Of a stretch of 64,000 bases of DNA, positions 1 through 64,000 are shown one piece after another. The notes beneath the pieces were generated by a model. It did not search any database, was not told where the DNA came from, and saw only the letters and a list, made by a program, of their open reading frames with translations. A program made the translations under genes and the position numbers. This DNA comes from Halopiger xanaduensis SH-6 (GTDB lineage Archaea; Halobacteriota; Halobacteria; Halobacteriales; Natrialbaceae), in contig NC_015666.1 in the NCBI RefSeq assembly GCF_000217715.1, forward strand, positions 2,740,270 to 2,804,269. Reading direction: 5' to 3'. The stretch's first letter is position 1. Every line of letters starts with the position of its first letter.

Positions 1-1528
1 CGAGGTACTCGTCCTCGCCGACCTGCTCGCCGGTCGTGTAGCCGGTGACGTACCGCGCCGGAATCCCCTCGGTCCGCAGCATCTGGGTCATCGCCGTCGC
101 GAAGTAGACGCAGTAGCCCTCGTCCATCTCGAGCAGGAACGACTCGGCGACGTCGCCCTCGGGCCGTTCGATGTCGAGCGAGTAGGACTTGGACGACCGA
201 AGGTGGTTCTCGACGATGCGGGCCGTCTCGTACGGAGTAGTGGCGGATGCCGTTATCTCGGCCGTCCGCTCCTCGAACGTCGGCGACAGACTCTCCGGCG
301 TCTGTAGGTAGTACTCTTCGACGTCGTCGGGGTAGTCGGTCCCGGCATCGTTGAGTTCGCCCGGGATCGGATCGGGGACCGCGCTCTCGACGGTGTAGCT
401 GTCCCCCTCGAGCAGCGTCGTCTGCGGTCGCAGTTGGCCGTGGATGGAAGCCGTCGCGTACTCGGCGGCGCCGCCGTCGACCCCCACCGGCTGTGCGGCG
501 GCGGGCATCACGCCGAGTTCCGTCTCCGCCGTGACGGTCTGGGTCACGGAATCGTGCTGGCCCGGCGGCGGGTCGAGCGCGGCGCCGCCCTCGAGGGGTT
601 GATTCTGCCCGGTTCTGATCCACTCGTCGCCGGTGTAGCGGTCGTAGACGCCCGTTCGCCAGTAGGACGGCTGCTCCGATTCGACCCGGAAGCGGGCGTC
701 CGGCGAGAGTTCGACCGCGCCGCCGATCTGGGATCGTTCCGCGGCCGAGTCGATCGTCCCCTCGAGGGTTCCCGCATTGCTGGTCTCGAGGCCGGCCGTC
801 GCCGGGCTGGCCGGCCCGCCGGGGACGAACGTCACCGACAGCGAGAGGACGACGATCGCGGCGACCGTGACCGCGAGCAAGTCGATCTGTGCGACCGCAC
901 CCGCGCCGCCCCGGCGCTCGAGTTCGCCGAAGCCGACCGCCCCGAGCGCGGCGATCGTGCCCAGCAGCGTCACCAGCGTCTCGGCGTCGCCGGTCAGAAC
1001 CAGAAAGAGCAGCGCGAAGCCGCCGGGGAGGACGCTCAGCCCGTACCGGCCGCGGACGGCGAGGTACCACGACAGGAAGACCGGCCCGGGCGCGAACCCG
1101 AGCGTCCAGACGCCCGCCTCGACCATCTGGAGCAACTCGAGGCCGGTCGCGAGCGTCACCACGTCCGCGATGATCGCGTCGGTCGCCGTCGTCACGACGC
1201 CGACGCCGACGCCGCTGGTCTCGAGGTAGTAGGCGAATCCGAGGCCGGCTGCGAGGAGCGCCGTCGCCGTCGCGGTTCGGGGACGGATCGTCCGCGCGAG
1301 GACGGTCGCCGCGACCAGCATCGTCCCGACGAGCAGGAGTAGCGATCGGGTGCCGCCGACGATGCGGGTCACGTCGTAGAGGACGGACAGGTACGACGCG
1401 GTCAGCAGCAACACGCAGCCGAGCGCGAGCAGGCGGAAGAGGCCGCCATCGGTGAGGTTGTCGATTCCGAACGCCCCGGCCGGATCGGCGGCCCGCGACC
1501 GCGACTGCGTCCGCGAATCCGCGCTCAT
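1..1528 (-). CDS. Transglutaminase-like membrane protein (3' end outside window)
   Basis: Reading leftwards from ATG at 1528, the frame stays open to the window edge (about 509 codons seen). The N-terminal third holds several hydrophobic segments (for example LLALGCVLLLTASYLSVL), followed by an exposed region and then a transglutaminase-like core with the catalytic-Cys context GYCVYFATAMTQMLR and IPARYVTGY. The architecture matches the DUF3488/transglutaminase family, usually about 700 residues, so the C-terminal part (the third catalytic residue and a last membrane helix) should lie off the left edge. Its ATG overlaps the stop of the DUF58 gene (ATGA), so the two are translationally coupled. 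MoxR, DUF58 and transglutaminase genes commonly travel together; a role in assembling or processing envelope proteins is inferred, not shown. Confidence 0.9.
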   Translation of the reverse strand, partial: MSADSRTQSRSRAADPAGAFGIDNLTDGGLFRLLALGCVLLLTASYLSVLYDVTRIVGGTRSLLLLVGTMLVAATVLARTIRPRTATATALLAAGLGFAYYLETSGVGVGVVTTATDAIIADVVTLATGLELLQMVEAGVWTLGFAPGPVFLSWYLAVRGRYGLSVLPGGFALLFLVLTGDAETLVTLLGTIAALGAVGFGELERRGGAGAVAQIDLLAVTVAAIVVLSLSVTFVPGGPASPATAGLETSNAGTLEGTIDSAAERSQIGGAVELSPDARFRVESEQPSYWRTGVYDRYTGDEWIRTGQNQPLEGGAALDPPPGQHDSVTQTVTAETELGVMPAAAQPVGVDGGAAEYATASIHGQLRPQTTLLEGDSYTVESAVPDPIPGELNDAGTDYPDDVEEYYLQTPESLSPTFEERTAEITASATTPYETARIVENHLRSSKSYSLDIERPEGDVAESFLLEMDEGYCVYFATAMTQMLRTEGIPARYVTGYTTGEQVGEDEYL

Positions 1529-2583
1529 GCCATCACCGTCCCGCCGGCCCGCTCGCCGGTCGCCCGTCTCGTCGCATCGACGGCCGCGACGAGTCGTTCG
1601 AACGGCACTGCGCGCTCGTCGACGACGACGCGTACCCCGTCGCGGTCCGCCCTGACGAGGACGTCCGCACCGTCTCGCGTCCGGTCCTCGAGTTCGCCGG
1701 GCTCGACCGCGGCGAGCAACTCCAGCAGATCGCGCCGGTGCTGGCGCCCGACCGCCGGCCCCACCGCTTCGGTACCGACGGTCACGCCGACCGGCCGGTC
1801 GCGCTCGAGGAAGTGGGTCGCGAGACTTGCGACGGCCGTCGCGAGCTCGTCGCTCCGGCTCGGGCCCGGACCCGGCTCGCACTCGGCGGCGATCGAGAGC
1901 GCGCGCGCCTCGTCGGCGGTGGCGTACTCCGCGACGACGAGGTCGTCGTCCGGGCGCTTGGCGGCGGCTTTCCAGTGGACGTTCCGCAGCGAATCGCCGC
2001 GCCGGTACTCGCGGAGGCGGTCGAACTCCTCCCGGTCCGGCGCCGCACCCTCGGACTCGGCTGCGAGCGTCTGGAGCAGCGCGGCCGAGCCGCGGAGGTC
2101 GCGGACCGGCGGATAGACCAGCACGGCGACCGTCTCGTCGTCCTCGAACGTGCGCTCGACGAGGCCGAAGACGTCGCTGACGGTGATCGACAGCGGTCCG
2201 ACGGCGCGCTCGCCGCGATCCTCGAGCGTGACGTCGTACGCGATCTGCGCGTCGTCGGCGACCGTCGTCTCGATGACGGGATCGCCGTCGGCCTCGACCG
2301 GCTCGAGGCCGTCACCGACGGTATCGGCGACCGTCGCGGCGATCGCGCCGTCGGTTTCGATCGTCACCGCGACCGTTCGGGTCTCGCCGACGGGGCCCGC
2401 CTCGACGGCGTGTCGGCGGACGGTCGGCCGCCCGACCCGCGCGGTCGTGACGAGGCCGACGACGAACGCGACCGCCAGCGGCGTGACGACCGCGTTCAGC
2501 GACCGCGGTCCGTACTGCCAGCTCATCGCCAGCGAGGCGGCGACGACCGCGAGCACTAGCCAGCCGCGTCGTGTGAGTTGCAT
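1525..2583 (-). CDS. DUF58 domain protein
   Basis: 352 residues. Two hydrophobic segments lie near the N terminus (about residues 9-45). A soluble part follows, carrying the DUF58 signature around REYRRGDSLRNVHWKAAAKR, near residue 190, which resembles a von Willebrand-A-like fold. It is the middle gene of a MoxR-DUF58-transglutaminase operon: 23 bp separate it from the MoxR stop, and it overlaps the next start by ATGA. In characterised relatives, MoxR ATPases work with proteins carrying VWA-like domains as chaperone-like pairs. That role is inferred here from context. The start at 2583 puts the basic residues directly before the first membrane segment, as expected. Confidence 0.88.
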   Translation of the reverse strand: MQLTRRGWLVLAVVAASLAMSWQYGPRSLNAVVTPLAVAFVVGLVTTARVGRPTVRRHAVEAGPVGETRTVAVTIETDGAIAATVADTVGDGLEPVEADGDPVIETTVADDAQIAYDVTLEDRGERAVGPLSITVSDVFGLVERTFEDDETVAVLVYPPVRDLRGSAALLQTLAAESEGAAPDREEFDRLREYRRGDSLRNVHWKAAAKRPDDDLVVAEYATADEARALSIAAECEPGPGPSRSDELATAVASLATHFLERDRPVGVTVGTEAVGPAVGRQHRRDLLELLAAVEPGELEDRTRDGADVLVRADRDGVRVVVDERAVPFERLVAAVDATRRATGERAGGTVMA

Positions 2584-2606
2584 CGATTGAGTTTCAGTTC
2601 GGTCTC

Positions 2607-3638
2607 CTACGGTCGATCGCGTGCACCCGCCCGAGCGCCGTCGGCGTCGTCTCGCCGCGATTCCTCGATCGACACCCGCTCGAGCGCGTCCTCGACGACG
2701 GCGTCGCCGTCGCGATCCCGGTCGTCGGTCTGGATCCGGTGTCGCATGACGGCCCGGGCCTCCGTCTGCACGTCGTCCGGAAGCACGTACTCCCGGCCCT
2801 CGGCGACGGCGCGGGCCTGCGCCGCGCGCAGCAGGGCGATCGTCCCGCGCGGGCTGACGCCGATGCGCGCGTTCTCGCGGGTGTAGTCGGCGAGCCGCGC
2901 CGCGTACGCCCTGACCGGTTTCTCGACGCGAACGCCGGCGACCGTCTCGCGGGCGCGGACGACCGTCTCCCGGTCGGTTACCGCCTCGAGCGACTCGATG
3001 GGGTGATGTCCGACGGTACGGCCGAGCAACTCGGTCTCCTCCTCGGGCGTGGGATAACCCAGGTGGAGTTTCTTCATGAACCGGTCGAGCTCGGCCAGGG
3101 GGAGTTCGTACGTCTGGTTCGGCTCGACGGCGTTCTGCGTCGCGATCACGGTGAACGGATCCGGGAGCGGGCGGGTCCGGCCGTCGACCGTCACCTGCTC
3201 TTCTTCCATGGCTTCCAGCAGCGCGGACTGGGTCTTCGGCGGCGCGCGGTTGATCTCGTCGCCGAGTACGATGTTGCCGAAGACGGGGCCGGGCTGAAAC
3301 TCGAACTCGCGGGTCTTCTGGTTGAAGACGTTGACGCCGGTCACGTCGGCCGGGAGCAGATCGGGCGTGAACTGCACCCGCTGGAACTCGCAGTCGACCG
3401 ACGTCGCGATCGATCGGGCGAGCATCGTCTTGCCGACGCCGGGCACGTCGTCGAGCAGGACGTGTCCCCTGGCCAGCAGCGCGATCACGACGTGATCGAT
3501 CACGTCGTCGTGGCCGACGATGACCCGCGAGACGTTCGCCGAGATGTCCTCGCAGAGCTCCGTAACGGTCGGTATCGGGAGCGGCTCTACGTTCTCGTCG
3601 CTCGGCTTCGTCGCAGGCGTCGGGTCAGTCTCAGTCAT
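2607..3638 (-). CDS. MoxR family AAA ATPase
   Basis: 343 residues from ATG at 3638. Walker A (DVPGVGKTM) is near residues 64-72, Walker B and the MoxR signature read LGDEINRAPPKTQSALLEAM, and a sensor region ATQNAVEPNQTYELPLAELDRF follows, all typical of MoxR. A longer frame reaches back to an ATG at 3722, but a TATA-like box at 3736-3741 would place transcription start near 3712, downstream of that ATG, so 3638 is preferred. MoxR proteins are cytosolic AAA+ chaperone-like ATPases that act with VWA or DUF58 partners. It heads the operon with the DUF58 and transglutaminase genes. Confidence 0.93.
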   Translation of the reverse strand: MTETDPTPATKPSDENVEPLPIPTVTELCEDISANVSRVIVGHDDVIDHVVIALLARGHVLLDDVPGVGKTMLARSIATSVDCEFQRVQFTPDLLPADVTGVNVFNQKTREFEFQPGPVFGNIVLGDEINRAPPKTQSALLEAMEEEQVTVDGRTRPLPDPFTVIATQNAVEPNQTYELPLAELDRFMKKLHLGYPTPEEETELLGRTVGHHPIESLEAVTDRETVVRARETVAGVRVEKPVRAYAARLADYTRENARIGVSPRGTIALLRAAQARAVAEGREYVLPDDVQTEARAVMRHRIQTDDRDRDGDAVVEDALERVSIEESRRDDADGARAGARDRP

Positions 3639-3951
3639 CGTGGTCGTCTCGAGCGTCGGTCGGCGAGGGCGGTCGGCGGTCGATAGCGGGGAGATAGCGG
3701 CGCATCGCTGTTGCTCCGTCATCGGGCGTTCCGGAATATATGCCTTGTGTCGACTCTCGTACCTGTTCGGTATCGACCGAAATGACGCTGTTGCCGGCGG
3801 CTTCCTGCGTCGGCGTCGTGAGCGACCGGCTCGCCGCCATCGGCCGGCGATTGCCATCCGACGCACGAGTCCGACTGCGTCCGGCCGTTAGAACGAGACA
3901 GCCGTCGCTACACGCGTAATGATCAGAAAACGATACCTCTTGGTGATCCGT
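3639..3951. promoter_or_regulatory. Intergenic stretch with a TATA-like box for the moxR operon
   Basis: No gene is supported in these 313 bases. On the minus strand, the sequence GGCATATATTCC (TATA-like core at 3736-3741) is the best promoter candidate for the moxR operon; it would give a leader of roughly 70 bases before ATG 3638. At the other end, just past the cspA stop, the minus strand reads CGTTTTCTG (around 3925-3933), a short T tract that could help terminate cspA transcription. Both assignments are by eye. Confidence 0.5.
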
Positions 3952-4146
3952 CTAAAGTCGCTCGACGTTGGTCGCTCGCGGGCCCTTATCGGCCTGCTCG
4001 ATGTCGAATTCGACCTCCTGCCCCTCCTCGAGGTCGGGGCCGCCGACGTCTTCCATGTGGAAGAACACGTCCTCGTCCGAATCCTCAGTTTCGATGAACC
4101 CGTAGCCGCCAGTGTCGTTGAAGAATGCGACCGTACCTTTCGCCAT
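3952..4146 (-). CDS. cspA: Cold-shock domain protein
   Basis: 64 residues, the size of a single cold-shock domain. The nucleic-acid-binding motifs are visible as GGYGFI (RNP1, about residues 13-18) and DVFFHM (RNP2, about 26-31). The family binds single-stranded RNA or DNA in the cytosol and acts as an RNA chaperone. The start is supported by a Shine-Dalgarno-like GAGAGGTG at 4149-4156 just before ATG 4146. A near-identical paralogue lies at 47721-47915; differences are concentrated in a few positions. This copy seems to be a single-gene unit with its own promoter. Confidence 0.95.
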
Positions 4147-4172
4147 TGCACCTCTCTAGAACCATGACGGAG

Positions 4173-4180
4173 ACATAAAT
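4173..4180 (-). promoter_or_regulatory. TATA-like box of cspA
   Basis: On the minus strand the sequence ATTTATGT is centred about 30 bases before the cspA ATG. That spacing puts transcription start within a few bases of the Shine-Dalgarno-like GAGAGGTG. Seen by eye only. Confidence 0.45.
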
Positions 4181-4259
4181 GTTCGGGGCGCGTTGTAGTG
4201 GTCTTTGTACCGGGGTGTCAAACGGTCCTCGCCGGGGCGGCCGTCACCGCTCGAGCACC

Positions 4260-4565
4260 TCACCACTCCTTGCAGTCGGGACAGACGAACTCGTCGCCGT
4301 CTCGCCAGACGCGGTCGCTCTCCTCGTCGCACCGAGCGCAGACGTACTCGCCCCACGCGTACGTCGAGAGCGACGGGTTCGGGTCGGCTCGGGCTCGTTT
4401 CGTCCCGTCAGTGCCGTCGGTGCCGTCGTGTTCCACCGGAACGGTATCGCGCTCGTCGGCCGCATCCTCGTCGCTGCTCGAGCCGTTCCGCTCATCGGCG
4501 CTCGCGTCGTCCCGCTCGTCGCTCGCGTCGTCGGCGAAGTCCGAGAGGGTCGCGTCGTCGGTCAC
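4260..4565 (-). CDS. Small zinc-ribbon protein, unknown function
   Basis: 101 residues. The first 60 are low-complexity and very acidic (repeats of D, E, S and GTDGTDGT). The C-terminal 30 residues form a treble-clef-like zinc ribbon with CARC and CPDC pairs (about residues 80-99). Small proteins of this layout are common in Halobacteria, usually with no known function; nucleic-acid or protein binding through the ribbon is possible. The disordered acidic N terminus is typical of haloarchaeal linkers. No operon partner is evident: cspA lies downstream on the same strand with its own promoter. Confidence 0.75.
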   Translation of the reverse strand: MTDDATLSDFADDASDERDDASADERNGSSSDEDAADERDTVPVEHDGTDGTDGTKRARADPNPSLSTYAWGEYVCARCDEESDRVWRDGDEFVCPDCKEW

Positions 4566-4722
4566 GGCGCAGGGTAGGGTCGGTATCGGCTTAGTGGCTC
4601 CGACTCTCCTCGAACGCCCGTTCGTCCTTCACGGGCCCCGTCGCCGCTATCGGACCGCCCTGCTGCCCGCGCCGCGACGCGGGACCGGCACCGCCAAGTA
4701 CCATCGCTGACAACCCCCACAC

Positions 4723-4923
4723 ATGGACACCGCCACACCGCTGAACGTGATCGTCGACAACATCACGGAGATGACTCGGCTCTTCACCGACGTCGCCCTC
4801 GGCGAGGGGCTCGCGCCGCTGCTGGTGCTCGCCGGCATGGCCCTGGTCGTCTTCTCGCTCGCAGTCTTCGGCGTCCTGACCCTCGGTGCGATCGGCAGCC
4901 TCTTCTCCTCGACGTCCAGCTAA
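4723..4923 (+). CDS. Small single-pass membrane protein, unknown function
   Basis: 66 residues. A mostly polar N-terminal 30 is followed by one long hydrophobic segment (APLLVLAGMALVVFSLAVFGVLTLGAIGSLF, given in two halves: APLLVLAGMALVVFSL and AVFGVLTLGAIGSLF), enough for one or two membrane passes. The codon pattern (G or C at third positions) looks coding, and no competing frame fits better. I do not recognise the family. It is flanked by the convergent F420-dependent oxidoreductase at 4977 and the zinc-ribbon gene, read away from it. Confidence 0.65.
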   Translation: MDTATPLNVIVDNITEMTRLFTDVALGEGLAPLLVLAGMALVVFSLAVFGVLTLGAIGSLFSSTSS

Positions 4924-4976
4924 TCGGATCGCCGATTGTGGCGATTCCGACGATCGGTGACTGCAACCGACAGCTA

Positions 4977-6005
4977 TCAGTCCGTCGTCGCACGCGTCAG
5001 TGCCTCGCTCGCCCGTTCGATCGCGTCCTCGAGGTCCGGCCCCAGCGGCGAGCCGACGACGATTCCGTCGACGTACTCTACGGCCGCTTCGAACCGCTCG
5101 GCGACCGTCTCGGTGGTTCCGGCGATGCAGAACGCGTCGATCATCGCCGGCGTCACGCGGTCGAAGGCCTCGCCGAGGTCGCCCTGCTCGAGGGCCTCGC
5201 TGACCGCGCCCGCCGCGTCGCGGTCGATATCGTGGCGCTCGAGGACCGGCTCGGCCGCGCCGCCGACGATGAAGGCGACGGGCGGTCGGGCGGCTTCGCG
5301 CGCGTCGTCCTCGGCGCCGGCGACGCTGACGCTCGCGAACGCCAGCGACTCGAACGCGCCGCGGTCCTCCGGTCGCTCCGCCAGCCCCCGCTCGAGCTCC
5401 CCGGCGGCCCACTCGAGGTCCCGCGGGTGCGCGGCGTTGATCAGCACGCCGTCGGCGTGCTTGGCGCTCATTCGGAGCATGTGCGGCCCCTGCGCGCCGA
5501 CGTAGACCGGAATCTCCCGTTCGTCGAGGTTGAGCGACGCGTCCCGGGCGGTAAAGGTGCCCTCGTGCGTGACGGTCTCCCCGGCCCAGAGGTCCCGCGC
5601 GACGTCGAACGTCTCGAGGACGCGCCGGAGCGGCCGGTCGCGGTCGACGCCGAGGTTCGCCAGCGCGGAGCGGTCGCCGGCGCCGACGCCGAAGACGGCG
5701 CGCCCGTCGCTGACCTCGTCGATCGTGGCCGTCTGCGCGGCGAGTTTCACGGGATGGGTCTCGTAGGGGTTGACGACGCCCGGTCCCAGCCGGATCTCGT
5801 CGGTCGCCGCGGCCATCCGCGAGAGCACGACGAACGGGTCGCGGTTGAAGTAGTGACTGCTCGAGAGCGCGAGGTCGAACCCCTCGTCCTCCGCGAGCGC
5901 CGCCAAGTCAGCGATCCGATTGGGTGGATGTTCGGGGGTGAGTTCGATGCCCCAGGTCGGGTCCGCGCCCGACTCGAGTCCGGAATCCGGTTCGCCGTCG
6001 CTCAT
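4977..6005 (-). CDS. F420-dependent LLM-class oxidoreductase (Mer-like)
   Basis: 342 residues of a TIM-barrel protein of the luciferase-like monooxygenase class. Recognisable parts are the early strand WGIELTPEHPPNRIADLAALAEDEGFD (quoted in pieces WGIELTPEHPPN and IADLAALAEDEGFD), the strand LGPGVVNPYETHP, the glycine-rich VFGVGAGDRSALANLGV and the C-terminal CIAGTTETVAERFE. These match the 5,10-methylenetetrahydromethanopterin reductase-type subgroup that uses reduced F420. Haloarchaea are not methanogens, so the natural substrate is uncertain (a folate or other F420-linked reduction). CofE, which makes the F420 tail, is two genes upstream on the same strand, consistent with F420 use. Confidence 0.85.
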   Translation of the reverse strand: MSDGEPDSGLESGADPTWGIELTPEHPPNRIADLAALAEDEGFDLALSSSHYFNRDPFVVLSRMAAATDEIRLGPGVVNPYETHPVKLAAQTATIDEVSDGRAVFGVGAGDRSALANLGVDRDRPLRRVLETFDVARDLWAGETVTHEGTFTARDASLNLDEREIPVYVGAQGPHMLRMSAKHADGVLINAAHPRDLEWAAGELERGLAERPEDRGAFESLAFASVSVAGAEDDAREAARPPVAFIVGGAAEPVLERHDIDRDAAGAVSEALEQGDLGEAFDRVTPAMIDAFCIAGTTETVAERFEAAVEYVDGIVVGSPLGPDLEDAIERASEALTRATTD

Positions 6006-6163
6006 CCGTTAACCCTCCGGGTTCGTCCCGTCGACTCGCCGCTCGAGGGACGAGCCGGTGCCGCGTGTCGACTCATGTCCGCAGGGTCGGCGACCGCGGT
6101 AAAAAGCCCACCGTCACCGGCGACGGTGGCCGTTGTCGCCGTTTCGTCTCCAGTCACTCAGCT

Positions 6164-6976
6164 TCACTCACAGCGAGCCCGAAAGAACAGTGCCGCCCCG
6201 CGCCGATCGAACTCGACGCTCGAGAACCCCGCCGTCCGGAGTCGGCGTCGGAGGTCCGTCGCGTCGAACGGTTCGACGTCGAGGACGCCTTTCGCGGTCG
6301 CTCGAACCGGCAACAGCTCGAGCACGTAGTCCTCAACCAACGCGGTCCCGACGAACATCCCATCGGAGCGCAGTACGCGGGCGATTTCCTCGAGTACCGC
6401 GTCCGGATCCGGAAGCAGGTGCAGCGCCCAGCAGCAGGTCGCGCGGTCGAACGCGTTCGCGTCGAACCACAGGTCGTCGGCGCTCATCCGCGCGAACGCC
6501 ACGTCGACGCCGTCTCGGGCGGCGTACCGCATCGCCCGCTCGAGCATCCCCGCGGAGATGTCGATTCCGACGACGTTCGCGGCGGCGGCGACTGGGCGAG
6601 CGATTCGACCCGTACCGCAGGCGACGTCGAGGACGGTCGGCGTATCGCCGTCAGCCACATCGATATCCTCGAGCTCGAGCATCTCCACAACCGTCTTGCG
6701 GTCGTCCCGCGGCGCGGCGGGACCGCCGACGAAGCGGTACAGCGGGTCGAACCAGAACGGCGACTCGTAGATCGGCGCTAAGCGGTCGAACAGCGTTTCG
6801 TGGGACGAGTCGCCGTCGGGAACGGGAAAGCGCGGAACGCCGTCGACGACCGGAATCGTCGCGTCACCGTTCGGACAGACGAGCGCGCGGCCGTCCTCGT
6901 CCACGGACTTCCGGAAGGACAGTCGCCGTCCGCAGCGTCCGCAGGCGTACGCCGGCTCGGTCGCAGTTGCGTCCAT
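6164..6976 (-). CDS. SAM-dependent methyltransferase with N-terminal zinc-binding segment
   Basis: 270 residues from ATG 6976. The N terminus has CGRCGRRLSF and VCPNGD, a partial zinc ribbon with only three of the usual four cysteines, then the strand VPRFP seen in Trm112-like or RlmA-type N-terminal modules. The class I methyltransferase fold follows: motif I VLDVACGTGRIARPV, then VVGIDISAGML and RATCCWALHLLPDP. The substrate cannot be told from sequence: the layout resembles both 23S rRNA guanine methyltransferases and quinone/small-molecule enzymes. It sits 50 bases after cofE on the same strand. Confidence 0.85.
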   Translation of the reverse strand: MDATATEPAYACGRCGRRLSFRKSVDEDGRALVCPNGDATIPVVDGVPRFPVPDGDSSHETLFDRLAPIYESPFWFDPLYRFVGGPAAPRDDRKTVVEMLELEDIDVADGDTPTVLDVACGTGRIARPVAAAANVVGIDISAGMLERAMRYAARDGVDVAFARMSADDLWFDANAFDRATCCWALHLLPDPDAVLEEIARVLRSDGMFVGTALVEDYVLELLPVRATAKGVLDVEPFDATDLRRRLRTAGFSSVEFDRRGAALFFRARCE

Positions 6977-7026
6977 CGCCGTGACGTACCACCGCTGTGT
7001 CCTTGATTCTCGTGCCGGCCTTCGAG

Positions 7027-7803
7027 TCAGCCGTCGAACTCCCACTCGCGAAGCGCCTGCCGCACGAGGTCGTCTTCGACCGACCGGAACAGTTCGTCGC
7101 TGCCCTCGAGGTCGCCGAAGTCCCAGTCGCTGACGACGACCGCGGGGGTTCCGCCCGCGCCTTCGCCGGTGACGAGGTTCGCGGCGGCGCTGAGTTCGTC
7201 GACCACGGACTGGACCGTGACCTCGAGCTCGTGGCCGTCGCGGTCCCGTTCGCCGCGCCAGTCGCGGCTCGCGGGCATCCCCGCCCAACCGATCGCGACG
7301 CCCCGCTGACCGTGGCGGAACGGGCGACCGCACGTGTCGGTGACGATCACCGCGACGTCCTCGACGCCGCGGTCCTCGAGCCCCTGACGAATGCGCTCGG
7401 CGCTCTCGCTCGGTCGCTTCGGCAGCAGCAGGAGGTCGTGACCCGGCACGTTCGACCGGTCGATCCCCGCGTTGACGCAGATGTGGCCGAAGCGCGTTTC
7501 GGTCAGCAGGAACGGACAGTCGATCAGCAACTCCGTGCTCTCCTCGAGGACGGCCTGTGCAAATCGCGGGTCCTTCTCCTCGTCGGTCAACTCGCCGATC
7601 TTGTCCGCGATCTCCTGCGCGCGGCCGCTGACGGGGTAATCCTCGAGGTCCGCCGTCCGGCCCTCGGCCTTCGAGACGATCGTGCTCGCGACGGTGAGCA
7701 CGTCGCCGGGCTCGAGGTCGTCGTCGACCCGCTCCGCCACGAGCGCGGCGATGTCGTCGCCGGGGCGGATCTCGGGGAGGTCCGCCACTGGTGTGAGTTC
7801 CAT
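7027..7803 (-). CDS. cofE: Coenzyme F420-0:L-glutamate ligase
   Basis: 258 residues, the usual length for archaeal CofE. The enzyme adds L-glutamates to F420-0 using GTP, giving the poly-glutamylated cofactor. Family marks include the N-terminal IRPGDDIAALVAERV, VLTVASTIVSKAEGR, the central GHICVNAGIDRSNVPG and the metal/nucleotide-binding VIVTDTCGRPFRHGQRGVAIG. A C-terminal domain, as in bacterial FbiB, is absent. Starts at ATG 7803. It lies 72 bases downstream of hyuB, and the methyltransferase and Mer-like F420 enzyme follow it, so at least the last three may share a transcript. Confidence 0.95.
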   Translation of the reverse strand: MELTPVADLPEIRPGDDIAALVAERVDDDLEPGDVLTVASTIVSKAEGRTADLEDYPVSGRAQEIADKIGELTDEEKDPRFAQAVLEESTELLIDCPFLLTETRFGHICVNAGIDRSNVPGHDLLLLPKRPSESAERIRQGLEDRGVEDVAVIVTDTCGRPFRHGQRGVAIGWAGMPASRDWRGERDRDGHELEVTVQSVVDELSAAANLVTGEGAGGTPAVVVSDWDFGDLEGSDELFRSVEDDLVRQALREWEFDG

Positions 7804-7875
7804 ACCGAAGGGTAGACCACCGCTATCAAAAACGCACCGTCACCGGAGAACCGGATCGGCGGGATCGTCGCTCGA

Positions 7876-9567
7876 CTACTCGTTTTGCTTCTCCGCGTTA
7901 CGATCCGCCTCGAGCGTCCCGTCGTCCCGCTCGTCCGGATCGCCGTGCCCGCCGCCGCCGGGCGTTCGCACAGTGACAGTTGTCCCCGCCTCGACGTCGA
8001 CGGTCGTCTTCGCGGGGACCGGCTCGCCGTCGAGCAGGTTCTCGCCGGTCGCGCCGTCCTCCCCGCCGGCGACTCCCTTCGGGGCGTGGCGCCGGCGCTC
8101 GGTCAGCAGCGAGACCGTCGCCGGCTTCTCGACGGTGACCGAGCGCTCGAGGCCCAGTCCGCCGCGGTACCGGCCGCGACCGCCGCTGCCGTCCCGGAGC
8201 GCGTAGCGCTCGACCCGCAGCGGGTACTCCGTCTCGAGGGATTCGACGGGCGTGTTCAGCGTGTTGGTCATGCCGACCTGGACGCCGTCCATGCCGTCGC
8301 GGTCGGGGCGGGCACCGAATCCCCCGCCGATCGTCTCGTAGTAGGTAAAGGAACCGTCCCGCGCGCCGATAGTCAGGTTGTTCATCGTGCCTTGGCCCTG
8401 CGCGGGCACGCGGTCCGGCGCGGCCTGCGCGAGCGCGGCGAAGACCACGTCCGTCACGCGCTGGCTGGTCTCGACGTTGCCGCCGACCACGGCGGCCGGC
8501 GGCTCCGGGTTCAGGAGCGTTCCTTCGGGCGCGCGGACGCTGACGGGTTCGTAGCAGCCGTGGTTCGGCGGGATTTCGGGGTCGGTGATACAGCGCACGA
8601 CGAAGTAGACCGCGCTCGTCGCGACCGAAAGCGGCGCGTTCACGTTCCCCGCGACCTGTTCAGCGGTCCCCGCGAAGTCGACGTCGATCCGGTCGCCGTC
8701 GACCGTGACGGCGACCGCGATCTCGATGTCGTCGTCGGTGACGCCGTCGCCCTCGAGGACGTCGGTCGCCTCGTAGGTCCCGTCCGGCAGCGCGGCGATC
8801 TCTTCGCTGATCCGCTCGCGGGAGTAGTCGATCACCGCGTCGAACCCCTCGAGGACGGTCTCGCGGCCGTGTTCCGCGAACAGCTCCTCGAGGCGCTCCT
8901 CGGCGCGTTCGTTGGCCGCCTGCTGAGCCCGGAGGTCGGCTCGCCGCTCGCCGGGATTGCGGACGTTCGCGAGCACGAGAGAGCGCACGTCCTCCCGGAC
9001 GTCGCCGCCCTCCACGAGCTTGATCGGCGGGAGCCGAAGCCCCTCCTGGTAGATCTCCTGTGCGCCGGCCGGCATGCTGCCGGGGGTCATGCCGCCGACG
9101 TCGGCGTGGTGGGCGCGGGAAACGGCGTAGCCGACGATTTCGTCGCCGTCATCGCCATCGTCGCCCCCTCTGCCGCCGCTCTCGCCCCCGCTATGACCGG
9201 GCGCGATCGGCGAAACCATCGTCACGTCCGGCAGGTGCGTCCCGCCCGTGAACGGGTCGTTGAGCACGAACACGTCGCCGGGCTGGGGGTCCCGTTCGCG
9301 GACCGCTTCCACCGCCGCGGGCATCGCGCCGAGGTGGACCGGAATGTGCTCGGCCTGGGCGATCATTCGGCCCTCAGCGTCGAACAGTGCCGTCGAGCAG
9401 TCCCGACGCTCCTTGATGTTCGGCGAGTACGCTCCCCGAATGAGGGTCTGACCCATCTCCTCGGCGACGCTTTCCAGTTGGTTGCGCAGCACCTCGAGGG
9501 TGACCGGATCGATGCCGTTGCCGTCGCGTTCGGTGTCGTCCGTCGTGGCGTCCGTGTTCGACGTCAT
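7876..9567 (-). CDS. hyuB: Hydantoinase/oxoprolinase B subunit
   Basis: 563 residues. Family marks: [21 protein letters not shown] at the N terminus (about residues 20-40), RDCSTALFD, the motif [25 protein letters not shown] near residue 395 and the glycine-rich [16 protein letters not shown] toward the C terminus. With HyuA it forms an ATP-dependent enzyme opening cyclic amides (hydantoins, 5-oxoproline) or, in relatives, carboxylating ketones. The exact substrate is not determined by sequence. Its ATG overlaps the HyuA stop (ATGA), so the subunits are translationally coupled. An insertion rich in G, D and E ([16 protein letters not shown]) near residue 130 looks like a haloarchaeal surface loop. 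Confidence 0.93.
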
Positions 9568-11612
9568 CGGTTTACCTCCGTGTCGTTCGTTTTGGTCAGC
9601 ACCAGGGTGCCGTCCGCCAGCACGTCGCCCGACCAGGCGGGCGGGACGACGGTCGTGCTCTCGGCCTGCTCGAGGATCGCCGGCCCGTCGACGGTCGCGC
9701 CCGGCGCGAGCCGGTCCCGCTCGTAGACGGTCGTCTCGTAGGCGCCAGCCTCGTTCCCGGGGAAGTGCGCCTCTCGAGTGCCGACGACGGCGTCGCCGGC
9801 GCCCTCGTGGCGGATCGTCGGCTCGTCGCCCGGAATCGTCGCCGTCGCGCGGAGGTTGACGACCTCGATCGATTCGTCCATCGCGTAGCCGTAGGCCCGT
9901 TCGTGGGCCTCGTGGAAGCGCTCGGCGACCGCGCTGGCGTCGAACGCGTCGTCGACGGCAACGGTCAGCTCGAAGCTCTGGCCCGCGTACCGGCAGTCCG
10001 CGGCCCGCTCGACCCGCGCCGCGTCCGGGTCGGACGCGTCGGCGAGCACGTCGGCAACCAGGTCGTCGTAGACAGTCTCGAGGTCGTCGGGATCGGCGTC
10101 CGAAAGTTCGATCCCGACGGTCCGGACGACGTCGTAGCTCTCGTCGGCCGCGAGCAGCCCGAACGCCGAGAGGACGCCGCCCGGCCGCGGGACGACGACC
10201 CGGTCGACGGACAGCGACTCGGCCAGCGCCGCGGCGTGCATCGGCCCCGCGCCGCCGAAGGCCACGAGCGCGAACTCGCGGGGGTCGTGGCCCCGCTCGA
10301 CGGTCACCGACCGAATCGTCCGCGTCATCGTCGCGTTGGCCACGCGGTAGACGCCGCGGGCCGCCTCGAGCGGCCCGTCCAGTCCGGCCTCGTCGGCCAG
10401 TCGCTCGAGGGCCTCGCGGGCGGCCTCGACGTCGAGGGTCATCTCGCCGCCCAGCGCGGTCTCGGGGCCGATGTATCCGAGGACAACGTTGGCGTCGGTG
10501 ACCGTCGGCTCCGTCCCGCCCTTCCCGTAACAGACGGGGCCGGGCTCGGCGCCCGAGGACTCCGGCCCGACGCGGAGGGCACCGCCGGCGTCGACCCAGG
10601 CGATGGAGCCGCCGCCCGCGCCGACGGTGTTCACGTTGACCATCGGCGTCCGGATCGGCAGCCCGTCGATCTCCGCGTCGGTCGTCCGCTCCGCACGGCC
10701 GTCGCGGACGAGGCTCACGTCGCTCGAGGTGCCGCCCATGTCGAAGGTGACGAGTCCTGCGACGTCCTCGTCGTCGACCGTCGCGGCAGCGCCGACGACG
10801 CCCGCGGCTGGACCCGACAGCGTCGTCGTCACCGCGCGCTCGCGGACCGTCTCGGGGTCGGCTATCCCGCCGTTGGCCTGCATGATCCGCGGGGTCGGGA
10901 TCCCTTCGTCCGACGCCCGATCGACCAAGCGGCCGACGTAGCGGTCGATCGCGGGCCGGACGTAGGCGTCGACCGCGGTCGTCGAGGTGCGCTCGAACTC
11001 GCGGAACTCGGCGAGCACCTCGTGGGAGGCCGACACCGGCGCGTCGAGTTCCTCGCGCAGCGTCTCGGCGACGACGCGCTCGTTTTCGGGGTCGGCGTAG
11101 GCGTGGAGCAGACAGACCGCGACCGCCTCGACGTCGCGCTCGCGCAGCGTCGCCGCGAGGTCGCGGATCTCGCTCTCGTCGACCGGTCGCTCGACGCCCG
11201 CGGCGGTCGTCCGCTCGTCGACCTCGAACCGCAGGTCGCGGGCCACGAGCGGGTCGGGCTTCTCCGCCTCGAGATCGTAGAGGTCGGGCCGGTCCTGGCG
11301 CCCGATCTCGAGGACGTCGCGGAAGCCCTCGGTGGTGACGAGCGCCGTCCGCGCGCCGTCGCGCTCGAGCAGGGCGTTGACCGAGACGGTCATCGCGTGG
11401 GCGAAGCCGTCGATCTCGGCGGGGTCGATCCCCGCGTCGTCGCAGCCCTTCTCGATCCCCTCGAGGACGCCGACGTGCTGGGGGTCGGTGGTCGGCACCT
11501 TCGCGGTGATCAGGCGGTCGTCGACCGAGAGGGCGACGTCGGTGAAGGTGCCGCCGACGTCGACGCCAACCTGCGCGTCGGTGACGGATCGGGGCTCGTC
11601 GTTGCCAGTCAT
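9564..11612 (-). CDS. hyuA: Hydantoinase/oxoprolinase A subunit
   Basis: 682 residues from ATG 11612. The N-terminal ATP-binding signature VGVDVGGTFTDVALS is at about residues 16-30, the second actin-like phosphate loop reads TFDMGGTSSDVSLV, followed by GAGGGSIAWVD and FGGAGPMHAAALAE. These are the ASKHA-fold ATPase motifs of the HyuA family. The subunit activates the substrate by phosphorylation before HyuB acts. A longer frame exists upstream, but the internal ATG puts the P-loop near the N terminus, as in relatives. It precedes and overlaps hyuB. No transporter or racemase is adjacent, so the substrate stays open. Confidence 0.93.
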   Translation of the reverse strand: MTGNDEPRSVTDAQVGVDVGGTFTDVALSVDDRLITAKVPTTDPQHVGVLEGIEKGCDDAGIDPAEIDGFAHAMTVSVNALLERDGARTALVTTEGFRDVLEIGRQDRPDLYDLEAEKPDPLVARDLRFEVDERTTAAGVERPVDESEIRDLAATLRERDVEAVAVCLLHAYADPENERVVAETLREELDAPVSASHEVLAEFREFERTSTTAVDAYVRPAIDRYVGRLVDRASDEGIPTPRIMQANGGIADPETVRERAVTTTLSGPAAGVVGAAATVDDEDVAGLVTFDMGGTSSDVSLVRDGRAERTTDAEIDGLPIRTPMVNVNTVGAGGGSIAWVDAGGALRVGPESSGAEPGPVCYGKGGTEPTVTDANVVLGYIGPETALGGEMTLDVEAAREALERLADEAGLDGPLEAARGVYRVANATMTRTIRSVTVERGHDPREFALVAFGGAGPMHAAALAESLSVDRVVVPRPGGVLSAFGLLAADESYDVVRTVGIELSDADPDDLETVYDDLVADVLADASDPDAARVERAADCRYAGQSFELTVAVDDAFDASAVAERFHEAHERAYGYAMDESIEVVNLRATATIPGDEPTIRHEGAGDAVVGTREAHFPGNEAGAYETTVYERDRLAPGATVDGPAILEQAESTTVVPPAWSGDVLADGTLVLTKTNDTEVNR

Positions 11613-11683
11613 TGCTGCACGTCGTTTCTCGCGCCGAACTGTAAAGCGTTCGTCAATCGGGGGCACACGTCTCCTCGAAACGC

Positions 11684-12168
11684 TCAGCGCGTCCGCTTCT
11701 CGACCGTGAGGTCGTCGCCGTCGACGGTCGCGACCAGCATCGTCTCGTAGGTCGCCGGCCGGGCCGCGGTCGCGCTGCCGGGGTTGAGCACGCGGGTCCC
11801 GTCGACGACCGTATCGATCGCCTCGTGGGTGTGGCCCGCGACGGCAACTGCGTTGGCATCGGCCCCGACGACGTCGTGTGCCGTCTCGAGCACCGCCGGT
11901 GCCAGTCGCTCGGCGACCCGGTACCGTGCGTGACGACGAAGGTGACGTCGTCGACGACGAGCGTGTCGGTCGCCGGCAACTCGAGTGCTCCGGGATCCGT
12001 GTTCCCGCGGGCGCAGGTCAGGTTGCCGTCGGCTAACTCCCGGATGCGCTCGTAGGCCGCCTGCGAGTCGAAATCGCTCGCGTGGATCGCATGGTCGGCC
12101 GCCCGGAGTTCGTCGGCGACCCACTCGGGAATCTCGGTCGCTCGAGACGGAACGTGCGTGTCGCTCAC
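11684..12168 (-). pseudogene. YfcE/MJ0936-type metallophosphoesterase, frameshifted
   Basis: The protein is split between two frames. Upstream frame: VSDTHVPSRATEIPEW, then HASDFDS, CARGNTDPG and VVTHGTGSPSDW. Downstream frame: VAERLAPAVLETAHDVV, then VAGHTHEAIDTV, VLNPGSATAARPATYETML and a stop at 11684. Together these give the full calcineurin-like motif set (DxH, GD, GNxxD, HG, GHTH), interrupted near 11905-11920. Besides the frameshift, the usual Gly of the GD motif is Ser (ASDF), and there is no clear start: the only candidate near the expected position is GTG 12168, within the first strand. The repeated sequence GGGTCGCCG may explain the break (see findings). A sequencing error is the alternative. 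Confidence 0.7.
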
Positions 12169-12247
12169 GATCGCGACGCAAGTCGTGTGCGGGCGTACGA
12201 CGTCGAATCCCGAAAGCGATTCCCTCCGGGCGCGCGTGGCCTCGCGT

Positions 12248-13669
12248 ATGAGCGACTCATCGGAGCCGTCAGCGGCGAGTGGGGACGATGACGATACAGA
12301 TGAGAGCCACGTCGTCACCGCGTTCCTCCGCCACCGCGGCAATGTACTGTTGTTGCGCCGGAGCGACGCCGTCGGTACCTACCAGGGTCAGTGGGGCGGC
12401 GTTTCCGGCTTCGCCGAAGACGATCCCGACGCACAGGTTCGAGCCGAGATTCGAGAGGAAACCGGCCTCGAGGACGACGACGTCTCGTTCGTCCGCTCCG
12501 GGCGGCCGGTACGATTCCGAGACGACCTCGCGGACGGCGGCGAGCGCGAGTGGGTCGTCCACCCGTACCTGTTCGACGTGACCGCCGACGCCGACGAACC
12601 GGCAATCGAACTCAGCGAGGAACACGACGCGTCCGCGTGGGCCCCGCCGACGGAAATCGTCGCGCCCGGGTTCGCGGCGGCAACGGCCGACGACGATCGC
12701 GACGACCGTGAACTCGAGACGGTCCCCGAACTCTGGACCGCCTACGAGCGCGTCGCGCCGACGGTCCGGTCGATCGCCGCCGACGACGAGCACGGCGCGG
12801 CCTCCCTGTCGATCCGGGCGCTCGAGGTGCTGCGGGACCGGGCCGGACTGCTCGTCTCGGAACGGGCCGACTTTGGCGCCGATCCCGAGGGCGAACGGGA
12901 CGAACTCGAGGAACTCGCCGAGCGTCTGCTAGAGGCCCGACCGTCGATGGCCGTGCTCCGAAATCGGGTGAACCGCGTGATGGCCGAGGCTGCGGGCGCA
13001 GACGCTGACTCCGACGACGGCGACGCTCCTGTCGTCCTCGAGGCCGCCCTCGACGGAATCGACCGCGCGCTCGCGGCCGACGACGAGGCCGCAGCGACGG
13101 CAGCAGAGTCGATCGACGGCGCCGTGCTGACGCTCTCGCGGTCCGGCACGGTCCACGAGGCGCTCCGCAACGGCGAGCCGTTGCGGGTGTTCGTCGCGGA
13201 ATCGCGCCCCGCACGAGAGGGGGTTGCGGTTGCCGAGGAACTGGCCGCTGACGGTGCGCTCGAGTGTCCGGTCGCGGTCCACACCGACGCGGCCGCGGCG
13301 CACGTCCTCTCGCACGAGGACGTCGACCGCGTGGTGATCGGCGCGGATACGATTCTGCCAGACGGCGCCCTCGTGAACAAGACCGGCACGCGAGCGGTCG
13401 CGATCGCCGCCGCCCGCGAGGACGTTCCCGCGACCGTCGTCGCCGCGACGGACAAGGTCTCGACCCGCGAGGAGGTGAACCTCGAGTCCGGCGACCGCGC
13501 GGCGGTCTACGACGGCGAGGCCGCGGTCGACGTGCTGAATCCGACCTTCGACGTGACGCCGGCCGACTGCGTGACTGAGATCGCGACCGAGCGCGGCTCG
13601 CTCGCACCCGACGAGATCGGGACGGTCGTCGAGGAGCTGCGGGGGCTCGAGTCGTGGCGCGACCGGTGA
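12248..13669 (+). CDS. Nudix hydrolase fused to an eIF2B-alpha-like domain
   Basis: 473 residues from ATG 12248. Residues about 20-165 form a Nudix domain with GGVSGFAEDDP and AEIREETGLE; the usual REUxEE reads AEIREE, so the first Arg of the box is shifted or replaced. Residues about 180-470 are an eIF2B-alpha/ribose-1,5-bisphosphate isomerase-like domain with LRVFVAESRPAREG, VDRVVIGADTILPDG, ALVNKTGTRAVA and VAATDKVS. Archaeal relatives of the second domain include the isomerase of the AMP/Rubisco route as well as uncharacterised proteins. The fusion suggests a nucleotide- or sugar-phosphate reaction in which the Nudix product feeds the second domain; that is inference. An acidic leader of 20 residues precedes the folds. 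Confidence 0.88.
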   Translation: MSDSSEPSAASGDDDDTDESHVVTAFLRHRGNVLLLRRSDAVGTYQGQWGGVSGFAEDDPDAQVRAEIREETGLEDDDVSFVRSGRPVRFRDDLADGGEREWVVHPYLFDVTADADEPAIELSEEHDASAWAPPTEIVAPGFAAATADDDRDDRELETVPELWTAYERVAPTVRSIAADDEHGAASLSIRALEVLRDRAGLLVSERADFGADPEGERDELEELAERLLEARPSMAVLRNRVNRVMAEAAGADADSDDGDAPVVLEAALDGIDRALAADDEAAATAAESIDGAVLTLSRSGTVHEALRNGEPLRVFVAESRPAREGVAVAEELAADGALECPVAVHTDAAAAHVLSHEDVDRVVIGADTILPDGALVNKTGTRAVAIAAAREDVPATVVAATDKVSTREEVNLESGDRAAVYDGEAAVDVLNPTFDVTPADCVTEIATERGSLAPDEIGTVVEELRGLESWRDR

Positions 13670-13866
13670 CGGGACGGACCGGGAAGCGACAGACCGAAAC
13701 CCCCTCGAGCCGAAATTCGGGTGGCGGCCGTGACGAAGAGTTACCCCCTCCGAGCCCCTTGTGACGAGGGATTTTCCCCGAGCCGCCGTTCGAATCCGCT
13801 CAGCGGCCGCGCTGCGTTCGTGCGTTCGTGCAAACTTTGAACCTCGAGTCGCGCGTACCGCCGCGC

Positions 13867-14802
13867 ATGCAGTTCGAACTCGAGCGGATCGGCGTCCACG
13901 AGTCGGTCGAAACGGTCTTTCCGCCGTCGGAACTCGCCGCGTATCTCGATGATCTACCCGCCGAAGTAACAGTTGTTGGCGACGATGCGGCCGAGATCAC
14001 CGCCTGCGACGCCGTCGTCACCTTCGAGCACCGCGACGCCTACCTCGAGGTCGACTGGGTCCACTCGATCCAGGCCGGCGTCGACCGGTTCCCGTTCGAC
14101 GAATTCGAGGCCAGCGGGGTCGTGCTCACCAACAGCACTGGGATCCACGACCGCTGGGTCGGCGAGACGGTCGCGGGCTACCTGCTCTCGTTCGCCCGCC
14201 GGATCCACACCGCCGTCGCGAACCAGCAGGACCGACGCTGGGACCAGCCCGACTGGAACGACGGGTTCACGCTGCCCGGCACGACCGCGTGCGTGCTCGG
14301 CACCGGCACCCTCGGCAGCGGCGTCGCCGAGGTGCTGGGCGCGCTCGGCGTCCGCGTCACCGGCGTCCGCCGCTCCGCGGAGCCCGTCCCCGGCTTCGAT
14401 GAAGTCTACGCGACCGAAGACCTGCTCGAGGGCGTCAGCGACGCCGATTTCGTGATCGTCACGCTGCCGCTGACGGAGCAGACGCGCCACCTCGTCGACG
14501 CCGAGGTCTTCGAGGCCATGCGCGAGGACGCCTACTTCGTCAACGTCGGTCGCGGCCCGGTCGTCGACGAGTCGGCGCTGATCGACGCCCTCGAGTCCGA
14601 TAGTATCGCCGGCGCGGCACTGGACGTCTTCGAGACTGAACCCTTGCCGGAGGAGTCGCCGCTGTGGGACATGGACGAAGTGATCGTCACGCCCCACTGC
14701 GCCGCGTTCACGGAGGACTACTTCCGGGCGGTCGGCGACATCGTCCGGGAGAACGTCGAGCGCCTCGAGTCCGGCGAGCCGTTCCACAATCGGGTGGTGT
14801 GA
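13867..14802 (+). CDS. D-2-hydroxyacid dehydrogenase
   Basis: 311 residues. The NAD-binding Rossmann motif is GTGTLGSGVAEVLGALGV (about residues 151-168). Catalytic surroundings are FVNVGRGPVVDESAL (Arg), ALDVFETEPLPEESPLW (Glu) and VTPHCAAFTEDYF (His). This is the standard D-isomer-specific 2-hydroxyacid dehydrogenase set. Substrate is undetermined: phosphoglycerate-specific regulatory (ACT) domains are absent, so a glyoxylate/hydroxypyruvate or general 2-ketoacid reductase is more likely than SerA. The preferred start, ATG 13867, is internal to a longer frame and matches the usual N-terminal strand. The GNAT gene starts one base after its stop. Confidence 0.92.
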   Translation: MQFELERIGVHESVETVFPPSELAAYLDDLPAEVTVVGDDAAEITACDAVVTFEHRDAYLEVDWVHSIQAGVDRFPFDEFEASGVVLTNSTGIHDRWVGETVAGYLLSFARRIHTAVANQQDRRWDQPDWNDGFTLPGTTACVLGTGTLGSGVAEVLGALGVRVTGVRRSAEPVPGFDEVYATEDLLEGVSDADFVIVTLPLTEQTRHLVDAEVFEAMREDAYFVNVGRGPVVDESALIDALESDSIAGAALDVFETEPLPEESPLWDMDEVIVTPHCAAFTEDYFRAVGDIVRENVERLESGEPFHNRVV

Positions 14803-14803
14803 G

Positions 14804-15388
14804 GTGGGTGAACCGCCGTCAGCGAGGGACGATTCAACTCTCGATATCGCTTCAGGGACGGCTTCGGCTGTCCGCGTTCGCGAGGCAACCGCCGGTGACG
14901 CGCCCACCATAGCCGACATCCACGCGGCCGCGATCCGCGAACGCGGCAGCAACGTCTACGACGAGCACCAACTCGAGGCCTGGCTCGCGAACGTCCACCC
15001 CGAACGGTATCCCATCGACGAAGCCGGGTTCCGCGTGCTCGTCGCCGAAGTCGGCCGCGATGACTTCGATGACCGCGACGACTCCGACGACCTCGTCGGC
15101 TTCGGCCTGCTCGATCTCGAGCCCAGCGCCTACGGGTCGGACACCGGCCGAATCAAGTCGATCTACGTCCGCCCCGACGCCGCTCGGACCGGCGTCGGGA
15201 CGGCGCTGCTCGACCGACTCGAGGCCGCCGCTCGCGAGGCCGGCCTCGAGCAACTCGCCCTCACGGCCTCGGAGAACGCGATCGAATTCTACGAGCGGCA
15301 AGGGTACGAGGGGATCGACACGCGCACCCTCGAGATGGAAGACGGCGTGACGCTGCCGGCGCTACGGATGCGAAAGCGCCTCGACTGA
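14804..15388 (+). CDS. GNAT family N-acetyltransferase
   Basis: 194 residues. GNAT motif A is seen in SIYVRPDAARTGVGTALLDRL (RxxGxG/A acetyl-CoA loop as ARTGVGTA) and motif B in ALTASENAIEFYERQGYE. The start is GTG 14804, one base after the preceding stop; no ATG occurs until well into the fold, and the first 25 residues look like an unstructured leader. An acidic insert (about residues 85-95, GRDDFDDRDDSDD) is typical of haloarchaea. The acceptor (amine, peptide or antibiotic) cannot be told. Coupling to the dehydrogenase by overlap suggests co-transcription. Confidence 0.88.
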   Translation: MGEPPSARDDSTLDIASGTASAVRVREATAGDAPTIADIHAAAIRERGSNVYDEHQLEAWLANVHPERYPIDEAGFRVLVAEVGRDDFDDRDDSDDLVGFGLLDLEPSAYGSDTGRIKSIYVRPDAARTGVGTALLDRLEAAAREAGLEQLALTASENAIEFYERQGYEGIDTRTLEMEDGVTLPALRMRKRLD

Positions 15389-15448
15389 CCCGTTTCACTT
15401 TCGCCGCGCACGGCTGGCGTTTACGGCCGTGCGCTCGAGTGTGAGCGT

Positions 15449-15916
15449 ATGGAAACAACTCGACACTTCACGGCGACCATCTACGTCGTCAACGACGGGG
15501 CGACGGCGCTGCACGACCACGAAAAACTCGGACTGACGCTTCCGCCGGGCGGGCATGTCGATCGCGACGAACTTCCCCACGAAGCCGGGAAGCGTGAAGT
15601 TCGGGAAGAAACCGGCCTCGAGCCGACCCTGCTGGACGACCCGCCGGCGATCGACGCTCCCGACGGTCGGTCGTTGCCGAAACCGCGGCATCATATGCTG
15701 TACGATATCGACGTCTCCGACGGCGAGGTCGGGCACCAGCACATCGATCAGATCTACTATGCGACGGTCCCGAGCCGCGATATCTCGCCGGCCGACGGCG
15801 AAGTGAGCGCGGACGCCTGGGAGTGGTATTCGCCGGCGGACCTGCGCGGGAGCGATCTACCCGAAGACAACGTTCGGTTCGGTCTCGAAGCGATCCGCGC
15901 CGCATCGCAGTCGTAG
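15449..15916 (+). CDS. Nudix hydrolase
   Basis: 155 residues. The Nudix box is complete: GGHVDRDELPHEAGKREVREE, with TGLE following (about residues 33-57), including the REVREE metal-binding core. The fold starts TATIYVVNDGATALHDHEK. It hydrolyses a nucleoside diphosphate linked to another moiety; the sequence does not show which. Starts at ATG 15449, 60 bases after the GNAT gene. It faces the GrpB-like gene (convergent). Confidence 0.9.
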   Translation: METTRHFTATIYVVNDGATALHDHEKLGLTLPPGGHVDRDELPHEAGKREVREETGLEPTLLDDPPAIDAPDGRSLPKPRHHMLYDIDVSDGEVGHQHIDQIYYATVPSRDISPADGEVSADAWEWYSPADLRGSDLPEDNVRFGLEAIRAASQS

Positions 15917-15973
15917 TGCGTCACGAGTAACGACTCGAGCGTTTTGACGCCATCTGTCCTTGAGCGTACTGCG

Positions 15974-16525
15974 TCAGCCGCCGTCGGCGAGATCAATCCA
16001 CTCGGCCTTCGCGTCCTGAAGTATCCGTTGTACGAACTGTGACTTTCGCTCCGTGTAGGCGTCCCGATCGTCAGGGTATCGACTCGCCAACTCGCGTTTC
16101 AGTTGCTCGTACGCAGCCGCTTCCGTCGGATGTTGCCGAAGATAGTCTCGAAACAGGCGCTGCTCGACGTGCGTGTCGCTCCCGCGTTCAGTCGCCGAGA
16201 GGTAGTGCGTCCGCTCGCGTTCCGGACCCTTCGCGAAGAAGAGCCGATCCGCAACCGGGTCGTTGAGCCGAAACGTGTAGTCCAAATCCTCGAGCCGGTC
16301 GATCCACCGGTGCCGCTGCTCGTCGGGCAGCGACTCGACCACGAGTAGCATATCGATGATCGGCTTTGCAGCCAGTCCCTCGATCGCGGTACTGCCGACG
16401 TGCTCGAGCGCGACGATTCGATCGCCGAGCGCCGAACGTACCCGTTCGGCTTCGGTCTCGAACGCTCGTTGCCACTCGTCGTTGTAGGGTTCGAGTTCGA
16501 CGGTGCCGCGCTCGAGTCCGACCAT
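15974..16525 (-). CDS. GrpB family protein (nucleotidyltransferase fold)
   Basis: 183 residues from ATG 16525. The GrpB/UPF0157 signature includes VELEPYNDEWQRAFETEAERV, IVALEHVGSTAIEGLAAKPIIDM (quoted as VALEHVGSTAIEGL and AKPIIDM), HYLSATERGS and FRDYLRQHPTEAAAYEQLK. The GSTA-x-DM core resembles nucleotidyltransferase active sites. Function is unknown in archaea; relatives have been linked to CoA biosynthesis only as fusions in some eukaryotes. A 24-base upstream extension to 16549 is possible but MVGLERG matches the usual N terminus better. Confidence 0.9.
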   Translation of the reverse strand: MVGLERGTVELEPYNDEWQRAFETEAERVRSALGDRIVALEHVGSTAIEGLAAKPIIDMLLVVESLPDEQRHRWIDRLEDLDYTFRLNDPVADRLFFAKGPERERTHYLSATERGSDTHVEQRLFRDYLRQHPTEAAAYEQLKRELASRYPDDRDAYTERKSQFVQRILQDAKAEWIDLADGG

Positions 16526-16615
16526 ACTCCTGCATTCGGAGGCTGCCAAAAGAGGCTATCGTCGGTAACGCTGCGTCAAGGAACACAAGGGACAGCCGAA
16601 TCTATCGAGCGTCGT

Positions 16616-16999
16616 TCACGCTTCGACTGCTTCGAGACCCTCGATATCTGCCGCCAACTCCTCGAACAGTTCGTCGGCCTGCTCCTCGTCGTACTCGGTG
16701 TGGTACTCCTTCGGAACGCCCTCGGCGGCCAGCATGTAGTGCAGCTCCGGTTCGACGTCGTGCTGCTCGAGACACTGCCGGGCGCACTCGAGCGGGCAGC
16801 CGTCGATGGCGACGACCGGTCGATCGGCGGTCGCGGTCTCGACCAGCGGCGCAACGTCGCCGCCGACGCCGGCGATACACGACATCTCGGCGATCTTCTC
16901 CCGGTCGAGCGAGACGGCCAGGTCGTTCGCCATCTGAGCGGCGCTCGAGCAGCCCGAGCAGGAGTAAACCAGCGGGAGATCGTCGTATTCGTCGGTCAT
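16616..16999 (-). CDS. DGC-domain putative zinc-binding protein
   Basis: 127 residues. The family motif set is visible: VYSCSGCSSAAQMAND at the N terminus (Cys pair near residues 14 and 17), MSCIAGVGGDV in the middle, and AIDGCPLECARQCLE, which contains the DGC motif naming the family. Conserved cysteines suggest metal or sulfur binding in the cytosol. No function is established. The acidic C-terminal helix (ADELFEELAADIEGLEAVEA) is typical of haloarchaea. It is transcribed toward the GrpB gene. Confidence 0.85.
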   Translation of the reverse strand: MTDEYDDLPLVYSCSGCSSAAQMANDLAVSLDREKIAEMSCIAGVGGDVAPLVETATADRPVVAIDGCPLECARQCLEQHDVEPELHYMLAAEGVPKEYHTEYDEEQADELFEELAADIEGLEAVEA

Positions 17000-17264
17000 G
17001 TACGCGGGTTCTCTCGCTGTCGTTCGATAGTCGTACCCCCGAACATGTACCGGAAAACGGGTGAGTATCGATCCACGAGCGACAGCGCCACCACGTCACT
17101 TGGCCGGGCACACGACTCGAGTATCGCGAGAGTCGCGCAACTCGGGGAAGGGCAGGCCATCACACCGATAGCGACCGCGAGCGAACGGAGTGAGCGAGCG
17201 GGCCGACGACCGATGTAAACGAGGACGAGAGGACGAGTGAACGGAGGGAGGAGTGCTTTTGATC
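17000..17264. other. Intergenic stretch, no gene seen
   Basis: I see no coding frame here. It contains CGAGCGAACGGAGTGAGCG at about 17176-17194, a short motif that recurs widely in haloarchaeal intergenic DNA as far as I know, plus GA-rich direct repeats (gaggacgagaggacgag). It lies between the DGC gene and the engB 3' structured element. Confidence 0.4.
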
Positions 17265-17340
17265 AACCTTTTACCGAGGGACGGTGCGCTGTGCGGCAGC
17301 TATGCTGCCGTCAGCGCAGCAGACCGCAGCGTAAAAGGTT
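17265..17340. repeat. Nested inverted repeat directly after engB
   Basis: Three nested perfect stems occur in 76 bases. Outer: AACCTTTTAC (17265-17274) with GTAAAAGGTT (17331-17340). Middle: TGCGCTG (17285-17291) with CAGCGCA (17312-17318). Inner: CGGCAGC (17294-17300) with GCTGCCG (17304-17310), around a TAT loop. The element begins two bases after the engB stop codon (17343-17345, minus strand), so it lies in the engB 3' untranslated region. It could be an RNA processing or termination structure, or a mobile palindromic repeat. Pairing is exact by base count; function is unknown. Confidence 0.75.
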
Positions 17341-17342
17341 GG

Positions 17343-17960
17343 TTAGAAGAATTTGAACAGGTCGTCCCGGTTCTGCTCGTGGAGGTGTTCGCGGACGGCC
17401 TCGTTGAGCGGTTCGATCCGGCCTTTCTTGGCGGTGATCGGAGCGATGGTTTCCTGCCACTGCTTCCACGGGGGATAGAGGCCGAGGCGGTCGCAGAGGT
17501 CGTTCAGGCGCTCGTCTTTGTCGTCGACCTTGTCCATCTTGTTGACGGCGACGACGACCGGGATGTCGAGGTCCCGCAGGAAGTGAAACATCTCGACGTC
17601 GTAGGGAACCTCGTCGGGGCCGGAGTGGCGGTCGATGATGTCGATGACGCTCTTGCCGTCGACGACCAGGACGGCGACGAGGATGTTCTCGGCGTAGTCC
17701 TCGAGGTAGTGGACGATGTTCGTCTTGATCTCCTCGCGGTGCTCCTCGTCGACGCCGCTCATGAAGCCGAAGCCGGGCAGGTCGGTGATGACGAAGTCCT
17801 CGGGCGCCCAGTCGTAGTGGTTCGGCTGACGGGTGACGCCGGGCTTGCCGCCGGTGTCGAACGTGTGGCCGGTCAGCTCGCGCATGAGCGTGGACTTGCC
17901 CACGTTCGAGCGACCGACGAGGGCCACCTCGGCCTCGCGATCGGGGCGAGAGTCGAACAT
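17343..17960 (-). CDS. engB: Ribosome biogenesis GTP-binding protein EngB
   Basis: 205 residues, the normal EngB/YihA length. GTPase motifs: G1 [10 protein letters not shown] (residues about 16-25), G2 region [11 protein letters not shown]3 DLPGFG, G4 NKMDK, G5 near TAKKGRI. EngB acts in assembly of the large ribosomal subunit in bacteria; archaeal members are presumed to do the same. ATG at 17960 is close to the first strand. Transcribed alone, with the nested inverted repeat just after its stop. Confidence 0.95.
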
Positions 17961-18133
17961 ACGCTACCGTAGGCGCGTCGTGCCTATATACGCGTTGTAC
18001 TCGTTCTCATACTCGGCGGCGGCCTCGAGCGGGCTGTTGGGTTCTGTCGTGAGTGCGCTCCGATCACCGCGACCCGATTGTCGGCGACCGAATGCCCCCG
18101 GAATTATGACCCCTGACTGTCTCATCCATCGAC

Positions 18134-19426
18134 GTGCGGCTCGTACAGTTGACGGTACCGACGGGCAAGCGGGAGACGATCCTCGAGGCCCTCGACGAGC
18201 GGGAGATCGACTACGTGCTCACCGACGAGGATAGCAACCGGGAGTACGCGGCGGTCGTCTACTTCCCGCTGCCGGATCCGGCCGTCGAGCCCGTGCTCGA
18301 CGAACTTCAGAGCGTCGGCGTCGACGAGGACGCCTACACGGTCGTCGTCGACGCGGAGACGGTCGTCTCTCGGCGCTTCGAGGAGTTGCGCGACGAGTAC
18401 GAGAACGGCGACGTCGAAACGGACCGCATCTCGCGACAGGAGTTGGAGACCGAAGCGGACGACCTGACGCCGACGTTCGGCGTCTACGCGATCATGACGA
18501 TCATCAGCGCGCTCGTCGCGACCGCGGGCCTCCTGTTGGACTCGCCGGCGGTCGTCGTCGGGTCGATGGTGATCGCGCCGCTGATCGGGCCGGCGCTCGG
18601 CGCCAGCGTCGGCACGGTGATCGACGACGAGGAGCTGTTCAAAGAAAGCGTCCTCTACCAGGCCGCCGGTATCGTCCTCGCGATCGCGGCGGCGGCCGTC
18701 TTCGCGTTCGTCGTCCGAACGACGAACGTCGTCCCCCCGGGGCTCGAGATCGACATGGTCGGCGAGATCTCCGAGCGACTCACGCCGGATCTGCTCTCGC
18801 TGGTGATCGCACTCGGGGCCGGCGTCGCGGGGATCATCAGCATCGCAACGGGCACGTCGGTCGCGCTGGTCGGGGTCATGATCGCGGCGGCGCTGATCCC
18901 GCCGGCCGCGGCCGCCGGCGTCGCCCTCGCCTGGGGGCAACCCTCCGCCGCGATCGGCGCGACGGCGCTCGTGATGGTCAACATCCTCTCGGTGAACCTC
19001 GCCGGGCTGGTGACGCTATGGTACGCCGGCTACCGGCCCGAGAGCCTCTTTTCGCTCGGCGAGACGGAACAGCGTCTCCGGCGGCGAATCGTCGGGCTCG
19101 GCGTTATCGTGCTCGTCTTCGCCGTCTTCCTCGGCGCGATTACCTACGCCTCCTACAGCACCGGAACTTTCGAGCAGAACGCCCGCGAGGAGGTCGAACA
19201 GGTCCTCTCCGAGGACGATTTCACCGAGTTCCAGCTGCTCGAGTTCGAGGTCGTGATGGACGAGAACTACCCGTTCCTCGGGCCGGATCGGGTGGTCGTG
19301 ACGATCGGCGGGCCGCCCGGGTCGTCGCCGCCCGAGCTGGCCGACGTCCTCTACGAGCGGATCAACCGCCACGCCGATGACGAGGTCGATCTCGAGATCA
19401 GGTACGTAGACGTCGTCGAGCGGTAG
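18134..19426 (+). CDS. TIGR00341/DUF389 membrane protein
   Basis: 430 residues from GTG 18134. Layout: a soluble N-terminal part (about 1-110), a block of about six membrane helices with the family core LDSPAVVVGSMVIAPLIGPALG (quoted as SPAVVVGSMVIAPLIGPALG) and GVMIAAALIPPAAAAGVALA, and a soluble C-terminal domain from about residue 345. The P-x-x-G motifs in helices fit DUF389. Function is unknown; transport has been proposed. Start choice: GTG gives RLVQLTVPTGK, the usual N terminus. Confidence 0.92.
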   Translation: MRLVQLTVPTGKRETILEALDEREIDYVLTDEDSNREYAAVVYFPLPDPAVEPVLDELQSVGVDEDAYTVVVDAETVVSRRFEELRDEYENGDVETDRISRQELETEADDLTPTFGVYAIMTIISALVATAGLLLDSPAVVVGSMVIAPLIGPALGASVGTVIDDEELFKESVLYQAAGIVLAIAAAAVFAFVVRTTNVVPPGLEIDMVGEISERLTPDLLSLVIALGAGVAGIISIATGTSVALVGVMIAAALIPPAAAAGVALAWGQPSAAIGATALVMVNILSVNLAGLVTLWYAGYRPESLFSLGETEQRLRRRIVGLGVIVLVFAVFLGAITYASYSTGTFEQNAREEVEQVLSEDDFTEFQLLEFEVVMDENYPFLGPDRVVVTIGGPPGSSPPELADVLYERINRHADDEVDLEIRYVDVVER

Positions 19427-19458
19427 CGGATCGACGGGTGCTCGAGCGGTCGATTCCG

Positions 19459-19803
19459 TTACTCGCGTCGGAGCCGCTCGAGCAGCCCCGCGCTCGTCCC
19501 GGCGTCGGCAGCGGTCGTATCGGTGTCCGACCCGTCGTTGGCAGCGGGGCCGGAGCCGGCATTGGACTCGCTCGAGCCGCTCCGAGTTCGACCGATCCGA
19601 CGCCGGAGCCACGCTCTCGGCCCGCCGATCCGGTTGACGAGGTACGTCGGGAAGTAGAGCGCGAACGCGCCGAGCGCGAGGAAGCCGACGCCGCCGACGA
19701 GTCGGCCGGTGCGGACGAACTCGAAGCCGACGACGAACATCGGGCCGGCCATCGAGAGCCCGGCGGCGATCTGGAGCATATCGAACAGGCCGAGGCGCTT
19801 CAT
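19459..19803 (-). CDS. Haloarchaeal two-helix membrane protein
   Basis: 114 residues. Two hydrophobic segments (about 8-30, LQIAAGLSMAGPMFVVGFEF; and 37-56, GGVGFLALGAFALYFPTYLV) are followed by a basic stretch (RAWLRRRIGRTR) and an acidic Ser/Gly-rich tail. I believe it belongs to a haloarchaea-restricted family of unknown function. Its ATG at 19803 lies about 50 bases after the NOG1 stop, so it probably shares the NOG1 transcript. Confidence 0.75.
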   Translation of the reverse strand: MKRLGLFDMLQIAAGLSMAGPMFVVGFEFVRTGRLVGGVGFLALGAFALYFPTYLVNRIGGPRAWLRRRIGRTRSGSSESNAGSGPAANDGSDTDTTAADAGTSAGLLERLRRE

Positions 19804-19852
19804 GCGTCTTCCTCCGCGCCGTCGCTGCGGTCCCGAACTCGCGTCCGAGTCC

Positions 19853-20848
19853 TCATCCCTCGAACGGCAGTTCCGGCTCGTAGTCGACCGCCTCGATCGC
19901 CGCGTCCAGCACCGTCTCGACGTTCTCGCCGGTTTCGACGCTCATGGTGTAGTCGGCGTCCATCTCCTCGAGCAGGTCGCCGTCCCAGACGTCCCGGCGA
20001 TCGGCCTTGTTCGCGATCGTGAGGACGGGAATCTCCTCGAACTGGCCCGCGATCGAATCGCGCAACTCGAGTTGCGAGGACAGCGGGTAACCGCACTCGC
20101 CGCTGGGGTCGATCATCACGAGCATGCAGTCCGCGAGGTGCTCGATGGCGCTGACGGCCTGTGATTCGATCTCGTTGCGCTCCGCCGGGGGTCGGTCGAG
20201 CAGTCCCGGCGTGTCGACGATCTGGTAGCGGATGTGGTCGCGCTCGAAGTGGCCGACGCCGATCCCCTTCGTCGTGAACGGGTAGGAGGCCGTCTCGCCG
20301 CGGGCGCTCGTGACGCCGTTGACGAACGACGATTTCCCCACGTTCGGGTAGCCGGCGACGACGATCGTCGGTTCCTCCGGGTCGATATCGGGCAGGTCCC
20401 GGAGGTCGTTGCGCGACTTGTTGATATAGAGCAGGTCGTCGTCGATCTGTTCAACGATGTCCGCCAGCCGCGCGAAGGCCTGTTTGCGGTGCTTGCGCGC
20501 GGTGTCCACGTCGGTCTTTCGGAGGCGGGGCTGGTACTCCTCGTGGATCTCGCGGGCCTTACGGCTGGCCCACATCACTTCCGAGAGGCTCTGTCGCAGC
20601 TTGTCGACGTCGACGATCGCGTCCGCCAGTTCGTAGTAGAACGGGTGGACGTCGTCCTCGTACTCGAAGTCCGGCCAGGCCGTGACGACGTTCTCGAGGT
20701 TATCGGAGATGATGTTCGCCGCCGTCTGCAGCATCGACTGCTGGGCCTCGAGGCCGCCCTTGGCCTTGCCGGCCCGCGCCGCCCGCGAAAACGCCTTGTC
20801 GATCAACTCTTCCGACGTGGGCGTCGTCGGAAGGTCTTCGAAAATCAT
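19853..20848 (-). CDS. NOG1 family GTPase
   Basis: 331 residues. The N-terminal helical domain (about 1-155, with IFEDLPTTPTSEELIDKAFS typical of NOG1) precedes an OBG-type GTPase: G1 GYPNVGKSSFVN, G2 SYPFTTKGIGVGH, G3 DTPGLLD, G4 NKADR. NOG1 proteins act in 60S/50S ribosome assembly; the archaeal forms lack the long eukaryotic C terminus, as here. Start ATG 20848 follows a clear TATA-like box at 20871-20878. Confidence 0.94.
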   Translation of the reverse strand: MIFEDLPTTPTSEELIDKAFSRAARAGKAKGGLEAQQSMLQTAANIISDNLENVVTAWPDFEYEDDVHPFYYELADAIVDVDKLRQSLSEVMWASRKAREIHEEYQPRLRKTDVDTARKHRKQAFARLADIVEQIDDDLLYINKSRNDLRDLPDIDPEEPTIVVAGYPNVGKSSFVNGVTSARGETASYPFTTKGIGVGHFERDHIRYQIVDTPGLLDRPPAERNEIESQAVSAIEHLADCMLVMIDPSGECGYPLSSQLELRDSIAGQFEEIPVLTIANKADRRDVWDGDLLEEMDADYTMSVETGENVETVLDAAIEAVDYEPELPFEG

Positions 20849-20870
20849 GCCCGTCGCTATGACCCGCGCC

Positions 20871-20878
20871 CATAAAAG
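20871..20878 (-). promoter_or_regulatory. TATA-like box of the NOG1 gene
   Basis: The minus strand reads CTTTTATG, centred about 26 bases before ATG 20848. This fits a leaderless transcript. Only about 50 bases separate it from the divergent gene at 20931, so the two promoters are close. Confidence 0.55.
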
Positions 20879-20930
20879 GGCGTCCGTTGGCCGCCGTCAG
20901 CTTATCCCTCCCGACGCCCTACGGACGCCC

Positions 20931-21341
20931 ATGACAAACTGGCGCGCGGTCTTCGTCGGGTTCGTCGTCGCGACCGTCCTCGGAATCCTCGGGTTGGCCC
21001 TGCCGGGCGTCGGCCAGCTCGCCGCGGGACTGATCGGCGGCTTCGTCGCCGGCTACATGGCCGGCGGCGGCATCGGGAGCGGCTTCTGGCACGGATTGCT
21101 CGCCGGCGCGCTCGGCGGGATCATCGGCGGCCTGCTCATCGGGGTCGCGGTCGGCGTCGCCGGCCTCGCGCTCGGCCCCGTCGGCGGCGCGATCTCCGGC
21201 ACCGTCGGCGTGGGCATCTTCGCGTTCGCCGTCGCCGTCTCGCTGGTCATGGCCGTCGAGAGCGCGATCGCCGGCGCCGTCGGCGGCGCGCTCAACTCGG
21301 GCGCCGACACCGGTCGCTCGACAGGCGGACAGCGGTACTAA
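20931..21341 (+). CDS. DUF5518-like glycine-rich membrane protein
   Basis: 136 residues, nearly all hydrophobic and rich in glycine. Segments at about 5-25, 30-55, 55-85 and 90-125 suggest four membrane passes with GG/GxxxG packing (FVAGYMAGGGIGSGFWHGLL). This is the pattern of the archaeal DUF5518 family, of unknown function. A Gly/Ser-rich polar tail ends the protein. ATG 20931 is the first in-frame start after the likely promoter and matches the family start (MTNWRAV). Confidence 0.8.
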   Translation: MTNWRAVFVGFVVATVLGILGLALPGVGQLAAGLIGGFVAGYMAGGGIGSGFWHGLLAGALGGIIGGLLIGVAVGVAGLALGPVGGAISGTVGVGIFAFAVAVSLVMAVESAIAGAVGGALNSGADTGRSTGGQRY

Positions 21342-21503
21342 GAATCGGATTTTCGATCGCTGTCTTCGGCCCTCGAGCGTTCGAGTCAGAAGAACCGAGT
21401 CTGGTCTACTCGACTCTCGAGACCGGATTGCGACGGCTCCCGCTCGAGAGTCGGAATCGAACGCAAAGAAACGGCGACGCCGTCCGCGGCCGCGACCGAA
21501 CCG

Positions 21504-21851
21504 TTAGCTCGAGGCCATCTCCCGACAGCTTTCGGCGCACTTCGGGAGGACCTCGGCGCAGGCCTGACAGTGTTCGTGGTCGTGCTGTTCGCACTCCTCG
21601 GCGCACTCTTCGCAGAGGTCCGCACAGAGTTCGCCCAGTTCCTGGTGGTAGCCCGAGTTGCGGGCCATGAACCGCGCGTGAAGCGACGCGATGTCGGCCA
21701 CGTCCCGACAGAGCCGGATGCAGCGGGCCATGTCTTCGCCCTCGCCGGCGCAGGCGTCCGCACACCACTCGCAGACCTGGGCCGCCTCGAGGCAGTTGTC
21801 GATACACTCCTGCATGTGGTCGTCCGCGTGCTCGAGTTGTTGCAGTGCCAT
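21504..21851 (-). CDS. Four-helix-bundle copper-storage-like protein
   Basis: 115 residues from ATG 21851. Cysteines recur in helical spacing: CIDNCLEAAQVCEWCADAC, RCIRLCRDV, LCADLCEECAEECEQHDHEHC and CAEVLPKCAESC (each quoted within a single helix). This is the pattern of the Csp/DUF326 family, whose Cys-lined four-helix core binds many Cu(I) ions. It is cytosolic here (no signal peptide), so copper storage or buffering is the likely role. It seems to be a single-gene unit. Confidence 0.88.
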   Translation of the reverse strand: MALQQLEHADDHMQECIDNCLEAAQVCEWCADACAGEGEDMARCIRLCRDVADIASLHARFMARNSGYHQELGELCADLCEECAEECEQHDHEHCQACAEVLPKCAESCREMASS

Positions 21852-21965
21852 CACGGCTAGCCACGCCGCTCGTCACAATCAAACTGATACGGACGTTTGC
21901 AAGGAACGACAAGGAACGAACCGTTATCCAGCAACAGATCCGAGTACGTGGGGCCGGCCGTTCGA

Positions 21966-22250
21966 CTACCGCCGCGACTCGAGTTCGCCCTCGAGATCCT
22001 CGAGGTCCATGCCCTTCATCGAGAGCAGGACGAGCAGGTGGTAGACGATGTCGGCGGCCTCGTAGGCAATCTCCTCGTCGTCGTCGTCCTTCGCGGCCAG
22101 CACGAGTTCCGTCGTCTCCTCGCCGAGTTTCTCCAGCACTGCGTTCTCGCCCTTCTCGTGGGTGAACAGCGACGCGGTGTAGGAGTCTTCGGGCAGCGTT
22201 TCCTTGCGATCCTCGATCACGGCGAACAGGTCCTCGAGCGTGTCGTCCAT
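21966..22250 (-). CDS. hisE: Phosphoribosyl-ATP diphosphatase
   Basis: 94 residues, the length of stand-alone HisE. It hydrolyses phosphoribosyl-ATP to phosphoribosyl-AMP in the second step of histidine biosynthesis. The all-alpha NTP pyrophosphohydrolase motif shows as LGEETTELVLAAKD and EIAYEAADIVYHLLVLL (metal-binding EExxE and ExxD). Its ATG directly abuts the stop of the bifunctional-nuclease gene with no gap, so the two are co-transcribed and probably coupled. Confidence 0.94.
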   Translation of the reverse strand: MDDTLEDLFAVIEDRKETLPEDSYTASLFTHEKGENAVLEKLGEETTELVLAAKDDDDEEIAYEAADIVYHLLVLLSMKGMDLEDLEGELESRR

Positions 22251-22718
22251 CTACATTTCACCGGCGACGTTGCGGATGTCTTCTAATTGCTCGAACTTGT
22301 CGCTGTCGTCTCGGCCGTTCTCGAAGACTTCCTCGGTGACTTCGATCTCGGCGTTCGTCCGGGCGGCCAGCGCCAGCGAGTCGCTCGGTCGGGCGTCGAC
22401 GACCGTCCCCCCGCGGGGCGTCTCGAGGTGCAGATCCGCGATGTAGGTGCCGCCCTGCCCGCCGTCGCGCTCCTCGATCTCGCTGACGACGACGCGGTCG
22501 ATCCGACTGCCAAGTTCCTCCATCACGTCCAGCAGGAGGTCGTGGGTCAGCGGGCGGCCGATGTCCTCGGCCTCGAGGCCCCGGGCGATGCTGGTCGCCT
22601 CGTTGAACCCGATGAAGATGGGGACGACGTCGTCCTCGTCGTCGACGCTCAAGACGACGACCGGGACCGGCCCCTGCTGGGTTCCTGCGACGCGGACCGC
22701 GTCGATGGATGCGTGCAT
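22251..22718 (-). CDS. Bifunctional nuclease family protein (DUF151)
   Basis: 155 residues from ATG 22718. The family core is present: VVVLSVDDEDDVVPIFIGFNEA, then RPLTHDLLLDVMEELGSRIDRV (quoted as DLLLDVMEELGSRIDRV) and ARPSDSLALAARTNAEIEVTE. Archaeal and bacterial homologues are small and oligomeric; nuclease activity was described for the plant members. Its role beside hisE is unknown. The alternative start at 22772 would add a poor-quality extension, so 22718 is chosen. Confidence 0.88.
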   Translation of the reverse strand: MHASIDAVRVAGTQQGPVPVVVLSVDDEDDVVPIFIGFNEATSIARGLEAEDIGRPLTHDLLLDVMEELGSRIDRVVVSEIEERDGGQGGTYIADLHLETPRGGTVVDARPSDSLALAARTNAEIEVTEEVFENGRDDSDKFEQLEDIRNVAGEM

Positions 22719-22832
22719 ACCGCAACCGTCGCGTGCGAGGGAGAAAACATGTCCGGTCGCGAATGCATGCACGCGAGGCGGCCGTCGTAGGGCCGCGCTC
22801 GGGACGGCGACCGCAGCGTTTCGCAGTTCGCG

Positions 22833-23519
22833 TTAGGCCGGGTCCGTCGCCGGTTTCTCGTTCTCGAGCGCCGGCACCGACGCCGCCTCGTTCTCGAAGA
22901 AGGCCAGCCCGTGAATCCGGCTGTCGGGGGTCAGTTCGGGGTGGAACGCGGTGCCGACGACGGAACCCTGCCGGACCGCAACCGGGCGGCCGTCCCACGT
23001 CGCGAGCACCTCGGCGTTGGCGTCGCCGTTGCCGCCTTCGTCTCCGTTATCGTCCGCGCCGATGTCGACGTCGGCAACCGCCGGCGCGCGGATGAACACC
23101 GCCGGATACGGCTCGTCGTCCGCGAGACCCTCGACCTCGAGGGGCGCCTCGAAGCTGTCCTTCTGCCGGCCGAAGGCGTTGCGCTCGACCGCCACGTCGA
23201 GCAGTCCGAGTTCGTCGACCCGATCGTCGTTCGGATCGCTCGAGGCGACGATCAGGCCGGCGCAGGTAGCGAGCAGGGGTTTGCCCGCGGCGACGTGATC
23301 TCGAATCTCGGCCGCGATTCCCTCGCTGTGGACGAGCCGCGAGATGGTCGTCGACTCGCCGCCGGGCATCGCGAGCAGGTCGCAGTCGGGAACGATTCCC
23401 GACTCGCGGATTTCGCGGACGGTGACCTCGTGTCCGCGGGCTCGCGCCGCCCGTTCGATGGCGTCGGCGTGCTCTTCGACGTCGCCCTGAACGGCGACGA
23501 CGCCGGCGGTCAGTGGCAT
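22833..23519 (-). CDS. pdxT: Pyridoxal 5'-phosphate synthase glutaminase subunit
   Basis: 228 residues. PdxT releases ammonia from glutamine for PdxS, which makes PLP; pdxS is not in this window. The class I glutaminase set is visible: GVVAVQGDVEEH, MPGGEST, the nucleophile Cys in LLATCAGLIVAS and the His-Glu pair in GTAFHPEL. An acidic insert (about residues 170-185, DIGADDNGDEGGNGDANAE) is unusual for PdxT and looks like haloarchaeal surface enrichment. ATG 23519 matches the normal N terminus (MPLTAGVVAVQGD). Sec61-beta precedes it on the same strand. Confidence 0.95.
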   Translation of the reverse strand: MPLTAGVVAVQGDVEEHADAIERAARARGHEVTVREIRESGIVPDCDLLAMPGGESTTISRLVHSEGIAAEIRDHVAAGKPLLATCAGLIVASSDPNDDRVDELGLLDVAVERNAFGRQKDSFEAPLEVEGLADDEPYPAVFIRAPAVADVDIGADDNGDEGGNGDANAEVLATWDGRPVAVRQGSVVGTAFHPELTPDSRIHGLAFFENEAASVPALENEKPATDPA

Positions 23520-23702
23520 GCGCGCCCGTAGGGATGGGGGGATCAAAAAGGCCGCGTCCGCGTCAGCGCCCGCCGTTTCGTCTCGAGCCGCTCTTCGCGG
23601 CGATCCGTCGGCGTCGGCGACGCGTTCGACGAACCCGACACTACGGGCGCTCCTCGGCCGGCACCGGTGCGAAGAATCGAGCACCGAGAACGAACGGGTC
23701 GC

Positions 23703-23864
23703 TTACGCGACGAAGGTCAGCAGCTGTACGAGAACGCCGATCAGCACGCCGGTTGCGATGACGGTCTTGGGATTGATCTTGATCGCGTTCGAGTCCTCCG
23801 AGTCGAAGTACCGGACGAGTCCGGCACTGGACATCAAGCCGCCGGAATTTTGTCCTTTATCCAT
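23703..23864 (-). CDS. Preprotein translocase Sec61-beta/SecG subunit
   Basis: 53 residues, read from ATG 23864 to TAA at 23703-23705; short enough to be missed by length cut-offs. The family pattern is clear: a polar N terminus ([20 protein letters not shown]), the conserved [12 protein letters not shown][10 protein letters not shown] (quoted in pieces), and a single C-terminal hydrophobic helix ([19 protein letters not shown]). It is the small tail-anchored subunit of the SecYEG/Sec61 translocon. A TATA-like ATTTAG about 26 bases upstream supports the start. pdxT follows downstream on the same strand. Confidence 0.93.
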
Positions 23865-24038
23865 GTGCGGTCATACGGTCGCCCGGAACTAAATCTTTCG
23901 TCCGGCGGTGGTCCTCGACGGGTCGCGGCCGACGCCGTCTCGACTCGTCTACCTCGAGCCGTTTGCACCGAGATTGCGGCAAGCCCGCGCGACTGGGAAA
24001 CCCTTATGCGCCGCGCGTGGCAACTAGCGCTGAACCGC

Positions 24039-24308
24039 ATGACTGTCACGCTCAAGGACTTCTACGCGGACTGGTGTGGCCCCTGCAAGACCCAGGATCC
24101 GATCCTCGAGGAACTCGAGGAGGACTGGGAGGGGCGCTTCGAAGTCGAGAAGGTAAACGTCGACGAACAACAGGACCTGGCCAATGAGTACCAGGTCCGC
24201 TCGCTGCCGACGCTGATCATCGAAAACGACGACGGCATCGTCGAGCGCTTCGTCGGCGTCACCCAGCGCGAGGACATCGAGGACGCCCTCGAGTCGGCCG
24301 GCGCGTAG
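24039..24308 (+). CDS. Thioredoxin
   Basis: 89 residues from ATG 24039. The active site is WCGPCK (about residues 12-17), preceded by LKDFYADW, and the cis-Pro loop reads VRSLPTLII. The N-terminal strand-helix of longer thioredoxins is shortened, as in many archaeal forms. It reduces protein disulfides in the cytosol. A TATA-like CCTTATG at about 24002-24008 lies about 35 bases upstream, which supports this start over the ATG at 24006. Confidence 0.93.
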   Translation: MTVTLKDFYADWCGPCKTQDPILEELEEDWEGRFEVEKVNVDEQQDLANEYQVRSLPTLIIENDDGIVERFVGVTQREDIEDALESAGA

Positions 24309-24428
24309 GCCGTAGCCGTAGCAACTGTAACTATCGGGTCGCCGACACCGAGACGCCGGAACTGATCCCGGTCGTCTCGTTCATTTCTCTCCGTTTTCGC
24401 CGCGCCGTAGCGGCTAGTACGGCGAGCG

Positions 24429-25097
24429 TCACTCCTGCCACTTCACGCCGAGATCGCGGGCGTCGTTGTACATCGTGAGCGTGATCGTCAGCGCCGTGAG
24501 GCTCTCGATCGCCGCGGCGTTCGACAGCGGCCCCGCCTCGAGCGCGCGAAGTCCCTCGATCTCGTTAGTTAGATCGACGACGGTCCGGACCGCGTCGCGA
24601 TCGGTCCCGACGACGGGCGTGTCGTAGTCGATGTCGGCCTCGAGATCGGCGAGCCGGGCGGCCGGGAGGTTGTGGTACGCGCCGACGACCGGAACGCCGT
24701 CGGGCGCTCGCTGGGCGACGAGTTCGGTCGTGCTGCCGGCCGACGGCGGGTGGAACTGCATCCCGCCGTCGTCGCGTTTCATGGCGACCGCGGGCGTGAC
24801 GAGGATCGTGTTTTCGTCGAGCGCGTCCGCGACCGACTCGATCGTGTCGCCGACGTGGTAGGGCGGAACCGCGAGCACCGCGACGTCGGCGCGGTCGGTG
24901 ACCATCTCGTTGACGAACCCCTTGACGGTGGCCTCGGCGCCGTGGGCCTCGAGGGTTTCCTCGTAGCCGGCGACCGCGTCCCGGGCGCTCTCGGGGTCGC
25001 GGGAGCCGACGAGCACCTCGTGGTCGGTGTCCCGTCCGAACCGGAGCGCGAGCCCTTCGCCGATGTCGCCGGTGCCGCCGAGCAGTGCGATTCGCAT
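24429..25097 (-). CDS. npdG: NADPH-dependent F420 reductase
   Basis: 222 residues. The N-terminal dinucleotide fold reads RIALLGGTGDIGEGLALRFGR, followed by LVGSRDPESARD (Arg for the NADP phosphate), VLAVPPYHV and VTPAVAMKR, and near the end NAAAIESLTALTITL. These match F420H2:NADP+ oxidoreductase. It moves hydride between F420 and NADP(H), supplying F420H2 for enzymes such as the Mer-like protein at 4977-6005. Transcribed as a single gene by the look of its flanks. Confidence 0.93.
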   Translation of the reverse strand: MRIALLGGTGDIGEGLALRFGRDTDHEVLVGSRDPESARDAVAGYEETLEAHGAEATVKGFVNEMVTDRADVAVLAVPPYHVGDTIESVADALDENTILVTPAVAMKRDDGGMQFHPPSAGSTTELVAQRAPDGVPVVGAYHNLPAARLADLEADIDYDTPVVGTDRDAVRTVVDLTNEIEGLRALEAGPLSNAAAIESLTALTITLTMYNDARDLGVKWQE

Positions 25098-25200
25098 ACG
25101 CGCCCCTGCGAGCGAAATCGGAATAAAACCGGGTGATCGGCCGGCCCGAGCGGGAGGGCGTCGACTGCGTCGCGGCTCCGAGCCCGCGGACGAGCGCCGA

Positions 25201-26577
25201 CTACTTGGCGAAGACCTGCACGGACGTCACGACAGTGTCGTCCTCCCCGCGGACGCGAACCGGGAACTGCTCGTCCCGCTTCGTCGGATACGTCTCGAAG
25301 CCGAGCGTCGCCGCGCCCGTCTCGCCGGGTTCGACCACCACGTCCTGCGTGTCGAGCTTCTTCGGATCGTGGCCGACGATGAGCTCGAGCGTCTGCCGGC
25401 CGGTCTCGGAGCCGGTGTTCGTGATGTCGACGATCACCTCGAGGTACTCGCCCGCGTCGACCGGCGAGTTCGTGGTGCGGATCGAGAGCTCGAGTTCGCT
25501 GCCGGGTTCACCGTCACTACCGTCGTCTTCGACCCGCTCGAGTTGCCACTCCGCGTCGGGCTGGGTCACCGTCCCGTCCGAACAGATCACCCACGGGACG
25601 ACGTGGCAGGTGTGACAGGCCGAGTCCGTTACCAGCTGCGCCGTGTCCGTCCGGCCGCTGAGTTCGGTGACGTCCAGAATTACGTCGGCCTGGGTGAGCC
25701 ACCAGACGACTCGCTCGAGGCTGGTAGCAGGATCGGTCGCCTCGAGTTCGAACGTGACGGGCTCGTTGCCGGTCATCGGAACGGTGCCCGGTTCCGGACG
25801 GATCGCCTCGACCGTCGGCGATCCGATCCCGCTCGCGGTCACGTCGACCCGCCAGTGGGCCGTGTACGTTTCCTCCCGCTCGCGAGGAATTACGGCTGCC
25901 GCCACGTCGTGCGTTCCCGGCGATTCGAACGGGTGCCGGAAGAAATAGGTCCCGATCTCGCCGAAGTAAGCCCATTCCCAGGGGCCAACGAACGAGTTCG
26001 CTTGTTCGCCGTCGACCCACCAGACGACGTTGTGGGACTCGTCGGGATCGTTGGGGGCGGCCTCAAACAGGATCTCGGTCCCAGGTTCGACGGCGAACTC
26101 GCCGCCGGGGCTCGCGTTCGACAGCCGGGATGCACCGATCACCGAAACGGTTCGCTCGTCGGCGTCGCCGTCAGTTTCCACTCGAACCGGGAACTCTTCG
26201 TCCCTTGGCACCGGATAGGTGTAGAATCCGTGGCTCGTCGTTCGTGTCTCGCCGGGTTCGATCATCATACTGACGCGGCTGAACCGATCCGGATCCTCGC
26301 CGACGAGGAAGTCGACGTCCGGTCGGATGGCCGACGTGCCGTGATTTGTGATCGCGACCGTCACGCCGAGGTATTCGCCCGCGTGCACCGGCGCATCCGT
26401 TTCGATAATTTCAACCTCGAGGTTGGGCGTCCCCTCCCCGCTCCCGCTCGCGTCCTGCGCCCCGGTCGAAACCCGAGCCTCGCCGCGGTCGATTCCCTGC
26501 GACCAGCGCGTCGCCCCGAGTACGACGCCGCCGGTCGATATCCCTCGCAGCACCCGCCGTCGAGTTGGTCCCCGCAT
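25201..26577 (-). CDS. Tat-exported protein with two CARDB-like domains and a CxxCH motif
   Basis: 458 residues. The N terminus is a Tat signal (PTRRRVLRGISTGGVVLGAT; RR followed by a moderately hydrophobic stretch). Two homologous immunoglobulin-like repeats are visible: about residues 50-145 (DAPVHAGEYLGVTVAITNHG to DEEFPVRVE) and about 375-458 (NSPVDAGEYLEVIVDITNTG to DEQFPVRVR). Between them lie two segments containing VVWWVDGEQ and VVWWLTQAD, and a Cys-containing stretch with CHTCH at residues 321-325 (25603-25617). CARDB domains are cell-adhesion-like. Whether CHTCH binds heme or a metal, or forms disulfides, is unknown. No neighbouring gene explains its role. Confidence 0.8.
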   Translation of the reverse strand: MRGPTRRRVLRGISTGGVVLGATRWSQGIDRGEARVSTGAQDASGSGEGTPNLEVEIIETDAPVHAGEYLGVTVAITNHGTSAIRPDVDFLVGEDPDRFSRVSMMIEPGETRTTSHGFYTYPVPRDEEFPVRVETDGDADERTVSVIGASRLSNASPGGEFAVEPGTEILFEAAPNDPDESHNVVWWVDGEQANSFVGPWEWAYFGEIGTYFFRHPFESPGTHDVAAAVIPREREETYTAHWRVDVTASGIGSPTVEAIRPEPGTVPMTGNEPVTFELEATDPATSLERVVWWLTQADVILDVTELSGRTDTAQLVTDSACHTCHVVPWVICSDGTVTQPDAEWQLERVEDDGSDGEPGSELELSIRTTNSPVDAGEYLEVIVDITNTGSETGRQTLELIVGHDPKKLDTQDVVVEPGETGAATLGFETYPTKRDEQFPVRVRGEDDTVVTSVQVFAK

Positions 26578-26777
26578 ACCGGTTCAGTACCGCGAATCGG
26601 ACTGAAAGTCTCGACTACCGTTTCGCGGCCCAACCCGACGTTTCGGGTGCGGCGGGTCTCCGACGGCCGCGACGTTGGGTCGGACTACTCGAGTAGGACC
26701 GCACAACCCGGCCGCTCGCCGCTCGTAGGCGGCCGTTACGCGAGCGCCTCGCGGTTGGGAGCGACCTGTCGTCGCCG

Positions 26778-27035
26778 TCAGGGAGCGTCGCCCTCCTCCG
26801 GATTCATCGACGCGCCCAATCCGCTGTCGTAGGCGTCCCGGTTCTGTACCTCGCGAATCCGCTGGTCGAGTCGTTCCTCGAGCGCCTGCCGCCGCTCTTC
26901 GTCCACGTCGGGATCGTTGCCGAGCGCCTGCAGGTCCTCGCGGGCCGTCCGGAGCACCGACACCGCCTCCTCGGTCTCGAGGTCGGTCGCGCGATTCAAC
27001 TGCCGTTCGACGTCCTCGAGGATGAGGTCGGTCAC
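26778..27035 (-). CDS. Small haloarchaeal protein, unknown function
   Basis: 85 residues from GTG 27035: a helical protein rich in charged residues (LETEEAVSVLRTAREDLQAL; EERRQALEERLDQRIREVQN), probably a coiled coil. The frame extends upstream to ATG 27104, but that would leave only 24 bases to the divergent glycerophosphodiesterase start at 27129; the shorter form leaves room for promoters, and VTDLILEDVE looks like a natural N terminus. I do not recognise a characterised family. Confidence 0.65.
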   Translation of the reverse strand: MTDLILEDVERQLNRATDLETEEAVSVLRTAREDLQALGNDPDVDEERRQALEERLDQRIREVQNRDAYDSGLGASMNPEEGDAP

Positions 27036-27128
27036 GGGAGCGACCACCACGGGAAGGGTGTTGAAGGGGCGGCCGGGAGTTGCCACCCTGAACGCAGGTT
27101 CCATTACCCGTCCTGTCGTTGAGCCGCT

Positions 27129-28010
27129 ATGTCACGTCCCACGCGCTCCCGGCCCGCCGTCATCGCCCACCGCGGCTACGCCGGCGTCGCTCCCGAGAAC
27201 ACCGTCGCTGCGGCCGTTCGGGCCGCCGAACGCGACGACACGGCGATGATCGAAATCGACGTCCAGCCGGCCGCCTGCGGAACGCCGGTCGTCGTCCACG
27301 ACGACCGCCTCGAGGGCACCCATCCCCGCGACGGCCGGCCGCTCACCGACGCCGACGGCCTCGTTCGGGAGACGCCGCTCGAGGAGTTGCAGGAAACGCG
27401 GGTCCTCGGCACCGACGAAACGATTCCGACGCTCGCGACCCTGCTCGAGGCGCTCCCCGACACCGCGGGCGTCAACGTCGAACTGAAGAATCCCGGCACG
27501 ACCGACCTGCGGTTCGGCGAGGCGCTCGCACCCGACGAGCGCGACGCGCGGCGAGACGTCTGGAAGCCGTTCGTCGAGCGCGTCGTCGACGAGTGTCGCG
27601 CGTTCGACGGCGACCTGCTCTTCTCGTCGTTCTGCGAGGGCGCGCTCGCCGCGCTCCGCGAGGCCGCACCCGAGTACGCCGCCGCGCCGCTCGTCTGGGA
27701 CGACCTCGAGGCCGGGCTGACGATCGCCGACCGCTACGACTGCGAGGCGATCCACCCGCCGCGAAACGCCGTCGCCGGGGTCCCGCTGGCGACGACGGAG
27801 TACGCCGGCCTCCCGGCTGCGGAACCGGAGCTCGACGTGCTCGAGCGGGCCCACGAGGACGGGCGAGCGGTCAACGTCTGGACGGTCGAGACGTGGGGGC
27901 AGTTCGACCAACTCGCCGCGGCCGGCGTCGACGGGATCATCGCGGACTACCCCGGACTCGAGCGAGCGGCATCCGCCGCGGCCTCGAGAACTGACCGAAG
28001 AGAACCTTGA
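27129..28010 (+). CDS. Glycerophosphodiester phosphodiesterase
   Basis: 293 residues. The GDPD active site is complete: AHRGYAGVAPENT (HR and the E in PENT, about residues 13-25), IEIDVQPAACGTPVVVHDD (metal-binding E-x-D and catalytic His), and NVELKNPG. The C-terminal strand AVNVWTVETW is typical. It hydrolyses glycerophosphodiesters to an alcohol and glycerol phosphate; in haloarchaea the natural substrate could be glycerophospho-lipid head groups. No signal peptide is visible, so it is probably cytosolic. The response-regulator gene follows at 40 bases. Confidence 0.93.
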   Translation: MSRPTRSRPAVIAHRGYAGVAPENTVAAAVRAAERDDTAMIEIDVQPAACGTPVVVHDDRLEGTHPRDGRPLTDADGLVRETPLEELQETRVLGTDETIPTLATLLEALPDTAGVNVELKNPGTTDLRFGEALAPDERDARRDVWKPFVERVVDECRAFDGDLLFSSFCEGALAALREAAPEYAAAPLVWDDLEAGLTIADRYDCEAIHPPRNAVAGVPLATTEYAGLPAAEPELDVLERAHEDGRAVNVWTVETWGQFDQLAAAGVDGIIADYPGLERAASAAASRTDRREP

Positions 28011-28050
28011 GCACCGCGAAGCTCTTGGGTACGCCCGGTCAAATACGGCT

Positions 28051-28548
28051 ATGGCAGGGCCGCCGACCGAGGACGTGATCACGATTCTGCTCGTCGAGCC
28101 GAACCCGGGGGACGCGAGGCTGTTCGACGAGTCGTTCGCCGACGCGAACATCGCCTGTGACGTCCACACCGTCTCCGACGGCGAGAACGCGCTGGATTTC
28201 GTCCACCGGCGAAACGACCACGTCGAACGGCCGCGGCCGGACCTCGTCCTGCTCGATTTTCACTTACCGGGCGTCAGCGGCGAGGACGTCCTGACCGAAC
28301 TCAAATCCGATCCCGCGTTCCGGCGGATTCCGGTCATCGTCATGACCAGTTCCGACGCCGAGGAGGACATCGCCCGCTCGTACGACCTCCACGCGAACGC
28401 CTACGTCCAGAAACCGATCGAGCCCGACGAGTTCGTCGAGCTTGTCCGCTCGTTCGAGAACTTCTGGCTGACGTTCGTGCGGCTCTCCTCGAGCGAAGCG
28501 GGCGAAGCGGGCGAAGCGAGTGAGACGGACGAGACTGGCGAGGAGTAG
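28051..28548 (+). CDS. Single-domain response regulator
   Basis: 165 residues. The receiver domain is canonical: acidic pocket around ILLVEPNPGD (where the usual DD is EP-N, so one acidic residue is shifted), phospho-acceptor Asp in LVLLDFHLPG (about residue 68), Thr/Ser in VIVMTSSDAEED and Lys in YVQKPIEPDEF. There is no output domain, as in Rcp1-like regulators of haloarchaea. The C terminus carries a repeat-encoded tail rich in Glu, Gly, Ala and Thr (SSEAGEAGEASETDETGEE). No sensor kinase is adjacent. Confidence 0.92.
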   Translation: MAGPPTEDVITILLVEPNPGDARLFDESFADANIACDVHTVSDGENALDFVHRRNDHVERPRPDLVLLDFHLPGVSGEDVLTELKSDPAFRRIPVIVMTSSDAEEDIARSYDLHANAYVQKPIEPDEFVELVRSFENFWLTFVRLSSSEAGEAGEASETDETGEE

Positions 28549-28554
28549 ACGGCG

Positions 28555-29430
28555 TTACTCGGCGAGCAGGGACGGCAGTTCGTTGATCGACTCGAGTACC
28601 GCCGCCGCGTTTTCGGCCTCGTACTTTCGGCGGCCCTCCTCGCCGGTGAGCCCGCCGGTGAGCACACCGATCCCGTGGTACTCTCGACCGGGATCGGCTT
28701 CGGCGGCGTTGTTCGCCGTTCGGACGTCGTCTAACGTGTCCCCGACGAAAACGATGCGCTCGGCGTCGAACCGTTCGGCCAGCGTCGTCAGCGCCCGCGG
28801 GTGGGGCTTCCCTTCCTCCCAGTCGTCCATCGTGAAGCGGTGCTCGAGCGGCACTTCGTCCTCGAGCCCCACGCGCTCGAGGGCGATCTCGGCCTCGGCT
28901 TCGGGGCGGCCGGTCAGGACGCCGACGTCGTAGCGCTCGAGCAACCGATCGCGCGCGTCGGCCTCGAGCAACACCGGCTCGTCGTGGATGAACCCCTCGG
29001 TCTCGATGTCGGGTTCGCCGCCCTCGAGGCCCCGATACAGTTCCGCGCCGAGGTAGAGTTGCTGGAAGACGTCGCGCAGTCGCTCGCGGTCCCAGCGCTC
29101 TTTGACGCGCTGGGTCGCTCGGGCGCCGATCCGGTCGCGGACGACGGCTTCGGCGGCCTCGAGGCCGCCGCCGTTCTCGGCGATGGCGTCGGTGAAGGCG
29201 TCGATGGACTCGTCGTATCCCTCGCCCGTCGCGAGGATGTAGAGGGCGGCGGCGTAGGTGAGTTCCCAGTCGTTGTTGAACCCGCCCGCGTCCTTGAACT
29301 GCTGGATGTCGTCTTTGCGGATCGTGCGGTCGTAGACGTAGTCGACGGACTCGACGATCGCGCGCCGGTAGGAGTCGGCGACGTCGACGAGCACTCCGTC
29401 GATGTCGAGCACGACGGCGTCTGCGTTCAT
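28555..29430 (-). CDS. HAD-superfamily hydrolase, TIGR01548-type
   Basis: 291 residues from ATG 29430. HAD motifs: [12 protein letters not shown] (nucleophile Asp, residue 9), [31 protein letters not shown]. The cap contains [20 protein letters not shown], typical of the group of archaeal HAD enzymes loosely related to imidazoleglycerol-phosphatase; the substrate is unknown. It faces the response regulator convergently with 6 bases between them. Confidence 0.88.
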
Positions 29431-29543
29431 ACGCCCTCGAACGGGCCGATCGGAATAAAGCCGGTCGGTTTCGGTCGTCGGCCGTTCCTTCGGTACCCTC
29501 GGTTGCCGCCGGTTGCCGGTGCCCGGCGAGGACGGCATCCCGG

Positions 29544-30095
29544 CTACAACTCGGCCAACAGCGCCTCGCCGCGCGAGACGAACCGCTCTCGAATCGCGTC
29601 GAACGAGTCAGATCGAAGATCGTACTCGAGATCGGGCGCCCGACCCGCCCAACTCCCGTCCTCGAGGATCCGGTCGGCTTCGTACGCGAGGAGGCGGTCG
29701 TCCGCCGCCATCACGCGGTCCCACTCGTCGTCCGTCGGCGGCTCGATATCGAACGCCGTCCATACCGCGTCCAGAACGCGCTCTTCGACGCGTTCGAACG
29801 ACTCGAACCTGGCCTTGAGCGGCCGCGGAACGTCGCCGACGTACGCCTCGCCGGCGTCGTGTAACAGGCCCAGGAGCTGCAGCCGCGGGGAGTCGGCCGG
29901 CAGTTCGCGGCTCACGTGTATCGAGTGGTGGGCGACGCTGTAGAACCGCCGGCAGTGACCGCCGAACCGACAGGCGTGAGCTAGCCCGGCGGCGATATCG
30001 AGGAGTCGCACGTCGTCGGGATCGGGATCGAAGACGTCGAATCCGCACCCGGAGTACGTCTCGATTCGTCCGCTCCCGGCCTGTGAATCGACCAT
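29544..30095 (-). CDS. HD-domain hydrolase (YfbR-like)
   Basis: 183 residues from ATG 30095. The HD motifs are [35 protein letters not shown] (LHDAGEAY carries the HD pair) and [13 protein letters not shown]. This subgroup resembles 5'-deoxynucleotidases of the YfbR type. Metal-dependent phosphohydrolysis of a nucleotide is likely; the substrate is inferred. The N-terminal 20 residues are unusual ([20 protein letters not shown] is the usual domain entry). The UPF0146 gene lies upstream on the same strand. Confidence 0.85.
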
Positions 30096-30175
30096 GCGAA
30101 CTGGTAGAAAATTCAACCTTATCACTGTGGGTGGTGTCGAAACGATACCGTCGGTGCAACGACCTTGATCGGCGG

Positions 30176-30550
30176 TCACTGAATCCCCGCTCGAGCCACG
30201 TACAGCGTCCCCGTTTCGATCGTCTTTCGATCAACCGGCACCGCCGGTTGGTCCCCGCCCAGCGTCGTGAAGTAGAAGGCGGCGTCGGCCTCGCGGGCGA
30301 CCTCGAGCGCCGGCCGGTGGAGTTCGGGCGGCAGGTTTCGGGCGTAGATCGCGTCGGCGTCGGCGTAGATTGCGGGGTCGGGATCGACGATATCGTCTTG
30401 CACGAATCGGACGCCGTGGGGGACCTCGCGCCGGTAGACGTCGGTTGCGATCACGGAAACTCCCGCTTTCGCGAGCGCGGCCGCCAGCTCCGTCCGGCGG
30501 CCGATCCCGATCTCGACCGCGCGGTCGTACTCGCGGAGGTAATCGATCAT
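30176..30550 (-). CDS. UPF0146 family protein
   Basis: 124 residues from ATG 30550. It has a short Rossmann-like fold: AVEIGIGRRTELAAALAKAG, then VIATDVYRREVPHGVRFVQDD (quoted in pieces), YADADAIYARNLPPEL and FYFTTLGGDQPAVP. UPF0146 is an archaeal family of unknown function resembling a minimal methyltransferase-like fold. It is transcribed toward the HD hydrolase, with 80 bases between, and divergently from archaemetzincin (69 bases). Confidence 0.85.
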   Translation of the reverse strand: MIDYLREYDRAVEIGIGRRTELAAALAKAGVSVIATDVYRREVPHGVRFVQDDIVDPDPAIYADADAIYARNLPPELHRPALEVAREADAAFYFTTLGGDQPAVPVDRKTIETGTLYVARAGIQ

Positions 30551-30619
30551 TGCATCCGAGCGGCGGCGAGAGTGGGACACGGCGGGACGTTTATGGCCTC
30601 TGCGCCCATAGCCGTTGCC

Positions 30620-31141
30620 ATGCTCGTCGACATCGTGCCGGTCGGCAACGTCCCCGCGGAGGTCAAGCGGGCCGCCTCCTCGGCGTTGCGATCGGTCTAC
30701 GACTGCGAGGTCTCTATCAACGACTCGCAGTCGGTTCCGAACGGCGCGTACGACTCCGGCCGGAACCAGTACTCTGCCGAATCTTTCATCCAACTGGCCG
30801 AACGAGTCGGCCGCGGCGACAAAAACATCGCGATCACGCCCCACGACCTCTTCTACCGCCGGCGCAACTACGTCTTCGGGCTCGCCTACCTCGACGGCAG
30901 CGGCAGCGTCGTCTCGACCTACCGCCTGCAAACCTCGAGCGACGGCGGGTTCTCGAACCAGAGCGCCGAAGACATCTTCGAGGACCGCGTCCGCAAGGAG
31001 ATCGTCCACGAGATCGGTCACACCTACGGCTTAGAGCACTGCGACAACAATCGCTGCGTGATGAACTTCTCGCCGACGGTCCGCGAGGTCGATATCAAGG
31101 AGGAGAACCTCTGTGGCAGCTGTCAGCGCTTGATCAGCTGA
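30620..31141 (+). CDS. Archaemetzincin
   Basis: 173 residues from ATG 30620. The zinc protease motif is HEIGHTYGLEHC (residues 130-141), that is HExxHxxGxxH followed by the family's conserved cysteine cluster: CDNNRCVMNFS and CGSC at the C terminus (four Cys for a second zinc site). The Met-turn is CVMNF. Archaemetzincins are soluble metallopeptidases of unknown substrate in archaea. The predicted start fits MLVDIVPVGNV. It stands alone on the plus strand. Confidence 0.95.
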   Translation: MLVDIVPVGNVPAEVKRAASSALRSVYDCEVSINDSQSVPNGAYDSGRNQYSAESFIQLAERVGRGDKNIAITPHDLFYRRRNYVFGLAYLDGSGSVVSTYRLQTSSDGGFSNQSAEDIFEDRVRKEIVHEIGHTYGLEHCDNNRCVMNFSPTVREVDIKEENLCGSCQRLIS

Positions 31142-31208
31142 CGATTCCGAGCTGATTCAAGCAAAATTAGGCCGTATCATTTTCTCCCCGGCGTCCGAAC
31201 GCCGATCG

Positions 31209-31901
31209 ATGCCGACCACCGACCCCTTCGAAACCCGCGCCGACGAGTACGACGACTGGTTCGAGCACAACGAGGACGCCTACCGAGCCGAACGGGCCGC
31301 CCTCGAGCGTGCGCTCCCCGACCGCCACGCCCTCGATGGGAGCGACGGGAATCGACCCCTCACCCGCACCCGCGCCCTCGAGGTCGGCGTCGGCACCGGA
31401 CGGTTCGCCGCCCCGCTCGAGATTCCTATCGGCATCGACCCGGCTCGAACGCCGCTTACCCACGCTCGAGACCGTGGCGTCGATCCCGTTCGGGGCGTCG
31501 CCGAATCGCTGCCCGTCGCCGACGACGCGGTCGACCGCCTCCTGTTCGTGACCGTCCTGTCGTTCGTCGACGACCTCGAGGCGACGCTCTCGGAGGCGCG
31601 GCGCGTGCTAACCGACGACGGCACGCTGGTCGTCGCCGTCCTCGATCGCTCGAGTCCGGTCGGACAGGTTTATCAGGAACACAAAGACGAGAGTCCGTTC
31701 TACGCCGACGCGGAGTTTCTGACGGCCGACGAGGCGGCTGCGGCGCTCGAGGACGCCGGATTCACCGTCGAGGGGCGGCTTCAGACGGTGTTCGACGAGC
31801 CGGCATCGATCGATCCAAACGCTGAGCCCGACGTCCGCGAGGGGCACGGGGACGGGTTGTTCGCGGTGCTACGAGCGCGGGTGGCGGAGTCGCGAGCGTA
31901 A
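31209..31901 (+). CDS. Class I SAM-dependent methyltransferase
   Basis: 230 residues. Motif I is RALEVGVGTGRFAAPL, acidic loop GIDPARTPL, post-I VAESLPVADDAVDRLLFV, and VLTDDGTLVVAVLD. This is the UbiE/Methyltransf_11 type acting on small molecules; the substrate is not clear. The C terminus (HGDGLFAVLRARV) is variable. It follows archaemetzincin on the same strand by about 70 bases and is convergent with ABCE1. Confidence 0.86.
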   Translation: MPTTDPFETRADEYDDWFEHNEDAYRAERAALERALPDRHALDGSDGNRPLTRTRALEVGVGTGRFAAPLEIPIGIDPARTPLTHARDRGVDPVRGVAESLPVADDAVDRLLFVTVLSFVDDLEATLSEARRVLTDDGTLVVAVLDRSSPVGQVYQEHKDESPFYADAEFLTADEAAAALEDAGFTVEGRLQTVFDEPASIDPNAEPDVREGHGDGLFAVLRARVAESRA

Positions 31902-31960
31902 GGCGGCGATCGACGACAGAAGAACCGACCGACGGCGGCAGCAAAAACGAACGCGCTGGA

Positions 31961-33775
31961 TCAGGGCGCGTAGTAGTACTCGCCCTCGCTCTTCTGCTCC
32001 TTGTCGAGTTGCGAGTCGGGCTTGTTGATCCGGGGCCGGGACGTGCGCTCGTCGCGGCGGAACGTGACCTCGAGGTTCGCGAGGAACTCGTTCATGCCGT
32101 CGCGCATCGACTGGGGCTGGCCGGCCCGCCCGTGGACGGCGGGTTCGCCGTCGAAGACCATCAGACGATCCGCGAGCAGGTCGATCATGTAGATGTCGTG
32201 GTCGATGACCATGACCGTCGCGTCCTGCTGTTCGGCGTAGCGCCGGATCGCGCTGGTAGCCTGGACGCGCTGTTCGACGTCCAGGTGGGCCGAGGGTTCG
32301 TCCAGCAGGTAGAGATCCGCGGAGTCGGAGAGACACGCGGCGATGGCGACGCGCTGGCGCTCACCGCCGGAGAGGTCCGAGAGGTTCTGTTCCATGATCC
32401 GCTCGAGTTGCAGGGGCTGGGCGATTTCGGTGTTCCAGTACGAGGAGCCGAACTGGTCCGTAATGGACGAGAGGAAGGCGTCGACCCGCATGTGCTGGTC
32501 GATGGTGACGTACTGGGGCTTGTACGAGATATCGAGATCGAGGTCCGCGTCGCCCTCGTCGGGCTCGAGATTGCCCGTCAAGAGCTTTGCGAAGGTGGAC
32601 TTCCCGATCCCGTTCGGGCCGACGATGCCCAGCACTTCGTTCTCGCGGATCTGGCCGCCCTCGACCTCGAGGGAGAACTCGCCGTCGCCGTAGCTCTTGG
32701 TGAGGTCGGGGTAGTCGACGAGCACGTCGCCGCGGGTCGCGGATCGGGGCGCGTGCTCCTCGAACTCGATGGGATCCGGCCGGATCCGCATGTTCTCGTT
32801 CTCGAGGTAGCCCGAGAGGTACTCGTTGATCCCGTTCCGAACGGATTTCGGTGGAGTGACGACACCGTACGCGCCGGGCTCACCGTAGGCGACGTGGAGC
32901 GTGTCGGCGAGCAGGTCCAGGATGGCGAGGTCGTGCTCGACGACGAGCATCGACTTGTTCTCCTCTTCGGCGAGTTCGCGGATCAAGCGCGCGGCGGTGA
33001 CCCGCTGGCCGATGTCGAGGTACGGCGTGATCTCGTCGAGGAAGTAGAAGTCCGTGTCCCGCGCCAGGGTGGCCGCGAGCGCGACCCGCTGGAGCTCCCC
33101 GCCGGAGAGGTCGTCGATCGACTGCTCCATGACGGGTTCGATCGAGAGCCGCTCGACCAACTGGTCGAGCGCGCCACGCTCGTTCGTCTGCTCGAGCAGT
33201 TCGCGCGTGTTGCCGTCGAACGTCTCGGGGATCTGGTCGACGTACTGGGGCTTCCGGGCGACGGTGACCTCGCCGTCGCGGACGTCCGCGATGTAGTCCT
33301 GCAGTTCAGTCCCGCGGTAGGCCTCGAGCACGTCGTCCCAGTCGATTTCCTCCTCGTGGCGGCCGAGGTTGGGCTCGAGTTCGCCGGCGAGGATGCGGAC
33401 GGCGGTCGTCTTCCCGATGCCGTTCGGCCCGAGGATGCCGGTGACCTGTCCTTCCTGCGGCGCAGGGAGGCCGTACAGCGAGAAGGCGTTCTCGCCGTAG
33501 CGGTGGGCGGGCTCGTCCTGTAGCTCCTGTGGCAGGTTGATGATCTCGATGGCGTCGAAGGGACACTTCTCGACGCAGATGCCACAGGTTTCGCCGAGGC
33601 AGATCTCCTCGGAGATCCGGACCTGTTCGGGCTGTCCTTCGTCGGTCTCCTCGCCGCGGAGCGTGATGCACTCCTTGCCGGTGCGGTTGGGCGGGCAGTA
33701 GTTCTTACACTCGTAGCTGCACCGGTCGGGCTGGCACCGATCGAGGTCGACGACGGCGATACTATCGTCTGCCAT
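31961..33775 (-). CDS. ABCE1/Rli1 ribosome-recycling ATPase
   Basis: 604 residues. Two 4Fe-4S ferredoxin-like clusters at the N terminus use CQPDRCSYECKNYC and CLGETCGICVEKCPFDAI. Two ATPase halves follow: GPNGIGKTT/LSGGELQRV and GPNGIGKST/LSGGERQRV, with the hinge and DEITPYLD/DEPSAHLD Walker B elements. ABCE1 splits the post-termination ribosome with aRF1 and pelota, in the cytosol. It starts three bases after the EMC6-like stop, so they are expressed from one message. The C terminus (LDKEQKSEGEYYYAP) is typical. Confidence 0.97.
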   Translation of the reverse strand: MADDSIAVVDLDRCQPDRCSYECKNYCPPNRTGKECITLRGEETDEGQPEQVRISEEICLGETCGICVEKCPFDAIEIINLPQELQDEPAHRYGENAFSLYGLPAPQEGQVTGILGPNGIGKTTAVRILAGELEPNLGRHEEEIDWDDVLEAYRGTELQDYIADVRDGEVTVARKPQYVDQIPETFDGNTRELLEQTNERGALDQLVERLSIEPVMEQSIDDLSGGELQRVALAATLARDTDFYFLDEITPYLDIGQRVTAARLIRELAEEENKSMLVVEHDLAILDLLADTLHVAYGEPGAYGVVTPPKSVRNGINEYLSGYLENENMRIRPDPIEFEEHAPRSATRGDVLVDYPDLTKSYGDGEFSLEVEGGQIRENEVLGIVGPNGIGKSTFAKLLTGNLEPDEGDADLDLDISYKPQYVTIDQHMRVDAFLSSITDQFGSSYWNTEIAQPLQLERIMEQNLSDLSGGERQRVAIAACLSDSADLYLLDEPSAHLDVEQRVQATSAIRRYAEQQDATVMVIDHDIYMIDLLADRLMVFDGEPAVHGRAGQPQSMRDGMNEFLANLEVTFRRDERTSRPRINKPDSQLDKEQKSEGEYYYAP

Positions 33776-33778
33776 GGG

Positions 33779-34099
33779 TTAGGCTGCCTCCGACGTCAGC
33801 AGGATTCCCCAGGTGATGAACCAGAACGAGAACGTCATGAAGGCGACGTACAGGTTGTGTTTCATGCCGAACTCGTCCTCGTCGTAGATACTCGTGACGT
33901 TGAGCAGCGCGAGTTGGACGAGAATCGCCACGACGACGAACGCCTGCGGTAGCGTCTCGCCGGCCGCTTCCCTCGCCGGAAGATCGCCGGTGACGGCCAT
34001 GGAGGCCAGTGCTGCGGCGACCCCGAGCAGCGCGGCCAGCGCGGTGACGCCGACCGAGCGGATGTGCTCGCGTCGGTCGCTGATCGATTCGGTCGACAT
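33779..34099 (-). CDS. EMC6-like membrane protein
   Basis: 106 residues from ATG 34099. Three hydrophobic segments (about 15-37, 50-66 and 84-102) and the conserved polar loop SIYDEDEFGMKHNLYVAFMTF match the archaeal homologues of EMC6, a subunit of the eukaryotic ER membrane protein insertase. The charged motif after the second helix is the recognisable part. A TATA-like box CTTTTTAG at 34122-34129 sits 27 bases before the start. ABCE1 follows with only three bases between. Confidence 0.85.
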   Translation of the reverse strand: MSTESISDRREHIRSVGVTALAALLGVAAALASMAVTGDLPAREAAGETLPQAFVVVAILVQLALLNVTSIYDEDEFGMKHNLYVAFMTFSFWFITWGILLTSEAA

Positions 34100-34121
34100 G
34101 GGCGCAACTCCGGGGGCGGTG

Positions 34122-34129
34122 CTAAAAAG
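34122..34129 (-). promoter_or_regulatory. TATA-like box of the EMC6-ABCE1 operon
   Basis: The minus strand reads CTTTTTAG, centred 27 bases before ATG 34099. This spacing fits a leaderless message carrying both genes. Confidence 0.5.
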
Positions 34130-34256
34130 CCGTTCGCATTGGGGACCCGACCGAGAGCGTGAGCCGGCACGTCTCGCGTGCCACGGGTACACAGCGTAAC
34201 GTCGCCCACTCACGGTGCCCGGTTCACACTCTGTTGTGCCGGTCGACCGACCACAA

Positions 34257-34263
34257 TCTATTA
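34257..34263 (+). promoter_or_regulatory. TATA-like box of the acyl-CoA ligase gene
   Basis: TCTATTA is centred about 29 bases before ATG 34289, the expected distance for a leaderless haloarchaeal transcript. Another ATG at 34284 is out of frame. Confidence 0.45.
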
Positions 34264-34288
34264 CATGGACGTTCATTGAGAATATGGT

Positions 34289-35896
34289 ATGGAGACGCCA
34301 CTCCTCGTGACCGACTTCCTCGAGCAGGCCCGTCGACACTACGGCGATCAGGAAGCGATCGTCGGGACGGACGGCGAGCGGTTCACCTACGACGAGTTCG
34401 GCGATCGCGTCGACCGGTTCGCTCGAGCGCTACAGGAGAGGGGGATCGGAAAGGGCGACCGCGTGGCGGTGCTCGACCCGAACACGCACTACCACCTCGA
34501 GGCGGCCTACGGGGCGATGTCGATCGGGGCGATCCACGCGCCGCTGAACTACCGGCTGACGTCCGAGGACTACGCGTACATGCTCGCCGACGCCGAGATG
34601 GACGCCGTCTACGCCGACTACGAGTACGCCGCGAAGATCGAGGCGATCCGCGACGAGGTGCCCACGGAGACGTTCGTGACGAACGACGCCGACGCCGTCG
34701 AGGGTGACTGGGAGGACTTCGACGACGTTCTCGAAGCGGCCGAACCCGACTACGAGCAGCCCGAGATGGCCGAAGACGAGATCATCACGATCAACTATAC
34801 CTCCGGCACGACGGGCGACCCGAAGGGCGTCTGTCGCACCCACCGGACGGAGACGCTCCACGCGTACCTGGTATCGATCTACCACGAACTCACCGACGGC
34901 GACGTCTACCTGTGGACGCTGCCGATGTTCCACGTCAACGGCTGGGGGCACATCTACGCGGTGACGGGACTGGGCGCGAAGCACGTCTGCACCCGCGGGG
35001 TCAACGCTGACGAGGTGATCGAGACGATCCGCGAGGAGGACGTGTCCTTCCTCTGTGCGGCGCCGACGGTGCTCAATCAACTCATCGACTACTACGAACG
35101 GGAGGGCGAACCCGAGATGACCGGCGACAACGACGTCCGCGTGACCACCGCCGGCAGCGCCCCGCCCGAAGCCACCATCCGCGCCGTCGAGGAGGAGTTC
35201 GGCTGGCGGCTCAAACACCTCTACGGCGCGACCGAGACCGGCCCGCTGATCACGATCTCGCCCGAGCGACTCCTCGAGGCGGACAACCGCTTCTCGATGA
35301 AGAAACGGCAGGGGATGGGCGTGCTCGGGACCGACGTCCGCGTCGTCGACGAGGACGGCGAGGACGTCCCCCGCGACGACGAGACGCTCGGCGAGGTCGT
35401 CGTCCGCGGCAACCAGGTGATGGACCGCTACTGGAACAAGCCCGAGGCCACCGAGGAGGCCTTTTCGGAGCGCCGCGAGGGCTACTACCACACGGGCGAC
35501 CTCGCGACGGTCGACGAGCACGGGCTGATCGCCATCCGCGACCGAAAGAAGGACATCATCATCTCCGGCGGCGAGAACATCTCGAGCATCGAACTCGAGG
35601 ACACGCTGTTCGATCACGACGCCGTCGCGGACGCGGCCGTGATCCCGGCGCCCAGCGAGGAGTGGGGCGAGACGCCGAAGGCGTTCGTCGTGCCGTCGAA
35701 CGGCGACCCGGAGGATCCGCCGGTGTCCGCCGACGAGCTGACCCAGTTCACCCGCGACCGGCTGGCGAGCTACAAGGTCGTCCGTCGGATCGAGTACGTC
35801 GAGGAACTGCCGAAGACGGCGACCGGGAAGATTCAGAAGTACGAACTGCGCCAGCGCGAGTGGGCCGACGAGGATCGAGCGATCGGTGAAGGATAA
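34289..35896 (+). CDS. Acyl-CoA synthetase (AMP-forming)
   Basis: 535 residues of the adenylate-forming superfamily. The phosphate loop YTSGTTGDPKGV is at about residues 170-181, followed by LYGATETGPLITISP, YYHTGDLATVDEHGLIAIRDRKKDIIISGG (quoted as YYHTGDLATVDE and IRDRKKDIIISGG) and LPKTATGKIQKYEL with the catalytic Lys. It activates a carboxylic acid with ATP and CoA; the chain length cannot be told, though a medium- or long-chain fatty acid or an aromatic acid fits its size. Transcribed alone; a 14-base palindrome lies 32 bases past its stop. Confidence 0.93.
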   Translation: METPLLVTDFLEQARRHYGDQEAIVGTDGERFTYDEFGDRVDRFARALQERGIGKGDRVAVLDPNTHYHLEAAYGAMSIGAIHAPLNYRLTSEDYAYMLADAEMDAVYADYEYAAKIEAIRDEVPTETFVTNDADAVEGDWEDFDDVLEAAEPDYEQPEMAEDEIITINYTSGTTGDPKGVCRTHRTETLHAYLVSIYHELTDGDVYLWTLPMFHVNGWGHIYAVTGLGAKHVCTRGVNADEVIETIREEDVSFLCAAPTVLNQLIDYYEREGEPEMTGDNDVRVTTAGSAPPEATIRAVEEEFGWRLKHLYGATETGPLITISPERLLEADNRFSMKKRQGMGVLGTDVRVVDEDGEDVPRDDETLGEVVVRGNQVMDRYWNKPEATEEAFSERREGYYHTGDLATVDEHGLIAIRDRKKDIIISGGENISSIELEDTLFDHDAVADAAVIPAPSEEWGETPKAFVVPSNGDPEDPPVSADELTQFTRDRLASYKVVRRIEYVEELPKTATGKIQKYELRQREWADEDRAIGEG

Positions 35897-35927
35897 CGCC
35901 GTCGGCCGCCGTCAACGACGAACATCC

Positions 35928-35941
35928 TGACTGGCCAGTCA
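35928..35941. repeat. 14-base perfect palindrome
   Basis: TGACTGGCCAGTCA equals its own reverse complement. It is between the acyl-CoA ligase stop (35896) and the small regulator (36067), about 95 bases before the regulator's TATA-like box. There is no T tract after it, so an operator is more likely than a terminator. Confidence 0.6.
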
Positions 35942-36035
35942 AATGCGGTATTCCGGCGATTCGGCGCCCACAAATACATATTACGTCCATAATAGGTACG
36001 AAATATTTCCCCAATGGCGTCCGTAAGGCTCAACT

Positions 36036-36041
36036 TTTATA
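36036..36041 (+). promoter_or_regulatory. TATA-like box of the small winged-helix regulator
   Basis: TTTATA in CAACTTTTATACTG is centred 28 bases before ATG 36067, consistent with a leaderless transcript. The preceding 100 bases are AT-rich compared with the flanks. Confidence 0.55.
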
Positions 36042-36066
36042 CTGCTGGGAGTTTTCGATTCGTAAT

Positions 36067-36360
36067 ATGGCAGAGACTGACGGGGAGGAGATCGAAGACT
36101 TGCCACCGAGCGCCAAACTCGTTTTCAAGGTTCTCGAGTACGACGGCCCGTTGACCCAGAAACAGATCGTCGAGGAATCGATGCTTTCCGCCCGGACGGT
36201 CCGCTACGCGCTCGAGCGCCTCGAGGAGATCGGCATCGTCGACGAGGACATCTACTTCGCCGACGCCCGACAGAGCCTCTACCGGCTCGAAGAACCGGTG
36301 GCGGCCGACGGGAACGGCGTCGACGAATCCCCGAAAAAGGACGCCTGCTGCGCGGAATAA
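36067..36360 (+). CDS. Small winged-helix (MarR-like) transcription regulator
   Basis: 97 residues. The winged helix spans about residues 14-75: LPPSAKLVFKVLEYDGPL, TQKQIVEESMLSARTVRYALERLEEIGIV (quoted as QKQIVEESMLSARTVRYAL and ERLEEIGIVDED) and YFADARQSLYRLEE as the wing. The tail ends in DACCAE, a Cys pair that could sense metal or redox state. Haloarchaea carry several such mini-regulators. It could control itself (palindrome upstream) and its divergent or neighbouring genes; targets are not known. Confidence 0.85.
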   Translation: MAETDGEEIEDLPPSAKLVFKVLEYDGPLTQKQIVEESMLSARTVRYALERLEEIGIVDEDIYFADARQSLYRLEEPVAADGNGVDESPKKDACCAE

Positions 36361-36437
36361 CGAAACGGCATCCTCCGCGCGGTAGCCACACTGAGCGAAC
36401 GACAAGGATTATTTTCGTCCGGTGACCGTTCCCCCGC

Positions 36438-36851
36438 ATGGACAAGGAGCGGCTTCCCCGGTGGGGCTGGTTGCTGATCGGCCTCTTTGCAGCGTCGATC
36501 GTCGCGCAGTTTCTCAACGTCGTTCTCGGTCGGGCCGGCCTCGCCGAGGAGTATCAGGTCGTCACGGTCATCGCCACCATGGCGCCCGTGTTGATCTACG
36601 TCGGCGTCTGGTACGACGACCACCGCCAACACTACTGGGAGCACTCGAGCGCGCGGATCGTCGGCGATATCGTCTTCGTCCTGCTGGGTGCGATCATCGG
36701 TGCGACGACCGTGATCGCGGTGCTCTCCGGCTTCGGATTCGAGATTCCGCGGTACCTGCAGGATATCCTCGCGATGGGAGGCGGCTTCCTCGTCGCCTGG
36801 CTGCTGTTCTGGTGGCGAAATCCGGACCTGTACCACTTTGAGGCCGACTGA
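36438..36851 (+). CDS. Four-helix membrane protein, unknown function
   Basis: 137 residues. Hydrophobic segments at about 10-30, 42-60, 72-95 and 107-127 (WGWLLIGLFAASIVAQFL, VVTVIATMAPVLIYVGVWY, IVGDIVFVLLGAIIGATTVIAVL quoted partly as IVFVLLGAIIGATTVIAVL, MGGGFLVAWLLFWW) suggest four passes. Family not recognised beyond haloarchaea. It follows the small regulator by 77 bases and is convergent with nadE. Confidence 0.75.
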   Translation: MDKERLPRWGWLLIGLFAASIVAQFLNVVLGRAGLAEEYQVVTVIATMAPVLIYVGVWYDDHRQHYWEHSSARIVGDIVFVLLGAIIGATTVIAVLSGFGFEIPRYLQDILAMGGGFLVAWLLFWWRNPDLYHFEAD

Positions 36852-36876
36852 GGGGACCGCTCGAGGCCGCCGCTCG

Positions 36877-37794
36877 TCAGGAGTCCGCAGGCTCGTCACC
36901 GAACTCGAGCGTCGACTCGGTTCGGTCCCCGACGCCCGGCGTCGGTGGCGTCGTTCGCTTGTGCGTCGTCTCGGCGCACAGCCACGCGATCGATCGCGCC
37001 GTCTCGCGGTCGATTTCGAGTCCAGACGCCGCGTCGGCGATCGACTGTCCCTCGTCGACGAGCCGGGTCAGGAACGGATCGAGGTCGTCGTACGGCGCCC
37101 CGAGTTCGTCGGCGTCGGTCTGGCCGGCCCAGAACCCGGCCGTCGGCTCCTTGGTGACGATGCGGCGCGGAATCCCGATCTGCCCCGCGAGGGCTCGCAC
37201 TTCGGTTTTGTACAGGTCGCCCAGCGGGTAGGCGTCCGCGGCGCCGTCGCCGTACTTCGTGAAGTAACCCAGCAGGCGCTCCGAGCGGTTCGCGGTGCCG
37301 AGCACCAGCTTCGAGCGCCGGTTGGCCGCGTAGTACGCACAGACCATCCGGAACCGCGCGATCACGTTGCCGAGCGCGTGGTTTCGCTCCGCCGGGCGAC
37401 CGCCGTCGGCGTCGGGTTCGAGCACCGGCGTCGCCGTCTCCTCGAAGGTCTCGAGCAGCGGTCGCAACTGGATCTCGCGGAAGTCGATACCCAGTCCCTC
37501 GGCGATGGTTCGGGCCTCGCTGACGCCGGCGCGCTCGCTCTTGTGACAGGGCAGCCCGAGCCCGAGGACGCGCTCGTTGCCCAGCGCCTCGACGGCCAGC
37601 GCCGTCGTCACCGTCGAGTCGATCCCGCCGCTCATCGCCACCACGACGCCCTCGGCACCCGCGTCGGCGACCGTCGACCGAATCTCGCTGACGATCCGGG
37701 CGTGTGCCGCCTCGAGGCCCGCCGGATCGGTGATGAACGGTCCGTTCTCGCTGTGCGACTCCGAATAGACGAACGTCTCCCTTTCAGTACTCAT
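36877..37794 (-). CDS. nadE: NAD+ synthetase
   Basis: 305 residues. The ATP pyrophosphatase loop is VVAMSGGIDSTVTTALAV (about residues 51-68). Further marks are MVCAYYAANRRSKLVLGTANRSE and YGDGAADAYPLGDLYKTEVR (quoted in pieces) and PTAGFWAGQTDADELG. No glutaminase domain is attached, so the enzyme uses ammonia (or a separate glutaminase) to amidate NaAD. ATG 37794 precedes the usual helix. It forms its own transcription unit. Confidence 0.95.
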   Translation of the reverse strand: MSTERETFVYSESHSENGPFITDPAGLEAAHARIVSEIRSTVADAGAEGVVVAMSGGIDSTVTTALAVEALGNERVLGLGLPCHKSERAGVSEARTIAEGLGIDFREIQLRPLLETFEETATPVLEPDADGGRPAERNHALGNVIARFRMVCAYYAANRRSKLVLGTANRSERLLGYFTKYGDGAADAYPLGDLYKTEVRALAGQIGIPRRIVTKEPTAGFWAGQTDADELGAPYDDLDPFLTRLVDEGQSIADAASGLEIDRETARSIAWLCAETTHKRTTPPTPGVGDRTESTLEFGDEPADS

Positions 37795-37981
37795 TGGGTC
37801 AGATCACTGCGTTCTCGCTACTGGTATGAAACATTCGTCTCGTATTTATGCCTACTCCTTAAACAGCTAGTAGTTGAATGTGGGGTTGGTACTCACACAG
37901 GCTGCGGATCGGCGAATCGGTGTGTGTTCGTCAACTCCGGGAATATCGGCGACGTGTGCCAACACCCGTCATTCCAAAAAC

Positions 37982-37988
37982 ATTTATC
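37982..37988 (+). promoter_or_regulatory. TATA-like box of the Tat lipoprotein gene
   Basis: ATTTATC is centred about 26 bases before ATG 38011; a GTG at 38002 is too near the box to be the likely start, supporting 38011. The 37795-37980 stretch upstream contains no gene and is comparatively AT-rich (TTATGCCTACTCCTTAAAC). Confidence 0.5.
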
Positions 37989-38010
37989 GGACTACTGAAC
38001 TGTGTCCGGT

Positions 38011-38778
38011 ATGCAACGCCGGGCGTTTCTCTTCGCGACGGCAGCGACGGCGGCGACGGTCGGCGTCGCCGGCTGCCTCGAGCGTACCGCGACGGCCTAC
38101 GAGCCGTGCCCCGAATCGGTGCTCGTGTACGCGAAGCTCCCCGAGGCGGTGCAGGACGAAATCGACGAGGCCATGGCAGCGGGAACGTACGAAACGACGG
38201 CGTTCCTCGTCACGAACGAGTTTTTGTACGAGACCGTCGCGGCTCGATCCGCCGACGTACTCCGGAAGGACGGAACGTACTACGAGGCCCGGATTACCGA
38301 AGCATCCGTATGGCTCGGGTTCGGGACGAAACGAACGCTGTCGTTCACGGCAGTCACGCTCGAGCGCGAGGAGCCGAAGGAATTGCTCCTCCGGAACACG
38401 ACGGCCGACCCGTGGACTGGTGCGGTCATCGTCGACGATACGAACGGCGACCGGGTCCTGTCGGAACGCGTCACCGTCGAACCGTACCCTCGAGACGAGA
38501 CGCCCGGCAACGTCCCGGCCGACGAAATCGATTGGGGCCGACTCGCTCGCGTCCCAGTTACTGACGAGTACGGACGCTACGACGTCACGCTCGAGCCCGA
38601 CGACGGCGAGTCGGTGACGGTCGACTTCTGGGTGACGATGGGATACCCGCCGCGGCGAGACAGGTACGCCATCACCGACGGCGGCGTCGAATACGACGAA
38701 ACGCTGTACGGTGCGATCCCGCGGCCCGGCCATCCGAGACAGTCGTGTTCGTGGGACGAGGACGGAGCGCTCTACTGA
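38011..38778 (+). CDS. Tat lipoprotein, unknown function
   Basis: 255 residues from ATG 38011. The signal is QRRAFLFATAATAATVGVAGC: a twin arginine, hydrophobic stretch, and lipobox VAGC with Cys 22 or so as the lipid-modified residue. The mature part contains no recognised domain: beta-rich, with two further Cys (YEPCPESVLVY and RQSCSWDED) that could form a disulfide. Likely anchored outside the membrane. The Glu/Asp-rich composition is standard. It is convergent with the PIN-ATPase gene. Confidence 0.78.
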   Translation: MQRRAFLFATAATAATVGVAGCLERTATAYEPCPESVLVYAKLPEAVQDEIDEAMAAGTYETTAFLVTNEFLYETVAARSADVLRKDGTYYEARITEASVWLGFGTKRTLSFTAVTLEREEPKELLLRNTTADPWTGAVIVDDTNGDRVLSERVTVEPYPRDETPGNVPADEIDWGRLARVPVTDEYGRYDVTLEPDDGESVTVDFWVTMGYPPRRDRYAITDGGVEYDETLYGAIPRPGHPRQSCSWDEDGALY

Positions 38779-38813
38779 CTCGACGATACAATCGGATCGC
38801 CGTCGGTACGCGG

Positions 38814-40688
38814 TTACGACGGAACGACCGTAATCGGATCCTTCCGGTCGATCGCCTGCTCCAACTCGTCCGCGATCGCACTCCCTCGAGAGACCTGAAT
38901 TTCGCCGCCGCGACTCACCGTGGCGGTGAAGAGGTAGTCGCCGCCGGCCTGGACCTCGACGGTCTCGCCGTGGTTACCGTCGACGGGGATGACGATGTGG
39001 CGGGAGGTGACTTCGGGCGTGACCATCTGGCCGGCGGCCTGCCCGCCGCCGTCGCTGCTGGCGTTGGCGCTGCCGGCGCCCGCGCCGTAGTGGGGGTTCT
39101 CGTCGTGGGTGCGGACGTCGATGTCGATTCCCAGGCGGTTCTCGATGTCGGTGATCCGACCGCCGCCCTTGCCGATGACGCTCGAGATGTCGTCCTCCTC
39201 GACGTAGACGACCGCGCGGTCCTGGCCCTTGAGCTGGACGTCGACGTAGCCGCGCGCGACCGAGCGGATCTCGCGTTCGATTTCCTGCTTGGCGATGCGG
39301 TCGACGCCGGACTCGCTGGCGGGGCCGCCCTCGTCGTCCTTGAGCGGGACGGTGACGACCTGGCGGTTGAACGTGTAGATCTCGTACTCGGGCTCGCCGG
39401 TCTCGAAGTTCGTGACCTGAATCACGGGGCGAGCGAGGTCCTCCTCGGTGAGTCCCGCGGGGACCTTGACCTCCGTCTTGACGTCGTAGACGGTGTTGAC
39501 CTCCCCGGCCTCGATGTAGACGACGGTGTCGACGACCTGCGGGATCATCCCGAGTTCGACGCGGCCGACGAGCCGCTGCAGGGCGTCGATCGGTCGGGTC
39601 GCGTGGACGACGCCGATCATGCCGACGCCCGCCAGGCGCATGTCCGCGAAGACCTCGAAGTCGTCGGTCTTGCGGACCTCGTCGTAGATGGTGTAGTCCG
39701 GCCGGACCATCAGCAGCGCGTCGGCCGTGTTGGCCATCTCGCCGCCCAGTTCCGTGTACTGGGTGATCTCGGGACCGACCTGCAGGTCCCGCGGCTTTTC
39801 CATCGTCTTGACCGCGTAGTCGTTATCGGAGATGAAGCGGGCGACCGCCTGCGCGAAGGTCGACTTCCCGGCGCCGGGAGCGCCCGAGATCAGGACGCCG
39901 CGCTGGCGCTCGAGCAGCCGTTCTTTGAGTTCGTCGGCGTTCTCGTAGTCCTCGATGTCGGTCTGGGCGATCGGCCGGACGGCGGTGATCTCGATGCCGT
40001 CGGAAAAGGGCGGGCGCCCGACCGCGATCCGGTAGTCCCGGAACTGGACGATCTTCATCCCGGGCTGGGAGAGCTCGAGGAAGCCCTCGGAGGACTCCTT
40101 GGCGGCGTCGACGACCTCGCGGGCGTACTCGTCCATCGTCTCCTCGTCCAAGGGCTCGTCGGCGATGGGTTCGTACCGCATCTCGCCGAGTTCGCCCCGC
40201 TTGGCCTTCGGAACGGCGCCCGCCCGGAGGTGGACGCTCATCGTCTGGTCGTCGAAGTAGTTCTCGACGGTGAGCGTCCCGACGTCGACCTCCCGCACCT
40301 CGGGGGAGACGTGCTCGACGTCGAGCCCCTTCGCCTTCGCGACCTCCGCCTGGACGATGTCGCTGGTGAGGAAGGTCGCGCCCAGGTCCTCCGCGAGGTC
40401 GCGGATCAGGGCGTCGATCTCGCCCTCGGAGGCGTGGCCCCGCTCGATGGCGTTGGGCCGCTCGCCGACGTACTCGAGGTTGATGACGCCCTCGTCGGCT
40501 AAGTCGGCGAGCCGCTGGAGCTCCTCGAGACCGTCCCAGCCGGTCTCGATGCCGTCGTTGGCCTGCGCTTCGAGTTCCGCGACGACGGCCTCGGGTACCG
40601 AAATCGTCGCTCCCTCGAACTGCCCGTCTTCAATCGTCGCCGAGACGCGGCCGTCGATGACCACGCTCGTGTCCGGCACGACGTTCAT
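38814..40688 (-). CDS. PIN domain-ATPase-KH protein (PilT-type ATPase)
   Basis: 624 residues from ATG 40688. Layout: an N-terminal PIN nuclease domain (about 1-150, VVPDTSVVIDGRVS with the first acidic residue, ATFLTSDIVQAEVAKA with the last), a linker, a hexameric T2SS/PilT-like ATPase (about 240-440, Walker A ISGAPGAGKSTFAQAV, Walker B-like LLMVRPDYTIYDEVRK), and a KH RNA-binding domain (about 510-570, VIGKGGGRITDIENRLGI). Such PIN-ATPase proteins (PINA group) are conserved in archaea and interact with nucleic acids in DNA repair or RNA metabolism. A long Ser/Gly/Asn-rich loop (GAGSANASSDGGGQAAG) follows the KH domain. Confidence 0.93.
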   Translation of the reverse strand: MNVVPDTSVVIDGRVSATIEDGQFEGATISVPEAVVAELEAQANDGIETGWDGLEELQRLADLADEGVINLEYVGERPNAIERGHASEGEIDALIRDLAEDLGATFLTSDIVQAEVAKAKGLDVEHVSPEVREVDVGTLTVENYFDDQTMSVHLRAGAVPKAKRGELGEMRYEPIADEPLDEETMDEYAREVVDAAKESSEGFLELSQPGMKIVQFRDYRIAVGRPPFSDGIEITAVRPIAQTDIEDYENADELKERLLERQRGVLISGAPGAGKSTFAQAVARFISDNDYAVKTMEKPRDLQVGPEITQYTELGGEMANTADALLMVRPDYTIYDEVRKTDDFEVFADMRLAGVGMIGVVHATRPIDALQRLVGRVELGMIPQVVDTVVYIEAGEVNTVYDVKTEVKVPAGLTEEDLARPVIQVTNFETGEPEYEIYTFNRQVVTVPLKDDEGGPASESGVDRIAKQEIEREIRSVARGYVDVQLKGQDRAVVYVEEDDISSVIGKGGGRITDIENRLGIDIDVRTHDENPHYGAGAGSANASSDGGGQAAGQMVTPEVTSRHIVIPVDGNHGETVEVQAGGDYLFTATVSRGGEIQVSRGSAIADELEQAIDRKDPITVVPS

Positions 40689-40734
40689 GTCGTACGGTTC
40701 GCCCTTCGCAGGTAAAAGGGTGCGGGACGCGTCT

Positions 40735-41568
40735 TCACGGGTCGTCGTCGGCTTCGTCAGTGCCGTCGGCAGTGGCGTCGGCGCCGGCGCCGTCATCGTC
40801 GACCGTTCCACCATTCGCCTCGAGCGACAGTCGCGTCGCCGCCTCGCGGCGACCCTCGTAGACCTCGTCGGCCCACTCGCGAAACGCAGGCTCGTCGCTC
40901 TCGATGCACGCGACGAACGTCCCGTCGTCGTAGCAGCCGACGAACGCGCGCTCGTCGGTCAGCGTTACGCCGAACTCGAGCGGCTCGTCGAGCACGTAGA
41001 GGGTGAACTGGCCGCCGGCAATCGGCTCGTCCGGCGGCGCCGCCTCGAGCACCGATCGCGGGACGATCAGTTCGGTGTCGACGCCCGCCTCGAGGAGGTC
41101 GCGGTGGACCTCGATGAGCAGTTCGCTGAACACGGGTAGAATCCCGCGAATGTCGTCGGTCGTCGCTTCGCTCATCGCGCTCCGGTAGTGGCTGATCGGG
41201 CCGTGCGGATCGTTCGACTCGGCGACCGTGACGGTCGCGTCGGTCAGCAAGAGCGGATCGAACTCGTCGTCGATGGCCGCAAGCCCGTCGATCACGTCCG
41301 CGTGCGACTCGAGGACGTCGAGTCGGTCGAGGTACGTCGCCGTCGCCTCGCAGACGCGGTCGCCGAGCGGGGTGAGCTCGTAGCGCCCGTCGACCTTGTG
41401 GATCCACCCGAGTTCGCAACACCGGTTCAGGTGGCGCTGGACGGTCACCCGCGAGATCGAGAGCGCGCCGGTGAGCGCCTGCGTGTCCGCGGGGGCCGAC
41501 CGGAGTTCCCGAAGCACCTCGAGTCGGTGCGGGGACGAGAACAGTTGTTTCCCCCAATCGTAACCCAT
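40735..41568 (-). CDS. Winged-helix regulator with FilR1-like C-terminal domain
   Basis: 277 residues from ATG 41568. The N terminus is a winged helix: FSSPHRLEVLRELRSAPADTQAL and LSISRVTVQRHLNRCCELGWI (quoted in parts), wing DGRYELTPLG. The remainder (about 90-255) is the alpha-beta domain seen in archaeal regulators of the FilR1/DUF1724 type, with LIVPRSVLEAAP and GVTLTDERAFVGCYDDG. A disordered acidic tail closes it. It may bind a small ligand through the C-terminal domain. The promoter at 41593-41600 carries a nearby dyad that could be an autoregulatory site. Confidence 0.85.
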   Translation of the reverse strand: MGYDWGKQLFSSPHRLEVLRELRSAPADTQALTGALSISRVTVQRHLNRCCELGWIHKVDGRYELTPLGDRVCEATATYLDRLDVLESHADVIDGLAAIDDEFDPLLLTDATVTVAESNDPHGPISHYRSAMSEATTDDIRGILPVFSELLIEVHRDLLEAGVDTELIVPRSVLEAAPPDEPIAGGQFTLYVLDEPLEFGVTLTDERAFVGCYDDGTFVACIESDEPAFREWADEVYEGRREAATRLSLEANGGTVDDDGAGADATADGTDEADDDP

Positions 41569-41592
41569 TGGGTACGGTCTGATTGACACAGA

Positions 41593-41627
41593 GTATTATT
41601 GCTTCTGGTTATGTGAGCGGAGTAACC
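41593..41627 (-). promoter_or_regulatory. Promoter of the winged-helix regulator with upstream dyad
   Basis: The minus strand has a TATA-like AATAATAC at 41593-41600, centred about 28 bases before ATG 41568 (leaderless spacing). Just upstream on that strand, GGTTA (41607-41611) and TAACC (41623-41627) form a 5-base inverted repeat with an 11-base spacer. The position directly upstream of the TATA box suits a regulator site. Confidence 0.5.
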
Positions 41628-42071
41628 AATCTGTAACAGTCGTCGAACCGTGATCTGCGCCGTTCGCCGTCGGTCCGGAACGCAGGTCCGTTCGCGCCGT
41701 GTTCGATTCCCGCTCGAGATACAGCCGTTGAACGACCGTTCATTCGATAAGGTAAGGGCCGTCTTCGGCAAAGTCGAGCGTGCGCCGCGGTAGGCGCCAC
41801 TCGTCGACACCACGATCCAGCGGTCAGCGACCGCATGTCGGTGGTTGTCGCGTGCCTCTGACAGAGACGGCGTTCGAGACTGCCCGGCTCGAACGCCACC
41901 CTCGAGCGACCTACGAGAGCGATGCGGCCGCCGAGATCGGCCGTTCGAATCGGTCCGCTGACGCTCGGGGCTCCGTTTTCGACGCGCCGACGCCTCGAAG
42001 TCACAGTGTCAACGCCGACTCGCCGCACCGACGCACTCACGGCCCCGGGCCGTCTAGTACGCACCGAGACA
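41628..42071. other. Intergenic stretch, no gene supported
   Basis: I find no frame with a recognisable protein between the regulator promoter and the M20 gene at 42072. The M20 frame stays open upstream to 41922 but the extra residues look non-native. The region contains GTTCGAATC (41943-41951), which has no tRNA around it. Some promoter for the M20 gene must lie here, but I could not identify a convincing TATA box. Confidence 0.35.
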
Positions 42072-43154
42072 ATGACTGCGACGGTCGCCGAACTGACGCG
42101 CGAGCTGGTCGCCGTGCCGAGCCACGAGGACGAAACCGCCGTCGGCGACGAGATCGAGGCCTGGCTCCGCCGGGAAACCGCGGCCGACGTCACTCGAGAC
42201 GAGGTCGGCAACGTGATCGCCCGCAAAGGCGCGGGCGACCGGTCGCTCGCGCTGGTCGGCCACCACGACGTCGTCGAACCCGACGAGTCGCAACTCGAGG
42301 CGGACGGCGAGTACGTCGTCGAGGAGCGCGACGGCCGTCTCTACGGCCGCGGCACGGCCGACATGAAGGGGGCCGTCGCAGCGGCCATGCTCGCCTTCCG
42401 CGATGCTGAGCCGGCCGGCGAACTCGTCTTCGCGAGCTTCGTCGGCGAGGAGGTCGGCGGCGTCGGCGCGCGCCGCGCCATCGACGAGGGATTCGCACCC
42501 GACTACGCCGTCGTCGGGGAGGGCTCGACCGGCTACTCGAGTCCGGGCGTCACGGACGTCGCCGTCGCGCACAAGGGCCGCCGAGCCAGCACGATCACCG
42601 CACGCGGCACGGCGGCCCACGCGAGCGAGGCCGACGCGGGCGAGAACGCCGTCTACCGCGCGACTGACGCCGTCGACGTCGTCCGCGACCTCGAGCCCCC
42701 GGCCGTCGACGCGGCGGGCGAGACGCTCGCGGGCAGCGTCGTCGTCACCGAGATCGAGGGCGGCCGGGCGTGGAACGTCGTCCCCGACCGCTGCGAGGTG
42801 ACGATCGACGAGCGGACGGTCCCGGGCGAACGGGCCGCTCTCGAGCGCGTTGAGGAGTTCGAGGGCGTCGAGTGGACCGTCGACCAGGACCTGCCGCCGA
42901 TGCGCTGCGACGACCGCGAATTTGCAGAAACAGTGCTCGAAGCGGCCGACGCGGCCCAGTCCGGCTCGCCGGAACTCGTCACGAAACCCCACGCGACCGA
43001 CGCGGGGTGGCTCTCCGAGGCCGGCACGGAGTGCGTGATCTGCGGCGCGGCCGAACCCGGCGAGGCCCACACCGCCGACGAGAGCGTCTCGATCGACGTG
43101 CTCGGGCGGTGCGAGGAGACCTACCGGAAGGTGGCCGAGTCCTGGCCGCGGTAA
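42072..43154 (+). CDS. M20 family metallohydrolase (ArgE/DapE/LysK type)
   Basis: 360 residues from ATG 42072. Zinc-binding landmarks: ALVGHHDVVEPD (His/Asp), YGRGTADMKGAVAAAM (bridging Asp), FVGEEVGGVGARRA (catalytic EE), VVGEGSTG (metal Glu) and GEAHTADESV near the C terminus (last His). The dimerisation domain lies at about 170-280 (VAHKGRRASTITARGTAAHAS, quoted partly). Family members deacylate amino acids such as acetyl-ornithine or LysW-linked lysine; length and motifs fit LysK or ArgE, but no arginine or LysW genes are nearby. Substrate undetermined. Confidence 0.88.
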   Translation: MTATVAELTRELVAVPSHEDETAVGDEIEAWLRRETAADVTRDEVGNVIARKGAGDRSLALVGHHDVVEPDESQLEADGEYVVEERDGRLYGRGTADMKGAVAAAMLAFRDAEPAGELVFASFVGEEVGGVGARRAIDEGFAPDYAVVGEGSTGYSSPGVTDVAVAHKGRRASTITARGTAAHASEADAGENAVYRATDAVDVVRDLEPPAVDAAGETLAGSVVVTEIEGGRAWNVVPDRCEVTIDERTVPGERAALERVEEFEGVEWTVDQDLPPMRCDDREFAETVLEAADAAQSGSPELVTKPHATDAGWLSEAGTECVICGAAEPGEAHTADESVSIDVLGRCEETYRKVAESWPR

Positions 43155-43166
43155 GCTGGCGGGATA

Positions 43167-43448
43167 TTACTCGGTCGATTTCCCATCCGTCGAATCGTCG
43201 GCTGCGGACGAGTCAGGAGCCGAATCCGCACTCGAGTTCGAGTCGGTATCGACGTCCTCGTCCCCGTCCGCCGAACTCACCTGTTGCTCGACGATCGCGG
43301 CGCTGCCACACGCCGGGCACTCGTCCTGTGTCGTGTAGAATCGTTCGCCGCAGTCCGTGCAGGCGTAGGTCGCTTCCTCGTCGGCCGCCCGTTTCGCTTC
43401 CTGTGTGAACTCCCCGACTTTCCGACCCAGATTCTCGAAGAATCCCAT
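43167..43448 (-). CDS. Zinc-ribbon protein, unknown function
   Basis: 93 residues. A basic N-terminal helix (GFFENLGRKVGEFTQEAKRAA) precedes a ribbon with CTDCGERFYTTQDECPACG (CxxC and CxxC). The last half is disordered and acidic (DGDEDVDTDSNSSADSAPDSS). Such proteins are widespread in Halobacteria, with unknown roles. It is convergent with the M20 gene, with 12 bases between. Confidence 0.78.
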   Translation of the reverse strand: MGFFENLGRKVGEFTQEAKRAADEEATYACTDCGERFYTTQDECPACGSAAIVEQQVSSADGDEDVDTDSNSSADSAPDSSAADDSTDGKSTE

Positions 43449-43581
43449 TGATCGTGTCGAATGTTGCGGTCGACTCGGATAACTCTTGACCGGCCGTGCG
43501 ACTGCGAGTCGCTACGCCGTGCGTCGACAGGCTATGTGAGTTTAGGTCCGGCCGTCGTGACAGCAAATACCGCTCGTCCCG

Positions 43582-43938
43582 TTAGATCCCCGGCACGCCG
43601 ACCGCGTTGAACCCGGTGATGCCGAGCGCCGCGAGGACGTACAGCACCACCAGAACGGTTACCCACGCGATCAGGCCGATCATCGCCGCGGCGGTCCAGC
43701 CGGCGGGGTACCGGAGATTGATCACCGCGATGTACGCGAGCAGCGCCAGGATCGGCCCTAGCAGCGGGATCCACCCGATGAAGAAGCCCACGAGCGCCCA
43801 GACGATCGCTCCGATCAGCGCGGTAACGATCGCATGGTCGTAGTCGGCCGCGCCGACGATCACTCGAGCCCCGACGTAGATGCCGAGCGCACCGATGAGG
43901 AGGCTGGCGATGAAGACGACGGCTGATGCGAGGACCAT
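43582..43938 (-). CDS. Hydrophobic membrane protein, unknown function
   Basis: 118 residues from ATG 43938. Four or so membrane segments cover it: VLASAVVFIASLLIGALGIYVG, AIVTALIGAIVWALVGFFIGW (given as its middle part), PLLGPILALLAYIAVINL and AAAMIGLIAWVTVLVVLYVLAA. The frame extends upstream without a clear better start. Family not recognised outside haloarchaea. It stands 133 bases past the zinc-ribbon gene start, both on the minus strand. Confidence 0.75.
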   Translation of the reverse strand: MVLASAVVFIASLLIGALGIYVGARVIVGAADYDHAIVTALIGAIVWALVGFFIGWIPLLGPILALLAYIAVINLRYPAGWTAAAMIGLIAWVTVLVVLYVLAALGITGFNAVGVPGI

Positions 43939-44142
43939 ACCTACCGATTCGTCAGCGAGCACGAACAGTCCGCGGCTTGCACATTCTACACCGATTTCGT
44001 GCCTGTCGAACTCCCGATGAACGATATCCGTTATCCGCCGCAGACAGCGGTTCCGATCGTCACGACTACTGAGAAGTTCGTCCGTCCGCCACACTGGTTC
44101 GCGGATCCCCGTCCGCTCGAGCCCCTCGAAACTGCCCGGAAC

Positions 44143-44168
44143 CACGAGGTTGATACCGGTACCTCGTG
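44143..44168. promoter_or_regulatory. 8-10-8 inverted repeat before the M32 carboxypeptidase
   Basis: CACGAGGT at 44143-44150 and ACCTCGTG at 44161-44168 are exact reverse complements, separated by TGATACCGGT. The dyad covers -37 to -12 relative to ATG 44180, so it includes the expected TATA position (TTGATACC, about 44150-44157) and may control the promoter, or form a hairpin if transcription begins upstream. Confidence 0.55.
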
Positions 44169-44179
44169 TACCTGCGCCC

Positions 44180-45718
44180 ATGGCAACCGATCAGGCCCGG
44201 AGCGAAAGCGAGAGCGAGGGGACTGACACCTACGACGAGTTCGAATCGCGCGTCCAGCGCATCTCCAACGTCGGCAACGCCGCCGGCATCCTGCGCTGGG
44301 ATCAGGAGGTCGTCATGCCCGACGAGGGGACGCCGGCCCGCGCACAGCAGCTCTCGACGCTGTCCTCGATCAGCCACGAACTGCTGACCGCCGACGAGAC
44401 CGGCGAGTTGCTCGAGGAGTTGGAGGCCGACGAACTCGACGACGAGCGAGCCGCCGTCGTCCGCGAGATCCGCCGCCAGTACGACCGCGAGACCAGCGTC
44501 CCGCAAGAGTTAGTCGAGGAAATCTCCGAGACGACGGCAAACGCCCACCCCAAGTGGAAGCAAGCCAAGGAGGAAGACGACTTCGAGACGTTCGCGCCCG
44601 TCCTCGAGAAGCTGGTCGAACTCAAGCGCGACTACGCCCACCACGTCGATCCCGACGCCGATCCCTACGAGGTCCTGTTCGCCGAGTACGAGCCCTACAT
44701 CGACCTCGAGACCGCCGAGCGCGTGCTCGAGAACCTGCGCGACGAACTCGTCCCGCTGATCGAGGCGGTCGACGGGAGCGACGCCGAGCTGACGACCGAC
44801 GCCTTCGCCGGCGAGTTCGACGACGACGATCAGGAGGCGCTGGCGCGGGACGTGCTGGACTCGCTGGGCTACGACTGGGATCGCGGCCGCCTCGATACGG
44901 CGCCGCACCCGTTCTCCTCGGGCACGCAGTTCGACGCCCGCGTGACCACCCGCTTCGAGGAGGACGACCTGCTGGGCTCGATCACCTCGACGATCCACGA
45001 GTTCGGCCACGCCAACTACACGCTCGGGCTCCCCGACGAGGGCTACGGCACCCCGCTGGGCGAGGCCCGGGACCTCTCGGTCCACGAGTCCCAGTCGCGA
45101 CTCTGGGAGAACCACGTCGGTCGCTCCCGGCCCTTCTGGGAGCACTTCCTGCCGATCGCCGCCGAGCGCTTCCCCGAACTCGAGGACGTCACGCCCGAGG
45201 AGGCCTACGAGGCCGCCAACCAGGTCTACGACGACAACCTCATCCGGGTCGAGGCGGACGAACTCACTTACCACCTCCACATCGTCATCCGGTTCGAGAT
45301 CGAGCGCGACCTGATCTCGGGCGATCTCGAGGTCGAGGACGTCCCCGAAGTCTGGAACGACAAGTACGAGGAGTATCTGGGCGTTCGCCCCGAAACCGAC
45401 GCCGAGGGCTGCCTGCAGGACATCCACTGGTCCCACGGCTCCTTCGGCTACTTCCCGACCTACTCGCTGGGGTCGGTGCTGGCCGCGCAACTCTACGCCG
45501 CCGCCGAGGACGAACTCGGCGACCTCGACGACGACGTCCGCGAGGCCGACTTCGACGCGCTCAACGGCTGGCTCCGCGAGAACGTCCACCGGCACGGCAA
45601 GCAGTACGAGACGCAGGACCTGATCCGACGGGCGACCGGCGAGGAGCTGACGGCCGACCACTTCCTCGAGTACGTCGAGGAGAAGTACGGCGAACTGTAC
45701 GACCTCGAGGGCTACTGA
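44180..45718 (+). CDS. M32 family carboxypeptidase
   Basis: 512 residues from ATG 44180. The zinc site is ITSTIHEFGHANYTLGL (HEFGH at about residues 275-279), with the third ligand Glu in HESQSRLWENHVGRS, and the catalytic region FHPFSSGTQFDARVTTRFEED (only the second half is quoted as ARVTTRFEED). Thermostable archaeal M32 enzymes cleave C-terminal residues and are cytosolic. The first 25 residues are an acidic leader. The C-terminal YSLGSVLAAQLYAAAEDEL is typical. Single-gene unit preceded by a strong dyad. Confidence 0.95.
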   Translation: MATDQARSESESEGTDTYDEFESRVQRISNVGNAAGILRWDQEVVMPDEGTPARAQQLSTLSSISHELLTADETGELLEELEADELDDERAAVVREIRRQYDRETSVPQELVEEISETTANAHPKWKQAKEEDDFETFAPVLEKLVELKRDYAHHVDPDADPYEVLFAEYEPYIDLETAERVLENLRDELVPLIEAVDGSDAELTTDAFAGEFDDDDQEALARDVLDSLGYDWDRGRLDTAPHPFSSGTQFDARVTTRFEEDDLLGSITSTIHEFGHANYTLGLPDEGYGTPLGEARDLSVHESQSRLWENHVGRSRPFWEHFLPIAAERFPELEDVTPEEAYEAANQVYDDNLIRVEADELTYHLHIVIRFEIERDLISGDLEVEDVPEVWNDKYEEYLGVRPETDAEGCLQDIHWSHGSFGYFPTYSLGSVLAAQLYAAAEDELGDLDDDVREADFDALNGWLRENVHRHGKQYETQDLIRRATGEELTADHFLEYVEEKYGELYDLEGY

Positions 45719-45809
45719 TCGGACCGCGGGTCCGACGCCGACACTGGAATCGGACTCGGCCTGTTTTCGGACGCGTCCTCGTCGGATCGCGTTTCCCGAC
45801 TCGAGCAGT

Positions 45810-46079
45810 TTACGAGGCGTCGTCGTCGTCCGTCTCCTCCGGAAGCGGCTCGACGCGAAAGACGTAGTCCGGGTACGCGCCGTCGAGGTTCGTCGGATGC
45901 TCTTCGGCGGCGTGGTCCCGACAGAGCGCCGCCTCGGCCTCGACCGCGCCCTTCCCGGTCTCCTCCTGGTACCGCTCGAGGGCGAGGAACGCCGCCGGCT
46001 CGTCGCAGTCACGACGGTGGCACGGCCGGATCGATCCGTCGCCGGCGCCAGTGTCGGCATCGACATCAGTATCGGCCAT
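45810..46079 (-). CDS. Small Cys/His-rich haloarchaeal protein
   Basis: 89 residues from ATG 46079. Possible zinc ligands: PCHRRDCDEPAAFLALERYQEE (quoted as PCHRRDCDEPAAF) and ALCRDHAAEEHPTNLDG (CRDH). The C terminus DYVFRVEPLPEETDDDDAS is acidic. I do not recognise a named family. It is 91 bases from the end of the M32 gene (convergent) and 115 bases upstream of the divergent SDR gene. Confidence 0.7.
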   Translation of the reverse strand: MADTDVDADTGAGDGSIRPCHRRDCDEPAAFLALERYQEETGKGAVEAEAALCRDHAAEEHPTNLDGAYPDYVFRVEPLPEETDDDDAS

Positions 46080-46194
46080 ACGTTCGATAGGCCGTCGAGA
46101 CGTAATAGCCCCGGGGTGGCAGCGGATGGCTGCGAACGCGAGCGGGAGGGAAGCCGGGGAAACACCGAACGTCCTCGAGGTAGACGGATCGCCT

Positions 46195-46941
46195 ATGGCA
46201 CACGCAGACCGACTCGAGGACGACGTAACGATCGTCACCGGCGCGAGTTCCGGCATCGGCGAGGCGACCTGCCGCGCGTTCGCGGCGGCTGGCGCAAACG
46301 TCGTCCTCGCGTCCAGAAGCGAGGAACCGCTGCGCGAGACCGCCGCCGACCTCGAGACCGAACACGGCGTCGAGACGCTGGTTGTCCCGACGAACGTCCG
46401 CGAGGAGGACGACGTCGACGCGCTGATCGACGAGACCGTCGACGCGTTCGGCGGCATCGACGTGCTGGTGAACAACGCCGGCCTGTCTCGGGGCAGCGAC
46501 GTCGAAGACCTCTCGACCGAGGAGTACGAGACGATGCAGGAGACCAACGTCGACGGCGTCTTCTACGCGACGCGGGCGGCGATCCCCCACGTCCGCGAGC
46601 GAAACGGCCACCTGATCTTCGTCGGCAGCTTCGCGGGCCAGTACCCGCGCTCGTTCAACCCCGTCTACGCCGCCTCGAAGTGGTGGGTCCGGGGCTTCGC
46701 CAAGAGCGTCGCCGCGCAGGTCGGCGACGAGGGCGTCGGCGTCACGGTCGTCAACCCCGCCGAAGTTCGCTCGGAGTTCGAGACGACCGACGGGTCGACG
46801 TTCGCGGAGGTATTCGACGAGGACGAGGCGAGCGACCCCGCGGAAGTCGCGGACGCCATCCGCTTTGCAGCGAGTCAGACCCACTCGAGCATCAGCGAAC
46901 TCGACATCAACCGGCGCGACAAGTTCGCGGACAACTTCTGA
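46195..46941 (+). CDS. SDR family oxidoreductase
   Basis: 248 residues. The cofactor motif TGASSGIGEATCRAFAAAG (about residues 15-33), NNAGLSRG, and the catalytic Ser in IFVGSFAGQYPRS with YAASKWWVRGFAKS (Tyr-x-x-x-Lys) make a classical short-chain dehydrogenase. The basic residue after the second strand (LASRSEEPL) suggests NADP(H). Substrate is unknown. ATG 46195 fits MAHADRLEDDV. Confidence 0.92.
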   Translation: MAHADRLEDDVTIVTGASSGIGEATCRAFAAAGANVVLASRSEEPLRETAADLETEHGVETLVVPTNVREEDDVDALIDETVDAFGGIDVLVNNAGLSRGSDVEDLSTEEYETMQETNVDGVFYATRAAIPHVRERNGHLIFVGSFAGQYPRSFNPVYAASKWWVRGFAKSVAAQVGDEGVGVTVVNPAEVRSEFETTDGSTFAEVFDEDEASDPAEVADAIRFAASQTHSSISELDINRRDKFADNF

Positions 46942-47031
46942 GCGACTTGCGGCCGCTTCGCTCGAGCGTATACCTATCGGCTGGCGACTGCCGGCGAGAC
47001 ACTCACCCTCGGCGAGTCCTTCGACTCGAGT

Positions 47032-47646
47032 ATGCGCGTTTCAGTACCGGGACTGCCGGGCGTCTACTACGACACTGACGCGGGGACGACGGCGCTGACG
47101 ACCGTCTTCTCCGTCGCGGGCCGCAGAGCGCCGAAACCGAAGGGGTACGCGCTGCAGGCGCTGCCCTATCTCTGGTCGTTCGAGGTCGACTTACAGGAGG
47201 TACCCAACGACCACCCGCTCCAGTACCTGCACCCGGAGGGCGCTCGCAGTCTGAGCGGGCTCTCCCCCGAGGACGTCCCAAGAACCCAACAGGGGCTCCG
47301 GACCGCCGGAACCGAACTCGAGGCGGTTTTCCGGTTCGTCTGGGAGGTCAATCGGGAGGTCGAGTCGGCGGCTAACCGAGTGCTCGGCACCTCGCCGGAC
47401 GACGAGGGCGTGGTCATCGAAATCCAGGACGGCGCCGTCAACGTCGGCGGCGAGGAACTCGAGACGGACGAGTTCGACATCGATGAGGGGTCTGCGGGAG
47501 AGCCAGTCGATTCCGGGTCGGAGGCGGACGCGTTCGACGCCGGAGAGACGACGGTGGAGTTCGACGAGTCGGGCGATGGAACCGACGTCGACCCCGACGC
47601 GGACGAGTCGGACTCGAACGGTTACGATACCGGCGACGAGTTGTAG
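47032..47646 (+). CDS. Haloarchaeal conserved protein, unknown function
   Basis: 204 residues. A structured first 130 (VSVPGLPGVYYDTDAGTTAL, FEVDLQEVPNDHPLQYLHPE, FRFVWEVNREVESAANRVLG) is followed by a segment VVIEIQDGAVNVGGEELE and a very acidic tail (about 150-204). No catalytic motif recognised. The N terminus suggests a beta-rich fold. It lies 90 bases after the SDR gene on the same strand and just before cspA copy 2. Confidence 0.72.
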   Translation: MRVSVPGLPGVYYDTDAGTTALTTVFSVAGRRAPKPKGYALQALPYLWSFEVDLQEVPNDHPLQYLHPEGARSLSGLSPEDVPRTQQGLRTAGTELEAVFRFVWEVNREVESAANRVLGTSPDDEGVVIEIQDGAVNVGGEELETDEFDIDEGSAGEPVDSGSEADAFDAGETTVEFDESGDGTDVDPDADESDSNGYDTGDEL

Positions 47647-47686
47647 CTCACAGCAGTGACGGTCGTGGTACCGCGACCCTCGGAAG

Positions 47687-47694
47687 CCTTATCC
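47687..47694 (+). promoter_or_regulatory. TATA-like box of the second cold-shock gene
   Basis: CCTTATCC is centred about 30 bases before ATG 47721, which suits a short leader. No strong Shine-Dalgarno motif is visible, unlike the first copy. Confidence 0.4.
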
Positions 47695-47720
47695 GTGTAT
47701 CGGCACTACATTTGTTTGTA

Positions 47721-47915
47721 ATGGCAAACGGTAAGGTTGATTTCTTCAACCACACAGGCGGTTACGGTTTCATCTCGACTGAGGACGCGGACGATGACGT
47801 GTTCTTCCACATGGAAGACGTCGGCGGCGCTGACCTCGAGGAAGGACAGGAGATCGAATTCGACATCGAACAGGCCCCCAAGGGTCCCCGCGCGACGAAC
47901 GTCGTCCGCAACTAA
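47721..47915 (+). CDS. cspA: Cold-shock domain protein, second copy
   Basis: 64 residues, with GGYGFI (RNP1) and DVFFHM (RNP2) as in the first copy at 3952-4146. The two proteins differ mainly in the first ten residues (ANGKVDFFNHT against [11 protein letters not shown]) and near the C terminus ([13 protein letters not shown] against [13 protein letters not shown]). Both start codons are ATG. A hairpin with a T tract follows at 47935-47968. The duplicates may differ in expression rather than binding. Confidence 0.95.
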   Translation: MANGKVDFFNHTGGYGFISTEDADDDVFFHMEDVGGADLEEGQEIEFDIEQAPKGPRATNVVRN

Positions 47916-47934
47916 CCTAACTCCGACTTCGGCT

Positions 47935-47968
47935 GCCGGCTTCCGGCACGTCTGAACGAGGCTTTTTC
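47935..47968 (+). terminator. Hairpin plus T tract after the second cold-shock gene
   Basis: TGCCGG (47935-47940) pairs with CCGGCA (47944-47949) around a CTT loop, and TTTTT occurs at 47964-47968. Archaeal termination relies mainly on the T tract; the hairpin is a perfect 6-base stem. Located 20 bases after the stop. Confidence 0.5.
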
Positions 47969-48095
47969 CGTACACTATCCGCTCGAGCCAGCGGCTCGCA
48001 CGACCGATGTCGGGGTCGAAACGACCCCCGCGGAGCACCCGTTCTCCCTCGAGCCGACACTGTCGCTTTTCACCGTCCGCCGCGTAGCCGATCAC

Positions 48096-49067
48096 ATGCG
48101 AATCGTCACGACGCTCCCCTCGGCGACCGAGATCGTCGCCGCGCTCGGACTCGAGCCCGTCGGGGTCTCCCACGAGTGCGACTACCCGCCCGACGCCGCG
48201 TCGGCGCCCGCGATCACCCGCTCGCAAATCGACGCCGACGGCTCGAGCGGCGAGATCGATGCGCAGGTGCTCGATGCGACCGCCGACGAGGGGACCGACG
48301 GCGTCTACGACGTCGACGTCGAGACGCTCGAGGAACTCGAGCCGGACCTGATCGTTACGCAGGGGATCTGTGACGTCTGCGCGGTCGACGAGGTAGTCGT
48401 CGCCGACGCCGTCGAGCAAATCTCGGCCGATCCCGAAATCCTCACCACCGACCCCCACAGCGTCGCCGACGTCCTCGAGGACGTCGAGCGAATCGGTCGC
48501 GCGACGGGCCGCGAGGAGCGCGCTCGCGAAGTGCGGGCGGATCTCGAGGCCAGGATCGACCGCGTTCGAGAGCGGACCGCCGATCTCGAGGACGGAGAGC
48601 GTCCGCGAGTGGCAATCTTCGACTGGACCGATCCCGCGATGATCGCGGGACACTGGACGGCCGAACTCGTCGAGTGGGCCGGCGGCGAGTACGGGCTGGC
48701 CGACGTCGGAGAGCGCTCGCGGCCGCGCGAGTGGGTGGAGATCCGCGAGTACGATCTCGAACTGATCGTCGTCGCCCCCTGCGGGTTCGACCTCGAGCAG
48801 ACCGCCGCCAACCGAACCGACCTCACCGAGCGCGAGGGCTGGGCGGACCTGACGGCGGTCGAGGAGGGCCGCGTCTGGGCGATGGACGGCCACCACTACC
48901 TCAACCGACCCGGCCCCCGGCTCGTGGACACGCTCGAGACACTCGCGCCGATCGTGCAGCCGGACCTGTTCGACGGATCGTTCGCGGCGTCCGATAGCGA
49001 GCGGATGGCCGTCCCGTTCGACGAGCTCGAGCGAGACGCTGGAGCCGACGCTCGCGTAGAACCGTGA
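48096..49067 (+). CDS. Cobalamin-binding-protein (BtuF-like) homologue without signal peptide
   Basis: 323 residues. The fold of BtuF/periplasmic-binding class III is seen from RIVTTLPSATEIVAALGLEP, VGVSHECDYP, LEPDLIVTQGICDVCAV, and RVAIFDWTDPAMIAGHWTAELV (quoted in parts), and WAMDGHHYLNRPGPRLVD. It lacks a signal or lipobox, so it is presumably cytosolic, unlike transport BtuF. It may bind a corrinoid or other tetrapyrrole. The stop overlaps the desampylase start (GTGA). No permease or ATPase of a B12 importer is adjacent. Confidence 0.85.
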   Translation: MRIVTTLPSATEIVAALGLEPVGVSHECDYPPDAASAPAITRSQIDADGSSGEIDAQVLDATADEGTDGVYDVDVETLEELEPDLIVTQGICDVCAVDEVVVADAVEQISADPEILTTDPHSVADVLEDVERIGRATGREERAREVRADLEARIDRVRERTADLEDGERPRVAIFDWTDPAMIAGHWTAELVEWAGGEYGLADVGERSRPREWVEIREYDLELIVVAPCGFDLEQTAANRTDLTEREGWADLTAVEEGRVWAMDGHHYLNRPGPRLVDTLETLAPIVQPDLFDGSFAASDSERMAVPFDELERDAGADARVEP

Positions 49068-49588
49068 CGTCCGATCCTGACGACGGCACGGCTGCCGACC
49101 GCGAACCAGAACTGGTCGTCCCCGAAGCGGTTCGCGACGCCGTCCTCGAGCGCGCTCGCGACGGCCGCCCGCACGAAATCTGTGGCGTATTCGGCGGCGA
49201 CTTCGATCCGCAGCGGAGCCGCGTTCGCTCGCAGTACCCCGCCGAAAACGCCGCCGAGACGCCCCGAACGCGCTACCGGATCAACCCCGAGGAGCAACTC
49301 GCGATCTTCGAGCGCCTCGAGGCCCGCGGCGAGGAGATCGTCGGCTTCTACCACTCCCACCCGCGCGGACCGCCGCGACCCAGCGCGACCGACGCCGCGC
49401 AGGCGACCTGGCCCGACCGATCGTACCTGATCGTCTCGCTCGAGCCGTTCGCGGTCGGGTCGTGGCGCTGGCGATCGGAGGAGTCAGCGACGGATGACAG
49501 CGACGGTGCGGACAGCGACGAGACCGACGCCGACTCGAGCGCGGCCGGACGATTCGAACGAGAACGAATTCGGCGTATCGGCGAGTGA
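49064..49588 (+). CDS. JAMM metalloprotease, desampylase-type
   Basis: 174 residues from GTG 49064. The JAMM zinc motif is complete: Glu near residue 38 (HEICGVFGG) and H-x-H-x7-S-x2-D as HSHPRGPPRPSATD (residues 97-110). The same motif identifies the haloarchaeal desampylase HJAMM1, which removes ubiquitin-like SAMP proteins from targets. The first 18 residues and the C-terminal 35 (an acidic tail) are probably disordered. The GTG overlaps the stop of the BtuF-like gene. Other JAMM roles (sulfur transfer) remain possible. Confidence 0.9.
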   Translation: MTSDPDDGTAADREPELVVPEAVRDAVLERARDGRPHEICGVFGGDFDPQRSRVRSQYPAENAAETPRTRYRINPEEQLAIFERLEARGEEIVGFYHSHPRGPPRPSATDAAQATWPDRSYLIVSLEPFAVGSWRWRSEESATDDSDGADSDETDADSSAAGRFERERIRRIGE

Positions 49589-49686
49589 TCGACGGTCGTT
49601 GAACGGGCGCGTGACCGCGACCTCCATCATTCGAACCGCTCCAGCGACGGCTCTTCGGCCCCGATAACGGCGGGCTGAGCGCGCTC

Positions 49687-49893
49687 TCACTTCGTTTCGG
49701 AGTCGGGTTCGACCGACGGCGGCACCTCGAGGGCGACGATCTCGTGGCCGGTCTCCCGGTGGTGAATGTTGCCGAGCCGCGTCGCTTCCTCCCGCCCGTC
49801 GGTCGACCGTTCGAACGAGCAGGATTCGCACCTCACGAGGAACTGCTTCGAGTCGTCCTCGCCCTGCTCGAGCGCCGGGTCGTCGCCGGACAT
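49687..49893 (-). CDS. Tiny zinc-finger-like protein (CxxC, HHxETGH)
   Basis: 68 residues from ATG 49893. A possible metal site combines CESC (residues about 22-25) with HHRETGH (about 44-50). The same pattern appears in the protein at 52257-52496 (CETC, DHHAETGH). The rest is acidic. Family unnamed as far as I know; DNA, RNA or protein binding is possible. Transcribed opposite to the desampylase. Confidence 0.72.
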   Translation of the reverse strand: MSGDDPALEQGEDDSKQFLVRCESCSFERSTDGREEATRLGNIHHRETGHEIVALEVPPSVEPDSETK

Positions 49894-50011
49894 GCGCCAC
49901 CGTTCACCGCTCCCGCGTATGAGCGTGATCCCAAAATGATAGGGTGTATCGGCGCGATCGGCTCGCTGTCACCGGATTACGAATATCCCACTACGTCGGC
50001 CTGATCGCCAG

Positions 50012-50500
50012 TTACGTGTCGTCGTTCGAGTTCGATTCGGCGTCGGTACCGTCGCCGTCCTCGAGGGCGGCCGCCCGCTGTCGGGCCTTCGCCGCCCGCC
50101 GGCGGAACTCGTCGATCTCGTCCTGCAGCTTCTTCCCGACGAGGTACGTGAAGTCGTCCGGCATCAGCCCGCGCTGGACGTCGATCGTGACCATGGCGTC
50201 GCAGCCCTCGACGATCTCGGGCGCCCAACTCCCTTCCGCGAGCTTGCTCTCGTCGGTGACGACGGCCTCGCCGTCCTCGACGTCGATGAAGGCGGTGACG
50301 GTGTTCCAGATGTTCGGATTGCTCGTCGTCGCCTCGTCGAACAGCCCCTCGAGGCGCGTCTGTCGGAGCGGTTCGTCCCGCAGTTCCTCGACAAGGTCCT
50401 CGAGGGCGTCGGCGATAGTCTCGTACTCCGTGGCCTCCTCGCGGAGTTCCTCGGGGTCGGGCTCTCCGTTCGAGCCGCGACGCGGTCCGGACCCGCTCAT
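50012..50500 (-). CDS. Haloarchaeal protein of unknown function with coiled-coil segment
   Basis: 162 residues. N-terminal helices (PEELREEATEYETIADALEDL and VEELRDEPLRQTRLEGLFDEA), a beta-rich centre (VTAFIDVEDGEAVVTDESKL; CDAMVTIDVQRGLMPDDFTYL) and a C-terminal helix (LQDEIDEFRRRAAKARQRAA) suggest a compact fold with a coiled coil. I cannot name a function. A 17-codon open frame (50497-50550) overlaps its start by ATGA. The sulfatase gene upstream is on the same strand. Confidence 0.72.
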   Translation of the reverse strand: MSGSGPRRGSNGEPDPEELREEATEYETIADALEDLVEELRDEPLRQTRLEGLFDEATTSNPNIWNTVTAFIDVEDGEAVVTDESKLAEGSWAPEIVEGCDAMVTIDVQRGLMPDDFTYLVGKKLQDEIDEFRRRAAKARQRAAALEDGDGTDAESNSNDDT

Positions 50501-50606
50501 CGCGCATCCCCCTCGCGGTCGGTCTCGATCGCGTCACAGGTACCGTTCATGTCCGGCAGTATCCGCTTGGTGACCGTAAACGTACGCTTCCGTGTCCGGT
50601 TGTCCG

Positions 50607-52118
50607 TCAGCCGTCGTTCCGCGACGCCCGCTCGAGTACGTTCGGCACCCACCCCTGATTCGGGTCGTCCGTCCGCTCCATCCAGTCGACGAGTTGCTCG
50701 CGTAGCTCCCGGCGCACGTCCGCGTAGGCGGGGTGGTCAATCAGGTTCTGCAGTTCCGCGGGGTCGGCCTCGAGATCGTACAGTTCGTCGACGTCCGGGC
50801 CGTTGTAGACGTACTTGTACCGCTCGGTGCGGACCATCCGCTGGGTGTAGAGGCCGAACTCGTCGCCGTGGTACTGGGCGAACGTCGAGTCGGGCCAGTC
50901 GACTGACGCCGCAGCGGGGTCGCCGCCGTTCTCGAGCAGCGGTACGAGACTCCGCGCGTCGAACGCCTCGGGGACCTCGACGTCGCCCATCTCAAGGAAG
51001 GTCGCGGACAGATCGTGCAGGTGGACGGGCGCTTCGCAGGTCGATCCGGGTTCCGTAACGCCGAGCCACCGAATCTGCAGCGGAATCCGGTAGGTGTCGT
51101 CGTACATCAGCGGCCCCTTGTTGAACTGGCGGTGGTTGCCGACGAAGTCCCCGTGGTCCGAGGCGTGGACGACGGCCGTCTCGTCGGCGAGTGCGCGTTC
51201 CTCGAGCGCCGCGAGGATCCGATCGAGCTGGTCGTCGATCAGCGAGACGAACCCCCAGTACTTCGCGGTCGCCTCGGCCCAGTGGTCCCACTCGAGGCCG
51301 TCGGCGCCGCGATAGTGGAGGTAGTTCTCGTGGACCTGCGGCTTGCCGTCGTAGGTTTCGGCGTAGCTTTCGGGCGGGTCGATCTCGTCGGGATCGTACA
51401 TCGAGGCGTAGGGTTCGGGGACGACGTAGGGGTGGTGGGGGCCGTAGAAGTCCGCGCGGTGGAAGAAGGGGCCGTCGCGGTCGCCCTCGTCCTCGCCCGC
51501 GGCGTGGCGCTCGATCGCGTCGATCGTCCGCTCCGCGAGAAACCAGGCCCGCGTTTCCTCGACGTCGACCGGGGTTTTCGCGGCGGCGAACGTCCCCTCT
51601 CCGCCGTCGCGGGGATCGTCGCCCGTGTACAGTTCCTCCTCGAGGTCGACCTCGCCGAGCGGGACGCCGCGCTCCTCGCGGTACTCGCGGAACGCGTCGT
51701 CGATGTCGTCGTGGTGCTTGTCGCTGCCGCCGAGATACGAGAAGCCGAAGTCCTCGGGCGTCTGGTCGCGACCGACGTGCCACTTCCCGGTGTAGCTGCA
51801 TTCGTAGCCGCTTTCCGCGAGCAATTCGGAGAAGGTCTCGAGTTCCGGCGGCAGGTTCGGCTGGATCGCGTCGGCCTCGTGGCTGTTGTTGAGCATCCCG
51901 TGCCCGTGGGGAAACCGCCCGGTCATGAGCGACGCCCGCGCGCTCGTACAGATGCTGATCGGCGTCGTCGCCCGCTCGAAGCGCATCCCCTCGCTCGAGA
52001 GCCGATCCATCGTCGGCGTCTCGACCGGCGGCCCGTCGGGGGCGCTGCAGTCGTACCGCTCCTGATCGGTGAGGACGAACAGTACGTTCGGACGAGTTCC
52101 AGTGTCGCCGTCGGCCAT
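50607..52118 (-). CDS. Sulfatase (arylsulfatase family)
   Basis: 503 residues. The formylglycine motif is CTSARASLMTG with Cys at about residue 57 (C-x-x-x-R), the metal-binding N-terminal NVLFVLTDQERYD and the later GKWHVGRD and ASDHGDFVGNHRQFNKG complete a sulfatase. It hydrolyses sulfate esters; the usual signal peptide is absent, so it acts in the cytosol or is exported by another route. No sulfatase-modifying enzyme or carbohydrate gene is nearby. The C terminus contains ERYKYVYNGPDVDELYDLEADP, as in the family. Confidence 0.92.
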   Translation of the reverse strand: MADGDTGTRPNVLFVLTDQERYDCSAPDGPPVETPTMDRLSSEGMRFERATTPISICTSARASLMTGRFPHGHGMLNNSHEADAIQPNLPPELETFSELLAESGYECSYTGKWHVGRDQTPEDFGFSYLGGSDKHHDDIDDAFREYREERGVPLGEVDLEEELYTGDDPRDGGEGTFAAAKTPVDVEETRAWFLAERTIDAIERHAAGEDEGDRDGPFFHRADFYGPHHPYVVPEPYASMYDPDEIDPPESYAETYDGKPQVHENYLHYRGADGLEWDHWAEATAKYWGFVSLIDDQLDRILAALEERALADETAVVHASDHGDFVGNHRQFNKGPLMYDDTYRIPLQIRWLGVTEPGSTCEAPVHLHDLSATFLEMGDVEVPEAFDARSLVPLLENGGDPAAASVDWPDSTFAQYHGDEFGLYTQRMVRTERYKYVYNGPDVDELYDLEADPAELQNLIDHPAYADVRRELREQLVDWMERTDDPNQGWVPNVLERASRNDG

Positions 52119-52256
52119 CGGGCGGGGTACGCCGGCGGCGAAGTTAACGGTGGGCCCTGCGACGGGCTCGCGGTCGGCCGGTCGTCTCGAGCGAGTAGCG
52201 GTCGATTTCGACCGTCTCGACCTCGATATCGGATTCCGGAACTATTAATCGGCAAT

Positions 52257-52496
52257 ATGTCGATCCGACCGATGATAGTCGTCGCCAGACGACAGTCACG
52301 TATCGTGACCCGTGCCTACTGCGAAACCTGCGACTGGTCGTACGAGATCGACGACCGCGACGAGCGACCCGTGCTCGATCGCGCGATGATCGACCACCAC
52401 GCCGAGACCGGCCACTCGGTGGTGGCCGAGGACGCAGCCGCTTGCGCCGCGAACGAACGAGCGGAGTCTACGACGGACCAAAAACGGAATTGTTGA
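52257..52496 (+). CDS. Tiny zinc-finger-like protein (CxxC, DHHAETGH)
   Basis: 79 residues from ATG 52257 (alternatively ATG 52272, or GTG 52305, giving about 63). Putative metal ligands are CETC (about residues 22-25) and DHHAETGH (about 46-53), matching the small protein at 49687-49893. The basic N terminus (RPMIVVARRQSRIVTRAY) may be leader sequence from an early start. It is divergent from the sulfatase. Confidence 0.68.
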   Translation: MSIRPMIVVARRQSRIVTRAYCETCDWSYEIDDRDERPVLDRAMIDHHAETGHSVVAEDAAACAANERAESTTDQKRNC

Positions 52497-52618
52497 CGCG
52501 GAACCAGTATCGCCGCCGGCCACGACGGCCGATCTCGTCGTGACGTCGCAACCGGCGGGAAATCGACGGTCGCCGACCGCCCAGTTCCGATTCCGATTCT
52601 ACTACCGTCCTCGGCCGA

Positions 52619-53152
52619 TCAGCCGAGGAGGTAGCGCAGCCACGGCCGCCGTTTCACGAACTCCGTGTCCTCGAGGTAGGCGTCCACGCCGAGGATGCGG
52701 CCCGCGGCGAAGACGCCGACGAGCACGAACATCAGGAGCCCGAGCAGGTCCCCGTTGACGTAGCCGTTCGCCCAGTCGGCGTTGCCCAGATAGAACAACA
52801 CCATCAGGACGCCGCCGAAGAAGGCGGCCAGGCGCACGAGCGCTCCCAGGATGAGCCCCAGGCCGATGAGGAACTCGCCGAGGGGGATCATCACGTTGGT
52901 GAACTCGAGCAGCCACGGCGTGCCGACGACGAACTCGAACAGCGGCATGATCGGCGTCTCGGCGTTCGCGAGGTAGCCGGCCGCGTCAAACGGCTCGCCC
53001 GCGACGAACGCGAACTTCCCCCACCCGGCGTGGAGGAACCAGTAGCCGACCACGAGCCGGATCAGTACCATCGTGTACCCCGCGACGCCGTCGGCGTACT
53101 CGAACTCCTGCCGCCTGCCGAGCCACTTGACGGTGGCTTCGTTAGTTGCCAT
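52619..53152 (-). CDS. DoxX family membrane protein
   Basis: 177 residues. Four membrane helices (LIRLVVGYWFLHAGWGKF; LEFTNVMIPLGEFLIGLGLI; LAAFFGGVLMVLFYLGNA; LLGLLMFVLVGVFAAGRIL) and the conserved AGWGKF and GEFLIGL motifs belong to the DoxX/quinol-oxidase-subunit-like group. Function may be terminal-oxidase-linked or in thiol/quinone metabolism; unclear in haloarchaea. ATG 53152 follows a soluble N-terminal stretch (MATNEATVKWLGRR). Confidence 0.9.
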   Translation of the reverse strand: MATNEATVKWLGRRQEFEYADGVAGYTMVLIRLVVGYWFLHAGWGKFAFVAGEPFDAAGYLANAETPIMPLFEFVVGTPWLLEFTNVMIPLGEFLIGLGLILGALVRLAAFFGGVLMVLFYLGNADWANGYVNGDLLGLLMFVLVGVFAAGRILGVDAYLEDTEFVKRRPWLRYLLG

Positions 53153-53367
53153 TGGGCTTCACCTCACAGTAGTTCGTTGGCGCTATCGGACGTTAAGAGC
53201 CGCCGTATTTCCCGTTCGACAGGAACGGCGTCGATTTCACCCGGGCAATAGAGGGTGTTTAAGTACGAAACGGCGTTCGGCCTCGAGCAGGCGAAATACA
53301 CGAGAAAGAGCGGCCGCAGGACGATTCGAGAGCAGAGACGATGCCGGTCGGACAGCGCCGGAGCCGA

Positions 53368-54666
53368 TCAGGCGACGTCGTCGTACGTCGGCCGCTCGAG
53401 ATCGCCGGGGAACTCGTCGACCGGGACCTGCGTCTGGTCTCCGGATTCCATGTCCTTGATGGTTACCTCGTCGTTCTCGAGGTCCTGCTCTCCGACGATG
53501 ACGACCGTCTCGGCGTTGATCGAGTCGGCGTAGTTCAGCTGCGCGCCGAACGAGCGCCCGGCGACGTCGGTCTCGACGACGTGGCCGCGCTCGCGGAGCT
53601 CCCGGGTGATCCGCGCCGCTTCCGATCGAGTGTCGCCGATCTGGAGGACGTAGTAGTCGGTCGTCACCTCCTCCTCGGGCCAGACGCCCGCCCGCTGCAT
53701 CAACAGCGGCAGCGTCGCGGTGCCCACCGCGACGCCGACCGCGGGCGTCGGCTGGCCGCCGAAGCTCTCGATCAGGTCGTCGTAGCGGCCGCCGCCGAAG
53801 ATCGAGCGCGAGACCTCGCCGGTGGAGTCGAAGCACTCGAAGACGACGCCCGTGTAGTAGTCAAGCCCGCGGGCCGTCTCGAGCGAGATCGAACAGTAGT
53901 CGCGCGCGCCGAAGTCTTCGGCCGCCTCGAGGACGTTCTGGAGGTTGTCGACGGCCGCCGTCACGCGCTCGGTGTCGGCGAAGCTCTTGACTTCCTCTAA
54001 GTCGCCGCCAGCGATGAGATCGGCGAACTCCTCGGCCTGGTCGTAATCGAGGCCGGCCTCGACGAGGAGATCGTGGTACTCGGCCTGCGAAATCTTGTCG
54101 GACTTGTCGACCGCGCGGATCGCCGCCTCGGTGTCGACGTCGGCGTCGTAGCTCTCGAGGACGCCCCCGAGGATGTCGCGGTGGGAGACGCGGAACTCGA
54201 AGTGGTCGCCGGTGAGTCCGAGGTTCGTCAGGGCGTTAGCAGCCCACGCGAGGATCTCGGCGTCGGCCTCGGGCTCCGAGGAGCCGAAGATGTCGACGTT
54301 GGTCTGGTAGAACTCGCGCTGGCGGCCCTGCTGGACCTGCTCGTAGCGCCAGAACGGGCGCGTCGAGAACCACTTGATCGGCTTCGAGAGCTCCTGTTGC
54401 TTGGCGACGACCATCCGGGCGACCGTCGGCGTGAGTTCGGGCGTCAGCGTCACGTGGCGACCGCCCTGGTCCTCGAAGGAGTACAGTTCGTCGACGATGT
54501 CGTCGCCGCTCTTGTCGGTCCACATCTCGGCGCGCTCTAAGGCGGGCGTCCCGATCTCCCGGAAGCCGTACCGCCGGGCGGTATCCTCCAGCGTGTCGAT
54601 GGTCTCCCGCCTGGCGGCCATCTCGCCGGGGTAGAAATCGCGAAAGCCCTTGATTCCGTCGTACAT
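53368..54666 (-). CDS. hisS: Histidyl-tRNA synthetase
   Basis: 432 residues. Class II motifs: motif 1 FYPGEMAARRETIDTLEDTA (N-terminal part), motif 2 FSTRPFWRYEQVQQGRQREFY, the histidine-binding ARGLDYYTGVVFECFD, and motif 3 GGGRYDDLIESFGG. The C-terminal anticodon domain runs from about residue 330 (VTTDYYVLQIGD) to the end. It charges tRNA-His. ATG 54666 is the usual start (MYDGIKGFRDFYP). The PP-loop ATPase gene lies upstream on the same strand, at 145 bases. Confidence 0.97.
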   Translation of the reverse strand: MYDGIKGFRDFYPGEMAARRETIDTLEDTARRYGFREIGTPALERAEMWTDKSGDDIVDELYSFEDQGGRHVTLTPELTPTVARMVVAKQQELSKPIKWFSTRPFWRYEQVQQGRQREFYQTNVDIFGSSEPEADAEILAWAANALTNLGLTGDHFEFRVSHRDILGGVLESYDADVDTEAAIRAVDKSDKISQAEYHDLLVEAGLDYDQAEEFADLIAGGDLEEVKSFADTERVTAAVDNLQNVLEAAEDFGARDYCSISLETARGLDYYTGVVFECFDSTGEVSRSIFGGGRYDDLIESFGGQPTPAVGVAVGTATLPLLMQRAGVWPEEEVTTDYYVLQIGDTRSEAARITRELRERGHVVETDVAGRSFGAQLNYADSINAETVVIVGEQDLENDEVTIKDMESGDQTQVPVDEFPGDLERPTYDDVA

Positions 54667-54811
54667 GAACGTGGATTCGCCGACGGCGAACTTCTATCCT
54701 TTCATCGTCGGACGCCCGTCGAGCCGCGATCCGATCGGCGCGTCACCGCAGACGCCGCTCTACGTCGCAACGGACGCGCGTTACCGAAGAGAATCGCGAC
54801 CGGACGCCGCG

Positions 54812-55411
54812 TTACCGCCTGACGTCGGTCACGTACGTCTGTTCGTGATCCGGGAAGACGTCGCCGACCGCGGCGGGACCCTCCCGTTCGGCGATCAGCG
54901 TCCGCAGTTCGGCCTCGTAGTCTGCCCGGCTGATCTCCTCGCTCGGGCCGACCGTCACCGCCAGATTCGCGTCGACGAGTCGGTCGACGGCGCCGCGGCC
55001 GAACCCCGCCAGCGGAGAAATGTAGTCCACGCCGTGGCGATCCTCCAGGCTCTGGGCCTGCGCGCGCGAGATCGTCGGCACGCGGTCGTCCCGGCGGGTG
55101 CCGTCGGCGACCGCGTCGAACCCTGACTCCTCGGCGGCGAGTCGCTCGAGCGCGTGTTCGTGGACGCGCTGGATCCCGTTTCGTGGGAAGCCGTCCTCGA
55201 GCATGACGTCGACGGCCTCGCGGGCGACGTCCGGATCGAGCTCGAGCCGCTCGAACTCGAAGCCGAGCGCGTCGGCGGTCTCGCGGGCGTGTTGCCAGTC
55301 GTCGCTGATGCCGAAGTGGCCCGTCACGAGGGTGACGTCGTAAAACTCCTCGAGGAGAAGCGCCGCGAGCGTCGAGTCCTTGCCCGCGCTGTAGAGCAGT
55401 CCGAGTTCCAT
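54812..55411 (-). CDS. PP-loop (N-type ATP pyrophosphatase) protein, Dph6-related
   Basis: 199 residues. The ATP pyrophosphatase loop is LLYSAGKDSTLAALLL (residues about 5-20), with further LVTGHFGISDDWQH and PLAGFGRGAVDRLVD. The fold is that of adenylating amide- or thiol-forming enzymes such as diphthine-ammonia ligase, which completes the modified histidine of EF2. Substrate here is not established; the protein is shorter than typical Dph6. Its ATG shares a base with the stop of the PDCD5-like gene (TGATG), so it belongs to the rps19e-pdcd5 operon. Confidence 0.8.
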   Translation of the reverse strand: MELGLLYSAGKDSTLAALLLEEFYDVTLVTGHFGISDDWQHARETADALGFEFERLELDPDVAREAVDVMLEDGFPRNGIQRVHEHALERLAAEESGFDAVADGTRRDDRVPTISRAQAQSLEDRHGVDYISPLAGFGRGAVDRLVDANLAVTVGPSEEISRADYEAELRTLIAEREGPAAVGDVFPDHEQTYVTDVRR

Positions 55412-55761
55412 CAGCGTCGCTGGATGTCGAAGCTCTTGGAGTCGGGTTTCAGCTCCTTCAGCAGCTGTTTCATCTTGTCGTCGTCGATCTTCCCCTGAAT
55501 GCGGCCGCTGCGGGCCAGCGTGATGACCTGTCGCTCGACCTGCTCGCCGAACTGCGGCTTGCTCATCTTGACCGTGTTGAGCCGCTTGCGGGCGTCGTCG
55601 GTCAGATGCTTGCGCAGCACCGCCTTCTTCTGGGCTTCGGCCTGCTGCTGGGCGGCCTCCTGGGCCTCTCCGCCCTGTTGCGATTCGGCCCGCTCCTGCA
55701 GCTCCTCCATCTTCTGCTCTCGCAGTTCCTCGAGTCGGTCGTCGTCTGGGCGTTCGCTCAT
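55411..55761 (-). CDS. PDCD5/TFAR19-like DNA-binding protein
   Basis: 116 residues. The N-terminal coiled-coil ([19 protein letters not shown]) precedes the conserved three-helix bundle: [38 protein letters not shown] and [20 protein letters not shown]. Archaeal members share a gene neighbourhood with ribosomal proteins; the human homologue is PDCD5. DNA and chaperonin binding have been proposed. It is the second gene after rps19e (97 bases) and overlaps the PP-loop gene by one base. Confidence 0.95.
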
Positions 55762-55858
55762 GGTCGTCCCTTACGCTGCAGGCGGGAAAATGATTACGGA
55801 CGACGGTCGCCAGAGCGGCGGCTGAGCGGGTAGCTCGCGCGAAAAGTCGGCAATCGGC

Positions 55859-56314
55859 TTACGCGTAGCGCTCGAGTTCCGGTCGGTCGAGGTCCTCGAG
55901 AACGGTGCCGGCGGTGTCGTCCAGCAGGCTCTGGCCCTCGGGCGTGACGCGGCGACCTTCGCCTTCGGCCGTCTCGACGAGGTCTTCCTCCTCGAGTTGC
56001 TGGAGGATCGTTCGGATCAGGTTGCGCGAGCCGTCGCTGCGCTTGTCCGGCGCGACGCGGTAGCGGTTCGAGCCGGGCTTGCCGCCGCCGTACTCGGTCG
56101 CGAGTCGTTCGACGCCGACCGGACCGCGGTCGGCGACCTTGCGCAGGAGGCTGGCCGCGCGGGTCGCCCAGAAGTCCTCCTGTTCGGGGGGCAGTTCGCG
56201 GTCGACGCCGGTCTTCGCGAACTGCGCCCAGTCGGGTTCGTCGAGCCGTTCCTCGAGGTCCTCGGCGAGCGCCTCGATGAGGGCGTCCGCCGGAACGTCG
56301 TACATCGTAGCCAT
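55859..56314 (-). CDS. rps19e: Ribosomal protein S19e
   Basis: 151 residues from ATG 56314. The winged-helix-like fold begins MATMYDVPADALIEALAEDL, with FWATRAASLLRKVADRGPVGVERLATEYGG (quoted as FWATRAASLLRKVADRG and VGVERLATEYGG), the signature SNRYRVAPDKRSDGSRNLIR and a C-terminal helix EEDLVETAEG. It binds the small subunit in the archaeal/eukaryotic lineage. First gene of the operon with pdcd5 and the PP-loop ATPase. ATG 56314 is the family start. Confidence 0.97.
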   Translation of the reverse strand: MATMYDVPADALIEALAEDLEERLDEPDWAQFAKTGVDRELPPEQEDFWATRAASLLRKVADRGPVGVERLATEYGGGKPGSNRYRVAPDKRSDGSRNLIRTILQQLEEEDLVETAEGEGRRVTPEGQSLLDDTAGTVLEDLDRPELERYA

Positions 56315-56445
56315 TGGCGTGTGCTTTCCTTCCGCGGCATTTAAGACCATCGTATCGGAGCGCTCGGCGGCTCCGCTTCGTTCCGCTCCGCGCACACTGT
56401 CACCGCATCCCGACCGTTTTTCGTCCTCGAGTCTGAACGGGGGGT

Positions 56446-57348
56446 ATGGACGAACGCGCCGCACTGGCGCTGCTGGAGGGGGAACTTGCGGCCGCGGGCG
56501 ACGACGCGGCGGCCGTCGACGGACTGGTCGTGACGACCGACATGCTCCACGAGCGGACGGACTTTCCCGACGGAACCACGCGGTACACGGCCGGCTGGCG
56601 GGCCGTCGGCGCCTCGCTGTCGGACGTCGCGGCGATGGGCGCCGACGCGACGGCCGCCGTCGCCGCCTACGCCGTCCCCGAGTTCGACCGCGACGAACTG
56701 CTCGCGTTCGTGCGGGGCGCGCGGGAGGTCTGCGAACTGGTCGGCGCCGAGTACGTCGGCGGCGACCTCGACGAGCACGAGGAGTTTACGGTCGCGACGA
56801 CCGCGATCGGGCGGACGGACGACCCCGTCCGCCGCAGCGGCGCCGAACCCGGCGATCTCGTCTGCGTGACCGGCACGCTCGGACGCAGCGCCGCCGGCCT
56901 CGAGCTGTTCCGCCGCGCCGACCGCGAGGACGACGCGTCCTTGCGCGAACGCGCGAACGATCTGTTTCGATTCGAGCCCCGCGTTCGGGCCGGCCGCGCG
57001 TTCGCACCGCACGCGACGGCGATGATGGACTCGAGCGACGGGCTCGCCCGCTCGCTGCACCAGCTGGCGGGGGCCAGCAACTGCGGCTTCGCGATCGAAT
57101 CGGACGCCGTTCCGATCGCCGACGCGGTTCGAGACGTCGCGGACGGCGAGCGCGAGGCGCTCGAGTACGCGACGACCTTCGGCGAGGACTTCGAACTCGT
57201 CGCGACGGTACCCGAGGACGCGCTCGAGGCCGTCCGGTCGGAGTCGAACGTTGCCATATCGGTGATCGGCGCCGTCGTCGACTCTGACGACGGGATCACC
57301 CTCGACGGAGAACCGCTCGCGGATCGCGGCTATACGCACGGCGAATAG
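56446..57348 (+). CDS. thiL: Thiamine-monophosphate kinase
   Basis: 300 residues. ThiL converts thiamine monophosphate to the diphosphate. Family marks: VTTDMLHERTDFP, GWRAVGASLSDVAAMGA, CVTGTLGRSAAGLELF, ATAMMDSSDGLARSL and TTFGEDFELVATVP. It belongs to the AIR-synthase-like ATP-grasp-independent kinase group. The N terminus is short (begins with the LL-E-A of the first helix, DERAALALLEG), about 10-15 residues less than usual; ATG 56446 is the best candidate. Divergent from rps19e. Confidence 0.93.
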   Translation: MDERAALALLEGELAAAGDDAAAVDGLVVTTDMLHERTDFPDGTTRYTAGWRAVGASLSDVAAMGADATAAVAAYAVPEFDRDELLAFVRGAREVCELVGAEYVGGDLDEHEEFTVATTAIGRTDDPVRRSGAEPGDLVCVTGTLGRSAAGLELFRRADREDDASLRERANDLFRFEPRVRAGRAFAPHATAMMDSSDGLARSLHQLAGASNCGFAIESDAVPIADAVRDVADGEREALEYATTFGEDFELVATVPEDALEAVRSESNVAISVIGAVVDSDDGITLDGEPLADRGYTHGE

Positions 57349-57408
57349 GGACGGCGAACCGGACCGTGGACGGCAACCCGGACCCGGACTCGAGACCCGT
57401 CCGACGCG

Positions 57409-58563
57409 TTATTCAATGATGGCGATCGGGACCGCCATGAAACACAGCAGTCCGAGGCCGAACGTGACCAGTCCGAGGACGAACCGTCCGGCCCCGAGGG
57501 ACTCGTCGCGGATGGGCCGAGCCGGCCCGACCGACGCCAGCACCGCGGTAAAGACGCCCCAGAACGCCCAGATCGCGACCGAGTTGCCGCTGTAGTCGAG
57601 GATGTAGTAGAGATAGGCCGCGAGGCCGAAGAGGACGCCCGGCACGAGCGCTGCGATCGATTCCTGCATCTCGCCGGCCATCGCCCGGAGGATGTGACCG
57701 CCGTCGAGTTGCCCGACCGGGATCAGGTTGAGGAACGTGATGAACATCCCGACCCAGCCGCCGATGACCACCGGGTTCACCGCCGTCGCCGGATCGTCCC
57801 GGTACAGCGGCTGGTCGAAGACCGCGGCGAGCCACTCGAGCAGCGCCGGATAGCCCAGTTGGATCTGGATGGCGTTGGGGTCCTGAACGATGTCCGGCGG
57901 TGCGGTCACGGGCGGTAAGTGGAGGCCGACCACGGTGACGATCACCGTCGCGACGAGCCCGGCGAGCGGTCCGGCGACGCCGATGTCGAACAGCGCCTTC
58001 CGGTTCGGAATCCGGCCTTTCATTTTGATGACCGCGCCCATCGTCCCGATGAGCGTCGGGATCGGGATGAAGTAGGGTAAGGAGGCGTCGACGTTGTGGT
58101 AGCGGCTCATCACGTAGTGGCCCATCTCGTGGATTCCCAGGACGCCGAGGATCGAGACCGTGAACGGCCACGCTTTCCAGATGTTGCCCGGATTGGCGAT
58201 CGGATCGATGTGGTACCACATCGATCCGGCGAACAGCGTCGAGAGGACCGTCAGACCGAGCAACACGAGGTTCGTCCATGGAATGCCGTCGATGCCGATA
58301 TCCGTCGGTTCGGCGACGAGCACGTACTCGCCGCGGCGCGTCGTCAACTCGAGGTCGTAGCCCGAATCCCGAAACATCGGCCAGAGCTCCCGCACGAGCT
58401 GTTCGGGCGGTTTCAGCGGATCGCCGTAGTAAATCAGCTGCTCGTCTTCGACCCGCGTCTCGTAGATCGCGAACACCGACTCGATCCGTTCGCGCGGCGG
58501 GCCGTCCTCGATCGGCCCGGTCGCCTCGGTCGGCTTCAACCCGGACGCGTCGCCGTCGTCCAT
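57409..58563 (-). CDS. Site-2 protease family (M50) membrane metalloprotease
   Basis: 384 residues from ATG 58563. A soluble N-terminal domain (about 1-95) is followed by six or so membrane helices. The zinc motif is GIHEMGHYV (HEMGH, residues 145-149), and the third ligand NLIPVGQLDGGHIL is at about 287-300; these are the S2P signatures. It probably cuts membrane-bound substrates within the membrane. Its own substrate is unknown. The T tract at 58672-58682 lies before its start and could terminate the upstream gene. Confidence 0.94.
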   Translation of the reverse strand: MDDGDASGLKPTEATGPIEDGPPRERIESVFAIYETRVEDEQLIYYGDPLKPPEQLVRELWPMFRDSGYDLELTTRRGEYVLVAEPTDIGIDGIPWTNLVLLGLTVLSTLFAGSMWYHIDPIANPGNIWKAWPFTVSILGVLGIHEMGHYVMSRYHNVDASLPYFIPIPTLIGTMGAVIKMKGRIPNRKALFDIGVAGPLAGLVATVIVTVVGLHLPPVTAPPDIVQDPNAIQIQLGYPALLEWLAAVFDQPLYRDDPATAVNPVVIGGWVGMFITFLNLIPVGQLDGGHILRAMAGEMQESIAALVPGVLFGLAAYLYYILDYSGNSVAIWAFWGVFTAVLASVGPARPIRDESLGAGRFVLGLVTFGLGLLCFMAVPIAIIE

Positions 58564-58671
58564 CACTCGTGGTTCGTCATCGGTTCGTATAAATCGACTG
58601 CCTCGGGGGACCTGTTTGGTTTCGGTCGGTATGGCAGCACCAGTTCGCACTGGGCGGGACGAACCGACTGC

Positions 58672-58682
58672 AAAAAAAAAAA
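58672..58682 (-). terminator. T11 tract, likely terminator of the upstream minus-strand gene
   Basis: A run of eleven A's on the plus strand is T11 on the minus strand, 198 bases past the stop of the gene at 58881-59126. Archaeal RNA polymerase terminates at oligo-T. No comparable run was noticed elsewhere in the window. It could also relate to the start of the S2P gene 110 bases further on. Confidence 0.45.
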
Positions 58683-58755
58683 CGAATCGCGGGAACCGAT
58701 CGAGCGGGGCTCGATCAGAGCGGGCGTGCCGGATGGCGTCGAGGACGCGCCGGCA

Positions 58756-58795
58756 CGTGGAGTGTATGGCGTGTGTGCGTGGAGTGTATGGCGTG
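58756..58795. repeat. Direct tandem repeat, 18-base unit with 22-base period
   Basis: CGTGGAGTGTATGGCGTG occurs twice (58756-58773; 58778-58795), separated by TGTG. No third copy was seen. Unknown role; replication slippage is a sufficient explanation. Confidence 0.75.
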
Positions 58796-58880
58796 GCGCA
58801 GAATCCACGTGCGTGAGGTGGTCAGGGGGCGGGGCGTGTCGGTGGGGTGTCAGTCGGTTCGTGCGTCGATGGCATCGGCA

Positions 58881-59126
58881 TTACGCCGTCTCGACGCGCC
58901 AGGTCGTCGCGCTCGTGTACGACCACTTCTCGACCTCGAGGTCGGTGGCCGATTCCGAGAGCTTGACCATCAGCGCGCCGATCTCTTTCGGGGACATACC
59001 GACGTCGTCTGCGATGAACTTGCCTTTGAAGTACAGCTCTCCGTCTTCTGCGCGTTCGCGCAGGTAGCGTTTGAGGCGGCGTTCTTTGCTTTCCGTGGAG
59101 GGTTGGGCTGTCGTGCTCATCGACAT
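58881..59126 (-). CDS. Small haloarchaeal winged-helix-like protein (DUF7123-type)
   Basis: 81 residues from ATG 59126 (or 59120, two codons later). Helical with a probable winged-helix: RRLKRYLRERAEDGELYFKG, KFIADDVGMSPKEIGALMVK (a helix-turn-helix), LSESATDLEVEKWSYTSATT. I recall this as a haloarchaea-wide family; function unknown, with a DNA-binding role inferred from the HTH. The promoter at 59149-59156 is strong and the upstream 220 bases are AT-rich. Confidence 0.8.
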   Translation of the reverse strand: MSMSTTAQPSTESKERRLKRYLRERAEDGELYFKGKFIADDVGMSPKEIGALMVKLSESATDLEVEKWSYTSATTWRVETA

Positions 59127-59148
59127 CAACGCCTTGTGGTGGAGACCT

Positions 59149-59156
59149 GTTATAAA
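59149..59156 (-). promoter_or_regulatory. TATA-like box of the small winged-helix gene
   Basis: TTTATAAC on the minus strand, centred about 26 bases before ATG 59126: the clearest promoter in the window. A similar TTTATAAC occurs nearby on the plus-strand side of the AT-rich stretch (59264-59274), but no gene starts there. Confidence 0.6.
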
Positions 59157-59376
59157 GGGAGGATGATTAGCGAATTTTCGATTGCCTTCAGCGATCTGGG
59201 GTGTAAGCAACGTTTTATTCTCATTTACGATACGTTTTACTGGCGGCTCAGATCGCTCGAGAAATTTTATAACCGCTTCTAATCCATTATCGCTGCGAAC
59301 TCGTTATCGATTGATTAAGAGTCGCTTTCTAGCGTCATTCGTTTATTTCTGTATTCATCTCGAAGAATTCATCCTC
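59157..59376. other. AT-rich intergenic stretch
   Basis: A 220-base stretch much richer in A and T than its surroundings (for example AAATTTTATAACCGC, GATTGATTAAGAG, TTCGTTTATTTCTG). No coding frame is supported. It includes the end of the MoaE transcript and the upstream side of the small winged-helix gene. It may hold terminator and control sites. Confidence 0.55.
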
Positions 59377-60228
59377 TCAGGATCGGTCGTGCACCCAAAA
59401 TTCGTCCTCGACCGTGACCTCTTTCTTGAACAGTGGGACCTCGTCTTTCAGTCGGTTGATCCCGTCTTCGACGGTCCGGAATGCCTCCTCGCGGTGGCCT
59501 GCGAGCACGACGACGTAGACGATATCCTCGCCGTCCTCGACGACGCCCGTTCGGTGGTAGAGTTCGACCTCGAGCACGCCGTTGCGCTCCTCGAGTTCCG
59601 ATTCGATGGCGGCCATCCGCTCGTCGGCCACGCCCTCGTACTTCTCGAACTCGAGGTACTGGGTGCGCGCGTCGTCCGCGGCGTCTTTCGCGCGGACGCG
59701 GCCGGTGAAGGTGGCGATCGCGCCCGACCGATCCGCCTTCGGAGACCGCTTTACGTCGGCGACGATCGACTCGAGGGTCCGGTGGGGTTCGGCGGCCTCG
59801 AGATCGCCGACGAGGTCGTCGCTGACGTCGGCAGGCGAGCCGACGGTTGCGATGACGTCGCCCGCGGTTTCGGGTACGGATTCGGCTTCGGAGTCGTCCG
59901 ACTCGTCGCCGACGACCAGCGCCGGATACCGCAGGTCCGAGACGCCGACGACGACGGCGTACTCGCAGTCGCTCGCCAGGCTGTCGAGCGCGCCCTGTAC
60001 TGACAGCCCCGTTCCGGTCGCCGTCCAGTCGCCGTCGGCGCCGAGGTCGTAGGTGACGTCGCCGCCGATCGCCGTCTCTCGCGCGGCGCGGGTGCCGTCG
60101 GCGATCGTTGCGTCGTATCTGACGACGCCGACTCGCCCCCGCGCGGAGAGCTGATCGACCACTCGGTCGACGACCCGCTCGAGGGTGCCGCCGTCCGCCC
60201 CGCGGTCGAGAATGCCGAGTACGTGCAT
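59377..60228 (-). CDS. moaE: Molybdopterin synthase large subunit fused to a MobB-like domain
   Basis: 283 residues from ATG 60228. The C-terminal ~130 residues are MoaE: SGAIATFTGRVRAKD, YLEFEKYEGVADERMAAIESE (quoted in parts), LYHRTGVVEDGEDIVYVVVLAGHR and VPLFKKEV. They form the large subunit that transfers sulfur to precursor Z with MoaD. The N-terminal ~150 residues resemble MobB (GTP-binding, molybdopterin-guanine dinucleotide stage) but the P-loop is degenerate (DRGADGGTLERV, no GKT). It may be structural only. No moaD gene is adjacent. Confidence 0.88.
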   Translation of the reverse strand: MHVLGILDRGADGGTLERVVDRVVDQLSARGRVGVVRYDATIADGTRAARETAIGGDVTYDLGADGDWTATGTGLSVQGALDSLASDCEYAVVVGVSDLRYPALVVGDESDDSEAESVPETAGDVIATVGSPADVSDDLVGDLEAAEPHRTLESIVADVKRSPKADRSGAIATFTGRVRAKDAADDARTQYLEFEKYEGVADERMAAIESELEERNGVLEVELYHRTGVVEDGEDIVYVVVLAGHREEAFRTVEDGINRLKDEVPLFKKEVTVEDEFWVHDRS

Positions 60229-60367
60229 ACCCGAAATATGGACGGGTCGGGGTTTGTAGCTGTCGCTGACTGCCGGCGATCGTGCGCAGTCGGCCGATTC
60301 GAACGCTGGACAACGACGGCGCGAAACGGTCCCCGACCGTTTTGCGGACGGTTCGCGAACGACCGGT

Positions 60368-61402
60368 ATGGTCGACGGGGATCGCGACCGCGAACGCACC
60401 GTCCGCATCGGGTTCACCGGCGACGTGATGCTCGGCCGCCTCGTCGACGATCGCCAGCAACATCGCTCGGTCGACGCGGTGTGGGGAACCGTCCGCGAGC
60501 GGCTGCAAGCGCTCGACGCGCTCGTAATCAACCTCGAGTGCGTCCTCTCGACCCGCGGCCGGAAGTGGCGCCGTACGCGCCGGCCGTTTCACTTCCGCGC
60601 CGATCCGACCCGGGCGGTGCCCGCCCTCGAGGCGGCCGGCGTCGACGTCTGTGCGCTCGCGAACAACCACGTCCTCGACTACGAGGAAGCCGCCCTGCGG
60701 GACACTCTGGAGCACCTCGACGAGGCCGGAATCGACCGCGCGGGCGCGGGAGAAACGATCGACGAAGCACTCGAGCCGGCGGTTCGGCGCGTCGGTGGCG
60801 AGGAGGCAGCGCTCGACGTCGCCGTCGTTTCGCTGACGGACAACACGCCGGAGTACGCGGCCGACGAGACCGCCCCCGGAACCGCGCGGATCGAAATCGA
60901 CGTCGACGACGCGGCGAGCATCGAGCGCACCCGGGAGGGCCTCGAGCGCGCGCGAGCGACCGATCCGGACCTGCTCGTCGCGTCCCTGCACTGGGGCCCG
61001 AACATGGTTGAGGAGCCGCCGCCGGCGTTTCAGGAGTTCGGCCGTTGGCTGATCGAGCAAGGTGTCGATATCGTCCACGGGCACAGCGCGCACGTCTTTC
61101 AGGGGATCGAGGTCCACGACGGCTGCCCGATCCTGTACGATACCGGCGACTTCGTCGACGACTACGCGGTCGACGACGACCTGCGAAACGACCGGAGCTT
61201 CCTGTTCGAGCTGGCGGCGACATCTGGAGGAAAGCCGACGGAACTGCGCCTCCACCCGACGGAGATCGACAACTGTGCCGTCCACGAGGCGAGCCCCGAC
61301 GCGGCCGCGCGGTCTCGAGAGCGAATGCGGGAGCTGTCCGAGCCGTTCGGTACCGAGTTCGGCCGCGACGGCGAGGCGCTGGTCCTGTCGCTCGAGTCGT
61401 AG
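60368..61402 (+). CDS. CapA-like metallophosphatase-fold protein
   Basis: 344 residues. Family marks: IGFTGDVMLGRLVDD at the N terminus, NLECVLSTRG, FHFRADP, VCALANNHVLDYE, SLHWGPNM and GHSAHVFQGIEVHDGCPILY (quoted as GHSAHVFQGIEVH). These metal-binding motifs (GDxMLG, NLE, NNHxxD, HWG, GHxxH) define the CapA/PgsA-type fold linked to poly-gamma-glutamate in bacteria. No signal peptide is seen, so a different substrate is possible. Divergent from the moaE fusion; promoter region 60229-60367. Confidence 0.9.
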   Translation: MVDGDRDRERTVRIGFTGDVMLGRLVDDRQQHRSVDAVWGTVRERLQALDALVINLECVLSTRGRKWRRTRRPFHFRADPTRAVPALEAAGVDVCALANNHVLDYEEAALRDTLEHLDEAGIDRAGAGETIDEALEPAVRRVGGEEAALDVAVVSLTDNTPEYAADETAPGTARIEIDVDDAASIERTREGLERARATDPDLLVASLHWGPNMVEEPPPAFQEFGRWLIEQGVDIVHGHSAHVFQGIEVHDGCPILYDTGDFVDDYAVDDDLRNDRSFLFELAATSGGKPTELRLHPTEIDNCAVHEASPDAAARSRERMRELSEPFGTEFGRDGEALVLSLES

Positions 61403-61510
61403 CCCCCTCGAGTCGACGCGGCGCGCCGAGAGCGAAACGCCGACCGTGAGCGCGCGTGCCGTGGTGTGCGCCAACGCTCGAGTGTGCAGTTGGCAACCCT
61501 TAAGATAGCA

Positions 61511-61528
61511 ACCCCGTTACACCGGGGT
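61511..61528 (+). promoter_or_regulatory. Hairpin directly before pyrH
   Basis: ACCCCG (61511-61516) and CGGGGT (61523-61528) are exact reverse complements around TTACAC; the second arm ends three bases before ATG 61532. A TATA-like CTTAAGAT is centred about 30 bases before the ATG, so the hairpin would overlap the leader start. Could influence translation or be a leftover of the promoter. Confidence 0.4.
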
Positions 61529-61531
61529 AGT

Positions 61532-62281
61532 ATGAAAGTGGTCGTCTCTATCGGCGGTAGCGTGCTGGTTCCCGAGCCCGGTGCGGATCGGGTGTCCGAG
61601 CACGCGGCCGTCATCGAGGACCTCGTCGCGGACGGTTGTCGCGTCGGTGCCGTCGTCGGGGGCGGCGGCGTCGCGCGCGAGTACATCAGCGCCGCTCGCG
61701 ATCTGGGGGCGAACGAGATCGAACTCGATCAGCTGGGAATCGACGTCACGCGGCTCAACGCCAGACTCCTCATCGCCGCGCTGGGCTCGGAGTCGGTGGC
61801 GGCGCCGGCAAAGGACTACGAGGAGGCCAGCGAGGCGCTGCGCCGCGACGACGTCTGCATCATGGGCGGCGTCGCGCCGGCCCAGACGACCGACGCCGTC
61901 GGCGCCGCGCTCGCGGAGTACATCGACGCCGACCTGCTCGTCTACGCGACCAGCGTCCCCGGCGTCTACAGCGCCGACCCGAACGAGGACGACGACGCGA
62001 CGAAGTACGACTCGCTCTCCGCAACCGAGCTCGTGGACGTCATCGCCGGCCTCGAGATGAACGCCGGTTCGTCGGCCCCGGTCGACCTGCTGGCGGCGAA
62101 GATCATCCAGCGCTCGGGGATGCGCACGATCGTCCTCGACGGCACCGATCCGGATCGCATCGCGCGCGCCGTCCGTCACGGCGAACACGACGGGACCGAC
62201 GTCGTGCCCGAGGGCGCCGGCGAGGAACCGACCTACTGGGCGAGCGACGAAGACGAGCGAGAGCAAGAGCAAGAGCGATAA
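61532..62281 (+). CDS. pyrH: UMP kinase
   Basis: 249 residues. Archaeal-type PyrH of the amino acid kinase fold: VVVSIGGSVLVPE (phosphate loop), VVGGGGVAREYI, LDQLGIDVTRLNARLL and GSSAPVDLLAAKIIQRSGMRT (quoted as SSAPVDLLAAKII). It phosphorylates UMP to UDP in pyrimidine metabolism. The C-terminal 25 residues (EEPTYWASDEDEREQEQER) are a haloarchaeal tail. It is directly followed by lysS, two bases after the stop. Confidence 0.96.
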   Translation: MKVVVSIGGSVLVPEPGADRVSEHAAVIEDLVADGCRVGAVVGGGGVAREYISAARDLGANEIELDQLGIDVTRLNARLLIAALGSESVAAPAKDYEEASEALRRDDVCIMGGVAPAQTTDAVGAALAEYIDADLLVYATSVPGVYSADPNEDDDATKYDSLSATELVDVIAGLEMNAGSSAPVDLLAAKIIQRSGMRTIVLDGTDPDRIARAVRHGEHDGTDVVPEGAGEEPTYWASDEDEREQEQER

Positions 62282-62283
62282 CG

Positions 62284-64000
62284 ATGAGCGCGGACGACCC
62301 AGATTCCGACTCCGGCGCCGATGCCGACCTCGAGACGGCCGTCCCCGACGAGTACAGCCCGTACACCCTCCAGCAAGCGGACGGCGACGACGCGCGCCAC
62401 GCCTTCTGGGCGGACGTCGTCGCGGACCGCGTCGAGGCTCAGGAGCCGGACGAACCGATCGTCATCAAGGGCGGCATCTCGCCGTCGGGCGTGCCCCACT
62501 TGGGCAACGTCAACGAGATCATGCGCGGGTTCTACGTCGCCGAAGTCCTCCGCGAGCGCGGCTACGAGGTTCGGCAGGTCTTCACCGCCGACGACCGCGA
62601 CCCGCTCCGAAAGCTCCCGCGGACCCTCTGTGACCTCGAGGGCAACCTCGTCGATCTCGGCGAGGTCGACGCCGGTGCGCTCGGGCGTAACCTGGGCTCG
62701 CCCTACACCGACATCCCGGATCCGTTCGGCTGCTGTGACTCCTACGGCGACCACTTCTCGACCATTATTCAGGACAGCGCCGACGCGCTGGACGTCCCGA
62801 TCGACCTCGTCTCGAACACCGAACTGTACGAGAACGGTGACTTAGAGGACGTCACGCGGTTCGTCCTCGAGCATCAGGATCGCGCACGCGATGTTCTCTC
62901 GAAGTACCAGGACAAGGTCGACGAGGCGTACGTCCCCTTCAACCCGATCTGCGAGGAGTGTGGCAAGATCACCGAGACGGTGACGAGCGTGGATCTGGAG
63001 GGCGACACGCCAACCGTAGAGTACGAGTGTACCGACATGGACGCCGGCGACCAAACGATCGACGGCTGCGGCCACGAGGGTACTGCCACGCTGCGCGAGG
63101 GCAAACTTCCCTGGCGCTTCGAGTGGCCCGCCCAGTGGCAGGAACTCGGCGTCGACTTCGAGCCCTTCGGCAAGGACCACGCCGAAGGATCGTGGCCCAG
63201 CGGCCAGGACGTCGCGCGAAACGTCCTCGAGATCGAACCGCCCGTCCCGATGGTCTACGAGTGGTTCACTCTGGAGGGCGAGCCCTTCTCCTCCTCCGAG
63301 GGCAACGTCATCCTCGTTTCTGATGTCCTCGAACTGCTCGAGCCCGAAGTCCTGCGCTACTTCTTCGCGAAGGACCCCACGAAGGCCCGGGACTTCAGCA
63401 TCGAACGGCTCGACCAGCTGGTCGACGAGTTCGACCGCCTCGAGGCGATTTACTTCGACGAGATCGAGGCCGACGAGGACGAACGGGCGTTCGCCGAGCG
63501 CGTCTATCCGCTGCTGGTCGACGAGCCGCGAGAGGAGCGAATCCGCCTCCCCTACACCTTTGCCGCGGTGCTCGGGATGTTCGACGATCCCGACCTGCGC
63601 GAGGAGGTCGCCCGCAAGGAGGGCCACATCCCCGACGACGCGCCCGAGTGGGCCGTCGAAGGCGCGCTCGCGCGAGTCGAACGCGCGCGCAACTGGGCGC
63701 GACGCACCGGCAACGAGTTCGACTACGAACTCAAGCGCTCCGAGATTCCGGACCACGACTTCGACGCCGACACCGAGGAGGCGCTCGAGGAACTGGCCGA
63801 CTTCATCGAGGCGGGCCACGATCCCGAAGAGATTCAGGGCGAAATCTACGAGACGGCCAAGCGCCACGACGTCGACATCGGCGACTTCTTCGGCGCCGGC
63901 TACCGCCTGTTCTTCGACGAGGACCAGGGGCCGAAGCTCGGACCGTTCCTCGCGAAGCTCGATCGGGAGTTCGTCGTTGCGCGGCTCCGACGCGAGCGGT
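62284..64000 (+). CDS. lysS: Lysyl-tRNA synthetase, class I (3' end outside window)
   Basis: From ATG 62284 the frame is open to the window end (572 codons). The class I (archaeal) LysRS motifs are GGISPSGVPHLGNVNEI (HIGH-like PHLGN) and PFSSSEGNVILV (KMSKS-like). Zinc-site cysteines CEECGKITE and CTDMDAGDQTIDGCGH lie in between, at about residues 220-260. Class I LysRS is characteristic of most Euryarchaeota; it charges tRNA-Lys without similarity to the class II type. Starts two bases after the pyrH stop, so the two genes are co-transcribed. Confidence 0.97.
   Translation, partial: MSADDPDSDSGADADLETAVPDEYSPYTLQQADGDDARHAFWADVVADRVEAQEPDEPIVIKGGISPSGVPHLGNVNEIMRGFYVAEVLRERGYEVRQVFTADDRDPLRKLPRTLCDLEGNLVDLGEVDAGALGRNLGSPYTDIPDPFGCCDSYGDHFSTIIQDSADALDVPIDLVSNTELYENGDLEDVTRFVLEHQDRARDVLSKYQDKVDEAYVPFNPICEECGKITETVTSVDLEGDTPTVEYECTDMDAGDQTIDGCGHEGTATLREGKLPWRFEWPAQWQELGVDFEPFGKDHAEGSWPSGQDVARNVLEIEPPVPMVYEWFTLEGEPFSSSEGNVILVSDVLELLEPEVLRYFFAKDPTKARDFSIERLDQLVDEFDRLEAIYFDEIEADEDERAFAERVYPLLVDEPREERIRLPYTFAAVLGMFDDPDLREEVARKEGHIPDDAPEWAVEGALARVERARNWARRTGNEFDYELKRSEIPDHDFDADTEEALEELADFIEAGHDPEEIQGEIYETAKRHDVDIGDFFGAGYRLFFDEDQGPKLGPFLAKLDREFVVARLRRER

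Follow-up and report, generated by a model that had tools for sequence, protein, structure and literature searches.

The window analyzed here (the whole stretch of DNA, 64,000 nucleotides) carries on its minus strand the gene engB, whose product was identified as the GTP-binding protein EngB (NCBIfam NF003255, 306.7 bits against a cut-off of 164), and one base beyond the engB stop codon begins a hairpin built of three nested inverted repeats, hereafter hairpin A. A base-by-base check found all three stems to be perfect: an outer stem of 11 bp (17264-17274 / 17331-17341), a middle stem of 7 bp (17285-17291 / 17312-17318) and an inner stem of 7 bp (17294-17300 / 17304-17310) closed by the loop TAT; with imperfect pairing the arms reach 17256-17274 / 17331-17349 and are 84% complementary. 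An earlier note on this DNA had described stems of 10, 7 and 7 bp beginning two bases past the engB stop; its nested architecture and both inner stems are as described, the outer stem is 11 bp, and the spacing is one base. The fold of positions 17255-17355 (plus strand) has a predicted energy of -58 kcal/mol, whereas shuffled sequences averaged -30.9 (z -7.5) and none of 200 was as stable. A search of the window for nested 10/7/7 stems returned this single structure, seen in two registers of the 11-bp stem, and none appeared in 60 simulated 64-kb windows (first-order Markov), in agreement with the note's view that such nesting rarely arises by chance. The best-matching named relatives of the window belong to genera that we take to lie in the Natrialbaceae.

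Table 1. Features of the engB gene end and of the element behind it.
Feature	Coordinates	Strand	Basis or remark
engB	17343..17960	(-)	NCBIfam NF003255 GTP-binding protein EngB; stop codon 17343-17345 adjoins the element
Whole multi-hairpin gene-end element	17102..17342	(-), engB sense	Own-genome copies; linkers common to most of the 14 own sites and many engB gene ends
Hairpin A (stems 11, 7, 7 bp; holds the T4/A4 tract)	17264..17342	(-)	Stems verified; outer-stem covariation
Linker 1, ATCAAAAGCACTCCTCCCTCC	17243..17263	(-)	Holds another A4 tract, eight bases beyond that of hairpin A
Segment B	17215..17242	(-)	No pairing in the predicted fold of this copy; variable among own-genome and engB copies
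Conserved core ATCGGTCGTCGGCCCG	17199..17214	(-)	Common to own-genome and engB copies
Segment C, variable imperfect palindrome	17173..17202	(-)	Comparison of own-genome and engB copies
Linker 3, GGTGTGATGGCCTGCCCTTCCCCG	17143..17166	(-)	GCCTGCCCTTCCCC part conserved among copies
Hairpin D	17104..17147	(-)	Covariation in 27 aligned copies; element end CCCGGCC at 17102-17108

The 76-base interval that had been presented as the element proved to be its engB-proximal hairpin A alone, the recurring unit extending over about 240 bases (Table 1). When 201 bases taken around the site were compared with the own genome, two further copies were recovered (identity 83% for 178 and 80% for 184 matched bases of the 201), along with many partial matches, and model R1, which scores the hairpin A of the window at 79.1 bits (the window being one of the model's own rows), gave 18 own-genome matches at E ≤ 1, some of them two per site. 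Four of these were not used as copies: L151 (the other strand of the L144 hairpin), L153 and L155 (sites already counted), and L154 (E 0.096). In total, 14 own-genome sites were found, 13 of them directly behind a stop codon on the strand of the gene, and related copies occur in many genomes of the class Halobacteria, which bears out the repeat part of the "palindromic repeat of mobile origin" that the earlier note had considered beside a termination or processing structure and a small structured RNA.

Read in gene sense, the element comprises the stop codon, hairpin A, AAAAGCACTCCTCC, the variable segment B, the core GTCGTCGGCCCG, the palindrome C, the linker GCCTGCCCTTCCCC, hairpin D, and the end CCCGGCC. 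This plan, with the core written GTCGTCGGCCCGCTCG, is common to the 14 own-genome sites, parts of it being absent or changed at some of them. The AAAAGC of linker 1 is invariant in the 27 rows of alignment A1, rows that were themselves chosen by this linker with at most two mismatches. Segment B has no clear palindrome in the window copy and, judged by eye, forms a hairpin in many other copies. The core ATCGGTCGTCGGCCCG is still recognizable in copies of two genomes of other families (G056 and G094), and in a genome of a further family (G147) the plan is the same and the linkers differ. The whole 246-base stretch gives a weaker folding signal than hairpin A alone, both as RNA (z -3.2, with 2 of 200 shuffles as stable) and for the opposite strand as DNA (z -3.8, with 0 of 200).

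Some own-genome copies have additional hairpins between hairpin A and the first linker, and in one of them (L012 at about 1590-1818, own genome near C3:1,221,600) the copy has grown to a chain of many different hairpins ahead of the linker. A further repeated module, starting CGGAAGACGTTCC, is inserted within linker 1 after AAAAGCA in L010, L013, L097, L201, L204, and L210. In addition, L039, L040, L192, and L198 form a subfamily with its own arm and tip sequence, two of these copies being on plasmids, and are not clearly placed behind a stop codon.

The position of the element relative to genes was analyzed in 99 copies, comprising the 14 own-genome sites, 28 best hits of other genomes, 27 copies of G197 (a genome of another genus), and 10 copies each of G056, G094, and G147 (10 examined of 15, 27, and 17 matches, respectively), with L167 counted once, under G197. 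In 77 of the 99 copies, the stop codon of an ORF of 60 codons or more on the same strand falls between 14 nt before and 5 nt inside the hairpin start, and in 59 of these 77 the stop lies at -1 to +3 nt. By set, the stop-adjoining copies are 12 of 14 in the own genome, 23 of 28 among the best hits of other genomes, 20 of 27 in G197, 9 of 10 in both G056 and G094, and 4 of 10 in G147. The thirteenth own-genome site adjoins the stop of an Lrp-like gene, where the model match fell on an inner hairpin (the gene labels Lrp-like and AbrB-like being our presumptive readings of the sequence). Of the 22 copies that fail this test, some, including the single own-genome exception, are located by eye near the apparent start of a divergent ORF.

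Many housekeeping genes are among those that carry the element. Besides engB, the own-genome genes that carry it include those for TFS, the regulator TbsP, a geranylgeranyl-reductase-family (GGR) protein, an HD-domain protein, aIF1A, Pan2, the thermosome, and ribosomal protein L16/L10e, together with an acyl-CoA-dehydrogenase-like protein that scored below the cut-offs of its models; the small protein at site L143 matched no Pfam family. It should be noted that TGA is the stop codon before 10 of the 77 stop-adjoining copies and of 31 of the 66 called genes of the window, for which the p-value of 1e-5 is too small owing to homologous sites. In 2 of the 66 called window genes, one being engB, a TTTT begins no more than 12 nt from the stop; the second, near 21339, had no match to model R1. 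A role at convergent gene pairs was considered and dropped, as convergent neighbors were not enriched among the copies (31 of 65, compared with 26 of 65 for the window; p 0.48). For copies that do not follow an ORF of at least 120 codons, a class that includes copies behind short genes, 24 of 32 have a convergent called gene next to their far end.

Different genera share many occupied gene ends. At least nine own gene ends (L012, L139, L140, L141, L143, L144, L146, L148, and L149) have an occupied counterpart in G197, at 84-100% protein identity, and an Lrp paralogue (L152) matches one of these G197 genes more weakly. The GGR-family gene end is also occupied in G056, and that of TFS in four genomes of the class set. 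Behind the engB stop, model R1 found a match in 28 of 80 named haloarchaea at E ≤ 0.5 (19 of them below 1e-5) and none in the other 52, a comparison that is partly circular because seventeen of these loci helped build the model; elsewhere in the 444 kb there was one match, plus five reverse-strand readings of the same hairpins. By eye, several haloarchaea outside the Natrialbaceae have behind engB a shorter form, with T4-T7 followed by a hairpin and an A tract, often joined by another A tract some eight bases later, and two such loci (L109 and L110) have a recognizable D hairpin.

Across the class, 141 of 242 genomes have an R1 match at E ≤ 0.01, comprising 57 of 61 in the own family (read from a kinship-ordered listing in which four lack a match) and 84 of 181 elsewhere; at E ≤ 1e-5 the corresponding counts are 55 of 61 and 55 of 181. 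Up to 18 candidates were scored per genome in this survey, which makes its copy numbers lower bounds, and G197, searched alone, gave 27 matches at E ≤ 0.01. Ten genomes outside the class also have matches, mostly of about 38 bases, reaching E 4e-4 and 32.6 bits; these are presumably chance, and on their account we place no trust in within-class matches whose E exceeds 1e-5. Taken together, this is an ancient, multi-copy element that recurs behind the stop codons of a set of genes in the class Halobacteria.

The main rival to a function at gene ends is that of a selfish element of the REP or MITE type that inserts at gene 3' ends and has no role for its host. We regard this as a possible but distinctly less favored explanation. 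Its multi-copy, palindromic, and intergenic nature is what such an element would have, as are the extra hairpin chains of some copies and the similar DNA found on six plasmid records, three of which yielded a hairpin A copy. The engB locus offers further evidence for it. There, a gene encoding a protein with the C-terminus NRVV converges on engB; the two genes are 231-355 nt apart in twelve species with an R1 match, and only 13 and 14 nt separate them in two Natronorubrum species (L068 and L090), from which the element is absent. This difference may be either a precise loss or a gain, and the element is dispensable at engB. In one Natrialba the gap is 85 nt and holds what looks like a degenerate form, and three further loci, with gaps of 396, 549, and 808 nt, do not offer clean comparisons. 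In the window itself, an ORF at 13828-14802, presumably hydroxyacid-dehydrogenase-like, ends in FHNRVV and lies about 2.5 kb from engB, while a similar-ended gene converges directly on engB in many relatives.

Against recent mobility stands the occupation of the same gene ends in different genera. Furthermore, the Y1 transposase domain (PF01797), which was detected in 5 of 14 control genomes including Haloferax volcanii, had no match in the own genome and three in G197 (two of them neighboring pieces), none beside a listed copy. The lack of a Y1 match in the own genome and the conserved sites argue against recent mobility and not against an old mobile origin. A viral origin was also considered and set aside: a 14-base linker pattern retrieved at least 120 stretches from viral contigs, of which 80 were scored with R1 without a convincing match (best 28.5 bits), and the pattern is too short to be informative because this score falls within the presumed-chance range of up to 32.6 bits.

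Bacterial REP/BIME sequences, associated with TnpA-REP, are likewise extragenic palindromes present in many copies, and in E. coli 446 of 4,072 REPs lie within 15 nt behind a stop codon (PMC12306157, the main text of which contains no words beginning with 'halo' or 'natri'). REP elements are reported to carry a GTAG or CGTC tag at one end (PMC3733652). In contrast, the element described here is larger (about 240 bp) and made of several segments with fixed linkers, has hairpin A at the stop codon in most copies, keeps its sites across genera, and has no match to a TnpA-REP (Y1) transposase in its own genome. Among haloarchaeal repeats, the PATE, SMR, and MITE sequences of Haloquadratum are also transposase-free, and PATEs also have palindromes; however, the ends of PATEs show a relationship to IS605-type transposons, and A-type SMRs are frequently located within other mobile elements (PMC3119063), whereas the copies described here lie at gene ends, many of them of housekeeping genes, and their sites are kept. 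Within the scope of our literature search, which left subscription papers and preprints aside, no description of the element was found, and an earlier one is possible.

We analyzed the conservation of the hairpins in alignment A1, which holds 27 copies of hairpin A (26 distinct) from 17 engB loci of other genomes, 3 plasmid copies, and 7 own-genome sites including the window. This alignment leans to well-conserved copies because, of the 7 own-genome sites outside it, three with extra hairpins were removed on purpose and four were missed by the linker pattern; L066 and L115 were also removed. The 11-bp outer stem of hairpin A is paired in 95.1% of cells, against at most 57% when slid, and has 36 doubly changed cells, neither value being reached by any of 500 shuffles. 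Hairpin D, in 27 copies, is paired in 87.8% of cells, against at most 41.5% when slid, with 54 doubly changed cells and 0 of 500 shuffles as high. Two of the five measures are weak, namely pairs changed on both sides, reached by 29 (A) and 11 (D) of 500 shuffles, and further pair types, reached by 318 (A) and 76 (D) of 500; as many aligned rows are related, none of these shuffle counts is a probability. The hairpin D alignment (A3) left out two copies with a longer D and six with no parsable end, and its end pattern asks for CGG-like endings, so the three outermost D pairs say little. The short form of other families (alignment A2) aligned poorly and was excluded from the counts. The earlier note had named a lack of stem covariation in homologous regions as one of two findings that would count against its proposal; hairpins A and D both covary.

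The consensus arms of the hairpin are CCGAACTTTTGC and GCAAAAnTTCG. Within the outer stem, the T4/A4 tract is U-A in 100 of 104 cells, whereas columns 3, 5, 6, and 11 hold pairs that vary freely. This contrast speaks for selection on the T and A letters in addition to pairing, and it is also the likely reason for the AT-rich outer stem that the earlier note had singled out as unusual. Set beside the archaeal pattern of a T stretch followed by C, four Ts and no more are present in 24 of the 26 distinct rows, and the next base is G or A (C in two rows), followed by C. G-U pairs are rare, at 2 of about 272 paired cells in hairpin A and 7 of about 332 in hairpin D, fewer than expected for selection on folded RNA alone, which suggests that the palindromes are upheld at the DNA level. 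As judged from these alignments, the scarcity of G-U pairs weakens the case for selection on folded RNA.

The hairpin tips behave differently from the arms and linkers. Among 67 parsed copies, fewer than the loci searched, there are 51 distinct tips. By eye these group into a small number of classes, which turn up again behind unrelated genes and in other genomes. The engB copies of sister species have arms and linkers in common and tips that differ, and in Natrinema (L069, L073, and L075) the tips behind this one gene belong to different classes. For two of the classes the loop is found in either orientation, as TTC or as its reverse complement GAA. This pattern would fit gene conversion between dispersed copies, a process treated for Haloferax in PMC8223754, together with hairpin-templated inversion.

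A site that acts as DNA is the second alternative. In bacteria, REPs organized as BIMEs have a role as DNA-level sites, and the element could serve comparably, for instance for a chromosome protein or a topoisomerase. The very few G-U pairs, the palindromes with inverted loops, the linkers conserved in sequence, and, for 77 of 99 copies, an orientation that follows the upstream gene would all suit such a site; however, the tips vary freely, so any recognition would need to read the linkers or the arms, and we consider this explanation unlikely. Less probable still is a regulatory RNA derived from the 3' UTR, whose C-rich linkers (CUCCUCC, CUGCCCUUCCCC) would pair with the ribosome-binding sites of other mRNAs: these linkers are conserved at unrelated sites, the first is unpaired in the fold of the window copy, and the hairpins covary, but G-U pairs are scarce and no Rfam family exceeded its gathering threshold in the window, the sole sub-threshold hit at the element having 15.3 bits (E 3.9).

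The reading that we favor, and to which we give an even chance, is that the element is a two-way transcription terminator and transcript 3'-end signal whose palindromes are upheld and exchanged at the DNA level. The position behind stop codons and the T tracts suggest termination and 3'-end formation by comparison with Haloferax volcanii. In that species, transcription was terminated to 95% by a T5C insert and to 59% by one hairpin, and 503 of 1,543 termination sites have hairpins upstream (PMC7237163); both there and here a T tract lies close behind the gene and hairpins are found near some 3' ends, whereas the putative terminator described here is a defined multi-hairpin unit that recurs and carries T tracts in either direction. 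In gene sense, RNA polymerase would encounter T4 no more than a dozen or so bases from the stop codon and then a strong hairpin; from the opposite side it would meet two T4 tracts eight bases apart and then the same hairpin A. The palindromes would be kept perfect and exchanged between copies through gene conversion and hairpin-templated repair, so that tips and loops may turn over while arms, linkers, and sites stay. Several observations speak against a terminator: the T4 is shorter than the proven T5C; the element is missing in many relatives; 22 of the 99 copies do not adjoin a stop codon; and convergent genes are not enriched. In addition, termination leaves the role of the conserved linkers unexplained.

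More tentatively, the element may form a class-wide gene-end system, in which a multi-hairpin unit at fixed sites would mark and end the transcripts of a conserved group of core genes, its linkers would be read by a putative factor, and its tips would be constantly replaced and inverted by palindrome exchange at the DNA level, with place and plan lasting across genera and families. Archaeal transcript ends have mainly been described in terms of T stretches and the cleavage factor aCPSF1 (PMC7237163, PMC8716108). If core genes throughout an archaeal class end in a recurring structured element, halophiles amenable to genetics would offer a defined and testable 3'-end signal, and its conserved sites with wholesale exchange of tips are a natural experiment on the upkeep of perfect palindromes.
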